Shown piece after piece: positions 1 to 64,000 of a stretch of DNA of 64,000 bases; the stretch's first letter is position 1; each line of letters opens with the position of its first letter. Below the pieces are notes generated by a model. It saw only the letters and a program-made list of their open reading frames with translations, ran no database searches and was not told the origin of the DNA. Origin of the DNA: Pedobacter cryophilus (GTDB lineage Bacteria > Bacteroidota > Bacteroidia > Sphingobacteriales > Sphingobacteriaceae). The position numbers and the translations under genes are program-made. Location: the NCBI RefSeq assembly GCF_005116455.1, contig NZ_SWBP01000001.1, forward strand, positions 372,001-436,000, given 5' to 3'.

Positions 1-22
1 TTGGAAAAATTAAAATCCGAAT

Positions 23-1522
23 ATGAAATTAAAATTAATTACACTCTCTTTTATTTTATTAGCCTTTGCATCTTGTAAGAAAGATGAACCAGAATTTTTT
101 GTTAATGAAGACGCCGCTACTTTTAGCGAGATAGGAAGTATAGATATTGGTGATGTTGGTGCAGCAGAAATTTCTGCTTTTGACCCTCAAACTAAAAGGT
201 TATTTGTGGTAAATAACGGTACAGTTAACAAAATAGATGTGTTAGATTTTTCTGATCCTACAAATATTAAAGTAATTGCTACTATACCAACACTACCTTA
301 TGGTGGCGTAGTAAATAGTGTAGCCGTAAATGATGGTAAACTAGCTGCTGCAATAGAATCAACAAATAAGCAAGCAAATGGTAAAGTAGTTGTTTTTAAA
401 ACCAGCGATTACAGCGAGATTAAAGTAATAGAAGTTGGTGCATTGCCAGATATGATTACCTTTTCGCCAGATGGAAAATTTATTTTAACGGCTAATGAAG
501 GTGAACCAAGTGACGATTATGCAAACGACCCGATGGGAACAATTTCTATTATAGCTGTAGAAAATTATACGGTAACCACCCTTAACTTTACTTCATTTGC
601 AAGTCAGAGTGCGACCTTAAAAAGTAAAGGTTTCAGAATTTTTGGACCAAGCAATGATTTTGCTAAAGATATTGAACCAGAATACATCACCGTTTCTGAA
701 GACTCTAAAACTGCTTGGGTTACGTTACAAGAAAACAATGGAATTGCAAAAGTAGATTTAAGCACAAAAACCATTACCAGCATCTTTCCTCTTGGTTTTA
801 AAGATTATAATGTTGCAGGTAATGAAATTGACCCTAGCGATAAAGACAGTAAAATGAGTTTAACTAAATGGAAAGTAAAAGGCATTTATATGCCAGATGC
901 TATTGCGGTTTTACAAAGCGGAGGAATTCCTTACCTTTTTACAGCTAACGAAGGTGATGCCAGAGAATATGCTGCCTTTGCAGAAATTAAAAGAGTCAAA
1001 GATATCAACTTAGATGCAACTGCTTTTCCAGACGGAGCCACTTTAAGAACTGATGCGCAATTAGGAAGATTAAATATTACCACTACTTTAGGAGATACTG
1101 ATGGAGACGGAGATTTTGATGCTCTTTATTCTTTAGGAGCAAGATCTTTTAGCGTTTGGAATGGGAATGATGGAAATTTAGTTTTTGACAGCAAAAACGA
1201 ATTAGATGCAAAAGCTATATCTGCTAATTTTTACGACGATGCAAGAAGCGATGATAAGGGTGCAGAACCAGAAGGAATAGCCATTGGAACCGTTGGAAAT
1301 AAAAAAGTAGCCTTTATTGGGATGGAAAGAGTTGATGCCGTTGCTATTTATGATGTAACAGTGCCAAGTGCCCCAGTATTTCTACAAATCATAAAATGTG
1401 GCGATGCCCCAGAAGGTGTGTTATTTATTGAGGCTAAAAACAGTCCAACCAAAAAGAGTTTATTGATTGTTAGTAGTGAAAACGATGGTGTTATAAAAAT
1501 TTACAGTCCAAGAACAATATAA
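23..1522 (+). CDS. Choice-of-anchor I family surface lipoprotein
   Basis: The predicted 499-residue protein begins with a lipoprotein signal peptide ending in the lipobox FASC (Cys18), so it should be lipid-anchored to an envelope membrane. The rest reads as a repeated beta-propeller-like protein with the family hallmarks NEGEPSDDY (about residue 158), a second TANEGDAREY block, and DTDGDGDFDALYSLGARSF (about 359-377), an acidic loop that looks calcium-binding. Proteins of this choice-of-anchor I family are often annotated as alkaline phosphatase-like or phytase-esterase-like; I see no phosphatase catalytic motif, so no enzymatic role is assigned. No C-terminal sorting domain is present, the N-terminal lipid being the anchor here. 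ATG start with no clear ribosome binding site. The gene stands alone and ends before a strong terminator. Confidence 0.8.
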   Translation: MKLKLITLSFILLAFASCKKDEPEFFVNEDAATFSEIGSIDIGDVGAAEISAFDPQTKRLFVVNNGTVNKIDVLDFSDPTNIKVIATIPTLPYGGVVNSVAVNDGKLAAAIESTNKQANGKVVVFKTSDYSEIKVIEVGALPDMITFSPDGKFILTANEGEPSDDYANDPMGTISIIAVENYTVTTLNFTSFASQSATLKSKGFRIFGPSNDFAKDIEPEYITVSEDSKTAWVTLQENNGIAKVDLSTKTITSIFPLGFKDYNVAGNEIDPSDKDSKMSLTKWKVKGIYMPDAIAVLQSGGIPYLFTANEGDAREYAAFAEIKRVKDINLDATAFPDGATLRTDAQLGRLNITTTLGDTDGDGDFDALYSLGARSFSVWNGNDGNLVFDSKNELDAKAISANFYDDARSDDKGAEPEGIAIGTVGNKKVAFIGMERVDAVAIYDVTVPSAPVFLQIIKCGDAPEGVLFIEAKNSPTKKSLLIVSSENDGVIKIYSPRTI

Positions 1523-1542
1523 AAACATAAACTAAATCTTTA

Positions 1543-1573
1543 AAAAGCCACTTTTAACCGAGTGGCTTTTTTG
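1543..1573 (+). terminator. Intrinsic terminator after the surface lipoprotein gene
   Basis: A 10-bp perfect stem (AAAAGCCACT with AGTGGCTTTT) around an 8-nt loop is followed by a T-rich tail, 20 bp past the stop codon. Confidence 0.85.
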
Positions 1574-1621
1574 TTGAAATTTATGCTCCTATTATGTGAA
1601 TTCTATAAATTATATTTTTAA

Positions 1622-1711
1622 TTGGAGCAGCAAAAACATCAAAAAAAACATGAACAAAACGAAATTTTAAAAAAGATTTTAGAAATTCTGGAAAAGTCCC
1701 AATCAAATTAA
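1622..1711 (+). other. Possible relic open frame, 29 codons
   Basis: After the terminator there is a TTG-initiated frame that encodes a very hydrophilic, Lys/Glu/Gln-rich helix ending in a TAA. An in-frame stop directly precedes it. It could be the 3' end of a decayed gene or chance; nothing else is recognisable in the 1574-1749 gap. Confidence 0.15.
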
Positions 1712-1749
1712 CCTAAGAGCGGTTATTTTTTTACCTAAAAACACCTATT

Positions 1750-2136
1750 TTAAATACCATAATCTTCACTATTATCTAACAAAACTGAACTAAAATCGTC
1801 TTCGTGATTTACGGCATAAATAATAGCTGTTTTAACAAAGTCATTTAAAGAAATATCATGTAAAGAAGCAAATGTTGCGGCCTTTTTATGTAAGCCTGCA
1901 GGTACTCTCACATTAAACATTCCTTTATAGGTTTTATCGGGAGTTTTACCTAAATTCTTACAGCTTTCGAAATAATCTTCTACTGCTTCTTTAAAAGCAG
2001 CTTTCAACTCTGCAACAGAAGTCCCTTCAAAAGTAATCAAATCTGTAATGCCCACTACTTTACCAAAAAACACTTCATCATCTGTACTGTATTGAATAGA
2101 AGCTGTATAATCCTGATATTTTAAGGAGTTAATCAT
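1750..2136 (-). CDS. hicB: HicB-family antitoxin
   Basis: A 128-residue protein with the two-part HicB layout: an N-terminal partially degraded RNase-H-like HicB fold (YTASIQYSTDDEVFFGKVVGI, followed by the acidic helix AFKEAVEDYFESCKNLGK) and a C-terminal ribbon-helix-helix segment (FNVRVPAGLHKKAATFASLHDISLNDFVKTAI) that would bind the operator. In the known family HicB neutralises the HicA mRNA interferase and represses its own operon. Its ATG overlaps the hicA stop by 4 nt (ATGA), so the two are translationally coupled, toxin first. The DNA-binding C-terminus suggests autoregulation through the palindrome upstream of hicA. Confidence 0.88.
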   Translation of the reverse strand: MINSLKYQDYTASIQYSTDDEVFFGKVVGITDLITFEGTSVAELKAAFKEAVEDYFESCKNLGKTPDKTYKGMFNVRVPAGLHKKAATFASLHDISLNDFVKTAIIYAVNHEDDFSSVLLDNSEDYGI

Positions 2137-2390
2137 TTTATTTTTCCTTTCTCTTTTAAATGATCCAAAACTTGTTCTATCACATAAGATTTAACAATAG
2201 GTTTTGGGTGTGGCTTGTGTAAACTAATAATTGATTGATCCTTATCCGAAAATTTCCTTCTAGACCCCCCGGTTTTTCCAGTTGCTATTTCTAAATAACC
2301 ATAGTAACCTAAAATGACTACCAATTCATCCCAAGTCAAATCTTTTGGCTTATTTAAAAAACGGGTAATTAGTTTTTCTATTTTACTCAA
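2133..2390 (-). CDS. hicA: HicA-family mRNA interferase toxin
   Basis: An 85-residue protein matching HicA: a helical N-terminus (WDELVVILGYYGY), a Gly-rich turn (TGKTGGSRRKF) and the conserved catalytic histidine in SLHKPHP. HicA toxins are dsRBD-like ribonucleases that cut mRNA. The only workable initiation codon is TTG at 2390, since an in-frame stop lies a few codons upstream and no ATG occurs. A TTG start on a toxin would limit its translation relative to the antitoxin, which starts at ATG. The gene order toxin-antitoxin is usual for hicAB. No frameshift or missing catalytic residue, so the pair looks active. Confidence 0.87.
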   Translation of the reverse strand: MSKIEKLITRFLNKPKDLTWDELVVILGYYGYLEIATGKTGGSRRKFSDKDQSIISLHKPHPKPIVKSYVIEQVLDHLKEKGKIK

Positions 2391-2398
2391 ATCAATAT

Positions 2399-2424
2399 GT
2401 AACTATAATTCAGTTACAAATATA
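2399..2424 (-). promoter_or_regulatory. hicAB promoter with overlapping palindromic operator
   Basis: On the minus strand a perfect Bacteroidota -7 box, TATATTTG (2424-2417), is followed directly by the inverted repeat GTAACT-N7-AGTTAC (2417-2399), which covers the expected start of transcription. The -33 element is weak. The palindrome is a natural site for the HicB ribbon-helix-helix domain. Confidence 0.5.
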
Positions 2425-2530
2425 ATAAAAAAATCATTTTCACGAATTTATCTCCTGCACATCAACTTGTAGTACTCCAAAAAATATTTAACTTCAGTAT
2501 TCCAAAATCAAAACCTTAACGTTATTAAAA

Positions 2531-3583
2531 ATGAAGAAGTTAAACCCAATTCTAACCATCGCTTTACTTTTTACGATTACCTTATTTTATTCCTGTAAAA
2601 ACCAACAAAAGCAAACCACAGAAAACACCTACTTTGAAAAAACGGGAGATGATGTACAAACAGGTGGGGTAAAAATGATTCCTATTAAAACTCCAAAAGG
2701 GACTTTTAATGTGTGGACTAAACGTTTTGGGAATAACCCAAAAATGAAGATTCTTTTGCTAAACGGAGGTCCTGGTGCTACCCATGAATATTTTGAATGC
2801 TTCGAGAATTTTATGCCTGCAGAAGGAATTGAATTTATTTATTACGACCAATTAGGTTGCGGCAATTCAGACGATCCTAGAGATACTAGTATGTGGGATT
2901 TACCAAGGTATGTGGAAGAAGTTGAACAAGTACGCCAAGCTTTAGACTTAAGTAAAGATAATTTTTATGTGTTAGGACATTCTTGGGGTGGCATTTTAGC
3001 CATAGAATATGCTCTTAAATATCAAGACAACTTAAAAGGGTTAATCATTTCTAATATGATGGCTAGCGCTCCAGATTATAGTAAATACGCAGAAGAAGTG
3101 CTTTCTAAGCAACTAAAGCCTGAAGTTTTAAAAGAAATTAGAGAAATTGAAGCAAAAAAGGATTTTCAAAATCCACGTTATATGGAGCTGCTAATGCCAA
3201 ACTTTTACGCCGAACATATTTTAAGAATGCCTGTAGATAAATGGCCCGAGCCAGTAAATCGCTCGTTTGCCAAAATGAACCAATCTTTATATGTAACCAT
3301 GCAAGGACCTAGTGAATTTGGGCTTTCTGGAAAATTAGAAAAATGGGATCGTATGGCAGATTTAAAGAAATTGACCGTCCCTACTTTGGTGATTGGCGCA
3401 AAACACGATACCATGGACCCTGCACACATGGAACAAATGTCTAAAAATGCTCAGAACGGAAGTTATTTATTTTGCCCAAATGGCAGCCACATGAGTTTGT
3501 ACGATGATCAGGAAACCTATTTTAAAGGGCTCATCAAATTTGTGAAAGGTGTAGATGGTGGTGAGAAAAAAGTAAGTCTCTAA
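2531..3583 (+). CDS. Lipoprotein alpha/beta hydrolase, proline iminopeptidase-like (S33)
   Basis: The 350-residue protein has a lipoprotein signal ending in FYSC (Cys22) followed by an alpha/beta hydrolase of peptidase family S33. Visible motifs are LNGGPGATHEYF (oxyanion loop, a variant of the usual HGGPG), the nucleophile elbow GHSWGG, an Asp in GAKHDTMDP and the catalytic His in NGSHMSLYDD. The fold releases N-terminal proline or other small residues from peptides in characterised members; substrate here is inferred. The lipid anchor puts it on the periplasmic or outer surface. It is monocistronic and convergent with thrC. Confidence 0.82.
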   Translation: MKKLNPILTIALLFTITLFYSCKNQQKQTTENTYFEKTGDDVQTGGVKMIPIKTPKGTFNVWTKRFGNNPKMKILLLNGGPGATHEYFECFENFMPAEGIEFIYYDQLGCGNSDDPRDTSMWDLPRYVEEVEQVRQALDLSKDNFYVLGHSWGGILAIEYALKYQDNLKGLIISNMMASAPDYSKYAEEVLSKQLKPEVLKEIREIEAKKDFQNPRYMELLMPNFYAEHILRMPVDKWPEPVNRSFAKMNQSLYVTMQGPSEFGLSGKLEKWDRMADLKKLTVPTLVIGAKHDTMDPAHMEQMSKNAQNGSYLFCPNGSHMSLYDDQETYFKGLIKFVKGVDGGEKKVSL

Positions 3584-3630
3584 AATATTTAGTAATCAAA
3601 ACCATCATTAGAAAGAAGAAAAAGTCATCC

Positions 3631-3670
3631 TAAAAAAAAAGCGAAGGTTAATCTTAAAAAACCTTCGCTA
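3631..3670 (-). terminator. Intrinsic terminator of the thr operon
   Basis: Just after the thrC stop on the minus strand, a 10-bp stem (AGCGAAGGTT with AACCTTCGCT) is followed by nine T residues. The opposite strand has only a short A/T context, so it mainly serves thrC, though it can block read-through both ways. Confidence 0.85.
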
Positions 3671-3675
3671 AATAA

Positions 3676-4977
3676 TTACCCAATCAAATGAGCTTTAAAA
3701 TCTTGAAAGCTGTTATTCATGCTTTTCTTTTGATTAACTTTTTGATATAATTCTTCTACCTGAGCTGGAATATCATATTGAATATTTAGCTCTTCAAAAA
3801 CATCTGGAAATTTACAAGGATGTGCGGTTGCTAAAACCACATAAGCTGTTTTTTTCTGCTTAGGATGTTGTTCTTGATCTGCTTTTACGGCTAAATAACC
3901 GGTTGCTGTATGCGGACAAACCACATAGTTTTCGGTTTGGTAAACTTCTACAATGGCTTTTTTAATTTGCTCATCGTTAAAAGCAAAAGAGCTTAACATT
4001 TCTTTTAAAGCCGATAAATCGTTATTAAACAAATCTAAAATTCTCACAAAATTACTTGGGTCGCCAACATCCATCGCGTTAGCTAAAGTTTGAACAGAGG
4101 GCCTAGCATTGTAAATTCCAGTTTCTAAAAATTCAGGAACAATATCATTGCTATTGGTAGCGGCAATAAAACGTTTAACGGGTAAACCTAATTTCCAAGC
4201 CATCATTCCGGCAGCAATATTTCCAAAATTTCCGCTTGGCGTTACAAATATAATGTCTTCATATTGATCTTTTAGCCTTGCATAAGTATTAGCATAATAA
4301 AACATCTGAGGAATTAACCTGCTAATGTTAATGGAATTTGCAGAGGTTAAATTTAATTTCGCATTCAGTTCTTCATCATGAAAAGCTTGTTTTACTAAAG
4401 CTTGGCAATCATCAAAAGTACCTTCAATGGCTATGGCTTCAATATTATTTCCGTTGGTGGTTAACTGCAATTCCTGTATCGGACTTACTTTTCCCTCTGG
4501 ATATAAAATGGTGACTTTAATTCCCGGAACATTTAAAAATCCTAAAGCTACGGCTCCGCCAGTATCGCCAGAAGTGGCTACTAAAATTTGAATTTCTTTT
4601 TGTTCTTTTTTTAGAAAATGAGCCATAATTCTGCTCATAAATCGTCCGCCAAAATCTTTAAATGCTAAAGATGGTCCGTGGAAAAGTTCTAGAACAAAAG
4701 TATCATGAGCTAATGGATGCAAAGGCGCTTCAAAATTAGCCGCATCATCAATAATTGCTTTTAAATCCTCGGCAGAAATATCATCTTTCAATAAAGTATA
4801 AGCAATATCAAAAGCAATTTCGGGCAAAGTTTTTTGTTCCCAATTAGCCATTAAAGTAGCCTCAAGTTTTGGGAAAATTGTGGGCATATATAAGCCTTTA
4901 TCAGCCGGAAGGCTATTAAAAACTGCGGTTTCAAAATCTACAGAAAGCTCGTGATTTTTAGTGCTGTATAATTTCAT
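3676..4977 (-). CDS. thrC: Threonine synthase
   Basis: Converts O-phosphohomoserine to threonine with pyridoxal phosphate, the last step of threonine synthesis. The 433-residue protein begins MKLYSTKNHELSVDF, typical of the long bacterial form, carries the PLP lysine in SLAFKDFGGRF (Lys107), the phosphate-binding loop TSGDTGGAVA (about 135-144) and the SGNFGNIAAG motif. Last gene of the thrA-thrB-thrC operon; a terminator follows. It is separated from thrB by a 78-bp heptad-repeat hairpin rather than by a normal short spacer. Confidence 0.95.
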   Translation of the reverse strand: MKLYSTKNHELSVDFETAVFNSLPADKGLYMPTIFPKLEATLMANWEQKTLPEIAFDIAYTLLKDDISAEDLKAIIDDAANFEAPLHPLAHDTFVLELFHGPSLAFKDFGGRFMSRIMAHFLKKEQKEIQILVATSGDTGGAVALGFLNVPGIKVTILYPEGKVSPIQELQLTTNGNNIEAIAIEGTFDDCQALVKQAFHDEELNAKLNLTSANSINISRLIPQMFYYANTYARLKDQYEDIIFVTPSGNFGNIAAGMMAWKLGLPVKRFIAATNSNDIVPEFLETGIYNARPSVQTLANAMDVGDPSNFVRILDLFNNDLSALKEMLSSFAFNDEQIKKAIVEVYQTENYVVCPHTATGYLAVKADQEQHPKQKKTAYVVLATAHPCKFPDVFEELNIQYDIPAQVEELYQKVNQKKSMNNSFQDFKAHLIG

Positions 4978-4980
4978 TTC

Positions 4981-5058
4981 TATTTAGTATCGAGTAGTTA
5001 GTATCAAGTATCAAGACACTTATAGATCTTGATACTTGATACTAATGTCTTGCTTCTA
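4981..5058 (+). repeat. Heptad-periodic array folding into a 19-bp hairpin (thrC-thrB gap)
   Basis: The first half holds five consecutive 7-nt units of the form TANNNAG (4981-5015); the second half holds units beginning CTT or CTA from 5028 to 5058, the same pattern on the other strand. The strand switch makes a perfect 19-bp stem (4998-5016 with 5027-5045) around a 10-nt loop. No T tract follows on the operon strand, so it is not an obvious terminator; it could affect mRNA stability between thrB and thrC. The array runs across almost the whole gap and touches the thrB stop codon. Confidence 0.8.
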
Positions 5059-5985
5059 TAAAACAATTGGTCCGTTTTTATTAATTTCTGATAAGTAAAT
5101 ATTGCTTTCAATTCCTTTACTAGCTAACAGCTGTTTTAAGTTTGAAAGTACTTTTTGAGCATTATCTGCTGATCTATAAAGAGAAAAAACAGTTGGGCCA
5201 GAGCCTGAAATACCAAAACCCAAAGCTCCATTTTCCATGGCTGTTTCTTTCATTTTATCAAACTCCGGAATCAACATTGATCTTACAGGTTCTACAATCA
5301 CATCTTTCATGCATCGGCCTAATAAATCATAATCTTGAGTGTAAAGTGAACTGATTAAACCTGCAATATTTCCCCATTGAGTAACGGCATCTTTCAATAA
5401 AACTTTAGATCTGATGATTTGGCGGGCATCACGAGTAGGCACATCAACATGTGGGTACAACAAAGCACAATATAAATTTGGAACTGGCAATGCAATTACT
5501 TCTAAAGGTTCATAACTTTTAATGAGTGTAAAGCCTCCAAATAAAGCTGGCGCAACGTTATCAGCATGCCCATGTCCACAAGCTAAAGCTTCGCCTTCCA
5601 TGGCAAAAGGCAATAATTGTTCTTTGGTTAAAGGCTGGTCTAGCAATTCATTAAGGGCAAATAAACCCGCCACAGCACTAGCCGCACTAGAACCTAATCC
5701 GCTACCCATTGGCATTTTTTTCTTTAAGCGAATATTTACGCCTAAATCTTCTCTGCCAATTTGTTTAAGTAAACTAATTACACTTGCACTTACCGTATTT
5801 TTTTGTGGATCTAAAGGTAATTTACCTTCATCACCTTCTATAGATACAATATTTACTCCCGGCTTCTCGGTCAGCTCCATCATCAGCTCATCGCCAGGTT
5901 CATTTACTGCAAAACCCAAAATATCAAAACCACAAACCACATTGGCTACAGTGGCGGGTGCAAAAACTTTTATAGATTTTTTCAT
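5056..5985 (-). CDS. thrB: Homoserine kinase
   Basis: Phosphorylates homoserine to O-phosphohomoserine with ATP. The 309-residue GHMP kinase has the ATP-binding loop PMGSGLGSSAASA (about 92-104), an N-terminal APATVANVVCGFDILG segment that forms the substrate side, and the C-terminal GFGISGSGPTVFSL motif. Length fits the family. Middle gene of the thr operon; it follows thrA after a 47-bp gap that is itself a 7-nt periodic array. Confidence 0.95.
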   Translation of the reverse strand: MKKSIKVFAPATVANVVCGFDILGFAVNEPGDELMMELTEKPGVNIVSIEGDEGKLPLDPQKNTVSASVISLLKQIGREDLGVNIRLKKKMPMGSGLGSSAASAVAGLFALNELLDQPLTKEQLLPFAMEGEALACGHGHADNVAPALFGGFTLIKSYEPLEVIALPVPNLYCALLYPHVDVPTRDARQIIRSKVLLKDAVTQWGNIAGLISSLYTQDYDLLGRCMKDVIVEPVRSMLIPEFDKMKETAMENGALGFGISGSGPTVFSLYRSADNAQKVLSNLKQLLASKGIESNIYLSEINKNGPIVL

Positions 5986-5994
5986 TAACCTCGT

Positions 5995-6036
5995 CCTAAA
6001 TCCTTGTTCTTTAATCTTTGTTCCTTATTCCTTTAG
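5995..6036 (-). repeat. Heptad-periodic array (thrB-thrA gap)
   Basis: Six consecutive 7-nt units begin CCT or CTT on the plus strand (units start at 5995, 6002, 6009, 6016, 6023 and 6030); on the coding strand every unit therefore ends A-R-G. The last unit overlaps the thrA stop codon. There is no inverted half here. Confidence 0.7.
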
Positions 6037-8489
6037 CTCTTACTTGCTCCTACCTTAACCAAATCTGCAAATACACCGGCGGCAGTAACTGCTGCTCCTG
6101 CTCCTGGTCCTTTCACTACCATTTGCGTTTCGTTGTATCTATCAGTAGTAAATGCAATGATATTATCACTTCCTGATAAGGCATAAAAAGGATGATCTGC
6201 CCCTACAGATTGTAAGCTGATTTCTACTTTTCCGTTTTCTAACTTCCCAATATATCTTAACACTTTTCCTGCTTGGGCAGCGTCTTTTTTCATTTTCTCG
6301 AAATAAGCGTTAGAGTTTTTCAACTCTTGATAAAAGGCATCAACATTTGGTGCTTCCGCACAGTTTTGAGGTAAAATTGCACCTAAATTTACATCACTAG
6401 CCTCCACTTCAAAACCTGCGTTTCGGGCTAAAATCAGCATTTTACGCATAAAATCTATCCCACCTAAATCATCACGAGGATCTGGTTCGGTATAGCCTTT
6501 TTCTTGTGCTTGTTTTACCACATCATGAAAATTATGCTCACCTTTAAAATTATTGAAGATAAAAGATATAGTTCCCGATAGGATGGCTTCAATTTTGGCA
6601 ATCTTATCTCCACTAACTATTAAATCACTTAAAGTTTTAATGATGGGCAAACCTGCACCAACATTGGTTTCATAATAAAAATCGACGCCATGTTTTTGTG
6701 CCGTGTTTTTTAAATCGGCAAACTGGGAGTATGCACCAGAATTAGCGATTTTATTACAAGTTACCACCGAGATATTCGCCTCAAAAGCTTCTTTATAAAA
6801 TTTAGAAGGATAAGGGCTTGCGGTATTATCAATAAACACACAATTTGGCAAGTTTAAAGCCTTCATTTGGGCCACAAATTCTTCTAAATTGGCTTTCGCC
6901 GATGAGGAATCTAAAGCGGCTTTCCAATGAGCCAAATCGATCCCATCGGTATCAATCAACATTTTTTTGGTGTTAATTAATCCCAATATTTTAATGTTAA
7001 TGAGATTGTTTTTGGCTAAAAACTCTTGATGCCCGTTAATCTGATTCAATAATTCGGTACCTATGTTTCCTACACCCACCACAAACACATTTAAGGTTTT
7101 TTGTAGTTCGGCAAAGAAGGCATCATGTACTGCATTTAACGCTTTTGATAAATCTTGTTGATAAATAATTACCGAAATATTATACTCAGAAGAACCTTGT
7201 GCAATGGCAACCACATTAACTCCGTTTCTTCCTAAAGCGTTAAAAAGCTTCCCGGAAATTCCTGGAGTTTTCTTCATATTCTCGCCAACAATGGCTAAAA
7301 TAGAAAGATTGGTCTCAATTTTTACGGGCTCTAATTTACCAGCTTGCAACTCTAATTCAAACTCTAACTCAATTAAGGCTTTTGCTTTTAAAGCATCATC
7401 CGGGTTGACTGCAAAAGTGATAGAATGCTCTGAAGAAGACTGCGTAATTAAAATCACATTCACTTGTTCGCGAGAAAGTAAGGAAAATAACCTACCGCTA
7501 AAACCTGCTTTACCCACCATTCCGCTTCCTTCAATATTAATAATGCTGATATGATCTACCGAAGAAATTCCACGTATAATGGTTTGAGTTGGTTTTAAAT
7601 CATGTTTGATGTAAGTTCCTTCAAAATCTGGCTCAAAAGTATTTTTGATTACAATTGGTATCTTCTTTAAAAAAGCCGGAATCATGGTTGGCGGATAAAT
7701 CACCTTAGCGCCAAAAAACGAAAGTTCCATAGCTTCGGTATAAGAAAGTTCTTCCATAGAGAAGGCCTTTTTCACTCGTCGTGGGTCGGCGGTCATCATT
7801 CCGTTTACATCAGTCCAAATTTCAATTTGGCTGGCGTCTAAAGCTGCACCTAAAATAGCTGCGGTATAATCGCTTCCACCTCTACCTAAAGTGGTTATTT
7901 TTTGTTGGTTATCGCTAGAAATAAAGCCTGTAACCACCACTAATTCTTCTTTATGATGCTCAAAATAATCTTTTACCAAAAAATTAGTTTGCTCAAAATC
8001 TACTTTTGCATTCCCATAAGAACTGTCTGTTTTTATCACTAAAGAGGCATCTAAAAACTCAGTTTTTTCATGAATGGTTTTCAAAATCCGGCTGATCATA
8101 AAAGCCGAACTTTTCTCACCAAAGCTTAAAACAGCATCTTTAGTTTTTGCGCTTAACTCCTGCAAAGAACTAATGCCTTGCAAAATGTCTTCTAACTCTT
8201 GAAAATACAACTTGAGTTTAGTGAGTACCTGATTTTGCTGCTGCAAAGGCACTAATTCCTTTATGACTGCAAAATGTCTTTTTTCCAGTTCTAATAAAGA
8301 GGTAGAAAAATCTAGTCTTTCTACTGCGTTTTCAGCCATTTTTAACAGTTGGTTAGTTACACCTCCCATGGCAGAAACCACTATAATAATTTGCTCTTTT
8401 TGATCAAGATTGGTCTTGATAACTGCCTTTAAGGCTTTTAGTGCTTCTACGGAACCTACGGATGTCCCCCCGAATTTTAAAATTTTCAT
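6033..8489 (-). CDS. thrA: Bifunctional aspartokinase / homoserine dehydrogenase
   Basis: Catalyses the first and third steps of the aspartate pathway to threonine. The 818-residue fusion has the aspartokinase N-terminus MKILKFGGTSVGS, the kinase motif TLGRGGSDYTAA, tandem ACT domains (about 320-460, including GMVGKAGFSGRLF and SSEYNISVII) that bind the feedback inhibitor, and the homoserine dehydrogenase part beginning VFVVGVGNIGTELL (about residue 467) with NKIANSGAYSQF, ETNVGAGLPII and DPRDDLGGIDFMRK. ATG start at 8489, 12 nt beyond the T run of the attenuator. First structural gene of the operon; expression is very likely governed by the leader at 8501-8621. Confidence 0.96.
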   Translation of the reverse strand: MKILKFGGTSVGSVEALKALKAVIKTNLDQKEQIIIVVSAMGGVTNQLLKMAENAVERLDFSTSLLELEKRHFAVIKELVPLQQQNQVLTKLKLYFQELEDILQGISSLQELSAKTKDAVLSFGEKSSAFMISRILKTIHEKTEFLDASLVIKTDSSYGNAKVDFEQTNFLVKDYFEHHKEELVVVTGFISSDNQQKITTLGRGGSDYTAAILGAALDASQIEIWTDVNGMMTADPRRVKKAFSMEELSYTEAMELSFFGAKVIYPPTMIPAFLKKIPIVIKNTFEPDFEGTYIKHDLKPTQTIIRGISSVDHISIINIEGSGMVGKAGFSGRLFSLLSREQVNVILITQSSSEHSITFAVNPDDALKAKALIELEFELELQAGKLEPVKIETNLSILAIVGENMKKTPGISGKLFNALGRNGVNVVAIAQGSSEYNISVIIYQQDLSKALNAVHDAFFAELQKTLNVFVVGVGNIGTELLNQINGHQEFLAKNNLINIKILGLINTKKMLIDTDGIDLAHWKAALDSSSAKANLEEFVAQMKALNLPNCVFIDNTASPYPSKFYKEAFEANISVVTCNKIANSGAYSQFADLKNTAQKHGVDFYYETNVGAGLPIIKTLSDLIVSGDKIAKIEAILSGTISFIFNNFKGEHNFHDVVKQAQEKGYTEPDPRDDLGGIDFMRKMLILARNAGFEVEASDVNLGAILPQNCAEAPNVDAFYQELKNSNAYFEKMKKDAAQAGKVLRYIGKLENGKVEISLQSVGADHPFYALSGSDNIIAFTTDRYNETQMVVKGPGAGAAVTAAGVFADLVKVGASKS

Positions 8490-8500
8490 TGTTTGAGTAT

Positions 8501-8536
8501 AAAAAAAAGCGCCTTCCGGTTTCTCGGAAGGCGCTT
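8501..8536 (-). terminator. Attenuator terminator of the thr operon
   Basis: A perfect 12-bp G+C-rich stem (8525-8536 with 8507-8518), a 6-nt loop and eight T residues lie between the leader peptide and thrA. The 5' arm contains CCTTCC, complementary to GGAAGG at 8569-8564, three to four nt past the leader stop codon, giving a mutually exclusive antiterminator helix. Confidence 0.9.
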
Positions 8537-8570
8537 GAATATGTTATTTTAAACCATAAACTACCTTCCC

Positions 8571-8621
8571 TTACGCTTTAAGCGTAGTGGTTGTTGTAGT
8601 ATATGTTGTGTAAAAAGTCAT
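8571..8621 (-). CDS. thrL: Threonine operon leader peptide
   Basis: A 17-codon frame (ATG at 8621, TAA at 8571) encodes MTFYTTYTTTTTTLKA. Nine of 16 residues are threonine, six of them consecutive, using ACA, ACT, ACC and ACG codons. It starts about 23 nt downstream of a good promoter and ends just before the antiterminator segment, exactly where an attenuator peptide should be. In enterobacterial thrL, ribosome stalling at Thr (and Ile) codons when charged tRNA is scarce prevents terminator formation; no Ile codon is present here, so the sensor should be threonine-specific. The mechanism is inferred from layout, not from sequence similarity to the enteric leader. Confidence 0.85.
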   Translation of the reverse strand: MTFYTTYTTTTTTLKA

Positions 8622-8643
8622 TCTTAATGTGTATTTGATACAC

Positions 8644-8675
8644 CAAAGCTAATGTTTCAAATTTTATTTACAAAA
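8644..8675 (-). promoter_or_regulatory. thr operon promoter
   Basis: Reading the minus strand, TTTTG (8675-8671) lies 19 nt upstream of TAGCTTTG (8651-8644), matching the Bacteroidota -33 TTG and -7 TAnnTTTG elements at standard spacing. The start of transcription would fall around 8636-8639, roughly 15 nt before the leader ATG. Confidence 0.75.
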
Positions 8676-8879
8676 TTTTTGTTACAAATAAAATAAGGGC
8701 GTTTTAAACCCAATGAAATATTGGGAAAAGCTAGTCTATAAAGCTATATTCTGCTAGATTAACCATCTTTTGGCTGTAGGGATAATCCTCGGATTATCAG
8801 ATACGATTTTATTTAACAATACTCATTTTACTCAATTATTGAGTATTAACTAAACACAAAACAATTTTCAAAGCCATTC

Positions 8880-8909
8880 TTTGTCAAAAAAGGTTTATGG
8901 CTATCTTTA
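8880..8909 (+). promoter_or_regulatory. rsgA promoter
   Basis: TTTG (8880-8883), 18 nt, then TATCTTTA (8902-8909), close to TAnnTTTG. The rsgA ATG begins only 6 nt beyond, so the mRNA would have almost no leader. The 8676-8879 stretch between the two divergent promoters shows nothing recognisable. Confidence 0.5.
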
Positions 8910-8915
8910 CAAACA

Positions 8916-9836
8916 ATGCAGGGACTAGTTATAAAATCTACAGGAAGTTGGTACACCGTTATAGGCGAAGATCAAAATAGGTACGATTGTAGAATTAAAG
9001 GGAAATTTAGGATGAAAGGTTTGGTAAGCACCAATCCGGTTGCTGTGGGTGATCAGGTTGATTTTGAGCTAGAACCCGACCAAGAAACTGCGGTAATTTC
9101 TAAAGTTCACCCCCGTAGAAATTATATCATCAGAAAATCCATCAACCTTTCTAAGCAGGTTCAAATTATTGCTACAAACTTAGATCAGGCTTGTTTGGTA
9201 GTTACTTTGGCTTCTCCACGCACTTCTTTAGGTTTTATTGATAGGTTTTTGGTTACTGCCGAAGCTTATAGAATCCCTGCTGTTTTGATCTTTAATAAGT
9301 TAGATTTATTTAGTCAGGAAGGATTAGAAATTTTAGATAATTACATAGATCTATACGAAGGGATTGGCTATAAATGTTTGGCTGTTTCTGCCATTAAAGG
9401 AACTAACTTAGACCAATTAGAAGCGCTATTAAAAGATAAAACAACCTTATTTTCTGGCCATTCTGGTGTGGGAAAATCTAGTTTAATTAATCAGATTATT
9501 CCTGGCAAAGAATTAAGAACTGGTGAAATTTCTGACTGGAGTGATACCGGAAAACATACCACCACTTTTGCAGAAATGTTTGAATTGCCTTTCGGCGGAA
9601 AATTGATTGACACCCCAGGTATTAGAGAATTAGGCCTTACAGATATAGAACCGAAAGAATTAGCTCATTTTTTCCCAGAAATGAGGGCTTTAATGAATCA
9701 ATGCAAATTTAATAACTGTGTACACATTAACGAGCCTGGTTGTGCTGTTTTAAAAGCATTAGAAAATGGGGATATAGAACCAACCCGATACGACAGCTAT
9801 CAAAGTATGTATTTTGGTAATGATACGAGGCATTAG
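8916..9836 (+). CDS. rsgA: Ribosome small subunit-dependent GTPase A
   Basis: A circularly permuted GTPase that helps late maturation of the 30S subunit. The 306-residue protein has an N-terminal OB fold, then G motifs in permuted order: NKLD (G4, about 127), SAIKG (G5), GHSGVGKSSLIN (G1, 181-192), TTTF (G2) and DTPGIRELG (G3, about 232). The C-terminal zinc site is visible as Cys263, Cys268, His270 and Cys276. All key residues are intact and length is normal. Divergent from the thr operon and followed by a heptad-repeat gap before dtd. Confidence 0.95.
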   Translation: MQGLVIKSTGSWYTVIGEDQNRYDCRIKGKFRMKGLVSTNPVAVGDQVDFELEPDQETAVISKVHPRRNYIIRKSINLSKQVQIIATNLDQACLVVTLASPRTSLGFIDRFLVTAEAYRIPAVLIFNKLDLFSQEGLEILDNYIDLYEGIGYKCLAVSAIKGTNLDQLEALLKDKTTLFSGHSGVGKSSLINQIIPGKELRTGEISDWSDTGKHTTTFAEMFELPFGGKLIDTPGIRELGLTDIEPKELAHFFPEMRALMNQCKFNNCVHINEPGCAVLKALENGDIEPTRYDSYQSMYFGNDTRH

Positions 9837-9841
9837 AATAG

Positions 9842-9935
9842 ATGCAAGAATCAAGACACTAAACTACAGAGATATGATTCGAGTAACACGAGTAACAAGG
9901 ACTGTAAACTGATAACCGAAAACCAACAACTGAAT
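9842..9935 (+). repeat. Heptad-periodic array (rsgA-dtd gap)
   Basis: From 9842 six 7-nt units start with A and mostly end in G (for example ATGCAAG, then AATCAAG). After a short CGAGTAA-type duplication the period resumes in a new phase at 9901 with five units beginning AC, running into the dtd start codon. The whole gap has a 7-nt rhythm and no coding frame. Confidence 0.55.
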
Positions 9936-10386
9936 GAGAGCAGTAATACAAAGAGTAAGTGAAGCAGCCTGCAAAGTAAACGGTGAAATTACCGGAGTTA
10001 TTGAGCAGGGGTTTTTAGTTTTATTAGGAATTGAAGATGCTGATACGGATGAAGATTTAGTTTGGTTGGCTCAAAAAATTGCCAATATGCGTGTATTTGG
10101 TGATGAAAATGATTTGATGAATAAATCATTAGCTGATATTGATGGTAGAATTCTTCTCATCTCTCAATTCACTTTATTTGCCCAAACCAAAAAAGGAAAT
10201 CGCCCATCTTTTATAAGAGCTGCCAAAGTAGACAAAGCTATTCCGCTTTACAATAAAATGATTTTAGAACTAGAAAAACTGACTGGTAAAAAAACTGAAA
10301 CAGGAATTTTTGGAGCTGATATGAAAGTGAGTTTGGTGAATGATGGACCAGTGACGATTATGATTGATAGCAAGAATAAAGAATAA
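9934..10386 (+). CDS. dtd: D-aminoacyl-tRNA deacylase
   Basis: Hydrolyses D-aminoacyl-tRNAs (and mischarged Gly-tRNA-Ala in studied members), recycling tRNA. The 150-residue protein has the family start MRAVIQRVSEAACKVNGE, the catalytic-pocket motif SQFTLFAQTKKGNRPSF and the C-terminal cross-subunit motif NDGPVTIMIDS; both active-site motifs of the dimer are present. Usual length. ATG start inside the last heptad of the preceding repeat. It is separated from the MazG-like gene by the inserted GxxExxY unit. Confidence 0.95.
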   Translation: MRAVIQRVSEAACKVNGEITGVIEQGFLVLLGIEDADTDEDLVWLAQKIANMRVFGDENDLMNKSLADIDGRILLISQFTLFAQTKKGNRPSFIRAAKVDKAIPLYNKMILELEKLTGKKTETGIFGADMKVSLVNDGPVTIMIDSKNKE

Positions 10387-10463
10387 AAAGATTTTTGACA
10401 CGGATTATAAGGATTTCACAGATTCTGAATGTTTAGGATTTAGTAGATTTTTGTAACGTAATC

Positions 10464-10493
10464 TTGTTTATTGTGATTTTGTATTTACCTTGA
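10464..10493 (+). promoter_or_regulatory. Promoter inside the GxxExxY unit
   Basis: TTG (10464-10466), 19 nt, then TACCTTGA (10486-10493), a close relative of TAnnTTTG at the canonical spacing, 28 nt before the ATG. The unit thus carries its own promoter. Confidence 0.4.
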
Positions 10494-10521
10494 GTTTCAT
10501 TTATTTCTATCTATCTGAATA

Positions 10522-10896
10522 ATGACTGAACTTTTATTTAAAGAAGAATCATACGAAATTATTGGTGCTTGTATGAAAATTCATAGTGCATTAGGATGTG
10601 GTTACAAAGAAGCTATTTACCAAGATGCTTTAGAAGTGGAACTGATTAATAGAGAAATACCATTTTTGAAAGAAAAGAAATACGAAGTTGTTTATGAAGG
10701 AATCATACTCAAACATCATTTTATCGCAGATTTCGTCGTTTTTGAAAATATAATAGTCGAGCTAAAATCTAGTAAAGAGATTGTAAATCCATTCATCGCT
10801 CAAACTATAAACTATTTAAAAGCATCGGGATTAAAAGTTGGTCTTATTATAAACTTTGGGACACCTTCTCTACAAACAAAAAGAATAATATTCTAA
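10522..10896 (+). CDS. GxxExxY protein (PDDEXK_3 superfamily)
   Basis: A 124-residue protein with the naming motif GYKEAIY (about residues 27-33), followed by helices and strands and the nuclease-like core IADFVVFENIIVELKSSKEI, where the Asp and the ExK pair match a PDDEXK metal-dependent nuclease site. Families with this signature are frequent, scattered and of unknown function in Bacteroidota; nuclease activity is inferred from fold. The gene lies wholly within a 27-bp inverted repeat between dtd and the MazG-like gene, which otherwise look like an ordinary pair. Confidence 0.85.
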   Translation: MTELLFKEESYEIIGACMKIHSALGCGYKEAIYQDALEVELINREIPFLKEKKYEVVYEGIILKHHFIADFVVFENIIVELKSSKEIVNPFIAQTINYLKASGLKVGLIINFGTPSLQTKRIIF

Positions 10897-10966
10897 ATAA
10901 TCTAATCCTTATTCAATCTGTGAAATCCTTATAATCCGTGTTAAGAAAAAAATCAAACTTTAAATT

Positions 10967-11293
10967 ATGACCATACAAGAAGCTCAAAAACTAGTAGACA
11001 ATTGGATAAATACCACCGGCGTTAGGTATTTTAATGAGTTAACCAATACGGCTATTTTAATGGAAGAAGTTGGAGAAGTGGCCAGAATTATGGCTAGGAA
11101 ATACGGGGAGCAATCTTTCAAAAAATCTGATGAGGAAGTAAATTTAGCAGATGAAATGGCAGATGTTCTTTTTGTTTTAATTTGCTTAGCCAACCAAACA
11201 GGTATTGATTTAACTGATGCTTTAACCAAAAATATGGATAAGAAAAGCATTAGAGATGCTACCAGACATAAAGAAAACGAAAAACTAAAATAA
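10967..11293 (+). CDS. MazG-like nucleotide pyrophosphohydrolase
   Basis: A 108-residue all-alpha NTP pyrophosphatase. The metal-binding pattern is clear: EEVGE (Glu33, Glu34, Glu37) and DEMAD (Glu63, Asp66), the two ExxE/ExxD halves of the MazG family. It should hydrolyse (d)NTPs to monophosphates, perhaps non-canonical ones; the exact substrate cannot be read from sequence. Single-domain length like other short MazG-like proteins in the phylum. Confidence 0.88.
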   Translation: MTIQEAQKLVDNWINTTGVRYFNELTNTAILMEEVGEVARIMARKYGEQSFKKSDEEVNLADEMADVLFVLICLANQTGIDLTDALTKNMDKKSIRDATRHKENEKLK

Positions 11294-11327
11294 GACCAGC
11301 TGTTCTTTTTTATTAGCTGCTGCCTTT

Positions 11328-11428
11328 TGCGTTAGGGGTTGAAATGGCATCCCCGCCTGAACCGGACGGGTAGGCTTTTTGGTTTTTTTTACCAAAAAGA
11401 TATAATGGAAAACCCGCCCGAACGCCCC
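11328..11428 (-). repeat. Dispersed intergenic repeat, GGGCGTT...TAACGCA family, copy 1
   Basis: A 101-bp G+C-richer segment that on the minus strand starts GGGCGTT and ends TAACGCA. It contains a central palindrome CTTTTTGGT / ACCAAAAAG (11375-11399). A second copy with the same ends and nearly the same length lies at 25062-25160. Located between convergent genes. Confidence 0.6.
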
Positions 11429-11443
11429 AAAAAACTTATTATT

Positions 11444-12322
11444 TTAGTTTGCGTAAAACTCTTTCTCGGCCTTTTTTCTCTTTTTCTCTACCCTGCCTGA
11501 TACTGCTATACTAAGTTCATACAATAAAAATAAAGGGAAACTTACCGTTAACATGGTGGGTACATCTGGCGTTGGCGTCACTATTGCCGCAATTAATAAA
11601 ATGATTACTACTGCATATCTTCTTTTCTCTCTCATAAATTTTGGTGTCATGATGCCTAAACGAGAAAGGATGTAAATTACAATAGGTAATTCAAAAATTG
11701 CTCCTGTACACAAGGTTAGCGTGGCAACTGAAGAGAAGTAAGAATCTATGGTGATGGTGTTCTCAATATCTGGACTGATACTGTAATTAGATAAGAAATT
11801 GATAGATAATGGAGCGACGATAAAATAGCCAAACATTAAACCAATGATGAATAACATACTGGCGTAAAACACAAATCCGCTGGCCGATTTACGTTCGTTA
11901 TCTTTTAAAGCAGGTTTTACAAAAAGCCAAACTTCCCATAATAAATATGGAAAACCAAGGATGACGCCTATCATTAAAGCCGAATTAATTTGCAAAGTAA
12001 ACTGCCCTGCCATCTCGGTATTGATAATTTTACCGGGAATATTGGTGATGCAAAAATCTGGCCCCATGTTAAAGTATTCGCCAACTTTACACATCATTCT
12101 ATAAGTCCAGAAACTAGGCTTATGAGGCCCCATAATGATGGTATCAAATAGAAAATCGTAGTAAAAGAAACAAACAGTAGTAAAAACTATTACCGCTATA
12201 GAAGCTCTAATCAAATGTATTCTAAGTTCGGCTAAGTGATCAAAAAAAGACATCTCTGCCTCTATTGTTTTGCCTTTTTCTTTGATGGATTCTACTAAAT
12301 CTGTTTTTCTTGCTTTACTCAT
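11444..12322 (-). CDS. tatC: Twin-arginine translocase subunit TatC
   Basis: Core receptor of the Tat pathway that exports folded proteins. The 292-residue membrane protein has a cytoplasmic N-terminus with the conserved FFDHLAELRIHLIRA, six hydrophobic segments and the loop FPYLLWEVWLFVKPALKDNERK, the typical signature. A larger first periplasmic loop with two Cys is present, a common Bacteroidota feature. No tatA or tatB gene is in the window. It follows accC, but a terminator hairpin separates them, so it may be transcribed on its own or by read-through. Confidence 0.95.
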   Translation of the reverse strand: MSKARKTDLVESIKEKGKTIEAEMSFFDHLAELRIHLIRASIAVIVFTTVCFFYYDFLFDTIIMGPHKPSFWTYRMMCKVGEYFNMGPDFCITNIPGKIINTEMAGQFTLQINSALMIGVILGFPYLLWEVWLFVKPALKDNERKSASGFVFYASMLFIIGLMFGYFIVAPLSINFLSNYSISPDIENTITIDSYFSSVATLTLCTGAIFELPIVIYILSRLGIMTPKFMREKRRYAVVIILLIAAIVTPTPDVPTMLTVSFPLFLLYELSIAVSGRVEKKRKKAEKEFYAN

Positions 12323-12337
12323 TCTACAATCTCTCGA

Positions 12338-12376
12338 AACAAAAATACCATTTTGAAACTATTCAAAATGGTATTT
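12338..12376 (-). terminator. Terminator between accC and tatC
   Basis: A perfect 15-bp stem (12362-12376 with 12343-12357) with a 4-nt loop and a T-rich tail on the minus strand. It probably ends most transcription from the fab/acc block. Confidence 0.75.
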
Positions 12377-12397
12377 ATATATACATATTTTCAAATA

Positions 12398-13744
12398 TTA
12401 ATCTTCGGCAGTAAGATCAAAGGTTTCCATAAACTTAGTAGTAAAATTACCAGCTCTAAAATTAGGATCCTTCATTAATTTTAGGTGAAAAGGAATAGTG
12501 GTTTTTATGCCTTCTATTACAAATTCACTTAAGGCTCTTTCCATGGTACATAAAGCTTCTTCTCGGGTTTGAGCCACGCAAATTAGCTTTGCAATCATAG
12601 AATCATAGTTTGGAGGAATGTTATAACCTGCATAAACGTGGGTATCTACTCTTACACCATGCCCACCTGGAGAGTGAAAATGGGTGATTTTTCCGGGTGA
12701 AGGTCTAAAGTTGTTAAATGGATCTTCGGCATTAATTCTGCATTCTATAGCATGCATTTCTGGGGTGTAAGATTTTCCAGAAATAGGAATTCCACAAGCT
12801 ACTTTTATTTGTTCTTTTATTAAATCGAAGTTAATTACCTCTTCTGTTACGGGATGTTCTACCTGAATACGGGTATTCATCTCCATAAAATAGAAGTTAC
12901 GATGCTTATCTACCAAAAACTCTACTGTTCCGGCACCTTCATAGCTTACTGCCATTGCTCCTTTAATAGCGGCTTCGCCCATTCTTTCTCTCAAATCTGG
13001 AGTCATAAATGGTGATGGAGCTTCTTCTACCAATTTTTGATGGCGACGTTGAATAGAGCAATCTCTTTCTGATAAATGGCAAACTTTTCCAAACTGATCT
13101 CCAATAACTTGGATTTCTATATGCCTTGGATCTTCAATATATTTTTCTAGATACATGCCATCATTACCAAAAGCGGCAGCTGATTCCTGACGAGCAGAAT
13201 TCCATGCATCTTCAAAATCTTCATCTTTCCAAACTTGTCTCATTCCACGACCACCACCACCGGCAGTAGCTTTCAAAATTACAGGGTAACCAATTTCATT
13301 TGCAATTTTTAATCCTTCTTTCACATCAACTAGTAAACCTTCAGATCCTGGGATGGTAGGTACACCGGCAATTTTCATGGTTTCTTTAGCAGATGCTTTA
13401 TCTCCCATACCATTTATTTGGGCAGCAGTTGCTCCAATAAATTTTATTCCGTACTCTTCACAAATGGCAGAAAATTTTGCGTTTTCTGATAAAAAACCAT
13501 ACCCTGGATGAATGGCATCAGCATTGGTTAACTCTGCTGCAGAAATAATATTTGGGATATTTAGATAAGAATCTTTACTTGGTGGTGGGCCTATACAAAC
13601 TGCTTCATCTGCAAAACGCACATGCAAACTTTCTCTATCAGCGGTAGAATATACTGCTACTGTTTTTATCCCCATCTCTTTACAAGTACGGATAATACGA
13701 AGTGCAATTTCTCCTCTGTTTGCGATTAATATTTTTTTAAACAT
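12398..13744 (-). CDS. accC: Biotin carboxylase subunit of acetyl-CoA carboxylase
   Basis: ATP-dependent carboxylation of the biotin on AccB, first half of malonyl-CoA synthesis. The 448-residue protein starts [17 protein letters not shown], has the ATP-grasp glycine loop AGGGGRGM (161-168), the [20 protein letters not shown] segment and the [14 protein letters not shown] signature with the catalytic Arg. Normal length. Downstream of accB by 80 bp and in the same direction; the two subunits act together. Confidence 0.96.
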
Positions 13745-13824
13745 CTTAATTCAATTTGTCGGTTTGTTTATTTTGCTAAATAGCTTTTCATAGGGAAAAT
13801 TTACTGGCTAATTGACAAATTGAT

Positions 13825-14301
13825 TTAAATTGGTTCTACTAAAAATAAAGGTTGATCATATTCTACAGGTTGAGAATTATCAATTAAAACTTTCACAATT
13901 CTTCCTGAAACTTCAGATTCTATTTCATTAAACAATTTCATGGCTTCTACAATACAAAGCACCTGACCTGCTTCAATTTCATCACCAACGTTCACAAAAT
14001 TGGCTTTATCTGGCGATGATGAACGATAAAATGTTCCAATCATTGGAGATTTTATGGTAATGTATTTACTTTCATCTGCCCCTGCAATTACAGGTACATT
14101 TGGCAAACTAACAGGGGCTTGTTGATGAGCCATTGGAGCAGCAACCGGAGCTGCAGCTGGCATAGCCGATGTTACATAAGTATGTTCCTGAGTAGTTTTT
14201 ATAGTGATTTTAAAATCTTTTTCTTCAATTGATACTTCATTCACTCCTGATTTTGATACAAATTTAATCAGATCTTGAATTTGCTTAATATCCATTCCCA
14301 T
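13825..14301 (-). CDS. accB: Biotin carboxyl carrier protein
   Basis: Carries biotin for acetyl-CoA carboxylase. The 158-residue protein has an N-terminal helical region (IKQIQDLIKFVSKSGVNEV), an Ala/Pro-rich hinge (residues 43-70), and a C-terminal biotinyl domain with the biotinylated Lys122 in EAMKLFNEI. ATG at 14301 gives MGMDIKQIQ; a start at the third codon (ATGGAT) is equally possible. Lies between fabH and accC. Confidence 0.95.
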   Translation of the reverse strand: MGMDIKQIQDLIKFVSKSGVNEVSIEEKDFKITIKTTQEHTYVTSAMPAAAPVAAPMAHQQAPVSLPNVPVIAGADESKYITIKSPMIGTFYRSSSPDKANFVNVGDEIEAGQVLCIVEAMKLFNEIESEVSGRIVKVLIDNSQPVEYDQPLFLVEPI

Positions 14302-14368
14302 GTTTACTGGTTTAATTTTGTGTTTAATTTAGAAAACTAATATAACAATTATATGTAAATACCTATTG

Positions 14369-15358
14369 TTAATAGGCCCATTTTAGATAAACCGAACCCC
14401 AAGTGAATCCACCACCAAAAGCGGCAAGAATCAAATTATCTCCTTTTTTCAATTTACTTTCCCACTCCCATAAGCATAATGCTATGGTTCCGTTGGTTGT
14501 ATTTCCGTAACGTTCAATATTGATCATTACTTTATCAGACCCAACACCCATACGGTTGGCTGTGGCGTCAATTATTCTTTTATTAGCTTGATGAGGTACT
14601 AACCAAGCAATATCTTCGGCAGTCAGGTTATTTTTATCCATAATCTCTGCTGCAACATCTGCCATATTAGTTACTGCAAATTTAAAAACTGCTTGCCCTT
14701 CTTGATGAACCGCATGCTCATGAGCATCAACCGTTTCATGTGAAGCTGGCTTTAGAGATCCTCCTGCTTTTTGATGCAGATATGGCCTGCCAGATCCATC
14801 ACTTTTAAGAATAGAATCTATTACTCCGTAACCATCAGTATTTGGCTCTAATAATACAGCACCACAACCATCTCCAAAAATAATGCAAGTCACCCTATCT
14901 TGGTAATTGATGATAGATGACATTTTATCACCACCTACTATTAATACTTTTTTATGCTTTCCAGATTCTATAAATTGTGACCCTGTGGCAATTCCGTATA
15001 AAAAACCAGAGCATGCTGCATTTAAATCATATCCCCAGGCATTTTTTGCTCCAATTTTATCTGCTAAAATATTTGCCGTTGCCGGGAAAGGCATATCTGG
15101 AGTAGAGGTACAAAAAATAATTAAGTCTAGTTCATCAGCGGTAATGCCTCTTTTTTTCAATAGCCCTTCTACAGCAGGGACTGCCATATCTGAAGTAGCT
15201 AAACCTTCTCCTTTTAAAATTCTTCTTTCTTTAATTCCAGTTCTGCTGGTAATCCACTCGTCATTGGTGTCTACCATGGTCTCAAGCTCCTGATTTGTTA
15301 AGATATAATCAGGGACATAACCGTTTACAGCAGTAATTGCAGCATGAATTTTACTCAT
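14369..15358 (-). CDS. fabH: Beta-ketoacyl-ACP synthase III
   Basis: Condenses acetyl-CoA with malonyl-ACP to start fatty-acid synthesis. The 329-residue thiolase-fold enzyme shows the full Cys-His-Asn triad: Cys116 in [12 protein letters not shown], His in [11 protein letters not shown] and Asn in [11 protein letters not shown]. The C-terminal GGGFTWGS motif is present. Length fits FabH. It follows plsX by 12 bp and is probably co-transcribed; the plsX-fabH pairing is widespread in bacteria. Confidence 0.95.
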
Positions 15359-15370
15359 AATTAATGGATT

Positions 15371-16312
15371 TTATGAATTGAAGGCTGTTTTAAACTTTTC
15401 AATTATTTTGGTTTCTACCATCTCTTTAGATAGTAGTATCATATTTTTAATGGCTTCGGGACTAGAAATCCCATGACCTATCATTACCGGAGCATTTACC
15501 CCTAATATTGGGCTTCCTCCGTATTGTTCGTAATTAAATCTATCAAAAAACTCATCTTTTAAGCCTTTCTTTAGGGTTAACACATAAAAAGACTCGGCTA
15601 ACTTTAACATTACATTACCTGTAAAGCCATCACAAACCACTACATCTGCTTTATCATTAAATAAATCTCTGCCTTCAATGTTTCCAAAAAAGTTAATCAG
15701 TTTGCTTTCTTTGAGTAAAGGATAAGTAGCTTGAGTTAATAAGCTGCCTTTTTCGGCTTCTTCCCCCAAATTCATTAAACCAACTTGAGGATCATCAATA
15801 TGATAAACATGTTTGGCATATAAACTTCCTAAAATGCCAAACTGCAAAAGATTTTCAGGTTTACAATCTGCATTTGCGCCAGCATCAAGTAAAATCTTAA
15901 AACCACCTTTCAATTTGGGCATAATCGCAGAAATTGCTGGCCTAATAACCCCCGGAATAGCTTTTACACTAAACAGGGCGCCCACCAACATTGCACCTGT
16001 ATTACCCGCAGACGCAAATGAATCTATATTTCCTTCTTTTAAAAGTTGAAAACCTACTGAAATGCTTGAATTTGGTTTTTGAACGATGGCTTTTGTAGGA
16101 TGTTCTCCCATGCCTATCACTTCTGTAGTATGAATATACTCGAAATGATCTGGATTAAAATTTTGTTCTTGTAGGAGCGGAGTAATCAAATCCTTATCTC
16201 CTATTAATACTAAATGCTGATTAGTTGCAAGGTGCGCTTGTGCTGCTATAGCCCCCAAAACAGTTGAATTAGGCGCATAATCGCCACCCATAATATCTAA
16301 GCCAATTCTCAT
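15371..16312 (-). CDS. plsX: Phosphate acyltransferase
   Basis: Makes acyl-phosphate from acyl-ACP for phospholipid synthesis. The 313-residue protein starts MRIGLDIMGGDYAPNSTVLGA, contains SAGNTGAMLVGA, LLDAGANADCKPENLLQFG and VCDGFTGNVMLK, all PlsX signatures. Between rpmF and fabH, the conserved yceD-rpmF-plsX-fabH order. A hairpin in the 140-bp gap after rpmF may reduce read-through into plsX. Confidence 0.95.
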   Translation of the reverse strand: MRIGLDIMGGDYAPNSTVLGAIAAQAHLATNQHLVLIGDKDLITPLLQEQNFNPDHFEYIHTTEVIGMGEHPTKAIVQKPNSSISVGFQLLKEGNIDSFASAGNTGAMLVGALFSVKAIPGVIRPAISAIMPKLKGGFKILLDAGANADCKPENLLQFGILGSLYAKHVYHIDDPQVGLMNLGEEAEKGSLLTQATYPLLKESKLINFFGNIEGRDLFNDKADVVVCDGFTGNVMLKLAESFYVLTLKKGLKDEFFDRFNYEQYGGSPILGVNAPVMIGHGISSPEAIKNMILLSKEMVETKIIEKFKTAFNS

Positions 16313-16371
16313 TAAAATAAATATTCAGTATTAGTGGAGAATAACCTCTTAAGGCTAAATAATTTGCTTGT

Positions 16372-16433
16372 AAAAAAAAACGAAGAACCCTTGTACATTA
16401 GGTTCATTTAAAATTTTGAAGTATGTACAAGGG
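16372..16433 (-). terminator. Hairpin with T tract between rpmF and plsX (possible attenuator)
   Basis: On the minus strand an 11-bp stem (16433-16423 with 16398-16388) is followed after 7 nt by nine T residues. A shorter hairpin (GAACC at 16405-16401 with GGTTC at 16389-16385) shares the downstream arm and lies closer to the T tract, so the two structures exclude each other. Confidence 0.55.
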
Positions 16434-16452
16434 ATCTGTCATTATTATTTTC

Positions 16453-16644
16453 TTAAGCTATAGAAGTGTTTTCTATAATCAACTTACCTCTAAAATAAAG
16501 GTTACCATCTACATTGTAAGCTCTGTGTGGCAAGTGAACCGCACCTGTTTCTTTACATGTCCATAATGATGGAGCAACTGCTTTATAGTGGGTTCTTCTT
16601 TTATCTCTTCTTGATTTCGAGATTTTTCGTTTTGGATGTGCCAT
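16453..16644 (-). CDS. rpmF: 50S ribosomal protein L32
   Basis: The 63-residue basic protein starts [20 protein letters not shown], the L32 signature, followed by the short beta segment [20 protein letters not shown]. Only one cysteine (Cys30) remains, so this is the zinc-independent form. Twelve bp downstream of yceD, its usual partner. Confidence 0.96.
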
Positions 16645-16656
16645 TTTTTCCTATTT

Positions 16657-17193
16657 TTAATTTTTGCTAATATTCTTTAATTTATCCCAGCGAGGATCAT
16701 TATCATCGCTTTTTTCTTGTTCTTGTTCTTCAGAAAATTCTTTCAGTTTAGAAAGCATTTCTTGATCGCAAGCACTTAAATTACCGGGATCTTCACATAC
16801 GTTGATGTAAGGAGCCGATAAATTGATTATCTCATATATAAATGATGAGGTATCAATTTCACTATCATTCTTTGATAAAACCATTACCTCTTCGGTATCT
16901 TGTAAATCTTCTATATTAGAAAATTTCGCAATTAAACGGTCTTTTGCGTCTAACTGATGTGGATAATCAGCTAAACACTTATCACAATTTAATTTAATAT
17001 GCCCGGTAATATGAAAATCAAGCACCAACATGGTTTCTTGCTTTTCTAACAAAAGATCTACTTTTAACAGACCTTGCTTTACCAGAGAATACTCAAACTC
17101 ATTAAAGAAGCGATCATCAACTTCAAAAGTGAATTGATGCTGACCAATCTTTAATCCCGTAAAGGGAATTGAATATTGTTTTAACGATTTCAA
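16657..17193 (-). CDS. yceD: YceD/DUF177 family protein
   Basis: A 178-residue protein of the DUF177 family, with the CxxC pair in LNCDKCLADYPHQL, followed by the DRLIAKFS strand and an acidic C-terminus. In plants and bacteria the family is tied to 23S rRNA accumulation; its biochemical role is unsettled. Position directly before rpmF and plsX is the conserved arrangement. The ATG at 17193 follows a 170-bp gap in which I see no clear element. Confidence 0.88.
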   Translation of the reverse strand: MKSLKQYSIPFTGLKIGQHQFTFEVDDRFFNEFEYSLVKQGLLKVDLLLEKQETMLVLDFHITGHIKLNCDKCLADYPHQLDAKDRLIAKFSNIEDLQDTEEVMVLSKNDSEIDTSSFIYEIINLSAPYINVCEDPGNLSACDQEMLSKLKEFSEEQEQEKSDDNDPRWDKLKNISKN

Positions 17194-17363
17194 AGTTCGA
17201 CAATTAAGCCTGCAAATTTAGGAAAAATAATTTAGCTGTAAAGGTTTTTTTCAAAAAGACATCAATAGTCTAATTATAGCTCGGTGTTTAACCTATAAAA
17301 CAACCTGATTTTTATCTTCTGGATGGTTAAAGTTTAAGAAACAAATCGATCAAAATTTAATTT

Positions 17364-18419
17364 CTAATCTCTATCTCGGCTCATTTTAGTAAAAGGCAAG
17401 GTGTTTTCTTCCAATTGCTGTTGCTCTCTTCTTCTTTTTACAATATGAATGGCTTCAAAAAGTGCATCTCTAAATGAAGTTGGCGAAGCGCTATTTTTAC
17501 CAGCAATATCATACCCTGTACCATGATCTGGCGAAGTTCTTACCACAGGCAACCCAGCTGTAAAATTTACACCATGGTGAAAAGACAATGATTTAAAAGG
17601 AATTAAGCCTTGATCATGATACATGGCTAAAACTGCATCAAATTTGGTATAACCTTGATTTCCAAAAAAACCATCGGCAGGGTACGGACCGTAAGCAAAA
17701 ATACCTTCTTTTTTAACGGTTTCTAAAGCTGGAATAATGATATCTAACTCTTCGTTACCTAATAAACCATTATCACCAGCGTGAGGGTTAAGCCCCAATA
17801 CCGCTATTTTTGGTTTCTCTATCCAAAAATCTTTCTTTAATGATTGATGCATTAATCTTAGTTTAGAAACTATGGCATCATGTGTGATATTTGTGGCAAT
17901 ATCTTTAACCGGAATGTGCCCGGTAACTACGCCTACTTTTAATTCATCGCTCATTAAAAACATTAATGAATCTGGAGCACCAGACATGGCTTGAACGTAT
18001 TCTGTATGACCAGCAAATTTAAAAACCTCATTTTGGATATTGTGTTTATTGATTGGCGCAGTAACTAAAGCATCTATTTTCCCCGAAACCAAATCTTCGG
18101 TTGCTCTTTGTAAAGACAGGAAAGCGTATTTGCCGCCCGTTTCATTTGCAACGCCTAACTCTATTTTTACATCTTCTTCCCAACAGTTAATCATGTTGGG
18201 TTTTCCCTGATGAGCCTGATCTGCATTGTTAATTACCTGAAATATAAACTCCTGAATTCCAACAGTTTTACGATGAAATGAAGCTACCTTGGTGTGCCCG
18301 TAAACTATGGGTGTACAGTACTGATAAACTTCGGCTTCGGCTAAAGTTTTAATAATGACTTCTAAACCAATTCCGTTTACATCACCTATAGAAATTCCAA
18401 TCTTTAACAAATCGCTCAT
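17364..18419 (-). CDS. pdxA: 4-hydroxythreonine-4-phosphate dehydrogenase
   Basis: Oxidises 4-phosphohydroxy-L-threonine in the DXP-dependent vitamin B6 pathway. The 351-residue protein has the start IGISIGDVNGIGLEVI, the metal-binding histidines in GHTEYVQ, LNPHAGDNG and MYHDQGLIPFK, and the C-terminal TSPDHGTGYDIAGK motif. Slightly longer than E. coli PdxA because of an internal loop near residue 80. Divergent from rsmA, an arrangement seen in many genomes where pdxA and rsmA are neighbours. Confidence 0.95.
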   Translation of the reverse strand: MSDLLKIGISIGDVNGIGLEVIIKTLAEAEVYQYCTPIVYGHTKVASFHRKTVGIQEFIFQVINNADQAHQGKPNMINCWEEDVKIELGVANETGGKYAFLSLQRATEDLVSGKIDALVTAPINKHNIQNEVFKFAGHTEYVQAMSGAPDSLMFLMSDELKVGVVTGHIPVKDIATNITHDAIVSKLRLMHQSLKKDFWIEKPKIAVLGLNPHAGDNGLLGNEELDIIIPALETVKKEGIFAYGPYPADGFFGNQGYTKFDAVLAMYHDQGLIPFKSLSFHHGVNFTAGLPVVRTSPDHGTGYDIAGKNSASPTSFRDALFEAIHIVKRRREQQQLEENTLPFTKMSRDRD

Positions 18420-18521
18420 AAAAAATGAATGCTTAATTTTTCTGCAAATTAAAGATTTTGAAATGAATGTTGATTTTAAAGATTAAACTTTCCGTAATTT
18501 GTAGTTCATCTTTACATAAAT

Positions 18522-19304
18522 ATGAGTCTGGTAAAAGCAAAAAAACATTTAGGGCAGCATTTTTTAACCGATAAAAACATTGCAGAAAAGATTGTAAACA
18601 GCCTGATTCATCATAATGCTTATGATAAAGTATTGGAAGTAGGCCCCGGAATGGGTGTTTTGTCTGATTTTCTATTACAAAAAAAAGAATACGAAACTTT
18701 TTTAATTGATATTGATAAGGAGTCGTTTTTATTCCTCCAAAAAAAATATCCCGATTTAGGAGATAAATTATTAAATGCAGATTTTCTTCATCTTGATTTT
18801 AAAAGTGTTTTTCCATCGGCTTTTGCCATTATTGGAAACTTTCCTTACAACATTAGTTCTCAAATTTTATTTAAAATTTTAGATAACCGAAACCAAGTAC
18901 CCGAAGTAGTAGGCATGTTTCAGAAAGAAGTGGCCGAGCGTTGTACCGCAAAACCGGGCACCAAAGAGTATGGCATTTTAAGTGTTTTTCTGCAAGCATA
19001 TTTTAAGTGTGAGTATTTATTTACGGTGAAAGCTGGCGTTTTTAATCCACCACCAAAGGTGCTTTCTGCAGTAATTAGGTTGAGCAGAAACGAAGCTTTA
19101 CATTTAAATTGTGATGAAAAATTATTTTGGCAGGTGGTAAAAGCAGGTTTTAATCAGCGAAGAAAAACTTTGAGTAACGCTTTATCTGGTATTATCCCAA
19201 AAGAAAAACAAGACGACCAAAATGTTTGGACTTTAAGAGCCGAGCGTTTAAGTGTAAATGATTTTGTAGAGTTGACTCAAAATATTAGTTTAAAATTAAA
19301 ATGA
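18522..19304 (+). CDS. rsmA: 16S rRNA (adenine1518/1519-N6)-dimethyltransferase
   Basis: Dimethylates two adjacent adenines in helix 45 of 16S rRNA. The 260-residue protein starts KAKKHLGQHFLTDKNI, has the SAM loop EVGPGMGVLSDFL (39-51) and the catalytic NFPY motif (106-109). Its TGA overlaps the ATG of a truncated dehydrogenase copy (ATGA), showing that rsmA and the dehydrogenase were originally overlapping neighbours before the nuclease unit was inserted. Confidence 0.96.
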   Translation: MSLVKAKKHLGQHFLTDKNIAEKIVNSLIHHNAYDKVLEVGPGMGVLSDFLLQKKEYETFLIDIDKESFLFLQKKYPDLGDKLLNADFLHLDFKSVFPSAFAIIGNFPYNISSQILFKILDNRNQVPEVVGMFQKEVAERCTAKPGTKEYGILSVFLQAYFKCEYLFTVKAGVFNPPPKVLSAVIRLSRNEALHLNCDEKLFWQVVKAGFNQRRKTLSNALSGIIPKEKQDDQNVWTLRAERLSVNDFVELTQNISLKLK

Positions 19305-19381
19305 GCAATAAAATATTAATAGTTGATGATTTGCATCCAGCTTTTAAGTTGGCTGCAGAAGCGATTATTCAAATTCATTAA
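19301..19381 (+). pseudogene. Truncated 5' copy of the 2-hydroxyacid dehydrogenase gene
   Basis: The first 61 nt match 20412-20472 at 60 of 61 positions (only T19354 versus C20465, a silent Ala change). After the match the frame runs into foreign sequence and stops after 26 codons. The upstream context, overlapping the rsmA stop, is the original one, so this is the severed natural start of the dehydrogenase gene. Confidence 0.9.
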
Positions 19382-19384
19382 AAA

Positions 19385-20422
19385 ATGAAGCAAAATAATT
19401 TAGAGCAAAAGGAAAACTTAGTAAGCGAAATTAAAACGCTTATAGAAGATAGTAGGCAACAGGTTTCTATTGCAGTTAACTCTACCATGACTATGCTTTA
19501 TTGGCAAATTGGCAAAAAAATTAATACTGAAATTTTAAAAGATACTAGAGCAGAATATGGAAAACAAATTGTCGCTACACTGTGGCGACAATTGGAATTA
19601 GATTATGGGAATTCATTCTCTGAAAAAAATCTTCGAAGAATGATTCAGTTTGCAACAGTTTTTACAAACCATGAAATTGCCGTTTCATTGATACGGCAAT
19701 TAAGTTGGTCTCACATAAAAATCTTAATTCCTATTGATGAAGAGTTGAAGAGAATGTTTTACATAGAAATGTGTAAAATAGAAAAGTGGAGCACAAGAAC
19801 TTTGCAAGATAAAATCAACTCCATGCTTTATGAGCGTACTGCTATCAGTAAAAGGCCAGAAGAAACCATAAAAAGAGAGTTAGAACGCCTATCCAATAAA
19901 AATCAAATCACGCCAGATTTAGTTTTTAGAGACCCTTACTTTTTAGATTTCCTAGGTCTAAAAGACACTTATTCAGAAAATGATTTAGAGTTGGCAATTT
20001 TAGCAGAGTTACAAAGGTTTATTTCTGAGCTAGGCTCTGATTTTGCTTTTGTTGCTCGACAAAAAAGGTTAATGATTGATAATAGAGATTATTATATCGA
20101 TTTACTTTTCTATCACCGAAGATTAAAATCTTTAGTAGCTATTGATTTAAAAATTGGTGAGTTTGATGCTTCCCATAAAGGTGAAATGGAGTTATATTTA
20201 GCTTATTTAGAGAAATATGAAACTATTGAAGGAGAAAATCCTCCCATTGGATTAATCTTATGTGCGGGTAAAAATCCAGAACATGTTGAGTTATTACAAC
20301 TCCATAAAAGCAATATCAAAGTAGCAGATTATTTCACCATTTTACCATCAAAAGAAATTTTACTTAATAGATTAAACAGAGCAATTGAAATAGCTCAAAA
20401 CAAAAGAATAGATGAGCAATAA
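19385..20422 (+). CDS. YhcG/DUF1016 PDDEXK nuclease domain protein
   Basis: The 345-residue protein has an N-terminal helical DUF1016 domain (LYWQIGKKI at about 38, EKNLRRMIQFA, LSWSHIKILI) and a C-terminal PDDEXK nuclease core: Glu208 in ELQRFI, Asp239 in YYIDLLFYHR and the DLK pair (Asp254, Lys256) in VAIDLKIGEF. All putative metal ligands are intact. The family occurs sporadically across bacteria, often near restriction-modification genes, with function not established. Here it stands alone, its ATG just past the junction and its last 11 nt inside the duplicated dehydrogenase start, a sign of insertion. Nuclease activity is inferred from fold. Confidence 0.9.
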   Translation: MKQNNLEQKENLVSEIKTLIEDSRQQVSIAVNSTMTMLYWQIGKKINTEILKDTRAEYGKQIVATLWRQLELDYGNSFSEKNLRRMIQFATVFTNHEIAVSLIRQLSWSHIKILIPIDEELKRMFYIEMCKIEKWSTRTLQDKINSMLYERTAISKRPEETIKRELERLSNKNQITPDLVFRDPYFLDFLGLKDTYSENDLELAILAELQRFISELGSDFAFVARQKRLMIDNRDYYIDLLFYHRRLKSLVAIDLKIGEFDASHKGEMELYLAYLEKYETIEGENPPIGLILCAGKNPEHVELLQLHKSNIKVADYFTILPSKEILLNRLNRAIEIAQNKRIDEQ

Positions 20423-21341
20423 AATATTAATAGTTGATGATTTGCATCCAGCTTTTAAGTTGGCCGCAGAAGATTTAGGTTTTGAGGTAGATGATTTACC
20501 GCTTATCAAAAAAGAAGAAGTTCTAAAAATTCTTCCAAACTATATTGGTTTAGCCATTAGAACCAAATTTAGGGTAGATAAAGAAGTGATAGACGCTGCG
20601 CCAAACCTAAAATTTGTTGCTAGGGCTGGTGCCGGAATGGATAATATTGAAGTAGCTTACGCCGATGAAAAAAATATCCAACTCATTAATGCGCCCGAAG
20701 GAAATTCTGATGCCGTTGGCGAGCATGCTACAGGTTTATTGCTTTCGCTGATGAATAATTTTAGAAAAGCAGATATAGAAATTAGAAAACAAATTTGGGA
20801 CCGAGAAGGTAACCGCGGTTACGAGCTAAAAGGCAAAACCGTAGCTATTATAGGTTACGGACACATGGGACAAAGTTTTGCTAAAAAATTAAAAGGTTTT
20901 GAGGTAAATGTAATTGCCTATGATAAGTATAAAACAGGTTTTTCTGATGAATTTGCCAATGAGGTAAGTATGGAAGAAGTGGTAAAACACGCCGATGTTT
21001 TGAGCTTGCATATTCCACTTACCAAAGAAACCAAGCAAATGGTAAATGATGAATATCTTTTACATTTTAGACGCCCCATATTTTTCTTAAACACCGCCAG
21101 AGGCGAAATAGTGAATACATCATCTGTTTTAAAAGGCATTAAAAACGGTAAAATATTAGGTGCCGGTTTAGACGTTTTAGAAACAGAGAAATTCCCAAAT
21201 TTAGCTAAGGAAGCATTTTATGAAGATTTAATTACCGAAGGAAAACTCATATTAACCCCACACATTGGTGGCTGGACTTTTGATTCATATCGGAAAATAT
21301 CAGAGGTATTAGCGCTCAAGCTTAAAAATTTGGAATTATAA
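20412..21341 (+). CDS. NAD-dependent D-2-hydroxyacid dehydrogenase
   Basis: A 309-residue enzyme of the phosphoglycerate/2-hydroxyacid dehydrogenase family. The Rossmann motif is GYGHMG (148-153), the substrate-side loop RAGAGMDNIE (71-80), the catalytic Arg in NTARGEIV and His in TPHIGGWT. It is shorter than classical SerA and lacks an ACT domain; whether the substrate is 3-phosphoglycerate is not decidable. The start codon lies inside the second copy of the 61-bp repeat, 11 nt upstream of the DUF1016 stop. Expression now presumably depends on read-through from the insert. Confidence 0.88.
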   Translation: MSNKILIVDDLHPAFKLAAEDLGFEVDDLPLIKKEEVLKILPNYIGLAIRTKFRVDKEVIDAAPNLKFVARAGAGMDNIEVAYADEKNIQLINAPEGNSDAVGEHATGLLLSLMNNFRKADIEIRKQIWDREGNRGYELKGKTVAIIGYGHMGQSFAKKLKGFEVNVIAYDKYKTGFSDEFANEVSMEEVVKHADVLSLHIPLTKETKQMVNDEYLLHFRRPIFFLNTARGEIVNTSSVLKGIKNGKILGAGLDVLETEKFPNLAKEAFYEDLITEGKLILTPHIGGWTFDSYRKISEVLALKLKNLEL

Positions 21342-21370
21342 ATTCTAAATTTATATCTTCGTATAATTAG

Positions 21371-21417
21371 AAACAAGACTATGTATGCGTAAAGCAAATG
21401 TAGTCTTGTTTGTTTTT
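21371..21417 (+). terminator. Terminator after the dehydrogenase
   Basis: An 11-bp perfect stem (21371-21381 with 21401-21411) closes a 19-nt loop and is followed by a T-rich run. Confidence 0.6.
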
Positions 21418-21418
21418 T

Positions 21419-21446
21419 AGAGCTTGGCAATGTCCAGGCTCTTTTA
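21419..21446 (+). terminator. Second hairpin with T run before greA
   Basis: AGAGCTTGG pairs with CCAGGCTCT (one G-T wobble) and TTTT follows. Tandem to the preceding hairpin; either a back-up terminator or a short structured leader for greA. Confidence 0.45.
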
Positions 21447-21473
21447 GTCAATAACCAATTAAAAAGGAAGAAG

Positions 21474-21947
21474 ATGACAGAGGTAGCTTATTTTACCAAA
21501 GAAGGTTTAGAAAAACTAAAAGAAGAATTACATTATTTAAAGACTGAAGGACGAAGAAAAATATCTGCTGCTATTGCCGAGGCAAGAGACAAAGGTGATT
21601 TATCTGAAAACGCCGAATATGATGCAGCAAAAGAGGCGCAAGGTCATCATGAAACTAAAATTGCCCAGTTAGGAAATATATTAGCTTCTGCTCGCTTAAT
21701 TGACGAATCTAAATTAGATACTTCAAAGGTGTTGGCTTTATCTATCGTAAAAATAAAAAATACCAAAAACGATACAACCATGACTTATCAACTAGTTTCA
21801 GAAAACGAAGCGGATATGAAGACTGGTAAAATCTCAGTAAAATCGCCAATTGCTAAAGGTTTGTTAGGCAAATCTGTTGGAGACAAAATAGAAATTACTG
21901 TACCTGCTGGGGTTATAGAGTTTGAGATTTTAGAAATTTCAAGATAG
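21474..21947 (+). CDS. greA: Transcription elongation factor GreA
   Basis: Rescues backtracked RNA polymerase by stimulating transcript cleavage. The 157-residue protein has the coiled-coil N-terminus with the conserved tip LSENAEYDAAKEAQ carrying the two acidic residues, and the C-terminal FKBP-like domain ending KSVGDKIEITVPAG. An AAGGAAG stretch eight nt before the ATG is one of the rare Shine-Dalgarno-like sequences here. Length as expected. Followed by a heptad-repeat gap and the HIT gene. Confidence 0.96.
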   Translation: MTEVAYFTKEGLEKLKEELHYLKTEGRRKISAAIAEARDKGDLSENAEYDAAKEAQGHHETKIAQLGNILASARLIDESKLDTSKVLALSIVKIKNTKNDTTMTYQLVSENEADMKTGKISVKSPIAKGLLGKSVGDKIEITVPAGVIEFEILEISR

Positions 21948-21957
21948 TTTTTAAAAA

Positions 21958-21999
21958 AATCAAGATTTAAGACGTAAGAATCAAGACTAATTAACCAAC
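21958..21999 (+). repeat. Heptad-periodic array (greA-HIT gap)
   Basis: Four consecutive 7-nt units all ending AAG occupy 21958-21985 (the first and fourth are both AATCAAG); two weaker units follow. The AATCAAG unit is the same as in the rsgA-dtd gap. Confidence 0.7.
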
Positions 22000-22005
22000 C
22001 ATTTC

Positions 22006-22407
22006 ATGTCAACCATATTTAGCAAAATAGTTTCTGGAGAAATACCGGCACATAAAGTGGCCGAAACTTCAGATTATCTGGCTTTTTTAGATATCAACCC
22101 ATTAAGAGCGGGTCATGTTTTGGTGATTCCTAAAACCGAAGTTGATTATATTTTTGATTTAGATGATGAGCAATATACTGGCTTAATGATTTTTGCTAAA
22201 GTGGTAGCTACGGCTTTAAAAAAAGCCATGCACTGCAAAAAAATAGGAATCACTGTTATTGGTTTGGAAGTGCCACATGCACACATCCATTTAATTCCAA
22301 TTAATGGAATTGCCGATATGAATTTTAGTCAGCCTAAGCTAAATCCTACCGAAAAAGAATTAAGTGAAGTAGCACTCAAAATTTTAGAGGCACTTAAAGA
22401 AAGTTAA
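22006..22407 (+). CDS. HIT family nucleotide-binding hydrolase
   Basis: A 133-residue Hint-type HIT protein with the histidine triad HAHIHLIP (His91, His93, His95) and the N-terminal IFSKIVSGEIPAHKV. Members hydrolyse nucleoside phosphoramidates or related nucleotides; the physiological substrate is unknown. The first residue of the triad is preceded by LEVP rather than the usual QxVxH, a modest variation seen in Bacteroidota. Downstream of greA and ending before a strong terminator. Confidence 0.93.
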   Translation: MSTIFSKIVSGEIPAHKVAETSDYLAFLDINPLRAGHVLVIPKTEVDYIFDLDDEQYTGLMIFAKVVATALKKAMHCKKIGITVIGLEVPHAHIHLIPINGIADMNFSQPKLNPTEKELSEVALKILEALKES

Positions 22408-22412
22408 ATATT

Positions 22413-22440
22413 AATGGCAACCCAAAAGGTTGCCATTTTT
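22413..22440 (+). terminator. Terminator after the HIT gene
   Basis: A 10-bp stem (AATGGCAACC with GGTTGCCATT), 5-nt loop and T tail. Confidence 0.85.
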
Positions 22441-22537
22441 GTTTGCGGTTAATTCCTTAGATTCTTTCTAAACACCGCTTCTAGAAAGCATTATCTAAAA
22501 AGAATAGATAAATTAGATAAAAATATCAACCAAATTT

Positions 22538-25036
22538 ATGCCTGCCAATCATTTTGATATTAAAGGATTAACCGACGCACAAGTTCTTGCTTCGAGAGAA
22601 AAAAACGGACAAAATGTTTTAGACTATAAAAAAGAAAACAGCTTTTTAGATGCCCTTAAAAGCATTGCAAAAGAACCCATGGTGATTTTACTTTTGGTGG
22701 CATCGTCAGTATATTTTATAAGCGGCGATGTTGGTGATGGCTTTTTTTTGGCTTCGGCAGTAGTTTTAGTGGCCACTATTTCGCTTTATCAAGATTCAAG
22801 AAGTAGAAATGCATTAGAAAAACTCAAAGACTTTACGCAACCCAAATGTAAAGTCATCAGAAATGGAGAAGTAGTAGAAATAAAAAGTGAAGATTTGGTA
22901 TTAGGCGATAGCTTAATGGTAGAAGAAGGCACTTCGATAAGTGCTGATGGAGAAATTATACATTCTAATGATTTTTCGGTCAATGAATCTATCCTTACCG
23001 GCGAATCTTTATCAGTAGAAAAAGACCAGTCTAAAGATGATCATTTTATTTACCAGGGAACTGCCGTAGCTGGTGGTTTGGCCATTGCTACTGTTACAGC
23101 TATTGGAAATCAAACAAAACTAGGTGCTATTGGCAAAAGTTTGGAGGGAATTAAAGAAGAAAAAACTCCATTAGAAGTCCAAATCAGTGATTTTGTAAAG
23201 AAAATGGTAATTGCGGGGGCAATTGTTTTCTTAATTGTTTGGGCTATAAATTACGCTCAATCTTTAAGTGTATTAGATAGCTTAATTAAAGCCCTTACCC
23301 TGGCTATGAGTATTTTACCCGAAGAAATTCCGGTAGCATTTACCACATTTATGGCTTTAGGTGCTTGGCGATTGATGAAAATGGGCATTATCGTTAAACA
23401 AATGAAAACCGTAGAAACTTTAGGTAGCGCTACCATAATTTGTGTGGATAAAACCGGCACCATCACAGAAAATAAAATGAGTTTAGCAAAACTTTACCTG
23501 CTTTCTAATCAAAAAATAACTGATGCAGAAAACATCAACTCGGATGAAGAAAAAGACCTCATTCGTTTGGCGATGTGGGCCAGCGAACCTATTCCTTTTG
23601 ATGCCATGGAAGTTGCCTTGCATGAAGTTTACCAAAAAACCACTTCTTCAGATCAAAGGCAGGCTTTTAAAATGATTCATGAATATCCGCTGAGTGGTAA
23701 ACCACCCATGATGACACATATTTTTGAAAATGAAGCTAAAGAAAGAATTATTGCTACAAAAGGCGCTGCCGAAGCGTTAATAAACGTTTGCAACCTTAAC
23801 GAGGTAGAAAAAAAACAAATTGAGAAAGCTATTCAGCTTCTATCATCTGAAGGTTACAGGGTATTAGGCATTGGAGAAACTCATTTTGAAGGAACTCAAT
23901 TCCCGTCGAAGCAACAAGAATTTAAATTTAATTTTAAAGGGCTCATTGCCTTTTATGATCCTCCAAAGAAAAACATAAAAAAAGTTCTACAAGATTTTTA
24001 TAAAGCCGGCATTCTGGTAAAAATTATTACCGGAGACAATGCCCTAACCACCACCGCAATTGCTAAACAAATTGGCTTTAAAGGTTATGAAAAAAGCCTT
24101 ACCGGCGATGAATTGATGGCTTTAACAGATGGCGAACTGATCCAAAAAGTTTATGATACCAATATTTTTACCCGGATGTTTCCAGATGCTAAGCTCAAAA
24201 TTATTAATGCCTTAAAGGCCAAGCAAGAAATTGTAGCCATGACAGGTGATGGCGTAAACGATGGACCAGCACTTAAAGCCGCTCATATTGGTATTGCAAT
24301 GGGTAAAAAAGGGACTGAGATTGCTAAAGAGGCCGCCTCCTTAATTTTAATGGAAGATGATTTAGCCAGCATGGTAGATGCCGTAGCCATGGGCAGAAAA
24401 ATATATACCAACCTCAAAAAAGCCATTCAGTACATCATTTCTATTCATATCCCTATCATCCTCACCGTATTTATTCCTTTGGCGCTAGGCTGGCTTTATC
24501 CTAATATTTTTTCGCCCATTCACGTTATTTTATTAGAGTTGATTATGGGTCCCACCTGCTCTATCATATTTGAAAACGAGCCCATGGAAAAAAACACCAT
24601 GATTCAACAACCAAGGCCATTTACCAATACTTTTTTTAATTGGAAAGAACTGGCAACAAGTGTTGTACAAGGCTTAATGATTACCGCTGGAACTTTAACA
24701 GCGTATCAATTTGCAGTTTATAACGGCTTAAATGAAGACAGTACGCGGGCATTAGTTTTTAGCACCCTCATTTTTGCAAATGTTTTCCTTACGCTAGTCA
24801 ATCGCTCATTCTATTATTCGGTTTTAACCACACTAAAGTATAAAAACAACTTAGTAGCGTTAATTATTGGAATTACGCTAGTGTTTTTAGCCTGCTTACT
24901 TTTCATCCCTCCTTTTACCAAATTTTTTGGTTTCCAAAGGCTTTCTTTATCAGCTATAAGCATAAGTGCAGGCATAGGTTTCTTATCTGTAATATGGTAC
25001 GAATTGGTGAAATGGAAAAAAAGATTGAGCAAATAA
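22538..25036 (+). CDS. Cation-transporting P-type ATPase
   Basis: An 832-residue P-type ATPase of the P2/P3-like class without heavy-metal domains. Visible are the N-terminal cation-ATPase segment, the actuator TGES (154-157), the phosphorylation site DKTGT with Asp304, the hinge MTGDGVNDGPALKAA (about 567-581) and about ten membrane segments. The membrane motif before the phosphorylation site reads PEEIPV, instead of PEGLP in calcium pumps or PVALP in proton pumps, so the transported ion cannot be assigned; Ca or Mg are possibilities. The gene stands alone between a terminator and a dispersed repeat. Confidence 0.9.
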   Translation: MPANHFDIKGLTDAQVLASREKNGQNVLDYKKENSFLDALKSIAKEPMVILLLVASSVYFISGDVGDGFFLASAVVLVATISLYQDSRSRNALEKLKDFTQPKCKVIRNGEVVEIKSEDLVLGDSLMVEEGTSISADGEIIHSNDFSVNESILTGESLSVEKDQSKDDHFIYQGTAVAGGLAIATVTAIGNQTKLGAIGKSLEGIKEEKTPLEVQISDFVKKMVIAGAIVFLIVWAINYAQSLSVLDSLIKALTLAMSILPEEIPVAFTTFMALGAWRLMKMGIIVKQMKTVETLGSATIICVDKTGTITENKMSLAKLYLLSNQKITDAENINSDEEKDLIRLAMWASEPIPFDAMEVALHEVYQKTTSSDQRQAFKMIHEYPLSGKPPMMTHIFENEAKERIIATKGAAEALINVCNLNEVEKKQIEKAIQLLSSEGYRVLGIGETHFEGTQFPSKQQEFKFNFKGLIAFYDPPKKNIKKVLQDFYKAGILVKIITGDNALTTTAIAKQIGFKGYEKSLTGDELMALTDGELIQKVYDTNIFTRMFPDAKLKIINALKAKQEIVAMTGDGVNDGPALKAAHIGIAMGKKGTEIAKEAASLILMEDDLASMVDAVAMGRKIYTNLKKAIQYIISIHIPIILTVFIPLALGWLYPNIFSPIHVILLELIMGPTCSIIFENEPMEKNTMIQQPRPFTNTFFNWKELATSVVQGLMITAGTLTAYQFAVYNGLNEDSTRALVFSTLIFANVFLTLVNRSFYYSVLTTLKYKNNLVALIIGITLVFLACLLFIPPFTKFFGFQRLSLSAISISAGIGFLSVIWYELVKWKKRLSK

Positions 25037-25061
25037 TGAGCTAAGCGTATGTTTTTTATTT

Positions 25062-25160
25062 GGGCGTTCCCCAGAAAAGGGTCGCGTTTTGCAGGGCTTC
25101 ACTTCGTTACGGTGCTACGCACATTTGCCAAAAGGCAAATCCCTTACACCCGCTAACGCA
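25062..25160 (+). repeat. Dispersed intergenic repeat, GGGCGTT...TAACGCA family, copy 2
   Basis: A 99-bp G+C-richer segment beginning GGGCGTT and ending TAACGCA followed by AAAAG, the same ends as copy 1. It includes the hairpin ATTTGCC / GGCAAAT (25123-25140). A 63-codon frame across it is not credible as a gene. The rest of the gap, 25161-25403, is A+T-rich and shows nothing else recognisable. Confidence 0.6.
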
Positions 25161-25403
25161 AAAGCCTTAATAATCAAACAAAAAGCTTGTAAAACAATAG
25201 GGAAAATTTATTTGATGACTAAGAAAAGCTTAATAAATGATACTTATCATCTTATAAATAATCAACTATACTTATATTAGTTTTTATTAAAAAAACAGCT
25301 TTTAAAGCCCAACGGAATTAAAAAGTGTTAAAATTTAACAACCTTCATTAAAGAAACATAATTTTAAAAACACATCAATTCAAATAGAAAAAAAATCAGG
25401 TAA

Positions 25404-26300
25404 ATGGAATTTATAGACTATTACAAAATATTAGAAATTGATAAAAAAGCAACTGATGATGCTGTTAAAAAAGCTTACAGAAAGTTAGCTAGAAAATACC
25501 ACCCTGATTTAAACCCCGAAAATAAGGAAGCAGAAAAAAAATTCAAAGAAATAAACGAGGCTAATGAGGTTTTGAGTAACGCCGAGAACCGAAAAAAATA
25601 CGATAAATACGGCAAAGACTGGAAAAATGCGGAGCAGTACGAGCGAGCAGGTCAACAGCAATATGGTGGAGGTAACAGAGGCCAGCAAGCTAATGGCGGC
25701 GGAGGATCTGAAAATGATTTTACCGACTTTTTTGAATCGATGTTTGGTGGAGGAGCTAGATCTAGAGGAGGAGGCCAAGTAAAATATAAGGGGCAAGATT
25801 ACCAAACAGAATTGCACTTAGATTTAAAAGATGTTTATACCACGCATCAAAGAACTTTAACGGTAAACGGACGAAACATTAGATTAACCATTCCGGCGGG
25901 AGTAAAAAATGGGCAGGTTATAAAAATTAAAGGTTACGGTGGCGAAGGCGTAAATGGTGGCCCTAAAGGAGATTTAGATATTAAATTTTCTCTTGCAAAT
26001 CACACCGCTTTTAAACGTGATGAAGAAAACTTATACAGCACTGTTGATTTAGACTTATATACCGCAATATTAGGCGGAGAAATCACCGTAGATACTTTTG
26101 ATGGTAAGGTAAAACTTAAGGTAAGCCCAGGCACTCAAAATGGAACAAAAGTAAAACTCAAAGGAAAAGGATTTCCTGTTTATAAAAAAGAAGGGGTATT
26201 TGGAGATTTATACATTACCTATCAAATTACTATTCCTACTGTTTTAAGCGAAAAAGAAAAGGAATTATTTATGGAGCTTCAAAAATTAAGAACGCCATGA
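25404..26300 (+). CDS. cbpA: DnaJ-like co-chaperone CbpA
   Basis: A type-B J-domain protein, cofactor of DnaK. The 298-residue protein has a J domain at residues 4-70 with HPD at 33-35, a Gly/Phe/Gln-rich linker (about 78-130) and the two C-terminal beta domains ([41 protein letters not shown]), without the zinc-finger region of DnaJ. Length fits CbpA. Its stop overlaps the start of cbpM by 4 nt, so the pair is translationally coupled. Confidence 0.93.
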
Positions 26301-26590
26301 ACACAGAAAACTTCATCTCATTAAATACTTTGAGTAGCCATTACCAAGTAGATATATCTTTTTTTAACACCTTAGTTGAAATGGGATTAATTGAAGTAGA
26401 AGTATTAGACCAATCTTTCTATATCCAACAAGATAAAATAACGGTGGTAGAAAAAATGATTAGGCTGCATCATGAATTAGAAGTTAATGTAGAAGGAATT
26501 GATGTGGTTTTTAATCTTTTAGAAAGAATACAAGATTTACAAAACGAGTTAATGATAACAAAAAACAGGTTACGTTTATATGAGAGTTAA
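26297..26590 (+). CDS. cbpM: Chaperone modulator CbpM
   Basis: A 97-residue MerR-like helical protein ([29 protein letters not shown], then a C-terminal coiled coil [20 protein letters not shown]). In E. coli CbpM binds the J domain of CbpA and blocks its action on DnaK. The recognition of this divergent homologue rests on its fold pattern and on the ATGA overlap with cbpA. Confidence 0.85.
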
Positions 26591-26638
26591 CAAAAAATGC
26601 TATTAAACGCTGATCATAAATATTAAAACACAAAAATT

Positions 26639-26860
26639 ATGAAAAAAAACATGGGAAATGCAGACCGTATAATCAGAATAATTATCGCTGCAACTATTGC
26701 TTTACTTTATTTCAACAACATCATTACCGGTACATTAGGCATTATTTTAATGGTTTTTGCAGCAGTATTTGTTCTTACATCTTTAATTAGCTTTTGCCCG
26801 CTTTACACCTTGTTTGGATGGAATTCTTGTTCAACAAAAAGTAGAGATTTAGTTAAGTAA
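26639..26860 (+). CDS. DUF2892 small inner-membrane protein (YgaP-like membrane part)
   Basis: A 73-residue protein with the family start KNMGNADRIIRIIIAA, two hydrophobic helices (about 14-32 and 36-56) and the C-terminal CPLYTLFGWNSC. The same unit is fused to rhodanese in YgaP of other bacteria. Two Cys (CPLYTLFG and NSC) are conserved in the family. Role unknown. Follows cbpM by 48 bp. Confidence 0.85.
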   Translation: MKKNMGNADRIIRIIIAATIALLYFNNIITGTLGIILMVFAAVFVLTSLISFCPLYTLFGWNSCSTKSRDLVK

Positions 26861-26863
26861 GCA

Positions 26864-27430
26864 CTATTTCATTCTTTTTTGATTGTCTTTAGCAAAAGCT
26901 TCCCAACCGCTATAGCTTTTACCGGTACCAGCAGTAGATATTTTTTGGAAGGAATGACAAACAGCCACTGCTAAACCATCTGTAGCATCTAAAAATTCTG
27001 GAGTTTCGGTAAATTTTAAAAGTTGTTTAAGCATAGCGGCAACCTGCTCTTTGGTGGCGCTTCCGTTTCCGGTGATAGATTGTTTTACTTTTTTTGGCGA
27101 ATATTCAAAAATCGGAAGTCCTTTAGCTAAGCCAGCCGCCATGGCTACACCTTGCGCTCTTCCTAATTTTAACATTACCTGTATGTTTTTACCATAAAAT
27201 GGCGCTTCTAAAGCCATACAATCTGGTTTATATTGTTCTATTAAACTGCTGGTTCTTTCAAAAATGCGTTGTAGTTTTAAAAAATGATCATCTAAATGAG
27301 TCATTTTTACCACGCCCAAACTCAATAATTCAATTTGATTTCCGGTTTCTTTTAGCACCCCATAACCCATTACCGCAGTACCCGGATCTATTCCTAAAAT
27401 AATACGTTCTTTGGATTTTTCTCTCAACAT
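26864..27430 (-). CDS. ruvC: Crossover junction endodeoxyribonuclease RuvC
   Basis: Resolves Holliday junctions with RuvAB. The RNase H-like fold shows the catalytic Asp in ILGIDPGTAVMGYG, Glu in ALEAPFYGKNIQ, the KQSITGNGSATKEQV block, and the final acidic pair in DATDGLAVAVCH. The frame is open up to 27487, but the ATG at 27430 gives 188 residues starting MLREKSKERIILGIDPG, the usual distance before the first motif and length; the 19 extra upstream residues would run nearly into the divergent gene. The three nt between it and the DUF2892 gene leave the two tail to tail. Confidence 0.93.
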   Translation of the reverse strand: MLREKSKERIILGIDPGTAVMGYGVLKETGNQIELLSLGVVKMTHLDDHFLKLQRIFERTSSLIEQYKPDCMALEAPFYGKNIQVMLKLGRAQGVAMAAGLAKGLPIFEYSPKKVKQSITGNGSATKEQVAAMLKQLLKFTETPEFLDATDGLAVAVCHSFQKISTAGTGKSYSGWEAFAKDNQKRMK

Positions 27431-27479
27431 GAAAGCAATATTAAGGTAAATTCTTAACATTGCACAAATTCTATAGGGT

Positions 27480-28454
27480 TTGACCAAGTCACAAAAAAAA
27501 ATATTCAGCTACATCATAAAGACAATTATTGTGTCTCTTGCTGCGGTATTTATTTATGAAAAACTGTCAGATAATCAAAATCTTAAAAATTTTTTACAAC
27601 TTATTAATCAGCTCAATACCTCAAATGTATCGTTGGTAATCTCTTTAATTTTTTTATTGATGCTGCTTAACTGGTTTCTAGAGAGCTTAAAGTGGCAATA
27701 CCTCATTAGTAAAGTAGAGAAAATTAGCCTTTATAAAGCCATAGAATCTGTTTTTTGTGGTTTAACCTGGGCCGTTTTCACCCCAAACCGCATTGGAGAA
27801 TATGGCGGAAGAATCTTCTTTTTATCACCCCGAAAAAGAATTCAAGGAATGGTTGCCATGAGTGTTGGTCACATTGCGCAAATGGTGATTACCAATGTTT
27901 TAGGCTCTCTTTCTTTATTATGGTTTATCTATAATTTTATACCCTTACATGCTTGGCTTTTTACTGCTTTTTGCTTTTTGGTATTTATATTTTGTTTGTT
28001 CTTTATCTTGTTCTATTTTAATATCAGGTGGTTAGAAGGCTTGTTAAATAACATTGGATTTCTTAAAAGATTTAAAAAATACTTTTCAGTTTTAAACAGA
28101 TATCATCAAATAGAATTAACAAAAGTAATGCTGTACAGCTTAAGTAGGTTTGCGGTATTTACCACCCAATACTTATTAGTTATTCATTTATTAATTGCTG
28201 ATATTCCATTTTTTCCATCAGCTTTAATGGTATTGATTCTGTTTTTTATACAATCGGCTTTACCTTCTTTAGATTTATTAGATATTGGGGTGCGAAGCTT
28301 AACAGCAACCTATTTTTTTGGCTATATTACCCACCAAGAAATTGCTATAATGGCTTCAACAGCTTTAATATGGTTTGTAAATCTTATTATCCCTGCTATT
28401 TTAGGCTCTTTCTTTGTGTTTAAACTCAATTTCTTTGGCAACAACAATCGTTAG
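27480..28454 (+). CDS. Flippase-like membrane protein (UPF0104 / LPG synthase TM-like)
   Basis: A 324-residue polytopic protein of the lysylphosphatidylglycerol-synthase transmembrane family, with about seven or eight hydrophobic helices and the family pattern TPNRIGEYGGRIFFL. It lacks the soluble aminoacyl transferase domain. Related proteins are thought to move lipids or lipid-linked sugars. It uses a TTG start at 27480, since no ATG lies nearby. Its 3' end overlaps the next glycosyltransferase by 41 bp, so the two work together, possibly in lipid glycosylation. Confidence 0.78.
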   Translation: MTKSQKKIFSYIIKTIIVSLAAVFIYEKLSDNQNLKNFLQLINQLNTSNVSLVISLIFLLMLLNWFLESLKWQYLISKVEKISLYKAIESVFCGLTWAVFTPNRIGEYGGRIFFLSPRKRIQGMVAMSVGHIAQMVITNVLGSLSLLWFIYNFIPLHAWLFTAFCFLVFIFCLFFILFYFNIRWLEGLLNNIGFLKRFKKYFSVLNRYHQIELTKVMLYSLSRFAVFTTQYLLVIHLLIADIPFFPSALMVLILFFIQSALPSLDLLDIGVRSLTATYFFGYITHQEIAIMASTALIWFVNLIIPAILGSFFVFKLNFFGNNNR

Positions 28455-29568
28455 TATAATTTCTCTGCTGCTTACATTTTTGTACGCCTTTTTAGTCCTT
28501 TTTTTAAGAAGTGGTTGGTTAAAAATACTTCCCTTTCAAAAAGCAAATATTAGCCCTGCCACTAAGGTTTCTATTTTAATTGCCGCCAGAAACGAGGAAG
28601 ATAAAATACACCTGACTATAGAAGATATTATTGCTCAAAACTATCCCAAAGAGCTTTTTGAACTTATTATTGTAGATGATCATTCTACAGATAGCACCTC
28701 TCAAATTATAGCCAGCTATGCTCCACAAGGAGTAAAACTTATTAAGCTTAATGAAAAAGAACCTTTAAATTCTTACAAGAAGAAGGCTATTGCCGAAGCT
28801 ATTCAAATTTCAACAGGCGAATTAATTATTACCACTGATGCAGATTGCCGAATGGGTAAAAATTGGTTAAGCACCATTGTAAATTATTACGATCAAAATA
28901 ATTATAATTTAATTAGCTCACCGGTAATTTATTTTGAAGAACGCAGTCTTTTTGAAAGATTACAAACTTTAGAATTTTTATACCTGATAGGCTTGGGAGC
29001 CGCTGGAATTGGGAATAAAGTACCTTCTACCTGTAACGGAGCAAATTTAGCTTATAAAAAAGAAGTGTTTATAAAGTTAGATGGCTTTAAAGGCATTGAT
29101 GATTTAGCATCTGGCGATGATGAGTTGTTTTTACACAAAGTAGCACTTGCCTACCCGGGCAGCATTGGTTTTTGCAAAGCAGAAGATGCCATAGTTTACA
29201 CGCATGGCAAAGCAACAGTTGAGGAATTTATACAGCAAAGAAAAAGATGGGCCAGTAAAAGCGTAAAGTATAAAGACAAAAAAATGATGTTTTTAGCCAT
29301 TGCCATTTGGCTTTTTAATGTCTCTTTAGCAACCAATTTAATTTTAGGCCTATTTTTTCCAGATTTACTAAAATTAGTCTTCATCCAATTTGTAATTAAA
29401 TTTATTGCCGAACTCTTTTATCTAGAGCCTCTTACCACTTTTGCTAAAAGAAAAAGTTTACTTTATTACCTTACATTTCTTACCTTTTTACACGTAGCTT
29501 ATTTTATTTATATAGGCTTGGCAGGCAATTCTGGAAAATATCACTGGAAAGGCAGAATGGTTAAATAA
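28414..29568 (+). CDS. Membrane glycosyltransferase, family 2
   Basis: A 384-residue processive-type GT2 enzyme: N-terminal membrane helix (9-33), GT-A core with IAARNEEDKI, IIVDDHSTDST and TTDADCRMG metal-binding motifs, an acceptor Asp in ASGDDELFL, QRKRWASK (the QxxRW product-binding motif) and three C-terminal helices. It should add sugar to a lipid or a growing glycan at the inner membrane. ATG at 28414 overlaps the previous gene by 41 bp. Confidence 0.88.
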   Translation: MCLNSISLATTIVSIISLLLTFLYAFLVLFLRSGWLKILPFQKANISPATKVSILIAARNEEDKIHLTIEDIIAQNYPKELFELIIVDDHSTDSTSQIIASYAPQGVKLIKLNEKEPLNSYKKKAIAEAIQISTGELIITTDADCRMGKNWLSTIVNYYDQNNYNLISSPVIYFEERSLFERLQTLEFLYLIGLGAAGIGNKVPSTCNGANLAYKKEVFIKLDGFKGIDDLASGDDELFLHKVALAYPGSIGFCKAEDAIVYTHGKATVEEFIQQRKRWASKSVKYKDKKMMFLAIAIWLFNVSLATNLILGLFFPDLLKLVFIQFVIKFIAELFYLEPLTTFAKRKSLLYYLTFLTFLHVAYFIYIGLAGNSGKYHWKGRMVK

Positions 29569-29586
29569 ATAATGAAAATATAGCTT

Positions 29587-30702
29587 GTGAATAGTCATCC
29601 TCAAAAAAGCGATTGGAAAAAATTTAAAAGAAATAAGCTTTCTGTTGCGGGTTTAGTATTCATCATATTGATTACTTTAATTTCAGTAATTGGCTATTTA
29701 ATTACGCCTGATGATAGCCCAATGGCTAATAAAATGAATTTACCACTCAACATAGAAAAACCAGGAAAAACTTTTACACTACTCAAAATTCCAAAAAGCC
29801 CACAACCAGAAAGCCAAAATTTTTTAAATAAAATGCTTTTTGGGCAAACTACTCAATTTGATGAAATTCCTGTTTCTGAATATCGTTTCCATAAAAACCA
29901 GCTGATTTACCGCGAATACATTGGCGGAGATGAAGCCGGCGAATTAGTAGCGCTTCCTTTAAAAACTTTTCAATCAAACAACATCCAAAAAATTAAGGCT
30001 GATTATATTATTAAAAAAACTTATTGGTTAGGCACTGATATTTATGGCCGAGATTTATTAAGCCGAATAATTATAGGTTCTAGAATATCCTTAATGGTAG
30101 GTTTTATGGCCGTACTTATTAGCTTAATTTTAGGAATTAGTTTGGGCGCAACCGCAGGTTATTTTGGCGGAAAAACCGATGCCTCTATCAGCTGGTTAAT
30201 GAATGTGATATGGTCTTTACCTGCTTTACTTTTAGTAATTGCCATTTCATTTGCTCTAGGTAAAGGCTTTTGGCAAGTATTTATTGCTGTAGGTTTATCT
30301 ATGTGGGTAGAAGTTGCAAGGTTAGTAAGAGGCCAAGTTTTAGCCATGAAAAATGCTCAATTTATTGAAGCTGCAAAATCTTTAGGCTTCGGAAATACGA
30401 GAATTATTTACAGGCATATTTTACCCAATATTGTTGGACCAATTTTAGTTGTGGCAGCCTCTAATTTTGCGTCGGCCATTTTGTTAGAAGCCGGATTAAG
30501 TTTTTTAGGCTTTGGCGCTCAGCCACCAATGCCTACTTGGGGAGGAATGATTAAAGAACATTACGGCTATATTATTATTGACGCGGCGTATTTAGCCCTC
30601 ATTCCCGGGTTAATGATCATGTTAACAGTATATTCTTTTAATCTCATTACCTTAGGTTTACGAGATTTATTCGATGTTAAATCACAAAATACAAATGTTT
30701 AG
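29587..30702 (+). CDS. ABC transporter permease, peptide/nickel type (DppC/OppC-like)
   Basis: The 371-residue protein has one N-terminal membrane helix (about 20-43), a soluble segment of about 95 residues that is longer than in DppC, and the five-helix BPD_transp domain with the EAA loop EAAKSLGFGNTRIIYRHILPN. It starts with GTG at 29587, 18 bp beyond the glycosyltransferase. No ATPase, partner permease or binding protein is found here, which is common for the phylum where these components scatter. Substrate unknown. Confidence 0.85.
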   Translation: MNSHPQKSDWKKFKRNKLSVAGLVFIILITLISVIGYLITPDDSPMANKMNLPLNIEKPGKTFTLLKIPKSPQPESQNFLNKMLFGQTTQFDEIPVSEYRFHKNQLIYREYIGGDEAGELVALPLKTFQSNNIQKIKADYIIKKTYWLGTDIYGRDLLSRIIIGSRISLMVGFMAVLISLILGISLGATAGYFGGKTDASISWLMNVIWSLPALLLVIAISFALGKGFWQVFIAVGLSMWVEVARLVRGQVLAMKNAQFIEAAKSLGFGNTRIIYRHILPNIVGPILVVAASNFASAILLEAGLSFLGFGAQPPMPTWGGMIKEHYGYIIIDAAYLALIPGLMIMLTVYSFNLITLGLRDLFDVKSQNTNV

Positions 30703-30753
30703 TTGTAGTTTTTCAAATGATTAATTACTTTCGATAAGTTCTAAAAAATCGAT

Positions 30754-32004
30754 TTGACATCAAAAGAAAATTCATCAGAAAATGAGGATCAAATAGATCT
30801 GATTGAACTTTTGCTTAAAAGGCAAGCTGAGCTTAATGCTTTATTAGAAATTACCAGAGCAATCAATAGCAATGTACCAAGTGAAACATTGATAGAGATG
30901 CTGCAAATGATTATGATGAGCAATCTGAGAATTAAAAAATTCAGGTTGTTACTTCAAAACATTGATGAGTTTCATTGCGTTTCTAATTTTGGTGGCGAGC
31001 TAGAATCTTTTGAAGATCTACAATACATTGCTGCCGAACTAGCCGAATTAAAAATTCCTATCCCAATTACTGATCATCCCCATCCATTAATTAATGCTTA
31101 CGATTTTTTTATTCCGGTACATCATAAAGATGAAGCTTTGGCTTTTGTACTAGTTGGAGATTTTGAAGCTGATGAAAAATTAGTGAACAATAAAATAGAT
31201 TACATACAAACCTTAATTAATGTAATAGTTGTTGCTTTTGAAAATAAAAAGCTTTTTAAAGAACGTTTACACCGAGAACGTTTACAGCGTGAAGTTGAGT
31301 TAGCTAGCCAAGTACAAAACATGCTCATTCCGCAAAAACTGCCCAGTAACCTGGTGGTAGATGTAGAGGCTATTTATCGTCCGCACCAAAGCATTGGTGG
31401 CGATTTTTTTGATTTCATACAGCTTAACGATGATAAATTTTTATGGTGCGTGGCTGATGTTTCTGGTAAAGGAATCTCGGCAGCATTAATTATGGCAAAC
31501 TTTCAGGCTAGTTTAAGAGCTTTGGTTTCTTTAGACATGAGCCTTACAGATTTAATTGAAAGACTAAATCAGGTAGTGTTTAACAATACCAAAGGAGATA
31601 GGTTTATCACTCTTTTTATTGGTGTTTACAATAAAATTACTCGTACAGTAAATTATATAAATGCTGGGCATAATGCCTCTTTGGTGATTCAAAACAACAG
31701 CATTACCCCTCTAAAAAAAGGAACCACCATGATTGGGGTTTTTGATGAGCTTCCGTTTGTGAACGAAGGAGAAATTACTATTGAGGCAGAAGCCATCATC
31801 TTTAACTACACAGATGGTATTATTGAGTTTGATGGTGATGAAGAACAATCTTTATCTGAAGATGATTTAATGGAATTTTTATCAAACAATAAAGACGAAG
31901 ATTTAAAGGAAATTCACCATTTATTAATGGAAAAAATTGAAGATTTAAGACACCAAAGTGAAGCATCTGATGATATCACTATTTTATCTTTAAAGTTTCA
32001 TTAA
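30754..32004 (+). CDS. RsbU/SpoIIE-type PP2C serine phosphatase
   Basis: A 416-residue protein with an N-terminal GAF-like sensor (about 10-170), a short coiled-coil (RLHRERLQREVELASQVQ) and a C-terminal PP2C domain with GGDFFDF, ADVSGKGISAAL, NAGHN and YTDGIIE metal-site motifs. Such phosphatases dephosphorylate anti-sigma antagonists in partner-switching systems; no antagonist or anti-sigma gene is nearby. TTG start at 30754, a little further upstream than needed. The 3' end overlaps the convergent O-antigen ligase gene by 26 bp. Confidence 0.88.
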   Translation: MTSKENSSENEDQIDLIELLLKRQAELNALLEITRAINSNVPSETLIEMLQMIMMSNLRIKKFRLLLQNIDEFHCVSNFGGELESFEDLQYIAAELAELKIPIPITDHPHPLINAYDFFIPVHHKDEALAFVLVGDFEADEKLVNNKIDYIQTLINVIVVAFENKKLFKERLHRERLQREVELASQVQNMLIPQKLPSNLVVDVEAIYRPHQSIGGDFFDFIQLNDDKFLWCVADVSGKGISAALIMANFQASLRALVSLDMSLTDLIERLNQVVFNNTKGDRFITLFIGVYNKITRTVNYINAGHNASLVIQNNSITPLKKGTTMIGVFDELPFVNEGEITIEAEAIIFNYTDGIIEFDGDEEQSLSEDDLMEFLSNNKDEDLKEIHHLLMEKIEDLRHQSEASDDITILSLKFH

Positions 32005-33418
32005 CATCGGCTTTATGCCTAATTGCTATCGCAATACACATTCCCATCATCGCCCAAAAAATAACTGCGGCTTTATCCTGATCTAAAAAATTATTCATCA
32101 GGCCATGAAAAAAATAGGTCATTAAACTCAGCAACAACGCTAAACTCAACATTTTTACTTCTCTATTTACCGTTTGATAATAGGTTTTCATTAAGGTTTG
32201 AATGTAAATCCCAAAAACAAAAAGCATAGTCAACAAACCAAATATTCCACTTTCTACTAAAGGTCCAAAATACTCACTATGTATGTTTCCCATGGTACCT
32301 TGTGTGGTACTTATAGAAGTCATTTCATGTGCTCTTTGATAGGGCGAATATTTAAACATGTAAGTCCCCGGACCAAAGCCTAAAAAAGGTTTTTCTTTAA
32401 ACATTCGCCAACCTGCTTCCCATCGATTTAAACGCTCTACATTAGATTCGTCTGTTTTTACATTGGCAATAGACTTGATATCGCCTTGTAAACTTTTTCC
32501 AGATGCCGTTTTATTAAATCTTAACTGCTGATAAATTTCATCTTGATAAATAAAAGCAACGCTTAAAATAATTACAAAAGAAAGCACTAAGGTTTTAAAC
32601 CTGATTTTTAGTTTCAAAATCAAGTAAAACACAAAAGCAAAAGCAATACTCAGCCAAACCGCTCTTGAGTAAGAGAAAACAACACCAACTAAGGCGCATC
32701 CGCTGATAAAAAAAGCCAATAAACGTTCGGTAAAATTCACTCCCGAGTTTTTATACCAAGTAATAATAAGGCTGTAAACCAAAACAATAGCGCAAACAGC
32801 ACCATAAATGGTATGATCATCCATAAAAGGTTTCATCACTTTATTTGCATCATCTTGGCTAAAGCCTTTTAAATAGTGCTTGCTAAAAGTATAAAAAACA
32901 ACCACCGTTAATCCTAAACCAAATGCCAATAAAAAAGCTTTTATTTTTTTTGGTTGATTAAACAAAATGCTTCCCCAAAAAAAACCAGTAACTATAAACC
33001 ATAATCTGGCGATAAAGAATTTAAACGAGACTAAAGGCATACTACTGGTTATTGTAGTGAACAAAACCCAAAGTAAATTGATACTAATAGCTAATGTTAG
33101 CGGGTGTTTTAGTTGTTCTTTAATAAGGAGAGATTGCTCAAATAATTTGATGAAAAACACCAACATCATCACCAGCATTAAAGGCTCATCTATTAAATTA
33201 ATTCCCGAATTTCCAATCAGTATTTTAACCGAAAAGGGCGTACAAAAAGCAATTAATAAAAGGATTTTATCTAAAGAAAGTAACACTAAACATAAGCCAA
33301 ATAATAATGCCGGCAATATTAAAGCTGTTAAAATTAACTGCGAATAGGCTAAGTAAATGGCCAATAAAAGCAATCCTAAACCATAGCTGTAAAACCTTTT
33401 AACGGCTAATGTTTGCAT
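31979..33418 (-). CDS. O-antigen ligase family polymerase (Wzy_C)
   Basis: A 479-residue inner-membrane protein with ten or more hydrophobic helices and the large periplasmic loop carrying the ligase signature FGPGTYMFKYSPYQRAHEM plus GNIHSEYFGPLVESGIFG, where His is the conserved catalytic position. Could be the O-antigen ligase or a polysaccharide polymerase; the two cannot be separated by sequence. It begins immediately (0 nt) after the Wzz stop, hence one operon with Wzz. Overlaps the rsbU-like gene tail to tail. Confidence 0.85.
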   Translation of the reverse strand: MQTLAVKRFYSYGLGLLLLAIYLAYSQLILTALILPALLFGLCLVLLSLDKILLLIAFCTPFSVKILIGNSGINLIDEPLMLVMMLVFFIKLFEQSLLIKEQLKHPLTLAISINLLWVLFTTITSSMPLVSFKFFIARLWFIVTGFFWGSILFNQPKKIKAFLLAFGLGLTVVVFYTFSKHYLKGFSQDDANKVMKPFMDDHTIYGAVCAIVLVYSLIITWYKNSGVNFTERLLAFFISGCALVGVVFSYSRAVWLSIAFAFVFYLILKLKIRFKTLVLSFVIILSVAFIYQDEIYQQLRFNKTASGKSLQGDIKSIANVKTDESNVERLNRWEAGWRMFKEKPFLGFGPGTYMFKYSPYQRAHEMTSISTTQGTMGNIHSEYFGPLVESGIFGLLTMLFVFGIYIQTLMKTYYQTVNREVKMLSLALLLSLMTYFFHGLMNNFLDQDKAAVIFWAMMGMCIAIAIRHKADVNETLKIK

Positions 33419-34519
33419 TTAAGCTTTCTTAAAATTCGGCAGAATGATATCGTTATAAATAGCCATAAACAACCCGATTAAGAATGCAACTAAGGTGGTA
33501 ATTAAAACCACTAATAACCTGTTTGGATATGATTTCATCTCAGGCTTTTGAGCTTTATCAATAATAAATTTTTGGTTAATAGATTGACCAAAATCTACCT
33601 GAGCGTTTTCGTATTTGTTTTGCAAAATGGCCAATGCTTCTTTTTGCTTTTCAAATAAGGCTTCATTCTCCACGTAATCTCCACTATACTTTCCAAAAGT
33701 TTCTATACGTGGTTTTAAAGAACTAATAGCTGCTTTAGCTGCGGCTAACCTGCCCTTTGCCCTAATAATGGTGGTATCAGGTAATTTGCTTTTATAAGCA
33801 TCATAAACTTTTACTCTAGCTTCTTCTTCTTGCAATTGAGTTTCGGCTTTTACAATAGCAATAGTTAACACTTCAGATTGTGCCAAATAATCATAAATCC
33901 CTTTTTGCCTTAAGCCAGTTAAAACATTTTGTAGCGAATCTAATTCCTTCTTCTTAGAAAAGTATTGAATTTTTATGATTTCAAAAGCTTGTTTGGTTCT
34001 TTGTTGTTGAATGTTGGTTTTTAAACTGTCTAAAATATAACCTACATAATTAGCCATATTAGCCGCGTAATCTGGGTTTTCATCCGTAATGGTGATTTTT
34101 ACCGCTAAATAATCTGTACGCTTAAATTCGGCATTACTTTCAAATTTCCTTTTTACTTTAGTGATTACGTATTTATCGTTTTTATCTATCCCGTAATGTT
34201 CTATCAGGTTAAACTTTTGAATTGCTTTTTCTTTGATCTGATCAGAATTTAAGATTTGCAGCATTTGATCGGTTTGCTCTTCAGACCCAAATTCCATTAA
34301 GCCTTCTAGGTTGTTGTTATCTAAAACAGATTTAGAAATAGAACTGTTAGCCGGCGCATAAAATATGGTGAAAGCCTCATATTTAGGCTTAATTACAAAG
34401 CTTAAGATAATGCCTAATACAGCGCCTATTAAAGTGAAAATGATAATATGCTTACGATACTTAATCCCAACCTTGGTAATAGCTATAAGGTTAAACTGTT
34501 GGAGTTCTTCTGATTGCAT
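33419..34519 (-). CDS. Wzz-type polysaccharide chain-length determinant
   Basis: A 366-residue protein with a membrane helix near each end (about 25-44 and 336-356) and a long periplasmic coiled-coil region between (KKKELDSLQNVLTGLRQKG; EEARVKVYDAYKS), the classic Wzz layout. There is no C-terminal tyrosine-kinase domain. It regulates sugar chain length together with the polymerase. Directly upstream of the Wzy_C gene and in the same direction as the flippase. Confidence 0.88.
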   Translation of the reverse strand: MQSEELQQFNLIAITKVGIKYRKHIIIFTLIGAVLGIILSFVIKPKYEAFTIFYAPANSSISKSVLDNNNLEGLMEFGSEEQTDQMLQILNSDQIKEKAIQKFNLIEHYGIDKNDKYVITKVKRKFESNAEFKRTDYLAVKITITDENPDYAANMANYVGYILDSLKTNIQQQRTKQAFEIIKIQYFSKKKELDSLQNVLTGLRQKGIYDYLAQSEVLTIAIVKAETQLQEEEARVKVYDAYKSKLPDTTIIRAKGRLAAAKAAISSLKPRIETFGKYSGDYVENEALFEKQKEALAILQNKYENAQVDFGQSINQKFIIDKAQKPEMKSYPNRLLVVLITTLVAFLIGLFMAIYNDIILPNFKKA

Positions 34520-34591
34520 AATTAAGTTAGGATGGTAAAGTGGTTAAACGGTTTGCAAGTTTAAGTTGTGCCCGATTTACATCATTGCTTT

Positions 34592-34646
34592 CTATGTTTG
34601 CGCAAACATAGTTAATTTGCAATGCAGGCAAAGTGAGCACCTTGCC
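34592..34646. repeat. Two adjacent palindromes upstream of wzz
   Basis: A perfect 20-bp palindrome (34592-34611, half-site CTATGTTTGC) is followed at 34627-34646 by an imperfect one (GGCAAAGTG...CACCTTGCC). They lie in the 173-bp gap between wzz and the small membrane gene. Possible operator, RNA hairpins or debris of a dispersed repeat. Confidence 0.55.
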
Positions 34647-34692
34647 TAGCCATAGATTAAACTTGCTGTTAGTGGTTGCCTTTCTCATTGTT

Positions 34693-35001
34693 CTATTTTA
34701 AAGATTTAGTTAATTTCCACATAATGTCCAAATAGGAGCTTGAACAGATTCCAAAAATCAAAATGATTACACAAAACCCTAAAAAATCTATCCAATTCCA
34801 TCTTCTATTATAGTCTTCTTTCGAGTCCTTAGCACATTTTACTAAAATTAAAATAGCGTGAAATAACATGCAAACTATAATAATAAAATAGAAAATAATG
34901 TCGGCTCCACCAGAATGATTGAATAAGAAAAGCGAACTAAAAAAGAAATATATCACGAAGATTGCCAGCTGTCTTAAAATTCTATTTCTGATTTCGTTCA
35001 T
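34693..35001 (-). CDS. Small membrane protein, unknown
   Basis: I do not recognise this 102-residue protein. It has three hydrophobic helices (about 11-27, 33-54 and 71-89), a positively charged start (MNEIRNRILRQ) and an inter-helix loop KCAKDSKEDYNRRWNW. It resembles the many small orphan membrane genes found scattered in this phylum. It lies in the polysaccharide operon orientation between the flippase and wzz, and short inverted sequences flank it (TGTTAGTGGT near 34663, ACCGCTAACA near 35017), hinting at a cassette-like insertion. Confidence 0.6.
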   Translation of the reverse strand: MNEIRNRILRQLAIFVIYFFFSSLFLFNHSGGADIIFYFIIIVCMLFHAILILVKCAKDSKEDYNRRWNWIDFLGFCVIILIFGICSSSYLDIMWKLTKSLK

Positions 35002-35053
35002 GTCGGGTTTAGTTTACCGCTAACAATTATTTTGGTGAATATAAAAAGAAAGG

Positions 35054-36508
35054 TCAATTGATTCCTTCAATGGCTTCTATTTTAATTAAATTCTTTATTT
35101 TTTTAATGGAGAACAACCTCAATAATAATGTATAAGAAAGAGCTAAGATGAGATAAATTGCTAAGCCTAATAACCAATTAAAGTTTGTAAAAGTTAAAAT
35201 ATAACCAGTGCCTAATAACAGACCTATAAGAGCACTCATTTTAAATACTGTATTTAAATTTATTGCAGATTTAAAGTATCGATAATAATATAAAAAATAT
35301 AACAAACCCACCCAAAATAGAGATATTAAGGTGCTAATTGCAGCTCCAAGCGCCTGGTGTTTTGGAATTAAAAAAAGATTGATAAAAAAGTTAAGCAGCA
35401 AGCCCGAAGCAGAAATTAAATTCAAAACCTTTAAGTTTTGATTAGCTGTAAGCACTGTACTAAAAATATAAAACAGCACAACTAAAGGACTGCTAAACAT
35501 TAATACCCCAAAAATTTGTGCTAAATAAACGCTACTTTTTGTTCCATAAATAAAAAACATCAGCTCGGTTTTGTAAAACCAACAAGCAAAAGCAATAATA
35601 ATTGATAAACTAAATAAAACTTCAAAACTCACATTTACCAGTTTGGAAATGTCCTTTTTTAGGGCTAAATATTGGCTTACAACCGGATAAAATAAAGAAG
35701 CAAATAAAATAGGCAACATATTAGAAGCATCTAATAAGCGATAAGCAGCCGCGTAAATACCCGTCTCTAATTGTCCGTTAATCAACATTTTATCTAGCAT
35801 AATGGTATCTATTTTATTGTAAGCCAAAACCAAGAAAGTGAACAAGGCAAAAGGTGCTACTTTTTTTAACACAGAAAACTCTGGCTTAAAATCTCTAAAA
35901 TCAAAAAGCACAATTCCTTTGCTTTTGAGTACAAAAAAACAAAGCACAATACTTATCAAAATCGCAATAACCTGACTTACCGCAAAAAAGTAAATGCTAC
36001 TCATAAAATCTGTTTTTAGATAAAGAAAAGGCAAAAACAGGGCAATTAACAGTGTTTTATCAAAAACAGAAAAGAAGGTTTCTAAATTAAATAATTGATG
36101 CGCTTTTAAATATCCTCTCAAATAAATTAAGAACGACCATAAAAAGTGATACACACTTAATAGTAGTAAAAGCTCAAAATAATCATCGCGGTAGCCCATT
36201 AAATAACCTAAACTTAGGGCTATAAAAAAGAAAGCAAATGATAAAAAGAGCTTTAAAAAAAACAGACTAGAATAATGATCGGTGTTTATTTTATCAATAG
36301 ATAAGGAGTGGATAAGGTAATTACTGAGGCCAGGATCTGAAATTGCACTTAAAATAAAAGTGAAATTAAAAAGGCTGTAATAAAGTCCGTATTCGGCAAA
36401 GCCAACGCTAATTTGCACTCCTCTTTCTACCCCAAAAATCCAGATTAATTTAATGATTAAATTAACCAACACTAAAACAACTACCTGACTTGCAAATTTT
36501 TTAGACAT
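35054..36508 (-). CDS. Wzx-type polysaccharide flippase
   Basis: A 484-residue polytopic protein with about 14 hydrophobic helices and the N-terminal pattern SKKFASQVVVLVLVNLIIKLIW of the PST/MATE superfamily. It should flip undecaprenyl-linked repeat units. Together with Wzz and the Wzy_C protein downstream it gives the core of a Wzx/Wzy system on the minus strand. Divergent from the glycosyltransferase at 36604. Confidence 0.88.
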   Translation of the reverse strand: MSKKFASQVVVLVLVNLIIKLIWIFGVERGVQISVGFAEYGLYYSLFNFTFILSAISDPGLSNYLIHSLSIDKINTDHYSSLFFLKLFLSFAFFFIALSLGYLMGYRDDYFELLLLLSVYHFLWSFLIYLRGYLKAHQLFNLETFFSVFDKTLLIALFLPFLYLKTDFMSSIYFFAVSQVIAILISIVLCFFVLKSKGIVLFDFRDFKPEFSVLKKVAPFALFTFLVLAYNKIDTIMLDKMLINGQLETGIYAAAYRLLDASNMLPILFASLFYPVVSQYLALKKDISKLVNVSFEVLFSLSIIIAFACWFYKTELMFFIYGTKSSVYLAQIFGVLMFSSPLVVLFYIFSTVLTANQNLKVLNLISASGLLLNFFINLFLIPKHQALGAAISTLISLFWVGLLYFLYYYRYFKSAINLNTVFKMSALIGLLLGTGYILTFTNFNWLLGLAIYLILALSYTLLLRLFSIKKIKNLIKIEAIEGIN

Positions 36509-36603
36509 ATAATTTCTTCAGCAAAATAAATGTTTAAAAGCTAAGCCGCAATTTTATTATGGCAAGGCTTTATTTAACTTAGCGATACCTAAACCAAAAT
36601 AAG

Positions 36604-37731
36604 GTGATTATAGCCGTTAACACTCGTTTATTACAAAAAAACAATTTAGAAGGAATTGGAAGATTTACTTTTGAAACCTTTAAAAGAATGGTGCTTAACC
36701 ATCCTGAAGTTGATTTTATTTTTTGTTTTGATAGAAAGTTTGACGCCTCCTTTATTTTTGCTTCAAATGTAAAACCGCTCATTATTTATCCCCAGGCAAG
36801 GCATCCATTTTTATATTATTTATGGTTTGAGTATGCTTTACCAAACGCTTTAAAACCATATAAAGTTGATGTTTTACTATCTCCTGATGGCTTTATTCCC
36901 CTAAAATCTAATATCAAAACACTTGCTGTAATTCATGATATTGCTTTTGAGCATGATGCAAACGGTGTAGATTGGCTCACTCAAACATATTATAAACATT
37001 ATTTTCCAAAATTTGCTAAAAAAGCAAATAGAATAGCCACGGTTTCTACCTTTAGTAAGCAAGATATCATTAAAACTTATGGCATTAATGAAAGCAAAAT
37101 TGATGTAGTATATAACGGTGTTTCAGCTGTTTTTAAAGCACTTTCTTTACCAGAAAAAGAGCAAGTGAAAGTGAAAATCACCAATGGGAAACCTTATTTT
37201 GTATATACGGGATCTATTCATCCTCGTAAAAATATCATCACCTTATTAAAAGCTTTTGAAGCGCTAAAAAAACAACATCAAGTCCAACATCAATTGGTTT
37301 TAGTGGGCAGAAAAGCTTGGAAAAACAAAGAGTTAGAACAATTTTTATCGCAAATGACGTTTAAAAATGAGGTGATCTTTACAGGAAAATTGAGTGATGA
37401 AGAATTAAGTAAGGTTTTGGCTTCCGCCGATGTTGCCGTTTATCCTTCTACCTTTGAGGGATTTGGATTGCCCGTTATTGAAGCTTTTGCTTGTGGTGTT
37501 CCTATCATTACTTCTAAAAACACAGCAATGGAAGAAATTGCAAAAGGAGCAGCCCATTTATTTAATCCTTTAGATGATGATGAACTAAAAAACTTACTAT
37601 TCAACTTGATTACTCATCCATTTAAAACAGAAGAAAAAATTAAACTTGGTTTTAAGGTTGCACAAAGTTATACTTGGGATGGTGTAGCCGAAAAACTTTG
37701 GACATCTTTAATAAAAACGACAACATGTTAG
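36604..37731 (+). CDS. Glycosyltransferase, family 4
   Basis: The 375-residue GT-B enzyme has the donor-binding half with [16 protein letters not shown] and the ExxxxxxxE motif [18 protein letters not shown] (two catalytic-site glutamates), typical of GT4. It starts with GTG at 36604 and the frame begins [21 protein letters not shown], the standard amino terminus. Likely involved in the lipid-linked oligosaccharide for the neighbouring Wzx/Wzy system. Its stop overlaps rnhB by 7 nt. Confidence 0.9.
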
Positions 37732-38321
37732 CATCATTTTATCAGCAAGAATTTATAGAAGCAGGTTGTGACGAAGCTGGAAGAGGTTGCCTAGCTGGAC
37801 CCGTTTTTGCTGCGGCTGTAATTTTACCAGCAGATTTTTATCATCCACTGTTAAATGATTCTAAGCAAATTAAAGAGAAAGACAGGTTCACATTAAGGGA
37901 TGAGATAGAAAAAACAGCTATCGCTTTTGCCGTGGCCATGGTTGATCATCAAGAAATTGATAAAATAAATATATTAAATGCCTCTTTTTTAGCCATGCAT
38001 AGGGCAATTGATCAATTATCCCTAAAACCAAAATTCTTAATTATTGATGGTAACAGATTTAATGCCTATCCCAATATTAAACATCATTGTATTGTAGAAG
38101 GAGATTGCAAATATTTTTCTATCGCAGCAGCTTCAATTTTAGCTAAAACTTATAGAGATGAATTTATGGAAAACCTACATCAGGAATATCCTATTTATAA
38201 TTGGAATACCAACAAAGGTTACCCAACAATACATCATAGAAATGCGGTTTTAAACCACGGTTTTAGTCCTTACCACCGAAAAACTTTTCGTGTTACTGCC
38301 CCACAACTATCCATTTTTTAG
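37725..38321 (+). CDS. rnhB: Ribonuclease HII
   Basis: Cleaves RNA in RNA-DNA hybrids and removes misincorporated ribonucleotides. Motifs: [21 protein letters not shown] (Asp and Glu of the active site), [16 protein letters not shown] (third Asp) and [17 protein letters not shown]. The frame is open from 37674, but the ATG at 37725 leaves 198 residues, the usual length, and the 17 extra residues would lie deep inside the glycosyltransferase gene. The 7-nt overlap suggests coupling. Confidence 0.94.
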
Positions 38322-38333
38322 TAATTTGCATTT

Positions 38334-39539
38334 ATGCGTGTATTGCTAGTTACAAACCGAGTTCCTTTCCCTGCCGATGGTGGTTATGCCATTGTGGTAC
38401 ACCATACCATTAAGGCTTTAGTTGACTTAGGTTGCGAGGTAACTTTGTTTAGTTTAAATACCACCAAGCACTTTGTTAAGGTAAAAGATATTAAAGACCC
38501 GCTATTTAAAAGCATCAAATTTGTTCAGTATAAAATAGATAACAGGGTAAAAGCTAAAGATGCTTTTCTCAATCTATTTTCAGATCAATCTTACAATATC
38601 AGTAGGTTTTATGATGCTGGCTGTGCCAGTAAATTGGGTCATCTTTTAAGAAGCAACACCTTTGATATTGTACAGTTTGAGGGCTTACAAGTTACGCCGT
38701 ATTTAGAAGTAGTAAAAGCAAATACCACCGCAAAACTTATTTATAGAGCCCATAATATTGAACACCAAATTTGGAAACGCTTAACCACCAAAGAAAACTT
38801 CTTCATCAGAAAAATATATTACAACATTTTAAGCAAAAGATTACAACGTTTTGAATTCAAAATCTTAAATAGTTTTGATGCCTTAATAGCCATTAGCTTT
38901 GTAGATGAACACTTTTTTAAAAGCATTTGTAGTATTCCGGTTCATACTTTTCCGGTAGCTTTAAATCTCGAAAATTACAGTAATAACTTTCGCTTATCGC
39001 CAAACAAAAGCGTAGGCTATATTGGATCAATGGATTGGCGCCCAAACATAGAAGGATTAGAGTGGTTTTTAGATACCGTATGGCCTTCTATAAGGCAATT
39101 AGACTCTGGCATTACCTTCCATTTGGCGGGTAAAAATATCCCAAAACAATTTAAAATAATGGGCGATGAATCTTTTATTATGGAAGGTGAAGTAGAAAAT
39201 GCGACCGAATTTATAAGCAGGCAACATGTGCTCATTGTGCCCTTACTATCTGGCAGCGGCATGAGGGTTAAAATTATTGAAGCCATGGCTTTAGGTAAAT
39301 GTATCATTGCCACCTCTATTGCTGCCGAAGGCATTAATTATCATCATGATAAAAACATATTAATTGCTGATAAAGCTGATGACTTTTACAAGCAAATATT
39401 ACGCTGTTTTACCGATAAAACTTTAATTACTAAAATTGGTGAAGGCGCCCGTAAGCTGGCCGAAAAAAATCACGACAATGCTAAACTCAGTAAATCTTTA
39501 CTAAAAGTTTACCAAGAACTTTGCGAACCCAAAGGGTGA
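38334..39539 (+). CDS. Glycosyltransferase, family 4
   Basis: A 401-residue GT-B protein: N-terminal half with TNRVPFPADGGYAIVVHHTIKAL, acceptor-binding, and C-terminal half with GYIGSMDWRPNIEGLEWF and the catalytic Glu pair in VKIIEAMALGKCIIAT. This subtype is common in LPS and capsule clusters and is related to WlbH/Stp1-type transferases. It starts 12 bp after rnhB. Confidence 0.88.
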   Translation: MRVLLVTNRVPFPADGGYAIVVHHTIKALVDLGCEVTLFSLNTTKHFVKVKDIKDPLFKSIKFVQYKIDNRVKAKDAFLNLFSDQSYNISRFYDAGCASKLGHLLRSNTFDIVQFEGLQVTPYLEVVKANTTAKLIYRAHNIEHQIWKRLTTKENFFIRKIYYNILSKRLQRFEFKILNSFDALIAISFVDEHFFKSICSIPVHTFPVALNLENYSNNFRLSPNKSVGYIGSMDWRPNIEGLEWFLDTVWPSIRQLDSGITFHLAGKNIPKQFKIMGDESFIMEGEVENATEFISRQHVLIVPLLSGSGMRVKIIEAMALGKCIIATSIAAEGINYHHDKNILIADKADDFYKQILRCFTDKTLITKIGEGARKLAEKNHDNAKLSKSLLKVYQELCEPKG

Positions 39540-39615
39540 AAATTTTTATTAATTTCGCCTTTTAAAATTTAAATTTTTAATCGGCCTTATGGGCCATTTA
39601 CTTCCTTTAAATAAG

Positions 39616-40701
39616 ATGAAAAATACCGCTTTAACAGACAAACACATTGCCCTTGGCGCTAAAATGGTGCCTTTTGCAGGATACAATATGCCGGTTTTAT
39701 ATGCCGGAATTAATGCAGAACATGAAACGGTAAGAACAGCTGTTGGTGTTTTTGATGTAAGCCACATGGGCGAATTTATTTTAAAAGGCGAAAAAGCTTT
39801 AGACCTTATTCAACAAGTAATTTCTAATGATGCCTCCAAACTTTTTGATGGCAAAATTCAATACGCTTATCTTCCTAATTTAACCGGAGGAATAGTGGAC
39901 GATTTACTGGTTTACCGCATAGACGAAAAAACTTATATGTTGGTGGTAAATGCATCAAACATAGAAAAAGACTGGGACTGGATTAGTCAATTTAATACCT
40001 ACGGAGTAGATATGAATAACATTTCAGATCGCACTTCTTTGTTGGCCGTTCAAGGTCCAAAAGCTACTGAAGCTTTACAAAGTTTAACGGCTGTAAATCT
40101 TTCTGAAATGGAATATTACACTTTTAAGAAAGGAACTTTTGCTGGCGTAGAAAACGTTTTAATTTCGGCTACAGGTTACACTGGCGCTGGTGGCTTTGAA
40201 ATTTATTTTGATAACGCCCATGCTGATGTAATTTGGGATGCTATTTTTAAAGCAGGAGAACCTTATGGCATTAAGCCGATAGGTTTGGGCGCAAGAGATA
40301 CCTTACGTTTAGAAATGGGATTTTGCCTTTACGGAAACGATATTGACGATAGCACCTCGCCAATGGAAGCCGGCTTGGGCTGGGTAACCAAGTTCACCAA
40401 AGAATTTAACAATTCAGCTGCCTTATTAGAACAAAAACAAAACGGAGTAGCTAAAAAACTAGTTGGTTTTGAAATGGTAGAAAGAGGCATTCCTCGCCAT
40501 GATTATGAAATTGTTGATGCAGATGGAAACATCATTGGAAAAGTAACATCAGGCACTCAATCGCCATCCTTACAAAAAGCCATTGGCTTGGGTTATGTTC
40601 ACACTTCATTTGCCAAAGAAGGCGATGAGATTTTCATCAAAATTCGTGAGAACAAAGTGAAAGCAAAAGTGGTAAAATTCCCATTCTACAAAAATAAATA
40701 A
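39616..40701 (+). CDS. gcvT: Aminomethyltransferase (glycine cleavage T protein)
   Basis: Transfers the methylene of aminomethyl-lipoyl GcvH to tetrahydrofolate. The product starts [29 protein letters not shown] at 39616; an upstream in-frame ATG at 39589 adds nine residues absent from the family, so the later start is preferred. Motifs are DVSHMGEF, the folate-binding region with the catalytic Asp in [16 protein letters not shown], and [15 protein letters not shown]. The stop TAA and the next ATG share one base (TAATG), so gcvT and the ComB-like gene are translationally coupled. Confidence 0.93.
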
Positions 40702-41423
40702 TGGATAAAAGAAAAATTGAAGTTTGCTTCACCCCTGCCCTTTTGCCCATTTATGATATTAGCAATGCCATTGTAGTGGTGATAGATATTTTTAGAGCCA
40801 CCTCTTCTATTTGTTACGGTATAGAAAACGGTGCGGCAGCAATTATCCCCGTTGCCACAGTAGAAGAATGTAAAAGCTATGAAATTGATGGCTTTTTATT
40901 GGCTGCTGAGCGAGATGGAAAAGTGGTAGAAGGATTTGATTTTGGCAATTCTCCTTTTGCTTACGCCGAGGATAAAGTAAAAGATAAAACCATTGTATTA
41001 ACTACCACCAATGGTACTTACGCCATTGACGAATCCAAAAAAACTGCCTTTCAAGTCATTATTGGTTCTTTTCTAAATTTAGACGCCATTTGTAATTACT
41101 TAAAATCACAAGATAAAGATGTGTTTTTATTATGTGCCGGTTGGAAAAACAAATTCAATTTAGAAGATACTTTATTTGCTGGTGCTGTAGTTCATCATCT
41201 TAAAAATGAAGATTATTATTTAGACGATTCTAGCATATCTGCTGATGATTTATACAACATTGCAAAACACGATTTAGAGGCTTATACCGCTAAAACTTCT
41301 CACAGCGAAAGATTAAAAAAATTAGGAATTGAAGAAGATATAAAGTTTTGCCTCAACGTAAATATCGCTACCACTATTCCGGTTTTAGAAGGTAATAAAT
41401 TGGTAAAGTTGATTTTAAACTAA
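40701..41423 (+). CDS. 2-phosphosulfolactate phosphatase family (ComB-like)
   Basis: A 240-residue member of the ComB family: VVVIDIFRATSSICYGIENGAA, FDFGNSPFAY and TTTNGT are the family active-site motifs. In methanogens ComB acts in coenzyme M synthesis; here, as in many bacteria, the true substrate is unknown. Coupled to gcvT by overlapping stop/start. Confidence 0.88.
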   Translation: MDKRKIEVCFTPALLPIYDISNAIVVVIDIFRATSSICYGIENGAAAIIPVATVEECKSYEIDGFLLAAERDGKVVEGFDFGNSPFAYAEDKVKDKTIVLTTTNGTYAIDESKKTAFQVIIGSFLNLDAICNYLKSQDKDVFLLCAGWKNKFNLEDTLFAGAVVHHLKNEDYYLDDSSISADDLYNIAKHDLEAYTAKTSHSERLKKLGIEEDIKFCLNVNIATTIPVLEGNKLVKLILN

Positions 41424-41576
41424 ATTGATATTAACACTCAAAAAAAACCAATCAAATCTATTTTTACAACCAAATCTTTACAAATAAGAAGCTTCAAAAA
41501 AACTACATTTGGTTTGCAATAATCGAATAAATTAAGATTTGCATAACCAATCATCAACATTTAAAATAAAGATTAA

Positions 41577-43157
41577 ATGAAAAAACTATTCATTATTACC
41601 AGTTTAATGGCTTTTACCCTTGCGACCCAAGCACAGGATAAAAAAGCAATGAAATACGCTAAAACAATTACCAGTAAAGATGCTACAGAAATTTTAACCA
41701 TTCTTGCTGGCGATGATTATGAAGGCAGAGAAACCGGTAAAGCTGGCGCTAACAAAGCGGCTCAATATATAAAAGAGAAATTTCAAAGTTTTGGTTTAAC
41801 CGCCCCAGTAAATGGCGATTATTTTCAAATGTTAGACTTAAAAGAAAGAACTTTAGCACAAAAAAACGTGATAGCCAATGGCGAAACTTTAGAGTTTTTA
41901 AAAGATTATTACGTTTTACCCGGCAGTTTTGACGACACCAAAAAAACTTTCAAAAACTTTGTGTTTGTAGGTTACGGCATCACTTCTGATAAATACGATG
42001 ATCTAAGTAGCTTAAACTTAGAAGGTAAAATAGCGGTAGTTTTACCTGGCGAACCTTCTTTAAACGGAAAATCATTAATTAGCGGTACAGATAAAATGTC
42101 TGATTGGACCACCAGTCGCACCAAAAAAATCAATGCCTTAAAAGCAAAAAAACCAGCTGGAATTATCATTTTAAATGCTGATATGTCTAGAATGGCGGCC
42201 AATAAAGCATATTTTGATCGTCCATCTTTAGTTTTAGGCGAAGTGAAAACCGGAAATTTATTGACCGTTTATGCTAGTAAAATGGCTATTAATAAATTAA
42301 TGGCAAATTCTTCAAAATCAATTGATAGCCTATCGGCACAAATTAATAAAACTTTGCAACCAGCATCTTTTAGCTTCAACGCAAACTTGGATGTAGATTT
42401 ACAAAATAAAATGACTCCAGTAGAAGCCAAAAACGTTTTAGGCTTTCTAGAAGGTTCAGATCCTATCCTGAAAAAAGAAATTCTGGTGATTACAGCGCAT
42501 TATGACCATGTTGGCGTTGGCGATGATGGCGAAGTATTTAACGGTGCAGATGATGATGGATCTGGAACTACAGGTGTTTTAGAAATTGCTCAAGCTTTTA
42601 CAAAAGCTAAAAAAGCAGGAAAAGGACCCAAAAGAAGTATTCTTTTTATGACTGTGGTTGGAGAAGAAAAAGGCCTATTAGGTTCTGAATGGTATTCAGA
42701 TCATCCGGTTTATCCTTTAGAAAACACCATTACTAATTTAAATATTGATATGATTGGTAGGGTAGGCGATTTATATAAGGGTAAACAAGATTCGGCTAAT
42801 TATATTTATGTGATAGGTTCTGAAAAGTTAAGCTCTACCTTAAAGGTAATTAACGAGAAAAATAATAACACCTACACTAAAATGACTTTAGATTATAAGT
42901 TTGATGATCCGGCTGATACCGAAAGAATTTATTACCGTTCTGATCATTACAACTTTGCAAAGCACAACATTCCTATCATTTTTTATTTTAATGGTACGCA
43001 TGAAGATTATCACAAAAAAACCGACGAGGTAAAGAAGATTAATTTTCCTTTACTTACCAAAAGAACTCAGTTAGTATTTTATACCGCATGGGAAATTGCA
43101 AACATGGCCAACAAACCTGTTGTTGATAGACAAAATGATATGCCTAATAGCAGATAA
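41577..43157 (+). CDS. Secreted M28 family zinc peptidase
   Basis: The 526-residue protein has a Sec signal peptide (MKKLFIITSLMAFTLATQA, cleavage before QDKK), a protease-associated insert (about 115-240) and an M28 aminopeptidase domain. Zinc ligands are visible: His in ITAHYDHVG, bridging Asp in FNGADDDGSG, catalytic Glu-Glu in VVGEEKGLLGS, Asp in NIDMIGR and the last His in HEDYHKKTDE. Expected in periplasm or secreted. Followed by a strong terminator. Confidence 0.92.
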   Translation: MKKLFIITSLMAFTLATQAQDKKAMKYAKTITSKDATEILTILAGDDYEGRETGKAGANKAAQYIKEKFQSFGLTAPVNGDYFQMLDLKERTLAQKNVIANGETLEFLKDYYVLPGSFDDTKKTFKNFVFVGYGITSDKYDDLSSLNLEGKIAVVLPGEPSLNGKSLISGTDKMSDWTTSRTKKINALKAKKPAGIIILNADMSRMAANKAYFDRPSLVLGEVKTGNLLTVYASKMAINKLMANSSKSIDSLSAQINKTLQPASFSFNANLDVDLQNKMTPVEAKNVLGFLEGSDPILKKEILVITAHYDHVGVGDDGEVFNGADDDGSGTTGVLEIAQAFTKAKKAGKGPKRSILFMTVVGEEKGLLGSEWYSDHPVYPLENTITNLNIDMIGRVGDLYKGKQDSANYIYVIGSEKLSSTLKVINEKNNNTYTKMTLDYKFDDPADTERIYYRSDHYNFAKHNIPIIFYFNGTHEDYHKKTDEVKKINFPLLTKRTQLVFYTAWEIANMANKPVVDRQNDMPNSR

Positions 43158-43192
43158 ATAAACAACTTATTCCTAATAAACTCCATTTACAT

Positions 43193-43224
43193 AAAAAAGG
43201 CTTCGAAAATTCGAAGCCTTTTTT
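43193..43224 (+). terminator. Terminator after the M28 peptidase gene
   Basis: A perfect 14-bp stem (AAAAAAGGCTTCGA with its complement) with a 4-nt loop, ending in TTTTTT; functional on both strands. Confidence 0.9.
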
Positions 43225-43516
43225 GTTTTATACCAAAATTGACTATAAAATTTCTTAAATAAACCCTAAATAATCTTTATTTAATTTTTATAGCAGCCAA
43301 TTTTGAATCAAATTTCTATAAACACAATAATTAACACCATTTATTTACAAAATTTAGAGTTTAAACATCAATTAATGCCATTTTTAAACAATTTATTTTG
43401 TAAAAAACTACTTTATTATAAAATATACATCATTTGAAAATAAATATTTAATATAATTTTTATAGTTTTTATTAAATCAGTACAAAAATTGGCAAATAAT
43501 AGCTTATTTACTTACC

Positions 43517-43524
43517 TATATTTG
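43517..43524 (+). promoter_or_regulatory. Probable susC promoter -7 box
   Basis: TATATTTG, a perfect TAnnTTTG, lies 95 nt before the susC ATG. A TTG occurs upstream but at 25 nt, longer than ideal. The rest of the 43225-43619 gap is very A+T-rich, with no anti-sigma, sigma factor or regulator and no other structure I can support. Confidence 0.45.
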
Positions 43525-43619
43525 AAATAATAACAAAAATTAATGAAAAATTAACGCACTATTAACGTTTTAATTAAAAAATTCTAAATTTAAATTTCAA
43601 ATTTAATCAAAAACAACGC

Positions 43620-46600
43620 ATGACTAAAAAACTACTACTCATTTTGCTTCTTTTTGGTATTTATACTAAAAACTTAAAAGCACAAACCCGTATTATTACC
43701 GGAACAGTAACAGACAAAATGGACGGATCATCATTACCAGGTGTGGCCATAATGGTTGTTGGTTCTAATAATGGTATTCAAACTAGTGCTGACGGAAAAT
43801 TTTCATTAAAAGTTCCAACTGGTGCACAATCTTTAAAATTCACTTATGTAGGCTACTTGTCAAAAACATTAACTGTTACCGGAAATGTAATAAATGTTGC
43901 CCTTGAACAAGATTCTAAACAATTAAGCGAAATTGTGGTAACGGGCTATGGAACTCAAAGAAAAGCTGATAATGTAGGCTCGATAGCAAGAGTTTCTAGT
44001 AAAGAATTAGAAAACAAGCCAGTTCAAAGTTTTGATCAAGCTTTAGGAGGAAAAGCTGCCGGAGTTCAAATCACTATTCCAAATGGTGTATTAAACAACC
44101 CTCCAGTCATAAGAATTAGAGGTACAAACTCTATTTCTCTTAGCTCTTTTCCATTAATTGTGATTGACGGAATTGCCACTTTTACTGGGGATGCCAGCGG
44201 ATCTAGTGCTGCAGGTAATGCTTTAGCAAGTATCAATCCAAATGATATCGAATCAATTGACGTATTAAAGGATGCAGCAGCGGCTGCAATTTACGGAAGT
44301 AGAGCTGCAAATGGGGTATTGATAGTTACTACGAAGAAAGGTAAATCAGGCAAAGCAACTGTATCTTATGACGCTTGGGTAGGAAGTGTAAAACCACGAA
44401 ATTTAGAACCATTATTAGATGCCTTTCAATACACCGATTTAAAGAACGAAGCATTAAAAAACTTTGGAACTTATAACACTGGCCCTACTGGCACCAGAGC
44501 TTTTTTTGCTTTAACTAATGACGCAAGTGGGAATCCTATAAATACAAACTGGTATGATTATATCTACCGCGAAGGATTTTCTCATAGCAATACAGTTAGT
44601 ATTTCTGGTGGTAACGAAAGCACTTCGTATTATTTATCAGGTAATTTTACAGCCCAAGAGGGAATTATTGTAAAAAACGACTACAATAGAAAATCCGGAT
44701 TATTTAAAATTGATCATAAAGAAGGTAAAATGTTTTTATTGGGAGGTAAGATATCTTATACCAATCAAGAAAATTTAGCCGCTACTTCTTCAGGATCTTT
44801 GCCTGGAGAGGCTTTTGGAACTGGCGGATTAGGCAGACTAGCTATAGTAACAGCTCCCAATGTTGCGCCTTTAAATCCTGATGGATCATATAGTATTTTT
44901 AATGCAACTACCATTGGCAGAATGGGAAATGTTGGATCTGATGTAGGTTTTTATAACCCTTCAACCGTTATAGATTTAGATCGTTCTAATAACGAATTAA
45001 ACACGGTTCAATCTAACTTTTACCTTCAAGCTAATTTAACCCCCTGGTTAAATTTAAAGACAGTTTATGGTATTGATTATATTTTATCAGATAACGATGC
45101 GTTTTTCAACCCAATTAATGGTGGTTCTGCTGCCTCATTAGGTTCTGCTGCTAAAAGTTTGAATAAAAACAAAAGATGGGTTTGGACAAATACAGCTCAA
45201 GCTGATTATACTTTTTCAGAAAAGCATAATTTCTCTTTGTTATTAGGTAATGAACAACAAAGAAGTGAATCTGATGGTTTCAGTGGTAGCAGAACAACAT
45301 TATCAGATTTAGCTTTTGATAATTACGCTGCAGGATTTGCTACGCCAGCAACAGCAGGTGCCGTTGGAGAAAATTATCTAGTTTCATTCTTTAGCAGATT
45401 TAATTATGATTTTAATAAGAAATATTTTTTAACCGCTAATCTGCGTCAGGATGAATATTCTGCATTTGGAGCCAACAATAAAAAAGGAATATTTTATGGT
45501 GTTGGTATAGGTTGGGAAATTGCTCAAGAGAAATTTTGGACCAAAGCTGGCCTAGATAACCTATTTACCACTTTTAAAATTAGAGGAAGTTACGGTACAA
45601 TAGGAAACTTTAGTGGTTTAGGGAATCTTGCTTCTTATTCATTCTATGGAACAGGTTTATATGCAGGAGCATCTACTTTGGTTCCAACACAAACCGGTAA
45701 TGACCAAATTGGATGGGAAACTAGTGATAAATTAGATGTTGGTTTCAATTTTGGAATACTTAATGACAAGATCACTGTTGAGGCAGCTTATTACAAGAAT
45801 TCTTTAGGAGGCTTGATCTACAATGTCCCTCAAGTCCCATCAGCTGGTTTACCAAGTACTCCGCAGATCAATATTGCTTCTATGTATAATAAAGGGTATG
45901 AATTAACCGTAAACGCAGACCCTGTTAGAACTAATAATTTTAGTTGGAACACCTCATTAAACATTTCATTTAATGAAAATAAAATCACTTCTTTATCACA
46001 AGGTATAGATCAGTTTTTAACCACAACATCTGGATTAGAATCTGCGAGTATTTCGAGAGTAGGAAGCTCATTAGGGATGATCTATGCAGTTCCTACAGCA
46101 GGGGTTGATCCTGCAACAGGCAGAAGAATATTCATTGAAAAAGCTACAGGAAAAAAAGTTCTTTATAGCCATAATATCACAACAAGTGGTTTCTTAAGGT
46201 GGAGTTATGAAGACGGTACTGCCGCACCAGTTATCTCAATAAATGATGCTCAAGTTGCAGGAAATACACAACCGAAATTTGTTGGAGGTTTTTCAAATAA
46301 TTTTAGATATAAGAAATTTGATTTAACTACAACCTTAACATACCAGTTAGGCTTCTCAATCTATTATGGAACCAATGCTGGTTTAAGAGATCAACGTTTT
46401 TGGAATAATTCAACAGATATGTTGAGAAGATGGACTACTCCTGGTCAAATCACAGATATTCCAAAATTAAATTTTACAGACAACGTATCTAATGGCTCTT
46501 CTTTTCCAATTGATGTAAATATATACAAAGGAGATTTTGTGAAATTGAGGAATATTAGTTTAGGCTATACTTTGCCAACCCAGTTCTTAAGTAAGGCGAA

Positions 46601-46775
46601 AATTTCTAGTGCCAGATTATATGTAAGCGGTGATAATTTGTTGATCTTAACAAAGTATCCAGGGTCAGACCCAGAAGTTTCTTCTAACGGAAATTCAACT
46701 TCTTCGTTAGGGGTTGAAAGAAACTCAGTTGCAAATGGAAGAACTTTAACTGCAGGTTTATCACTTAAGTTTTAA
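43620..46775 (+). CDS. SusC/RagA family TonB-linked outer membrane protein
   Basis: The 1051-residue protein has a signal peptide (ending NLKAQ), an N-terminal carboxypeptidase-regulatory-like domain (about 24-100), the TonB box/plug start LSEIVVTGYGTQRKADNVGSI, plug domain through IYGSRAANGVLIVTTKKG (about 238) and a large beta-barrel ending in aromatic Phe (TLTAGLSLKF). It forms the transport barrel of a SusCD pair. It lacks an N-terminal signalling domain, so regulation through an ECF sigma/FecR pair is unlikely. Substrate unknown, since no glycoside hydrolase or peptidase gene accompanies it in this window. Confidence 0.95.
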   Translation: MTKKLLLILLLFGIYTKNLKAQTRIITGTVTDKMDGSSLPGVAIMVVGSNNGIQTSADGKFSLKVPTGAQSLKFTYVGYLSKTLTVTGNVINVALEQDSKQLSEIVVTGYGTQRKADNVGSIARVSSKELENKPVQSFDQALGGKAAGVQITIPNGVLNNPPVIRIRGTNSISLSSFPLIVIDGIATFTGDASGSSAAGNALASINPNDIESIDVLKDAAAAAIYGSRAANGVLIVTTKKGKSGKATVSYDAWVGSVKPRNLEPLLDAFQYTDLKNEALKNFGTYNTGPTGTRAFFALTNDASGNPINTNWYDYIYREGFSHSNTVSISGGNESTSYYLSGNFTAQEGIIVKNDYNRKSGLFKIDHKEGKMFLLGGKISYTNQENLAATSSGSLPGEAFGTGGLGRLAIVTAPNVAPLNPDGSYSIFNATTIGRMGNVGSDVGFYNPSTVIDLDRSNNELNTVQSNFYLQANLTPWLNLKTVYGIDYILSDNDAFFNPINGGSAASLGSAAKSLNKNKRWVWTNTAQADYTFSEKHNFSLLLGNEQQRSESDGFSGSRTTLSDLAFDNYAAGFATPATAGAVGENYLVSFFSRFNYDFNKKYFLTANLRQDEYSAFGANNKKGIFYGVGIGWEIAQEKFWTKAGLDNLFTTFKIRGSYGTIGNFSGLGNLASYSFYGTGLYAGASTLVPTQTGNDQIGWETSDKLDVGFNFGILNDKITVEAAYYKNSLGGLIYNVPQVPSAGLPSTPQINIASMYNKGYELTVNADPVRTNNFSWNTSLNISFNENKITSLSQGIDQFLTTTSGLESASISRVGSSLGMIYAVPTAGVDPATGRRIFIEKATGKKVLYSHNITTSGFLRWSYEDGTAAPVISINDAQVAGNTQPKFVGGFSNNFRYKKFDLTTTLTYQLGFSIYYGTNAGLRDQRFWNNSTDMLRRWTTPGQITDIPKLNFTDNVSNGSSFPIDVNIYKGDFVKLRNISLGYTLPTQFLSKAKISSARLYVSGDNLLILTKYPGSDPEVSSNGNSTSSLGVERNSVANGRTLTAGLSLKF

Positions 46776-46792
46776 TTTTTAAAAGGAATATC

Positions 46793-48244
46793 ATGAAAAA
46801 GAAATTTTTATATATAAGTATATTGATTACCGTGATGATGGGCGGTTGTCAAAAGGATCTATTAACTCCTGATTCAGAGACACAGGTTTCAACACTTGAT
46901 TTAGCCCAGTTCTCAACCGTTGCCAGAATTGATGGCCAAGTAAGAGGATTATATACTGGCTTAAGAGCGGCAGATTTTTATGGCGGCAGATATATTGTTT
47001 ATAATGAATTAAGGGCAGATAATTATGTTGCACAAAGTTCAAATTCTGTTACTGCAACCCAAACGTATGCTTATACTTTAGGTAATGGTGCGCAAGAAGT
47101 TAATGGCTTTTGGGCATCAGCTTACAACACTATCAATAGATGCAATTTATTTATTGAAGGAATGGCCGCAAAAGGAAATGCTGTTATTGGGGATGCAACT
47201 GGTAAGAATTATATAGCCGAAGCAAAAATGATACGGGCAATTTGTTATTATAGCTTACTAACCTTATACGCAAGACCTTATTATGATGGAAATGGCAGTA
47301 AACCAGGTTTACCTTTGCGTTTAACCGGAAACTCGGTGTCGGGTAATTTTGATTTAGCTAGAAGTACAGTTGCTGAAGTTTACACTCAAGTTTTAAAAGA
47401 TTTAAATGAAGCAGAGATAGACTTACCAGCCAACTATTCTACGGCTTTAAATAATACCATTAGAGCACACAAAAATACTGCTATTGCTTATAAGACACGT
47501 GTTTATTTAACTATGCAACGCTATGCAGATGTAGTAACTGAGGCTAATAAGATTGTGCCATTAGTAGCTCCATTTACAGCAACTTCTGGTGTTGCACATG
47601 CTTTACAAGCAGATATTACCAATGTATTTAAAACACCATACACCACAACAGAATCTATATTATCTATGCCTTTTGTGAGTGGCACTGAGAATGCTGCCGG
47701 ACAAAGTGCTTTAGGTTCTTATTTCTTCGGTGTTGTATTATATTCAATGAATCCTACTGGTATTATTGCTGATGCAGGATGGAAATCAACCGATAAAAGA
47801 AGAAGTTTCATAGGCTCTAGATCGGGCTTTACTGTTCTATCAAAGTACCCAACATTAGCTGCATCCAACTATGCTGATTATGTTCCAATAATAAGATATG
47901 CTGAGGTTTTATTAAATTTAGGGGAAGCGCTTGCAAGAAGCACCACTTCCGTTAATCCTAGGGCTGTAGCATTACTTAATGCTGTTAGAAATCGTTCTGA
48001 TGCTACAACAACCTTTTTAGTAACTGGCTTTGCAGCACCACAGGCTTTGTATGATGCATTTCTGAAAGAAAGAAATATAGAATTACTGGGAGAAGGTTTC
48101 CGCAGTCCTGATTTATTACGTTTGGGACTTACAATTCCTGGGAAAGAAAGTATACCAGCTGTTCTACCGTCATCTCCTCTTTATATTTGGCCAATTCCTT
48201 CAAGTGAGTTATTGTACAACAAGTTAATGACAGATAATTTGTAA
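46793..48244 (+). CDS. SusD/RagB family nutrient-binding lipoprotein
   Basis: The 483-residue protein has a lipobox (MMGGC, Cys19), a SusD N-terminal region (RGLYTGLRAADFYGGRYIVYNELRADNYVAQ), TPR-like helices and the C-terminal RagB/SusD pattern EVLLNLGEALARS...ALLNAVRNRS and FLKERNIELLGEGFRSPDLLRLG. It caps the SusC barrel and binds the substrate. Eighteen bp downstream of susC, same operon. The pair has no neighbouring enzyme, so it could be a peptide or glycan system. Confidence 0.95.
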   Translation: MKKKFLYISILITVMMGGCQKDLLTPDSETQVSTLDLAQFSTVARIDGQVRGLYTGLRAADFYGGRYIVYNELRADNYVAQSSNSVTATQTYAYTLGNGAQEVNGFWASAYNTINRCNLFIEGMAAKGNAVIGDATGKNYIAEAKMIRAICYYSLLTLYARPYYDGNGSKPGLPLRLTGNSVSGNFDLARSTVAEVYTQVLKDLNEAEIDLPANYSTALNNTIRAHKNTAIAYKTRVYLTMQRYADVVTEANKIVPLVAPFTATSGVAHALQADITNVFKTPYTTTESILSMPFVSGTENAAGQSALGSYFFGVVLYSMNPTGIIADAGWKSTDKRRSFIGSRSGFTVLSKYPTLAASNYADYVPIIRYAEVLLNLGEALARSTTSVNPRAVALLNAVRNRSDATTTFLVTGFAAPQALYDAFLKERNIELLGEGFRSPDLLRLGLTIPGKESIPAVLPSSPLYIWPIPSSELLYNKLMTDNL

Positions 48245-48272
48245 TCATCATTAATAAAAATATCCTTTAAAC

Positions 48273-48308
48273 AAAACAGCCTCTGATTAAAAATCAGAGG
48301 CTGTTTTT
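48273..48308 (+). terminator. Terminator after susD (bidirectional)
   Basis: A stem of 15-16 bp around AAAA with T runs on both strands; serves susD and possibly the gene ending at 48328. Confidence 0.88.
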
Positions 48309-48327
48309 ATTTTATTTTAATTAAGAA

Positions 48328-48774
48328 TTAAGCCATTTGTATTTTATCTATTTTCAAGAAAAATTCTTCAAAGTTTACGGTATTTCCACTCAAACAATTA
48401 AATAAAGCAAATATTCCTTGATCTTCTTTTTTACCATTACCAGTTTGTACAACAAACTTTTTTACTACTGTAGGAATAAGCACTTCTGCTATTTCTTTAG
48501 CCGCCGAAGAACTAATGGAATAATATTTATTTAATCGGTTGGCGTATTTATTAATCATCATTTTAAGTAATAGATCACTTTCCGCCTTCTTACCTTTAAA
48601 AAAACTCATTAAATCTTTTGCCTTACCATTATCAAGTTGCGATTTAAGAATATCTATAATCACACCTGCAGCCTCATAAGTTGCAGATTCAAAAGAACTT
48701 GCAGTTATTCCAGCACTTAAGAAAACCTCCTTCTTAGAATTTTCTTTCACCAATTGATTTAGTTTTTCAAACAT
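48328..48774 (-). CDS. Conserved helical protein, unknown (DUF937/YidB-like?)
   Basis: I do not firmly recognise this protein. From ATG 48774 it has 148 residues beginning MFEKLNQLVKENSKKEVF; the open frame extends 15 residues upstream with a hydrophobic stretch that looks untranslated. It is all-helical, Lys-rich and has no signal peptide. The start resembles Bacteroidota DUF937/YidB-like proteins. The body has a GKKEDQGIFALFNCLSG segment. Neighbours (SusD, OmpA) give no functional clue. Confidence 0.6.
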   Translation of the reverse strand: MFEKLNQLVKENSKKEVFLSAGITASSFESATYEAAGVIIDILKSQLDNGKAKDLMSFFKGKKAESDLLLKMMINKYANRLNKYYSISSSAAKEIAEVLIPTVVKKFVVQTGNGKKEDQGIFALFNCLSGNTVNFEEFFLKIDKIQMA

Positions 48775-48908
48775 CTCTTTAAAGATTAAATTATTGATTA
48801 GCAAATTGATTACAAACAACTATTATTAATGTGATATATTTAAATATTTAACAAATAAAATAAATTTTACTTAATTAAAAGACCTGTTATTTAAAAATAT
48901 TTTAATAC

Positions 48909-48944
48909 AAAAAAGGAATTTAATGTGTCCACTAAATTCCTTTT
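48909..48944 (-). terminator. Terminator after the OmpA lipoprotein gene
   Basis: On the minus strand a 12-bp stem (48933-48944 with 48911-48922) with a 10-nt loop and a T run. Confidence 0.75.
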
Positions 48945-48966
48945 CTAATTGTATATTTTTTGGTAA

Positions 48967-49656
48967 TTAATTACCTGCCGCAGCTTTTGCTTCAGCCTTC
49001 ATTGCTTCATTAGCAACAATTACAACTTCTACTCTTCTGTTTAAAGTTCTACCTTCATCTGTATCGTTAGATGCAATTGGCTCATTTTCACCTCTACCAG
49101 AAGTTTTTAATCTATTTAAATCAACCCCTTTAGATACTGCATAATTTTTTACAGCATTTGATCTTTCTAAAGAAAGTTTGTTATTTATTGCATCCGTTCC
49201 CACTGCATCCGTATGACCAATAATCATAATGTCTGTATTTGGATACTTATTTAATGATGCGGCAAGGTTGTCTATGTTTTGCTTTGCTGCAGTAGATAAA
49301 CTTGATTTACCAAATTCAAATAATAAACCAGAATCAAATTTTACAATAATTCCTTCTCCTGCCGGTATTACTTCTGCACCTGGTACGCTTTGCTCAATTT
49401 CTTTAGCTTGCTTATCCATGTTACGACCAATGTATGCACCCGCTGTACCACCAATTGCACCACCAATAATTGCACCTACAGCAGTATTACCTGCCTTTTT
49501 ACCAATTAAAGCACCAATAGTACCACCAGCTACAGCACCAATACCCGCTCCTTTTTGAGTATTTGATAAAGACTTACAAGCCGGAAAAATTGCAGATGTT
49601 CCTACTAAGGCTACTAAACCTAATACGGAAACTTTTAATTTATTTGAATTCATCAT
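48967..49656 (-). CDS. OmpA family lipoprotein with glycine zipper
   Basis: The 229-residue protein has a lipobox (FPAC, Cys27), a glycine-zipper stretch (GAGIGAVAGGTIGALIG... about 36-77) and an OmpA C-terminal peptidoglycan-binding domain with GHTDAVGTD and the LSLERSNAVKNYAVSKGV motif and the Arg in TLNRRVEVVI. It should link outer membrane and peptidoglycan. Similar proteins are called YiaD. A second ATG two codons in (MNSNK) is equally possible. Divergent from the SDR-type gene. Confidence 0.92.
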   Translation of the reverse strand: MMNSNKLKVSVLGLVALVGTSAIFPACKSLSNTQKGAGIGAVAGGTIGALIGKKAGNTAVGAIIGGAIGGTAGAYIGRNMDKQAKEIEQSVPGAEVIPAGEGIIVKFDSGLLFEFGKSSLSTAAKQNIDNLAASLNKYPNTDIMIIGHTDAVGTDAINNKLSLERSNAVKNYAVSKGVDLNRLKTSGRGENEPIASNDTDEGRTLNRRVEVVIVANEAMKAEAKAAAGN

Positions 49657-49717
49657 TTTTTTATTTCTTTTTTTATTGAATACTTAGTTCAAAGTGGATG
49701 CCAAAATTTTGTTTTAG

Positions 49718-49725
49718 TACTTTTG
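49718..49725 (+). promoter_or_regulatory. Promoter -7 box of the SDR-type gene
   Basis: TACTTTTG, a perfect TAnnTTTG, ends 6 nt before the ATG at 49732. It overlaps the TTG at 49723, so that codon is promoter sequence, not a start. Confidence 0.5.
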
Positions 49726-49731
49726 ACTAGT

Positions 49732-50574
49732 ATGAATATAACAAAAATTAATAAAATTGCAGTATTAGGTTGTGGCTGGCTGGGGCTTCCTTTAGCTAAA
49801 GAACTAATAGAAGATGGTTATTTTGTTAAAGGTTCTACCACCACTATCTCAAAAATAGCTGTATTAGCTGCGCAGCATATCGACCCGTTTTTAGTACAAT
49901 TAAATCCAGAAATTGAGGGTGATGATATCCAACTATTTTTAGATGTTGATCTTTTAATCATTAATATCCCTCCAGGGAGGCATAAAGGAACAGAAAATAA
50001 CTATGTGACCAAAATGGCGAACATCGCCAAAGCAGTTACAAATTCTCCTATTTCTAAAATAATTTTTATTTCTTCCTCTTCGGTTTATCCCGAAAATTGT
50101 ACCGAAGTAGCTGAAGAAACAGCGATAGATGAGCATACGCCATCAGCTTTAAGCTTATTCCAAGCCGAAGAAATTTTTAGAAATTTAAAGCAAATCAAAA
50201 CAACCGTTGTCAGAATGTCGGGTTTAATTGGGCCAGAAAGACACCCGGGAAGGTTTTTTGCCGGAAAAGAAAATATACCTAACGGACTAGCTCCAGTAAA
50301 TTTGATTCATTTGGTAGATTGCATAAGCATCATCAAATTCATTATTGAAGAAGAAATATGGGATGAGACGATCAATGCCGCAGCTCCTGATCATCCTAAC
50401 AAAATGGATTTTTACGCTTTAGCTTCTGAGAAGTATAACCAAAGCACAGCTCAATTTATTGCCGAGAAACAGAATTTCAAAATTGTAAGCTCCAAAAAAT
50501 TAATAGATAAATATGGTTACCAGTTTAAGATTCCTAATTTGATGGAATGGCTTCTTCAAACTCCTCAAAGTTAA
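49732..50574 (+). CDS. NAD(P)-binding SDR / epimerase-like protein (YeeZ family)
   Basis: The 280-residue protein begins with a Rossmann motif (VLGCGWLGLPLA), has the SISSSSVYPE-like active-site strand IIFISSSSVYPE and a RMSGLIGPERHPGRFFAG segment, fitting extended SDR proteins annotated NAD-dependent epimerase or YeeZ. The YxxxK pair is not plain, so catalytic activity is uncertain. Start at ATG 49732, because the TTG further up lies in the -7 box. Its end overlaps the convergent DUF2452 gene by 41 bp. Confidence 0.78.
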   Translation: MNITKINKIAVLGCGWLGLPLAKELIEDGYFVKGSTTTISKIAVLAAQHIDPFLVQLNPEIEGDDIQLFLDVDLLIINIPPGRHKGTENNYVTKMANIAKAVTNSPISKIIFISSSSVYPENCTEVAEETAIDEHTPSALSLFQAEEIFRNLKQIKTTVVRMSGLIGPERHPGRFFAGKENIPNGLAPVNLIHLVDCISIIKFIIEEEIWDETINAAAPDHPNKMDFYALASEKYNQSTAQFIAEKQNFKIVSSKKLIDKYGYQFKIPNLMEWLLQTPQS

Positions 50575-51031
50575 AATTAGCTTTATCTAAAACATCCCAG
50601 GTAGAATCAGACAGTAAACGAATGGTTGATATATGTCTTTTAAAAGATTTTGACCTCCCCCATTCTTGAGGTGCAATCATGCTCACCAAAAATTGTCCTT
50701 GCTCTTCTTTTTCATAAAGATGATAAACTTGCCCCATTACAGGCTTAAACTTCATATCAGCTTTATAAATTAATTCGGATATTTTTAAACGATCTTCAAT
50801 GTCTTTTACCTGCTGCATAATGAGTTCGGCCTGTTTTCTAAGCATCCCAATTTGTTGTTGAGCTTGCATGTGCATGGCTTCAACGGCATTGGCTCTCACC
50901 TTATTCTTATCAATTAATTTAATAACTGGCGAACTTACCGTCATTGGAACCGGCGAAAACTTTGCTTCGCCAGTGTAATAAGAAAACTTATCTTTTTTTT
51001 CTTCTGAAGATTCCTGATTATTCATGCTCAC
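50534..51031 (-). CDS. DUF2452 family protein
   Basis: A 165-residue, Bacteroidota-restricted family. It has a polar N-terminus (SSEEKKDKFSYYTGEAKFSPVPM), a long helix (MHMQAQQQIGMLRKQAELIMQQVKDIEDRLK) and a C-terminal GQVYHLYEKEEQGQFLVSMIAPQEWG unit. Function unknown. Start could be ATG 51031 or the third-codon Met. Divergent from the LytS-type kinase gene. Confidence 0.82.
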   Translation of the reverse strand: MSMNNQESSEEKKDKFSYYTGEAKFSPVPMTVSSPVIKLIDKNKVRANAVEAMHMQAQQQIGMLRKQAELIMQQVKDIEDRLKISELIYKADMKFKPVMGQVYHLYEKEEQGQFLVSMIAPQEWGRSKSFKRHISTIRLLSDSTWDVLDKANFNFEEFEEAIPSN

Positions 51032-51088
51032 TCTTAAACCACAATTCTTTAATTTAGTTTCCGTTTATCGATAAAAAATTACCTTTCA

Positions 51089-51118
51089 TCTGATTATTTG
51101 ACTGACGGTCTGATAATT
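51089..51118 (+). promoter_or_regulatory. Direct repeat, candidate LytTR operator
   Basis: TCTGATTATT (51089-51098) and TCTGATAATT (51109-51118) start 20 bp apart, two helical turns, upstream of the kinase-regulator operon. LytTR domains bind direct repeats with such spacing. Assignment rests on location and spacing. Confidence 0.4.
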
Positions 51119-51167
51119 CATCAGCATTTACAATGCTATACTTACTTTAGCAGAAACAAATTTAAGC

Positions 51168-52217
51168 ATGAAAGACTTTATAAAATGTGCAATTAATGGT
51201 TTAAAAATTGGGGCAATAGTTGCTGCTATTTTAATTGCATTCTACTTTATTTCTGCAAATAATGTAAGTTGGCGCTATGTAGGGGTAACTTTTATGTTTA
51301 GCGTTGCTATTTCTACCTCCATTTCGAGCTTTATGCAATTAGTAGAAAACTATCGTAAAAAATACAACCCTAAAAACTACTATTTTATTTGGGGCTTATA
51401 TTATTTATCTGCTTTAGTGGGGATGACCATTGCTAGCGAAATTTGCCTTTTTATTCTTAATGCATTTATTTTAAAAATTGATTACACCATTTTTTCCGAC
51501 CCAAAACAGCTTTTAATTAATTTAGTGATTTCTTTAGTAGTTACCACCATAGTTGGCGTTTATCAAACACAACGCAGCAATTTAGAGTTAAGATTAAAGC
51601 AAAAGGAAGTTGATATTATCAAACTCAATCAACTTAAAACACAAGCCGAATTACAAACTTTACAATCTAGAATTAACCCTCATTTTTTGTATAATTCTTT
51701 AAATTCTATTGCCAGTTTAATTCACATTGATGCAGATAAAGCCGAAGATATGACCCTTAAACTTTCTAAACTTTTTAGATACAGCATCAACACTCAAAAC
51801 GAAAATTTAACTTCTGTAAAAGAAGAAGTAGAGATTGTAAAAACCTATTTAGACATAGAAAGAGTACGCTTTGGAGAACGTATTAATTTTAATTTAGAAA
51901 TTGATGATGCCGCATTAGAAGAGAAAATTCCTAGATTTATATTGCAGCCTTTAGTAGAAAACGCTTTAAAGCATGGCTTAAACGATCAAATAAGTGGTGG
52001 TTTATTAAAAATAATTATAAAAAACGCACCAAATGAACTGTTACTAATTGTGAGTGATAATGGCAAACCTTTTCCATCGGAGTTAAATTCTGGTTATGGT
52101 TTACAAAGCACTTATGAAAAATTACAATTATTATATCCAGATAATTATCAATTACAAATAGTAAACGAACCCGAAAAACAAATTAAAATCTCTATACCAA
52201 AACAACATGAATCATAA
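51168..52217 (+). CDS. LytS-type sensor histidine kinase
   Basis: The 349-residue protein has four N-terminal membrane helices (about 10-135), a coiled-coil linker and the His_kinase domain with NPHFLYNSLNSIASLI, where His is the phospho-acceptor, plus an HATPase module (ILQPLVENALKHGL, SDNGKPF, SGYGLQSTYEKL). Together with the next gene it is a two-component pair of the LytS/LytR family. ATG start; 11-nt overlap with the regulator. Confidence 0.93.
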   Translation: MKDFIKCAINGLKIGAIVAAILIAFYFISANNVSWRYVGVTFMFSVAISTSISSFMQLVENYRKKYNPKNYYFIWGLYYLSALVGMTIASEICLFILNAFILKIDYTIFSDPKQLLINLVISLVVTTIVGVYQTQRSNLELRLKQKEVDIIKLNQLKTQAELQTLQSRINPHFLYNSLNSIASLIHIDADKAEDMTLKLSKLFRYSINTQNENLTSVKEEVEIVKTYLDIERVRFGERINFNLEIDDAALEEKIPRFILQPLVENALKHGLNDQISGGLLKIIIKNAPNELLLIVSDNGKPFPSELNSGYGLQSTYEKLQLLYPDNYQLQIVNEPEKQIKISIPKQHES

Positions 52218-52956
52218 ATTTACCTGTATCATTATTGATGATGAAGAACTTGCCCGCCAAAGACTCATCAGATTAATTACGCCTTACAACGTGTTTGAGG
52301 TAATTGCCCAAGCTACAAACGGACAGGAAGGCTTAAAATTGGTAGAAGAACACCAACCCGATGTTATTTTTTTAGACGTGGAGATGCCGGTAATGAATGG
52401 TTTCGAGATGTTATCTAAGCTTAAAAAACAACCCAAAGTTATTTTTACTACCGCTTATGATCAATATGCGATTAAAGCCTTTGAAGAAAATTCTTTAGAC
52501 TATTTACTAAAACCTGTAGAAAAAGACCGATTAGAAAAATGTATTGCCAAGTTACAAGCCACTCATAAACCTATGGAAATGCCTTTACAGCAATTGCTAG
52601 AGCAATTAAAACCAAAAAAAGAAATAAAAACACTGACCGTAAAAATTGGAGACAAAATTTTATTGATTCAGCTTAATGCGATAATTGCCATTGAAGCCGA
52701 AGAAAAATATGTGTTTTTACTCACCGAAGACGGAAATAAACACCTTACAGATTTTACACTGAGTAATTTAGAAGACCGTTTGCCTGATACTTTTTGTAGA
52801 ATTCACAGAAGCACCATCATCAATACCGATAAAATTAAAGAAATCAGAAAAAGCTTTAATGGTGCTTTAGTTTTTGTAATGAACAACAAAGAGCAAAGCA
52901 AATTCACCAGCAGCCGCAGCAATTCTGAAGCATTAAGGGAAAGGTTTGATATATAA
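52207..52956 (+). CDS. LytTR-family response regulator
   Basis: The 249-residue protein has a receiver domain (IIIDDEELARQRL; phospho-Asp in VIFLDVEMPVMNGFEM; TTAYDQYAIKAF; DYLLKPVEKDRL) and a C-terminal LytTR DNA-binding domain (about 145-248) with IHRSTIINTDKIKEIRKS. Its operon overlaps the kinase gene by 11 nt, so they form one functional unit. A likely autoregulatory site is 51089-51118. Confidence 0.94.
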   Translation: MNHKFTCIIIDDEELARQRLIRLITPYNVFEVIAQATNGQEGLKLVEEHQPDVIFLDVEMPVMNGFEMLSKLKKQPKVIFTTAYDQYAIKAFEENSLDYLLKPVEKDRLEKCIAKLQATHKPMEMPLQQLLEQLKPKKEIKTLTVKIGDKILLIQLNAIIAIEAEEKYVFLLTEDGNKHLTDFTLSNLEDRLPDTFCRIHRSTIINTDKIKEIRKSFNGALVFVMNNKEQSKFTSSRSNSEALRERFDI

Positions 52957-53061
52957 TAGGTTGTAGGTTTTAGGTTGTAAGTTTTATAAACTATAACTTA
53001 TAACTCAATTTACGCAAAGCTTTTTACTTAAAACTTTCAACCTAAAACTTAAAACTGACTT
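52954..53061 (+). repeat. Heptad-periodic array forming a long imperfect hairpin
   Basis: Between the converging regulator and methyltransferase genes, four units ending AGG or AAG run on the plus strand from 52954 (overlapping the stop codon). From 53020 to 53061 units begin CTT, CCT or CTG, i.e. the same pattern on the minus strand, ending inside the methyltransferase stop. The two 26-nt arms (52960-52985, 53030-53055) pair at 23 of 26 positions. Confidence 0.75.
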
Positions 53062-54244
53062 AATAAACCCTACACAACAATCCCTTTAAATACTCCCCTT
53101 CTGGAAAAGAAATTCTAATAGGATGATCTTCTGGTTGGCTAAATTGATGTAGAATTTGGACTTCCTTACCTGCATCTAAAGCCGCCCAGGCAATAATTTG
53201 TTTAAACGTTTCCATATCCACAGCGCCCGAACAGCTAAATGTAGCCAGCAAACCGCCTTTTTCTAAAACCAGCATTCCCAATCTGTTCAAATCCTTATAA
53301 GCTCTCGCTGCTCTGTCTAATGCCGAACGGGAAGGCGCATATTTTGGTGGATCTAAAATTACTACATCAAACTTTTCTTCTTGTTCTTTAAACAAACGCA
53401 ATTGTTTATTTACATCACTTTGAATCGCACTAAACTGGGTAGAATCAAATCCATTTAATACTATATTTTTGTTCAAAGTTTCTATCGCCAAAGCAGAACT
53501 ATCTACTGAAACTACTGAAGTTGCACCATTCAATAAAGCATTTAAAGTAAAACCACCGCTATAACTAAAGCAATCTAAAACACGTTTTCCCTTAGCATAA
53601 GAAGCTAATATTTTTCTATTATCCCTTTGGTCGCAATAAAAACCAGATTTTTGCCCTTCAACAATATTAATGTGGTATTTAACCCCATTTTCCTTTACCT
53701 CTACAAAATCTGGAGGTAATTCCCCCCAAAGCAAGCCTTCGGTTGCTTCTAATCCATCATGCGCTCTGGCGCTGGCGTCACTTTTATCAAAAATTCCTTT
53801 AGCTCCTGTTAATTTCTGTAATTCGTCTAAAATCACAGGCTTCATATTCTCTGCTCCAGATGTTAAAATCTGCAACGATAAATAATCTCCATATTTATCA
53901 GCAATTAAACCTGGTAAGTAATCAGATTCGCTAAAAACCAAACGACAAGCATTGGTATCTTCACTTAAAATAGTTGCTCTTGCAGCCACAGCAGCTTGCA
54001 AACGCTTTCTCCACCACAACTCTTCGGGCAAATTATCTTCTTCCCAACTCAACAACCTAACTGCCACTCTAGACGATCCGTTGAAGTACCCGTAAGCTAA
54101 AAACTCATCGTCAAAAGCAATCACTTTTACTAAATCGCCGTTTTTTGGTTTGCCTTTAACCTGTTGCAAAGCGCCAGAAAAAACCCAAGGATGACGTTGT
54201 AAAACAGCTTTCTCCTTACCCTTTTTTAAAATTATTGTGTCCAT
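53060..54244 (-). CDS. RlmI-type 23S rRNA (cytosine) methyltransferase
   Basis: A 394-residue class I SAM methyltransferase with an N-terminal PUA domain (HPWVFSGALQQVKG...DLVKVIAFDDEFLAYGYFN), an RlmI-like EEA linker (SDYLPGLIADKYG) and the catalytic domain with VLDCFSYSGGFTLNAL, DPPKYAPSR and ATFSCSGAVDM, where Cys is the presumed nucleophile. ATG 54244 is preferred; the open frame above it starts only with TTG. Convergent to the regulator through the heptad array. Confidence 0.9.
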   Translation of the reverse strand: MDTIILKKGKEKAVLQRHPWVFSGALQQVKGKPKNGDLVKVIAFDDEFLAYGYFNGSSRVAVRLLSWEEDNLPEELWWRKRLQAAVAARATILSEDTNACRLVFSESDYLPGLIADKYGDYLSLQILTSGAENMKPVILDELQKLTGAKGIFDKSDASARAHDGLEATEGLLWGELPPDFVEVKENGVKYHINIVEGQKSGFYCDQRDNRKILASYAKGKRVLDCFSYSGGFTLNALLNGATSVVSVDSSALAIETLNKNIVLNGFDSTQFSAIQSDVNKQLRLFKEQEEKFDVVILDPPKYAPSRSALDRAARAYKDLNRLGMLVLEKGGLLATFSCSGAVDMETFKQIIAWAALDAGKEVQILHQFSQPEDHPIRISFPEGEYLKGLLCRVY

Positions 54245-54311
54245 TGTGTGCAAAAGTAGTTAAAGACAATGAAAAGATTTTGAAAAGCAATGCTATTGCT
54301 CCTATTACCGG

Positions 54312-54400
54312 CAGTCCTGCTTTCCCTACAAGTACGTTTGTCTTCCCCTAATCACCAGCCAAAACACGCCAATCCGGGCTTTTCGTTCAATCAGGTTTAT
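54312..54400 (-). repeat. G+C-richer intergenic segment, probable dispersed repeat
   Basis: A non-coding segment richer in G+C than its surroundings, reading on the minus strand CTGATTGAACGAAAAGCCCG and further GGCTGGTGATTAGGGG. From memory it resembles a sequence dispersed in Bacteroidota genomes; no second full copy is in this window. Confidence 0.35.
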
Positions 54401-54488
54401 TTTGCAAGGCTTGTGCAAAAAACTTAAACTTATATTACACCACAAATAAATTTGAAGGATTTTATATCCTCTACGTTAAAACTTTTAG

Positions 54489-54610
54489 CTCCGTGATCTC
54501 CGCGTCCTCTGTGGTTAAAATCTTTTTATCACAGCACTTAATTTATATTAAAAAAGCTTTCAGGGGAAGCTTTATTTTATAACCACAGAATAACAGAGGG
54601 CACAAAGTGA
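54489..54610. repeat. Inverted repeat without a gene (TAACCACAGA arms)
   Basis: The left arm (54489-54521) read on the minus strand starts TTAACCACAGAGGACGCGG; the right arm (54580-54610) starts TAACCACAGAATAACAGAG on the plus strand. Ten bases match exactly (TAACCACAGA); the remainder is degenerate. The 58 bp between hold no frame. The arms recall the sequences that flank GxxExxY genes in related genomes. Confidence 0.45.
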
Positions 54611-54662
54611 AAAGGTAAGTCTTTTATGAGAAAAAAATTATTCTCAATACTTAGATTCCGGA

Positions 54663-55373
54663 TTAAATCTTTCTACCGTCTCTTATCAAAACTTCAGATC
54701 CTTCAGCTAAAAATACCGAATTAGGCTTTTCTTGATTTAAAAAGGCAAAATCAGCTCCATACATATCTTCAAAATCAACCTCTATTTGGTGGTTGTTAAC
54801 TTTATAAATCTCCCATGACGGATGCTCTACCCCATATTCTGAAGTCGTTTGTTTTCCGGCTGTGGTATAGCCCCAGTAATGTTCAGTAATAAATTGCTCC
54901 TCACTTCCTTGCAAAAAGGGTTGTGCTTCAAATTCTGCTTCTAAAGCAAATTTGCACCATTCCTTCTTTTTCCATTGGTAAGAAATATGCAGCTTATTAT
55001 TTTTTGTTTCCCAACTATGTTTGGTTTTTAGGGTGGTATAATGTTCGTGAAACAAAGTGTTGGCAACTAAAGAAATCATAGGTTTAGAAACCACCTCACT
55101 AATAAAAACGGCTCCTCGTCGCCATTCGTTTCCTTCTTTATAACGCACATAAAAACGCAAATTTACTTCCTCAAAATTTATATGAAAAGGAATTTTAAAG
55201 CCTTTTATTTTGGTATTCAAAAACATAAAACCAATTAAACTCACATAGCAATTGCCGTTGTAAAAATCTAGTTCGGTATGAGGCGGAACATACTTTTGTA
55301 GGATAGTTGGGTCAATTATATAATTGGCCATGGCCAGTTTTCGCCATTCGGCAGTTAAAAAAATCTTCTTCAT
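54663..55373 (-). CDS. YqjF family protein (DUF2071)
   Basis: A 236-residue member of DUF2071/YqjF: starts KKIFLTAEWRKLAMANYIIDPTILQKYVPPHTELDFYNGNCYVSLIGF, with VNLRFYVRY and the C-terminal HWGYTTAGKQTTSEYGVEHP pattern. The fold is acetoacetate-decarboxylase-like; function unknown. Stands alone between repeats: 418 bp downstream and 382 bp upstream contain no other gene. Confidence 0.85.
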   Translation of the reverse strand: MKKIFLTAEWRKLAMANYIIDPTILQKYVPPHTELDFYNGNCYVSLIGFMFLNTKIKGFKIPFHINFEEVNLRFYVRYKEGNEWRRGAVFISEVVSKPMISLVANTLFHEHYTTLKTKHSWETKNNKLHISYQWKKKEWCKFALEAEFEAQPFLQGSEEQFITEHYWGYTTAGKQTTSEYGVEHPSWEIYKVNNHQIEVDFEDMYGADFAFLNQEKPNSVFLAEGSEVLIRDGRKI

Positions 55374-55469
55374 TTATAATACAACAGCAAAAATAGGCTG
55401 GCTTTTGTTTTTAAAGCTGCGTTTATTTTTAAGTTAATTAGCAATAACCTGGGTAAAATAAACTTGGGT

Positions 55470-55545
55470 GAAACGGCAGCCCGATTGAGGTGGGTTTGAG
55501 ACTTGGGCGGACTACAGTGTAAAACAAGACTAGCGGAACGTAAGA
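55470..55545 (+). repeat. G+C-richer non-coding segment upstream of the foldase gene
   Basis: A non-coding run with locally raised G+C (for example GGCAGCCCGATTGAGG and TTGGGCGGACTACAG) in the 382-bp gap 55374-55755. It recalls dispersed Bacteroidota intergenic repeats but I cannot align it to another part of the window. The remainder of the gap is A+T-rich, apart from the promoter. Confidence 0.25.
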
Positions 55546-55743
55546 ACGAATGAATTTGCTTTTCTAAAAATCAATTTAAAATTGAGATATAGGTATTACC
55601 ACAGCTAACTTCAACCCAAGAAAACATAAAGAATTACAAAATTACATTTCAAATTAGGAGATAAAGTTATTGACTTGATTTAAGGCTTTTTGATGCTATA
55701 ATTTAACCTAACTATTTAAAGAATAAAATTTTATGCTTTAAGC

Positions 55744-55751
55744 TAAATTTG
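55744..55751 (+). promoter_or_regulatory. Promoter -7 box of the foldase gene
   Basis: TAAATTTG, a perfect TAnnTTTG, about 40 nt before ATG 55792. The -33 region (TTTA) is weak. The alternative TTG start at 55756 would fall on or near the transcript start. Confidence 0.45.
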
Positions 55752-55791
55752 TATCTTGCGCCCTCTAAAATTAAAAAAAAATACAGGTCAT

Positions 55792-57891
55792 ATGGGTATT
55801 ATGGGTTTTTTGCGTAACCGAGCGGGGGTGATTATAGTTGTCGCTATTGGTATTGCAATTGTGGCGTTCCTTTTAAGTGATGCGATAAGAAGTGGACAAG
55901 GTTTTATAGCCGATTCGCAAAGTGAAGTAGGTAAAGTAGCCGGTGAAGCTATTTCTTACAAAGATTTTAATGAAAAAGTAGAACAAAACTCTCAACAGTT
56001 TAAAGCCCAAATGGGAAGTTTAAACGGTCAGATGATGTCTTACGTGGTAGAAAACACTTGGAATCAAACAGTTTCTGGAATTATTTTAAAACAACAAACT
56101 GCCAAATTAGGCTTAACTGTTGGTCAGGCTGAGTTATTTGATTTATTGTTTGATAATCCTTCTGATCAGGTAAAACAAATTTTTACTAATCAGCAAACCG
56201 GTCAATTTGATAGAGCTACAGCCATTAATTCTAGAAAAAGCGCTGATACTGATCCTTCTGGGCAAATGAAAGCTCAATGGGTAGCTTTAGAAGACAATGT
56301 ACAGCAACAAAGAATTAATGAGAAGTATATTAATTTGGTTAAAAATGGTGTTTACGTAAATAGCTTAGATGCAAAAGACGATTATACCAACAGAAACAAA
56401 TTAGTGAATTTTGATTATGTATTTACTGATTACGGAGCCGTACCAGATGCAGAAGTTAAAATTACCGATACAGATTACAAAGATTATTACGAAAAAAACA
56501 AATACAAGTTTAAAAACGCTACCGAAACCAGAAGTTTTGAATATGTAGCTTTTGACGCTGCTCCATCTAAACAAGATACTTTAGACACAAAAATGAAAAT
56601 GTCTAAAATTACTGATGGATTAAGAACTTCAACCAACGATTCTTTATTTGTTGCGATTAATGCGGATACAAAAGCACCTTTAGTTTATCAGAAAAAAGGA
56701 CAATTAGAACCAGCTTTAGATTCTGTAATGTTTAGCGCAGGTAATGGCTTTATTTACGGTCCTTATTTTTCTAATGGCGCTTATAAAGTAGCCAAGTTAA
56801 TTGATGCAAGAGTGAGTCCAGATTCTGTAAAAGCTCGTCATATTTTACTTAACCCAGCTACAGAAGGTGGTGCTGATAAAGCGCTAGCCAAAGCTGATTC
56901 TTTAAAGAAATTGATACAAGGTGGTGCTGATTTTGCAAAATTAGCTGCTCAATATGGAACTGATGGTTCTAAAGATAAAGGTGGCGATTTAGGAACCTTT
57001 GGTAGAGGAGCAATGATTCCTCAATTTGAAGATGCTGTATTTAACGGCTCAACTGGTCAGTTAATGATAGTATCTACACAATTTGGAGTGCATTTAATCA
57101 ACATTCAAAGTCAAATAGGTTCTTCTAAAGTAGTAAAAGTAGCTATCGTTGATAAAGCATTAGCACCAAGCTCTTCTACAGAACAGGTTGCTTACCAAAA
57201 AGCACAAAGCTTTTTAAGTACCGTAAGTAATGCTACTCAGTTTAATGAAAATGCTCAAAAAGAGAAATTAAATAAATTGGTTGGAGAAGATGTTGGTCCA
57301 TTACAATCAAGTTTACCTGGTTTAGAAGATGCTCGTAACTTAATTCGTTGGGTTTACAAAACAGATGAAGGTAAAGTATCTGACGAGATTTTTGACATAG
57401 GAGATAAGTACATTGTAGCGGTTTTAACTAAAGTAAAACCAGAAGGTACCTTATCTTTAGAAGATGTTAAAAAACAAATTGAGCCAGAAGTAAAGAAAGC
57501 CGTACAAGCAAAAGTTTTAAAAGAAAAATTTGAAAAAGCTACAGCTGGTGCATCTTCTTTAACTCAAATTGCACAAAAATTAGGTACAAGTGTAGTTCCA
57601 GTAGAAAATGTGGTTTTTGCAAACCCAGTGATTCCGGGTGTGGCACAAGAAAACAAGGTAATAGGTTCTATTTTTGGATCTCAGCCTAATAAATTGTCAA
57701 AAATAGTAGAAGGTGATAGAGGTGTTTATGTTTATACTGTAAAAAGTTTTACTAATCCACCTGCTTTAAGCAATGTTTTAAAAGTTAAAGAACAATTAGA
57801 ACAATCTATCTCTCAACAAGTTGACGCTGCTGTTTTTGAAGTTTTACGTAAAAAAGCAAACATTAAAGACGATAGAGCGAAGTTCTATTAA
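55792..57891 (+). CDS. PpiD-like membrane-anchored peptidyl-prolyl isomerase
   Basis: A 699-residue protein from ATG 55792: MGIMGFLRNRAGVIIVVAIGIAIVAFLLSDA, a single N-terminal membrane helix (about 12-32), a SurA_N-type chaperone region, and a parvulin domain (about 344-442; ARHILLNPATEGG ... GDLGTFGRGAMIPQFEDAVF). The frame is open 12 codons upstream to a TTG, but that lies next to the promoter and the ATG matches the usual family start. It should help outer-membrane and secreted proteins fold as they leave the Sec channel. Confidence 0.93.
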   Translation: MGIMGFLRNRAGVIIVVAIGIAIVAFLLSDAIRSGQGFIADSQSEVGKVAGEAISYKDFNEKVEQNSQQFKAQMGSLNGQMMSYVVENTWNQTVSGIILKQQTAKLGLTVGQAELFDLLFDNPSDQVKQIFTNQQTGQFDRATAINSRKSADTDPSGQMKAQWVALEDNVQQQRINEKYINLVKNGVYVNSLDAKDDYTNRNKLVNFDYVFTDYGAVPDAEVKITDTDYKDYYEKNKYKFKNATETRSFEYVAFDAAPSKQDTLDTKMKMSKITDGLRTSTNDSLFVAINADTKAPLVYQKKGQLEPALDSVMFSAGNGFIYGPYFSNGAYKVAKLIDARVSPDSVKARHILLNPATEGGADKALAKADSLKKLIQGGADFAKLAAQYGTDGSKDKGGDLGTFGRGAMIPQFEDAVFNGSTGQLMIVSTQFGVHLINIQSQIGSSKVVKVAIVDKALAPSSSTEQVAYQKAQSFLSTVSNATQFNENAQKEKLNKLVGEDVGPLQSSLPGLEDARNLIRWVYKTDEGKVSDEIFDIGDKYIVAVLTKVKPEGTLSLEDVKKQIEPEVKKAVQAKVLKEKFEKATAGASSLTQIAQKLGTSVVPVENVVFANPVIPGVAQENKVIGSIFGSQPNKLSKIVEGDRGVYVYTVKSFTNPPALSNVLKVKEQLEQSISQQVDAAVFEVLRKKANIKDDRAKFY

Positions 57892-57912
57892 TAGATAAAA
57901 TACTTAATTTTG

Positions 57913-57945
57913 AAACCGAAGGCTTTAATGGTCTTCGGTTTTTTT
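57913..57945 (+). terminator. Terminator after the foldase gene
   Basis: AAACCGAAG pairs with CTTCGGTTT (9 bp), an 11-nt loop, then a T run. Confidence 0.82.
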
Positions 57946-57957
57946 GTTTAAAAGAAT

Positions 57958-58473
57958 ATGGAGATTCAAGAAAATATAATCAATAAAGTAGCGCAAAGCG
58001 GATTAGTTTCTTTTGACCTTGCTGATCTTTATCATCCCGGCGAAAGAGTGGTTTATGATATCAAAGAAAATCTTTTTCATGGATTAATGCTAAGAGAAAA
58101 AGATTTCAGAGAATTTATAAAGACTCACAACTGGCAATCTTATGAGGGGAAAAACGTAGCTGTAATTTGCTCTGCAGATGCCATTGTACCGACTTGGGCT
58201 TATATGCTCATTGCATCTAAATTAACTAATGTGGCTAACTATTTTGTGTTTGGCGATTTAGAAATGCTAGAGACTTCTTTGTTTTTATCAGCTATTGATA
58301 AATTAGACCTTGAACAATTTAAAGATCAGCGTTTGGTGATCAAAGGATGTGGAGATATTCCAGTTCCCACGGCAGCCTATGTCGCTATCACTTCAAAATT
58401 AATAAATGTAGCCAAAAGCGTGATGTATGGCGAGCCCTGTTCTACAGTACCCGTCTTTAAAAGGAAAGATTAA
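57958..58473 (+). CDS. DUF2480 family protein
   Basis: A 171-residue protein found almost only in Bacteroidota: an N-terminal segment (VSFDLADLYHPGERVVYDIKENLFHGLMLREKDFREFI) and two related GC-rich parts (CSADAIVPTWAYMLIASKLTNVA and GCGDIPVPTAAYVAITSKLINVAKSV) that look like a duplication. Function unknown. ATG start; 66 bp past the foldase stop and 30 bp before the DUF3108 gene. Confidence 0.88.
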   Translation: MEIQENIINKVAQSGLVSFDLADLYHPGERVVYDIKENLFHGLMLREKDFREFIKTHNWQSYEGKNVAVICSADAIVPTWAYMLIASKLTNVANYFVFGDLEMLETSLFLSAIDKLDLEQFKDQRLVIKGCGDIPVPTAAYVAITSKLINVAKSVMYGEPCSTVPVFKRKD

Positions 58474-58503
58474 TTTTGGTGCATTTATTGTATAATTAGC
58501 ATT

Positions 58504-59283
58504 ATGAAAAAACTATTTTCGATACTTTTCTTTCTAATTTCAACCACGCTCTTATCACACGGACAAAATATACCATATTTAAATAGCTCAACATTTAATG
58601 CTGGTGAAACAATCAGATATAAACTTAAATATGGCTTTATCACTGCTGCTGAAGCCACCATACAAGTAACAACAACTGATATTAAATTCAACAATAAACC
58701 CACCTATCATCTTACGGCACAGGGAGTAACTTCTGGTACTTTTGATATGTTTTATAAAGTGAGAAACAGGTATGATTCTTATATAGATCAAAAAACTTTC
58801 ACTCCTTATTTGTACACAGAAAACATTCGTGAAGCCCGATACACTAGAAATGATAAAGTAAGATTTTACCAATCTGAACAAAAAGTTATAGCTAAAAAGG
58901 GAACTTTTAAATCTCCGGTGAGCCAAACTTTTGATTTGGTATCTGCTTATTATTTTGCCCGTAACTTAGATTTAAGCAACGTAAAACAAGGTGATTTATT
59001 TACGCTCAATTATTTTTTAGATGATGAGGTTACACCCCTAACCATAGAATATATTGGTAAAGAAGTTTTAAAAACTAATTTAGGATCCATAAGATGTTTA
59101 AAATTTAGCCCCTCTATAAAACCAGGTAGAATTTTCAGAAAAGACAGTAAACTATATTTATGGGTGACTGATGACGGTAACAGAATACCCGTTAGGGCGC
59201 AAGCAGAAATCTTAGTGGGTTCTATCATTATGGAAATAGAATCTGCAAATGGACTAAAACAACCCTTAGCGCTGGCTAGGTAA
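58504..59283 (+). CDS. DUF3108 family secreted protein
   Basis: The 259-residue protein has a Sec signal (cleavage near SHGQ), then FNAGETIRYKLKYGFITAAEATIQV, the family start, and a beta-rich body with DLVSAYYFARNLDL and KLYLWVTDDGNRIPVRAQAEILVGSI. DUF3108 proteins fold like lipoprotein carriers or LptA-like beta structures; function unknown. Twenty-eight bp past DUF2480. Confidence 0.88.
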   Translation: MKKLFSILFFLISTTLLSHGQNIPYLNSSTFNAGETIRYKLKYGFITAAEATIQVTTTDIKFNNKPTYHLTAQGVTSGTFDMFYKVRNRYDSYIDQKTFTPYLYTENIREARYTRNDKVRFYQSEQKVIAKKGTFKSPVSQTFDLVSAYYFARNLDLSNVKQGDLFTLNYFLDDEVTPLTIEYIGKEVLKTNLGSIRCLKFSPSIKPGRIFRKDSKLYLWVTDDGNRIPVRAQAEILVGSIIMEIESANGLKQPLALAR

Positions 59284-59324
59284 CCAGTACTATATTTCAA
59301 ATAATTTCATATTTTTACCTTTCG

Positions 59325-60605
59325 ATGAATAAGAACATCCCAAAAAAGGTAGCGTATAAAATAGGAATCATAGGGCAGGGATATGTGGGTTTACCATTGG
59401 CAGCTGCCTTTGGTAGCGTTTTCGAAACCATAGGCTTTGATATCAATCAACACCGAATCAAAGAATTACAACAATTTAATGATCAAACCAAACAACTTTC
59501 TAAAGAAGAAATAAAGAGTGCTCAGCTCCTCACCTTTTCTTCTCATTTGCAAGATATTGAAGATTGCAATATTTATATCGTTACCGTCCCTACGCCTATT
59601 AATCAGTTTAAATCACCAGATTTAAGTTTGCTGTTAAAAGCTACCGAAATGATTGGGCAGATACTTAAACCCAATGATTTGGTCATTTATGAATCTACTG
59701 TTTATCCGGGTTGCACAGAGGAAGATTGCATTCCATTATTAGAAAAAATAAGTGGCTTAAAAATTAATTCAAATTTTTTTGTAGGCTATTCGCCAGAACG
59801 CATCAATCCTGGAGATAAAATCAATACCCTCTCAAAAATCATAAAAGTAACCTCAGGCTCCAACACTGCTACTGCTCAAAAAGTAGATCAACTTTATCAA
59901 ACCATCATTACCGCAGGAACGCACTTAGCCCCTAGTATAAAAGTAGCTGAAGCTTCTAAGGCTATTGAAAATGCACAAAGAGATCTCAATATTTCTTTTG
60001 TAAATGAACTGGCACTCATTTTTGATCGGATGAATATTGACACCAGTGATGTGATTGAAGCAGCAGCCACCAAATGGAATTTTTTAAAGTTTAAACCCGG
60101 TTTAGTTGGAGGGCATTGTATAGGCGTTGATCCTTACTATTTAGCTTATAAAGCAGAATCTTTGGGTTATCATCCACAGGTTATTCTTTCTGGACGCCGA
60201 GTGAACGACAATATGGGTATGTTTGTAGCCAATAAACTCGTTAAATTAATGCTCAAAAAAGAGCATAAAATTGTAGAATCAAAAGTTCTGATTTTAGGCT
60301 TTACTTTTAAAGAGAACTGTCCGGATATTAGAAATACCCGAGTGATAGATATTTATAAAGAATTGGTTTCTTTTGATTTATGTGTGGACGTTTATGATCC
60401 TTGGGCTAATGCCGAAGAAATAAAAAAAGAATACAAAATAGATATCATCAATCAAATAGATGCTCAAAAATACCAAGCGGTAATCATCGCGGTAGCGCAT
60501 AGCCAATTCCTTGATATAGATTTTAGCTTATTCAAAGAAAACAACGCCGTAGTTTTTGATACCAAATCTATTATTGATAGAAATTTTGTAGATGCCCGAC
60601 TTTAG
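59325..60605 (+). CDS. Nucleotide sugar dehydrogenase (UDP-GlcNAc/GalNAc 6-dehydrogenase type)
   Basis: Oxidises C6 of a UDP-N-acetyl-hexosamine twice to the uronic acid with NAD. The 426-residue protein has GIIGQGYVGLPLAAAF (NAD), VTVPTPI, the catalytic Cys265 in VGGHCIGVDPYYLA, and the C-terminal dimer part. Specific family members are WbpA, WbpO and TviB; GYSPERINPGDK is typical of them. It precedes an aminotransferase and an acetyltransferase, pointing to a 2,3-diacetamido-uronic acid or similar sugar for LPS or capsule. Confidence 0.92.
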   Translation: MNKNIPKKVAYKIGIIGQGYVGLPLAAAFGSVFETIGFDINQHRIKELQQFNDQTKQLSKEEIKSAQLLTFSSHLQDIEDCNIYIVTVPTPINQFKSPDLSLLLKATEMIGQILKPNDLVIYESTVYPGCTEEDCIPLLEKISGLKINSNFFVGYSPERINPGDKINTLSKIIKVTSGSNTATAQKVDQLYQTIITAGTHLAPSIKVAEASKAIENAQRDLNISFVNELALIFDRMNIDTSDVIEAAATKWNFLKFKPGLVGGHCIGVDPYYLAYKAESLGYHPQVILSGRRVNDNMGMFVANKLVKLMLKKEHKIVESKVLILGFTFKENCPDIRNTRVIDIYKELVSFDLCVDVYDPWANAEEIKKEYKIDIINQIDAQKYQAVIIAVAHSQFLDIDFSLFKENNAVVFDTKSIIDRNFVDARL

Positions 60606-60606
60606 C

Positions 60607-61731
60607 ATGAAAGAGATTAAAATGATTGATCTTAAGGCAGAATATCAGCTACTCAAACCCATACTGGAGGAAGAAATTATTCAGGTTTTAGAAAAAGCAA
60701 GCTATATTAAAGGAGAAGAAGTCGCTCTTTTTGAAAATAATTTAGCCCAATACCTAAAAGTAAAGCATGTGATCAGCTGCGGAAACGGAACAGATGCCTT
60801 ACAAATTGCCCTCATGGCTTTGGGTATTGGCATTGGTGACGAAGTGATTATCCCAGCTTTTTCATACATCGCCGTTATTGAAGTAGTTTGTTTATTAGGC
60901 GCAACACCCGTTTTAGTAGACGTTGATGCTGATTATTTTCAGATCAATAATCTGGATTTAGAAAAAGTGATTACGGCTAAAACAAAAGCTATTATTCCTG
61001 TACATTTATTCGGACAATCAGGGAATTTAGAGGAGCTCCTTCAAATCGCTAAAAAATATAACATTCCAATTATTGAAGATAATGCACAGGCATTAGGCGC
61101 AAAATATATGCTGCACAATGAAGAAAAGTTTTTAGGCACCTTTGGGGCTATAGGCTGTACTTCTTTCTTCCCAACCAAAAATCTTTCTTGCTTTGGTGAT
61201 GGTGGAGCATTATTCACTAATGATGATGAATTAGCGAACACAATAAGAATGATTGCCAATCATGGGCAAGTAAAAAAGTACGAACATGAAATGGTAGGCA
61301 TCAATTCTAGATTAGATACTTTACAGGCCGTTATATTAAATCATAAATTAAACCTTTTATCTAAAAACCTATCTATTAAGCAAAATATTGCTATTCAATA
61401 TTTAAATGAATTGGTCAGCTTATCATTTATTCAATTACCCAAAGTGTATCAACATAATTTACATTCCTGGCATCAGTTTACTATTAAAGTTCCTGATCAT
61501 CAAAGGGATAAATTAAAATCTTTTTTAAAGCATAAAGGGATAGAAACGATGGTTTACTATCCTAAAACATTAAATCAACAAAAGGCTTATACCCGTTTTA
61601 GGGTATATTGTCCTATTTCTGAAGATTTATGCAAAGGTGTGTTATCTTTACCCATTCATCCTTTGCTCCGTAAAGAAGATATTAACTATGTGAGCAATAG
61701 TATCAAAGCGTTCTTTCATGCAAAAAACTGA
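60607..61731 (+). CDS. DegT/DnrJ/EryC1/StrS sugar aminotransferase
   Basis: PLP-dependent transamination of a keto-sugar nucleotide. Motifs: SCGNGTDALQIALMALGIGIGDEV, VHLFGQSGNLEELLQIA, EDNAQALGAKY, and SFFPTKNLSCFGDGGALFTND with Lys191 as PLP lysine. The frame is open 15 nt upstream, but ATG 60607 is the first start after the preceding stop at 60605. Resembles WbpE, which aminates UDP-3-keto-GlcNAcA. Confidence 0.9.
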   Translation: MKEIKMIDLKAEYQLLKPILEEEIIQVLEKASYIKGEEVALFENNLAQYLKVKHVISCGNGTDALQIALMALGIGIGDEVIIPAFSYIAVIEVVCLLGATPVLVDVDADYFQINNLDLEKVITAKTKAIIPVHLFGQSGNLEELLQIAKKYNIPIIEDNAQALGAKYMLHNEEKFLGTFGAIGCTSFFPTKNLSCFGDGGALFTNDDELANTIRMIANHGQVKKYEHEMVGINSRLDTLQAVILNHKLNLLSKNLSIKQNIAIQYLNELVSLSFIQLPKVYQHNLHSWHQFTIKVPDHQRDKLKSFLKHKGIETMVYYPKTLNQQKAYTRFRVYCPISEDLCKGVLSLPIHPLLRKEDINYVSNSIKAFFHAKN

Positions 61732-62221
61732 TTTTTATATTCATTCTTCTTCATTTATAGATGAAAATGTAAGCATTGGAAAAGGCACTTCTATTTGGCA
61801 TTTCTGTCACATTTCTGAAGGAGCAGAGATTGGTGAGCATTGCAACATTGGTCAGAATGTGTTTATAGGAAAAAACGTGAAGATTGGTAATGGGGTAAAA
61901 ATCCAAAATAATGTATGCCTTTTTGATGGAGTGGAAATAAAAGATGATGTTTTTATTGGTCCTTCGGTGGTCTTTACAAATATTTTAACCCCTAGAGCAT
62001 TCATTAATCGCAGAACCGAATTTTTAACTACAACCGTAGAAAAAGGAGCGAGTATTGGCGCCAATAGTACCATCATTTGTGGAAATACAATTGGAGAATA
62101 TGCGTTAATAGGCGCTGGCAGTGTATTAACAAAGTCAGTTTGTGATTTTGAGCTTTGGTATGGCAATCCAGCTCAAAAAAAAGGAATGGTGAACAAGCTT
62201 GGAGAAAAGATAAAGGGATAA
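61718..62221 (+). CDS. Left-handed beta-helix N-acetyltransferase (WbpD-like)
   Basis: A 167-residue hexapeptide-repeat protein: SSFIDENVSIGKGTSIWHFCHISEGAEIGEHCNIGQNVFIGKNVKIGNGVKIQNNVCLFDGVEI, and the closing LITKSVCDFELWYGNPAQKKG. It likely acetylates the amino group made by the previous enzyme. Start overlaps its stop by 14 nt. Confidence 0.9.
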   Translation: MQKTDFYIHSSSFIDENVSIGKGTSIWHFCHISEGAEIGEHCNIGQNVFIGKNVKIGNGVKIQNNVCLFDGVEIKDDVFIGPSVVFTNILTPRAFINRRTEFLTTTVEKGASIGANSTIICGNTIGEYALIGAGSVLTKSVCDFELWYGNPAQKKGMVNKLGEKIKG

Positions 62222-62231
62222 AGAATTAAAT

Positions 62232-62819
62232 ATGAAAGAGAAAATAATGATTGAGGTAGGCGGGCATTTAGTTTCTGAAGAATTGATTAAAGAAAACTTC
62301 ATTTGTCACTTAGAAAAATGTAAAGGAGCTTGTTGTATTGAAGGAGATGCCGGAGCACCATTATCAGCAAGTGAAGTGGCTATTTTAGAAGAAATATACC
62401 CAGCAGTGAAACCTTACATGACCGCTAAAGGTATTCAAACCATTGAGGCAGTTGGCACTTCTGTAAAAGACTTTGATGGAGATTTAACCACTCCTTGTGT
62501 AGACACCAATAAAGAATGTGCGTATGTGATTTGGGAGAATGGCATTACAAAATGCGCCATTGAAAAAGCTTATGAGGATGGAAAAATAAATTGGAAAAAA
62601 CCAATCTCTTGTCACCTCTACCCTATTCGCTTAACAGAATATCCAGAATTTGACATGTTGCATTATGATAGGTGGAGCATTTGTAGTACGGCTTGCAGTT
62701 TTGGTGATGAGCATCAAGTTAAGGTTTATCAATTTTTGAAAGATCCGTTGATCAGAAAATATGGTGAAGCTTGGTATCAAGAACTAGAAGAAAATATTAT
62801 TGCTTTAAATCAGGCATAA
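62232..62819 (+). CDS. DUF3109 family cysteine-cluster protein
   Basis: A 195-residue protein with a pattern of cysteines (CHLEKCKGACCIEG; TPCVDTNKECAYV; KCAIEKA; CHLYPIRL; ICSTACSF) that is typical of DUF3109/YkgJ-type zinc- or iron-binding proteins. Function unknown. It lies 10 bp past the acetyltransferase gene but is probably not part of sugar synthesis. The fifth-codon Met (MIEVGG) could also be the start. Confidence 0.88.
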   Translation: MKEKIMIEVGGHLVSEELIKENFICHLEKCKGACCIEGDAGAPLSASEVAILEEIYPAVKPYMTAKGIQTIEAVGTSVKDFDGDLTTPCVDTNKECAYVIWENGITKCAIEKAYEDGKINWKKPISCHLYPIRLTEYPEFDMLHYDRWSICSTACSFGDEHQVKVYQFLKDPLIRKYGEAWYQELEENIIALNQA

Positions 62820-62881
62820 TTTTTTAGCTTTGTCGCACTTATGTTAAAATATTTAAATTTTAATCCTTAAAATCAATAAAA

Positions 62882-63754
62882 TTGAAAGGAATTATACTTG
62901 CAGGTGGCTCAGGCACCAGATTACACCCATTAACACTAGCAGTAAGTAAGCAAATGATGCCTATTTACGATAAACCGATGATTTATTATCCTTTATCAAC
63001 ATTAATGTTAGCTGGAATTAATGAAATCTTAATTATTTCTACCCCTCATGATTTGCCGGGTTTTCAAAAGCTATTAGGTAACGGAGAAAATTTAGGATGT
63101 ACATTCTCTTATGCCGAACAGCCTTCACCTGATGGATTAGCACAAGCTTTTATCATTGGTGCAGATTTTATTGGCGATGACGCTGTAGCCTTAGTTTTAG
63201 GAGATAACATTTTCTTTGGAGACGGAATGGCTAAATTAATGCAAACCAATAATGATCCAAAAGGTGGCGTAGTATTTGCCTATCCGGTAAACGATCCAGA
63301 GCGTTACGGAGTAGTAGAGTTTGATGAAAATAAAAATGCCATTTCAATAGAAGAAAAACCAACACATCCAAAATCTAATTATGCAGTCCCAGGACTTTAT
63401 TTTTATGATAATGAAGTGGTAGAAATAGCAAGCAATATTAAGCCCTCCCCAAGAGGTGAATTAGAAATTACGGATATCAATAGAGTATATTTAGAAAGAG
63501 GTTTATTAAAAGTTGGTTTATTAAGCAGAGGAACTGCTTGGTTAGATACCGGAACCTTTGAATCTTTAATGCAGGCAGGGCAATTTGTTCAAGTAATTGA
63601 AGATCGCCAGGGATTAAAAATTGGCTGCATTGAAGAAATTGCTTTTCGCATGAATTTTATAGACGCCAACCAACTGCGTAAATTGGGCCAGCCATTAATT
63701 AAAAGTGGTTATGGTAAATATTTGATAGACATTGCCAACGGGAAAATCCTGTAA
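62882..63754 (+). CDS. rfbA: Glucose-1-phosphate thymidylyltransferase
   Basis: Makes dTDP-glucose from dTTP and glucose-1-phosphate, first step toward dTDP-rhamnose and other deoxy sugars. The 290-residue protein begins with TTG at 62882 ([18 protein letters not shown]), has [32 protein letters not shown] and the C-terminal tail. No ATG is available in frame near this position. The rfbB, C and D genes are not in the window. Confidence 0.94.
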
Positions 63755-63760
63755 CGGTTT

Positions 63761-63827
63761 TCACCCTGAGCGGAGTCGAAGGGATTTTAATAGGTTTAAT
63801 AGAGTGCTTCAACTCCGCTCAGCATGA
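63761..63827. repeat. Inverted repeat with CTGAGCGGAGTCGAAG core
   Basis: Two 21-nt arms (63761-63781 and 63807-63827) pair at 18 of 21 positions around a 25-nt loop. The core resembles a very widely dispersed bacterial intergenic repeat. It sits between rfbA and gmd; no T tail follows. Confidence 0.65.
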
Positions 63828-63936
63828 CAAAAGATTTAGAACAGCGTTAAAAGAAACAACAAACATAACAGGAAGAAGAATTTAAATTGAAGACACATTC
63901 AAACAATCCAAAATTCCAATCCTCCAAACAAAAAAA

Positions 63937-64000
63937 ATGAGTAAAGTTGCCCTTATCACAGGAATCACCGGACAAGACGGTGCGTATTTAGCTGAATTTT
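63937..64000 (+). CDS. gmd: GDP-mannose 4,6-dehydratase, 5' end only
   Basis: Twenty-one codons are visible before the window ends: MSKVALITGITGQDGAYLAEF, the NAD-binding start of GDP-mannose 4,6-dehydratase (the GITGQDG loop is diagnostic). It starts GDP-fucose or related sugar synthesis, consistent with the preceding nucleotide-sugar genes. Confidence 0.85.
   Translation, partial: MSKVALITGITGQDGAYLAEF

Follow-up and report, generated by a model that had tools for sequence, protein, structure and literature searches.

A DUF1016 nuclease gene inserted between direct repeats of its neighbour's start in Pedobacter cryophilus, and the long flanking repeats that recur around its family

How does a solitary nuclease gene come to stand between two copies of the start of the gene that follows it, with every gene at the site left complete? 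This question is raised by one locus of the window, as we call the whole 64-kb stretch of Pedobacter cryophilus DNA that was analysed, where the following features are found:

18522 to 19304, forward strand: rsmA, for the 16S rRNA adenine dimethyltransferase, an intact open reading frame (Pfam RrnaAD, 7.3e-47)
19301 to 19361, forward strand: left copy of a 61-bp repeat, a dead dehydrogenase start of 26 codons (repeat search and sequence)
19362 to 20411, forward strand: the 1,050-bp insert between the repeats, absent from the congeneric genomes G014, G005 and G007
19385 to 20422, forward strand: gene for a DUF1016/YhcG predicted PD-(D/E)XK nuclease of 345 aa (open reading frame, Pfam and PADLOC)
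20412 to 20472, forward strand: right copy of the 61-bp repeat, its first base being that of the ATG of the dehydrogenase gene (repeat search)
20412 to 21341, forward strand: D-isomer-specific 2-hydroxyacid dehydrogenase gene, intact, 309 aa (open reading frame; Pfam 2-Hacid_dh)

The two repeat copies lie 1,111 nt apart from start to start and match at 60 of 61 nt, the sole mismatch (GCT/GCC) being silent, and in this the repeat search and the open reading frames confirmed what an earlier note on this DNA had described. The rsmA stop codon sits within the left copy, in an ATGA overlap, and this copy reads 26 codons, MSNKILIVDDLHPAFKLAAEAIIQIH, up to a stop codon; the right copy opens the intact enzyme and also provides the stop at which the nuclease gene ends, again as the note had it. 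The nuclease gene is itself intact. Owing to the duplication of the 61 bp of the dehydrogenase 5' end, all three genes are complete, the nuclease gene as well as rsmA and the dehydrogenase gene. The span given in the note, 19301-20472, does cover the insert and both repeats, but it stops with the right repeat copy, short of position 21341, where the dehydrogenase gene ends. The GC content of the insert is 31% vs 34% for the window. A chance or dispersed repeat was considered and ruled out, given that the 64-kb window has no direct repeat of 18 nt or more at a spacing of 200-6,000 nt besides the 61-bp pair, and that among 247 sliding intervals of 1,050 bp only one, the insert itself, has flanking repeats. 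By the list of open reading frames, the only sizeable one in the insert is that of DUF1016, with neither a recombinase nor a methylase beside it, so that the nuclease gene is solitary and not part of a restriction-modification system. No transposase was found at the insert either, and a duplication of 61 bp is not short: as had been claimed, it exceeds what a transposon leaves at its target.

The DUF1016 gene of the window is an insertion at the rsmA/dehydrogenase junction, because empty alleles exist in congeners: in G014, G005 and G007 (L004, L008 and L010), whose dehydrogenase proteins are 79-81% identical to that of the window, rsmA and the dehydrogenase gene meet with the same ATGA overlap and nothing between them. 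The uninserted alleles that the earlier note proposed to look for are thus present, and with both neighbour genes intact its view of the insertion as costless also stands. The same junction holds other genes in further congeners, namely a two-gene pair which by eye is HepT/MNT-like in G008, G010, G012 and G013 (L005, L006, L007 and L009), and a putative lipoprotein gene in G003; no flanking repeats were found at these inserts. A quite different history would have the gene start duplicated in tandem first and the nuclease gene inserted later, or would make the whole arrangement a rearrangement without mobility. This is possible in principle, the comparison being one of other species of the same genus, with no very close relative carrying an intermediate form among them. 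However, a duplicated dehydrogenase start without the nuclease gene, the intermediate that was sought, occurs in no congener examined, and the arrangement recurs around unrelated targets, as described below, and we regard this history as very improbable.

The inserted gene belongs to a well-defined family. Pfam gives DUF1016_N at 1.7e-45 and YhcG_C at 1.2e-47, PADLOC matches the protein to PDC-S02 at 6e-127, and in the family alignment D239 and K256 are invariant, with D/E two residues before the lysine (D-L255-K256 in the window). This D...(D/E)LK motif is the one described for YhcG/DUF1016 (PMC1189080), a family (COG4804, PF06250/PF17761) of predicted PD-(D/E)XK nucleases, some of them on mobile elements (PMC1189080, PMC4316617), with which the window protein shares both domains and the conserved motif. 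In the literature searched we found no report of gene-end duplication on insertion by DUF1016/YhcG. The closest relatives of the window gene (78% identical in amino acids) are in G015 and G016 at another locus, between genes that by eye are DUF1599-like and DoxX-like, and the moving unit appears to be essentially the open reading frame, because nucleotide similarity between the insert and these nearest relatives spans little more than that.

Is such a repeat peculiar to the window, or does it accompany the family? We surveyed 304 different DUF1016 genes, each with 300 bp or more of sequence on either side, counting direct repeats that bracket the gene at a distance of up to 500 bp (a score of at least 25 with match +1 and mismatch -2, low complexity removed); the score threshold was fixed after inspection of a first set, and was used unchanged in the replicate and the matched controls. 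Long direct repeats bracket 31 of the 304 genes vs 11 of 1,264 intervals of the same length in the same loci (p=1e-14), in a survey that is mostly of Bacteroidota, includes many draft assemblies and favoured high-scoring matches in its choice of loci. The rate differs between groups, with 8 of 196 in the samples of the window's own family and order, and 19 of 82 in the phylum and class samples. In a matched class sample, where the controls were Fic, a widespread accessory family that is not a nuclease, and phosphoglycerate kinase (PGK), repeats were found at 9 of 27 DUF1016 genes, 1 of 28 Fic genes and 0 of 29 PGK genes (p=1e-4 for DUF1016 against both controls), the single Fic match being REP-like; among loci of this sample not seen before, 6 of 15 DUF1016 genes were bracketed. 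A first survey in the own family had given no enrichment (12/222 vs 9/264), a result that is superseded by the wider, matched samples. The expectation that other DUF1016 genes would also have flanking repeats is therefore borne out in part, at a rate well above the controls, but about 90% of the surveyed genes have no detectable repeat. Moreover, the number of repeats derived from genes is smaller than 31, because the count includes some dispersed or REP-like ones (e.g., L341, L142 and L066), and the generality of the pattern is limited by 14 plasmid-borne DUF1016 genes, around which none was found. E. coli yhcG was tried and rejected as a polymorphic insertion with duplication: its presence is variable, but the K-12 locus has no repeat. 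Nor is the pattern unique to DUF1016, since in the AAA/DUF4143 ATPase family 5 of 29 genes across the phylum have flanking repeats; in L399:729-3341, for instance, a DUF4143-family gene stands at the start of a gene for an FAD-dependent oxidoreductase, of which 92 bp of the 5' end are duplicated (80/92). We take the DUF4143 domain to belong, like DUF1016, to the PD-(D/E)XK clan.

Many of the repeats are the ends of intact, co-directional neighbour genes, with the other boundary of the repeat falling inside the gene; where the 5' end is repeated DUF1016 lies upstream of the target gene, and where the 3' end is repeated it lies downstream. The cases are the following:

L281: 5' end of citF, 384 bp from the ATG
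L067: 5' end of a GNAT gene, the repeat beginning within 1 bp of the ATG
L343: 5' end of a metallophosphatase gene
L110: 3' end of thiL (named from sequence)
L337: 3' end of the glutamate dehydrogenase gene (gdh)
L302: 3' end of the methylmalonyl-CoA mutase gene
L287: 3' end of a gene for a cytochrome-domain protein
L416: 3' end of a peptidyl-prolyl isomerase (PPIase) gene
L329: 3' end of an Eco57I-type methylase gene
L421 and L444: 3' ends of apparent type I restriction-modification genes (named from sequence only)
L132: a tRNA-like segment

In L067:4950-6041 the left copy even encodes the N-terminus of the DUF1016 protein, which begins with about 16 residues taken over from the start of the adjacent GNAT acetyltransferase. 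Four species in the genus of G153 have DUF1016 next after thiL; in two further species of that genus (L366 and L371) a short DUF1016 start is left 3' of thiL, apparently the remnant of a lost copy. The targets thus differ across the family, and one repeat is common to two unrelated DUF1016 genes (L292).

The explanation that we favour, with some confidence but no more than that, is that a single-gene unit entered the junction by recombination through a copy of the gene end that it carried, thereby duplicating the 61 bp. The mobile unit would be the open reading frame of the DUF1016 nuclease and almost nothing else, landing at the rsmA/dehydrogenase junction; it would arrive joined to a copy of the end of its target gene, from a genome where it already adjoined that gene, and would enter by recombination, through a single crossover or a one-sided event, between the carried copy and the resident gene end. 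The product would be direct repeats with homology ending near a start or stop codon, and an intact target gene. The trigger may be a break in the unoccupied target DNA, for which the DUF1016 nuclease itself is possibly responsible. For the window we infer this recombination route, and any part of the nuclease in it.

One rival, at the level of the repeat itself, is a fresh target duplication, in which opposite-strand nicks 61 bp apart, or a break with a long overhang, would have captured a DUF1016 fragment, fill-in then duplicating the target, by analogy with what might be supposed for restriction-modification genes. The near identity of the copies in the window and in L148 (170/171) speaks for it, as does the variable length of the repeats (37-384 bp), and for the window pair break repair that duplicated the target afresh is as good an account as a carried copy, the two being indistinguishable there because the copies have only one silent difference. 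It is in the older cases that they part. Among the differences between repeat copies in the pairs checked, 92 of 142 are at third codon positions and 16 at second positions, and there are no stop codons in the copies, whereas a fresh duplication followed by decay of the dead copy would give, by our own rough estimate, a fraction of 0.46 at third positions; judged from these substitutions, the copies of the older cases diverge as orthologues do. In L287, with congeners as outgroup, third positions account for 12 of the 14 changes assigned to the fragment copy (p=8e-5), and the sites at which one or the other copy is derived follow each other along the repeat in the order expected from one crossover (p=0.013). 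In L281, where no such order was seen, the left fragment resembles most relatives slightly more than the functional right copy does, a relation opposite to simple decay, although the polarisation is weak, with relatives 15-20% diverged. Further evidence comes from L292:1-2698, where two tandem DUF1016 genes, only 32% identical to each other, are accompanied by three copies of a repeat of about 190 bp, one on each outer side and one in the middle; the copies are 97% and 93% identical, and the repeat takes in the region of the DUF1016 start codons. It is unlikely that the same boundaries were used again by chance, and a unit carrying its own target copy would produce this arrangement. Fresh duplication is also at odds with repeats that begin at the ATG, as in the window and L281, and within 1 bp of it in L067, and we hold it to be doubtful. 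Units with a carried target, as the earlier note had supposed, are favoured in these older cases because of the orthologue-like divergence and the shared repeat of L292, but not for the window on its own; later allele replacement could be another source of orthologue-like copies.

Homing must be weighed as well. Here the DUF1016 nuclease would recognise and cut the empty rsmA/dehydrogenase junction, and the gene would be copied in when the break is repaired from an occupied allele, the resident copy escaping cleavage since its junction is split or altered. The intact PD-(D/E)XK motif is compatible with this, the excess of duplications around DUF1016 and not around Fic would be expected from it, and the repeat that two unrelated DUF1016 genes have in common in L292 hints that a site was used more than once. 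Nevertheless, the targets vary widely (dehydrogenase, citF, thiL, gdh, tRNA and others), with no common sequence or cut-site consensus evident at the insertion junctions on inspection by eye, and the AAA/DUF4143 family shows duplications too, although DUF4143 presumably shares the nuclease clan. Homing as the whole explanation therefore seems unlikely to us.

A further possibility comes from the company that the family keeps. In at least 12 of the surveyed Bacteroidota chromosomal loci a tyrosine integrase gene immediately precedes DUF1016, commonly overlapping it by 4 bp, and the same order is found in the plasmids L505, L506 and L507, with an integrase nearby in L517. Integrase- or resolvase-DUF1016 pairs were noted altogether in L505, L506, L507, L517, L509, L248, L238, L231, L247, L224 and L268, that is, in plasmids of Salmonella, Pseudomonas, Citrobacter, Bacteroides and Sulfurimonas and in Bacteroidota chromosomes. 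In the window's own genome, the second DUF1016 gene (L278:1143-3439, contig G000:C9) comes directly after a gene with a weak match to tyrosine integrases (E about 2e-4), which it meets at one base, and close by on the opposite strand is a nucleotidyltransferase-like gene. This pairing ties the DUF1016 family to mobile DNA, and it also qualifies the earlier statement that no recombinase is present, which is true of the insert but not of the family, whose members, this second gene included, often follow a tyrosine integrase. The insert could accordingly be imagined as a derivative of such a unit that lacks the integrase and was brought to the gene end by a tyrosine recombinase from another locus, with the gene end restored in the way known from integrative elements, and the frequency of the pairs, down to the one in this very genome, lends the idea some weight. 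However, no flanking repeats were found near the integrase-DUF1016 units examined, so that the duplications are not explained by them; the repeat-flanked DUF1016 genes mostly have no integrase match, and the repeats reach 384 bp, a great length for a recombinase core. We consider an integrase acting in trans improbable.

Returning to the carried gene end, its wider reach may be put as a conjecture, to which we give only limited credence: DUF1016 genes, and perhaps DUF4143 genes, would be minimal, recombinase-free elements of about 1 kb that carry a host gene end as the homology through which they land, cut the uninterrupted end and so provoke recombination, and restore the gene as they enter. 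What the survey does suggest, through the recurrence at the ends of many different genes, is a largely undescribed movement of lone nuclease genes. How nuclease and restriction genes jump alone without a transposase has been an open question since long target duplications by restriction-modification genes were noticed in 2000, and the DUF1016 scars offer sequence evidence on how such duplications form, in a large and common family of solitary nucleases where up to a third of the genes in some groups carry the scar and matched controls do not. The window provides a small testable system, with one 1-kb gene and one empty site, and the flanking gene-end repeat is a simple genomic signature to be sought around other defence genes.

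Three kinds of known systems resemble this arrangement. Free-standing homing endonucleases share with it a single nuclease gene beside a conserved gene and a costless insertion, but target duplication is not typical of them, whereas here the target is duplicated and both cleavage and site specificity of DUF1016 are putative. Integrative elements such as SXT at the prfC 5' end restore their target gene, and as with DUF1016 the end of the target gene is duplicated and one copy completes the gene; unlike them, the DUF1016 unit has no integrase, is of 1 kb and uses many different targets. The closest likeness is with the insertion of restriction-modification genes with long target duplication (Nobusato, Uchiyama, Ohashi and Kobayashi 2000, Gene 259:99), which, as outlined in later papers that cite it (PMC1643837, PMC3031569), shares with our locus a gene absent from a related genome, a nuclease gene without transposase, and long direct repeats of the target sequence of variable length. 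On the same accounts, the window differs in having a solitary PD-(D/E)XK nuclease in a 1-kb unit with no methylase, and the DUF1016 repeats differ in being gene ends near a coding boundary, with copies that are often orthologue-like. In anatomy, the window thus agrees with the long target duplications of restriction-modification genes, as these sources outline them, in everything except the modification gene.
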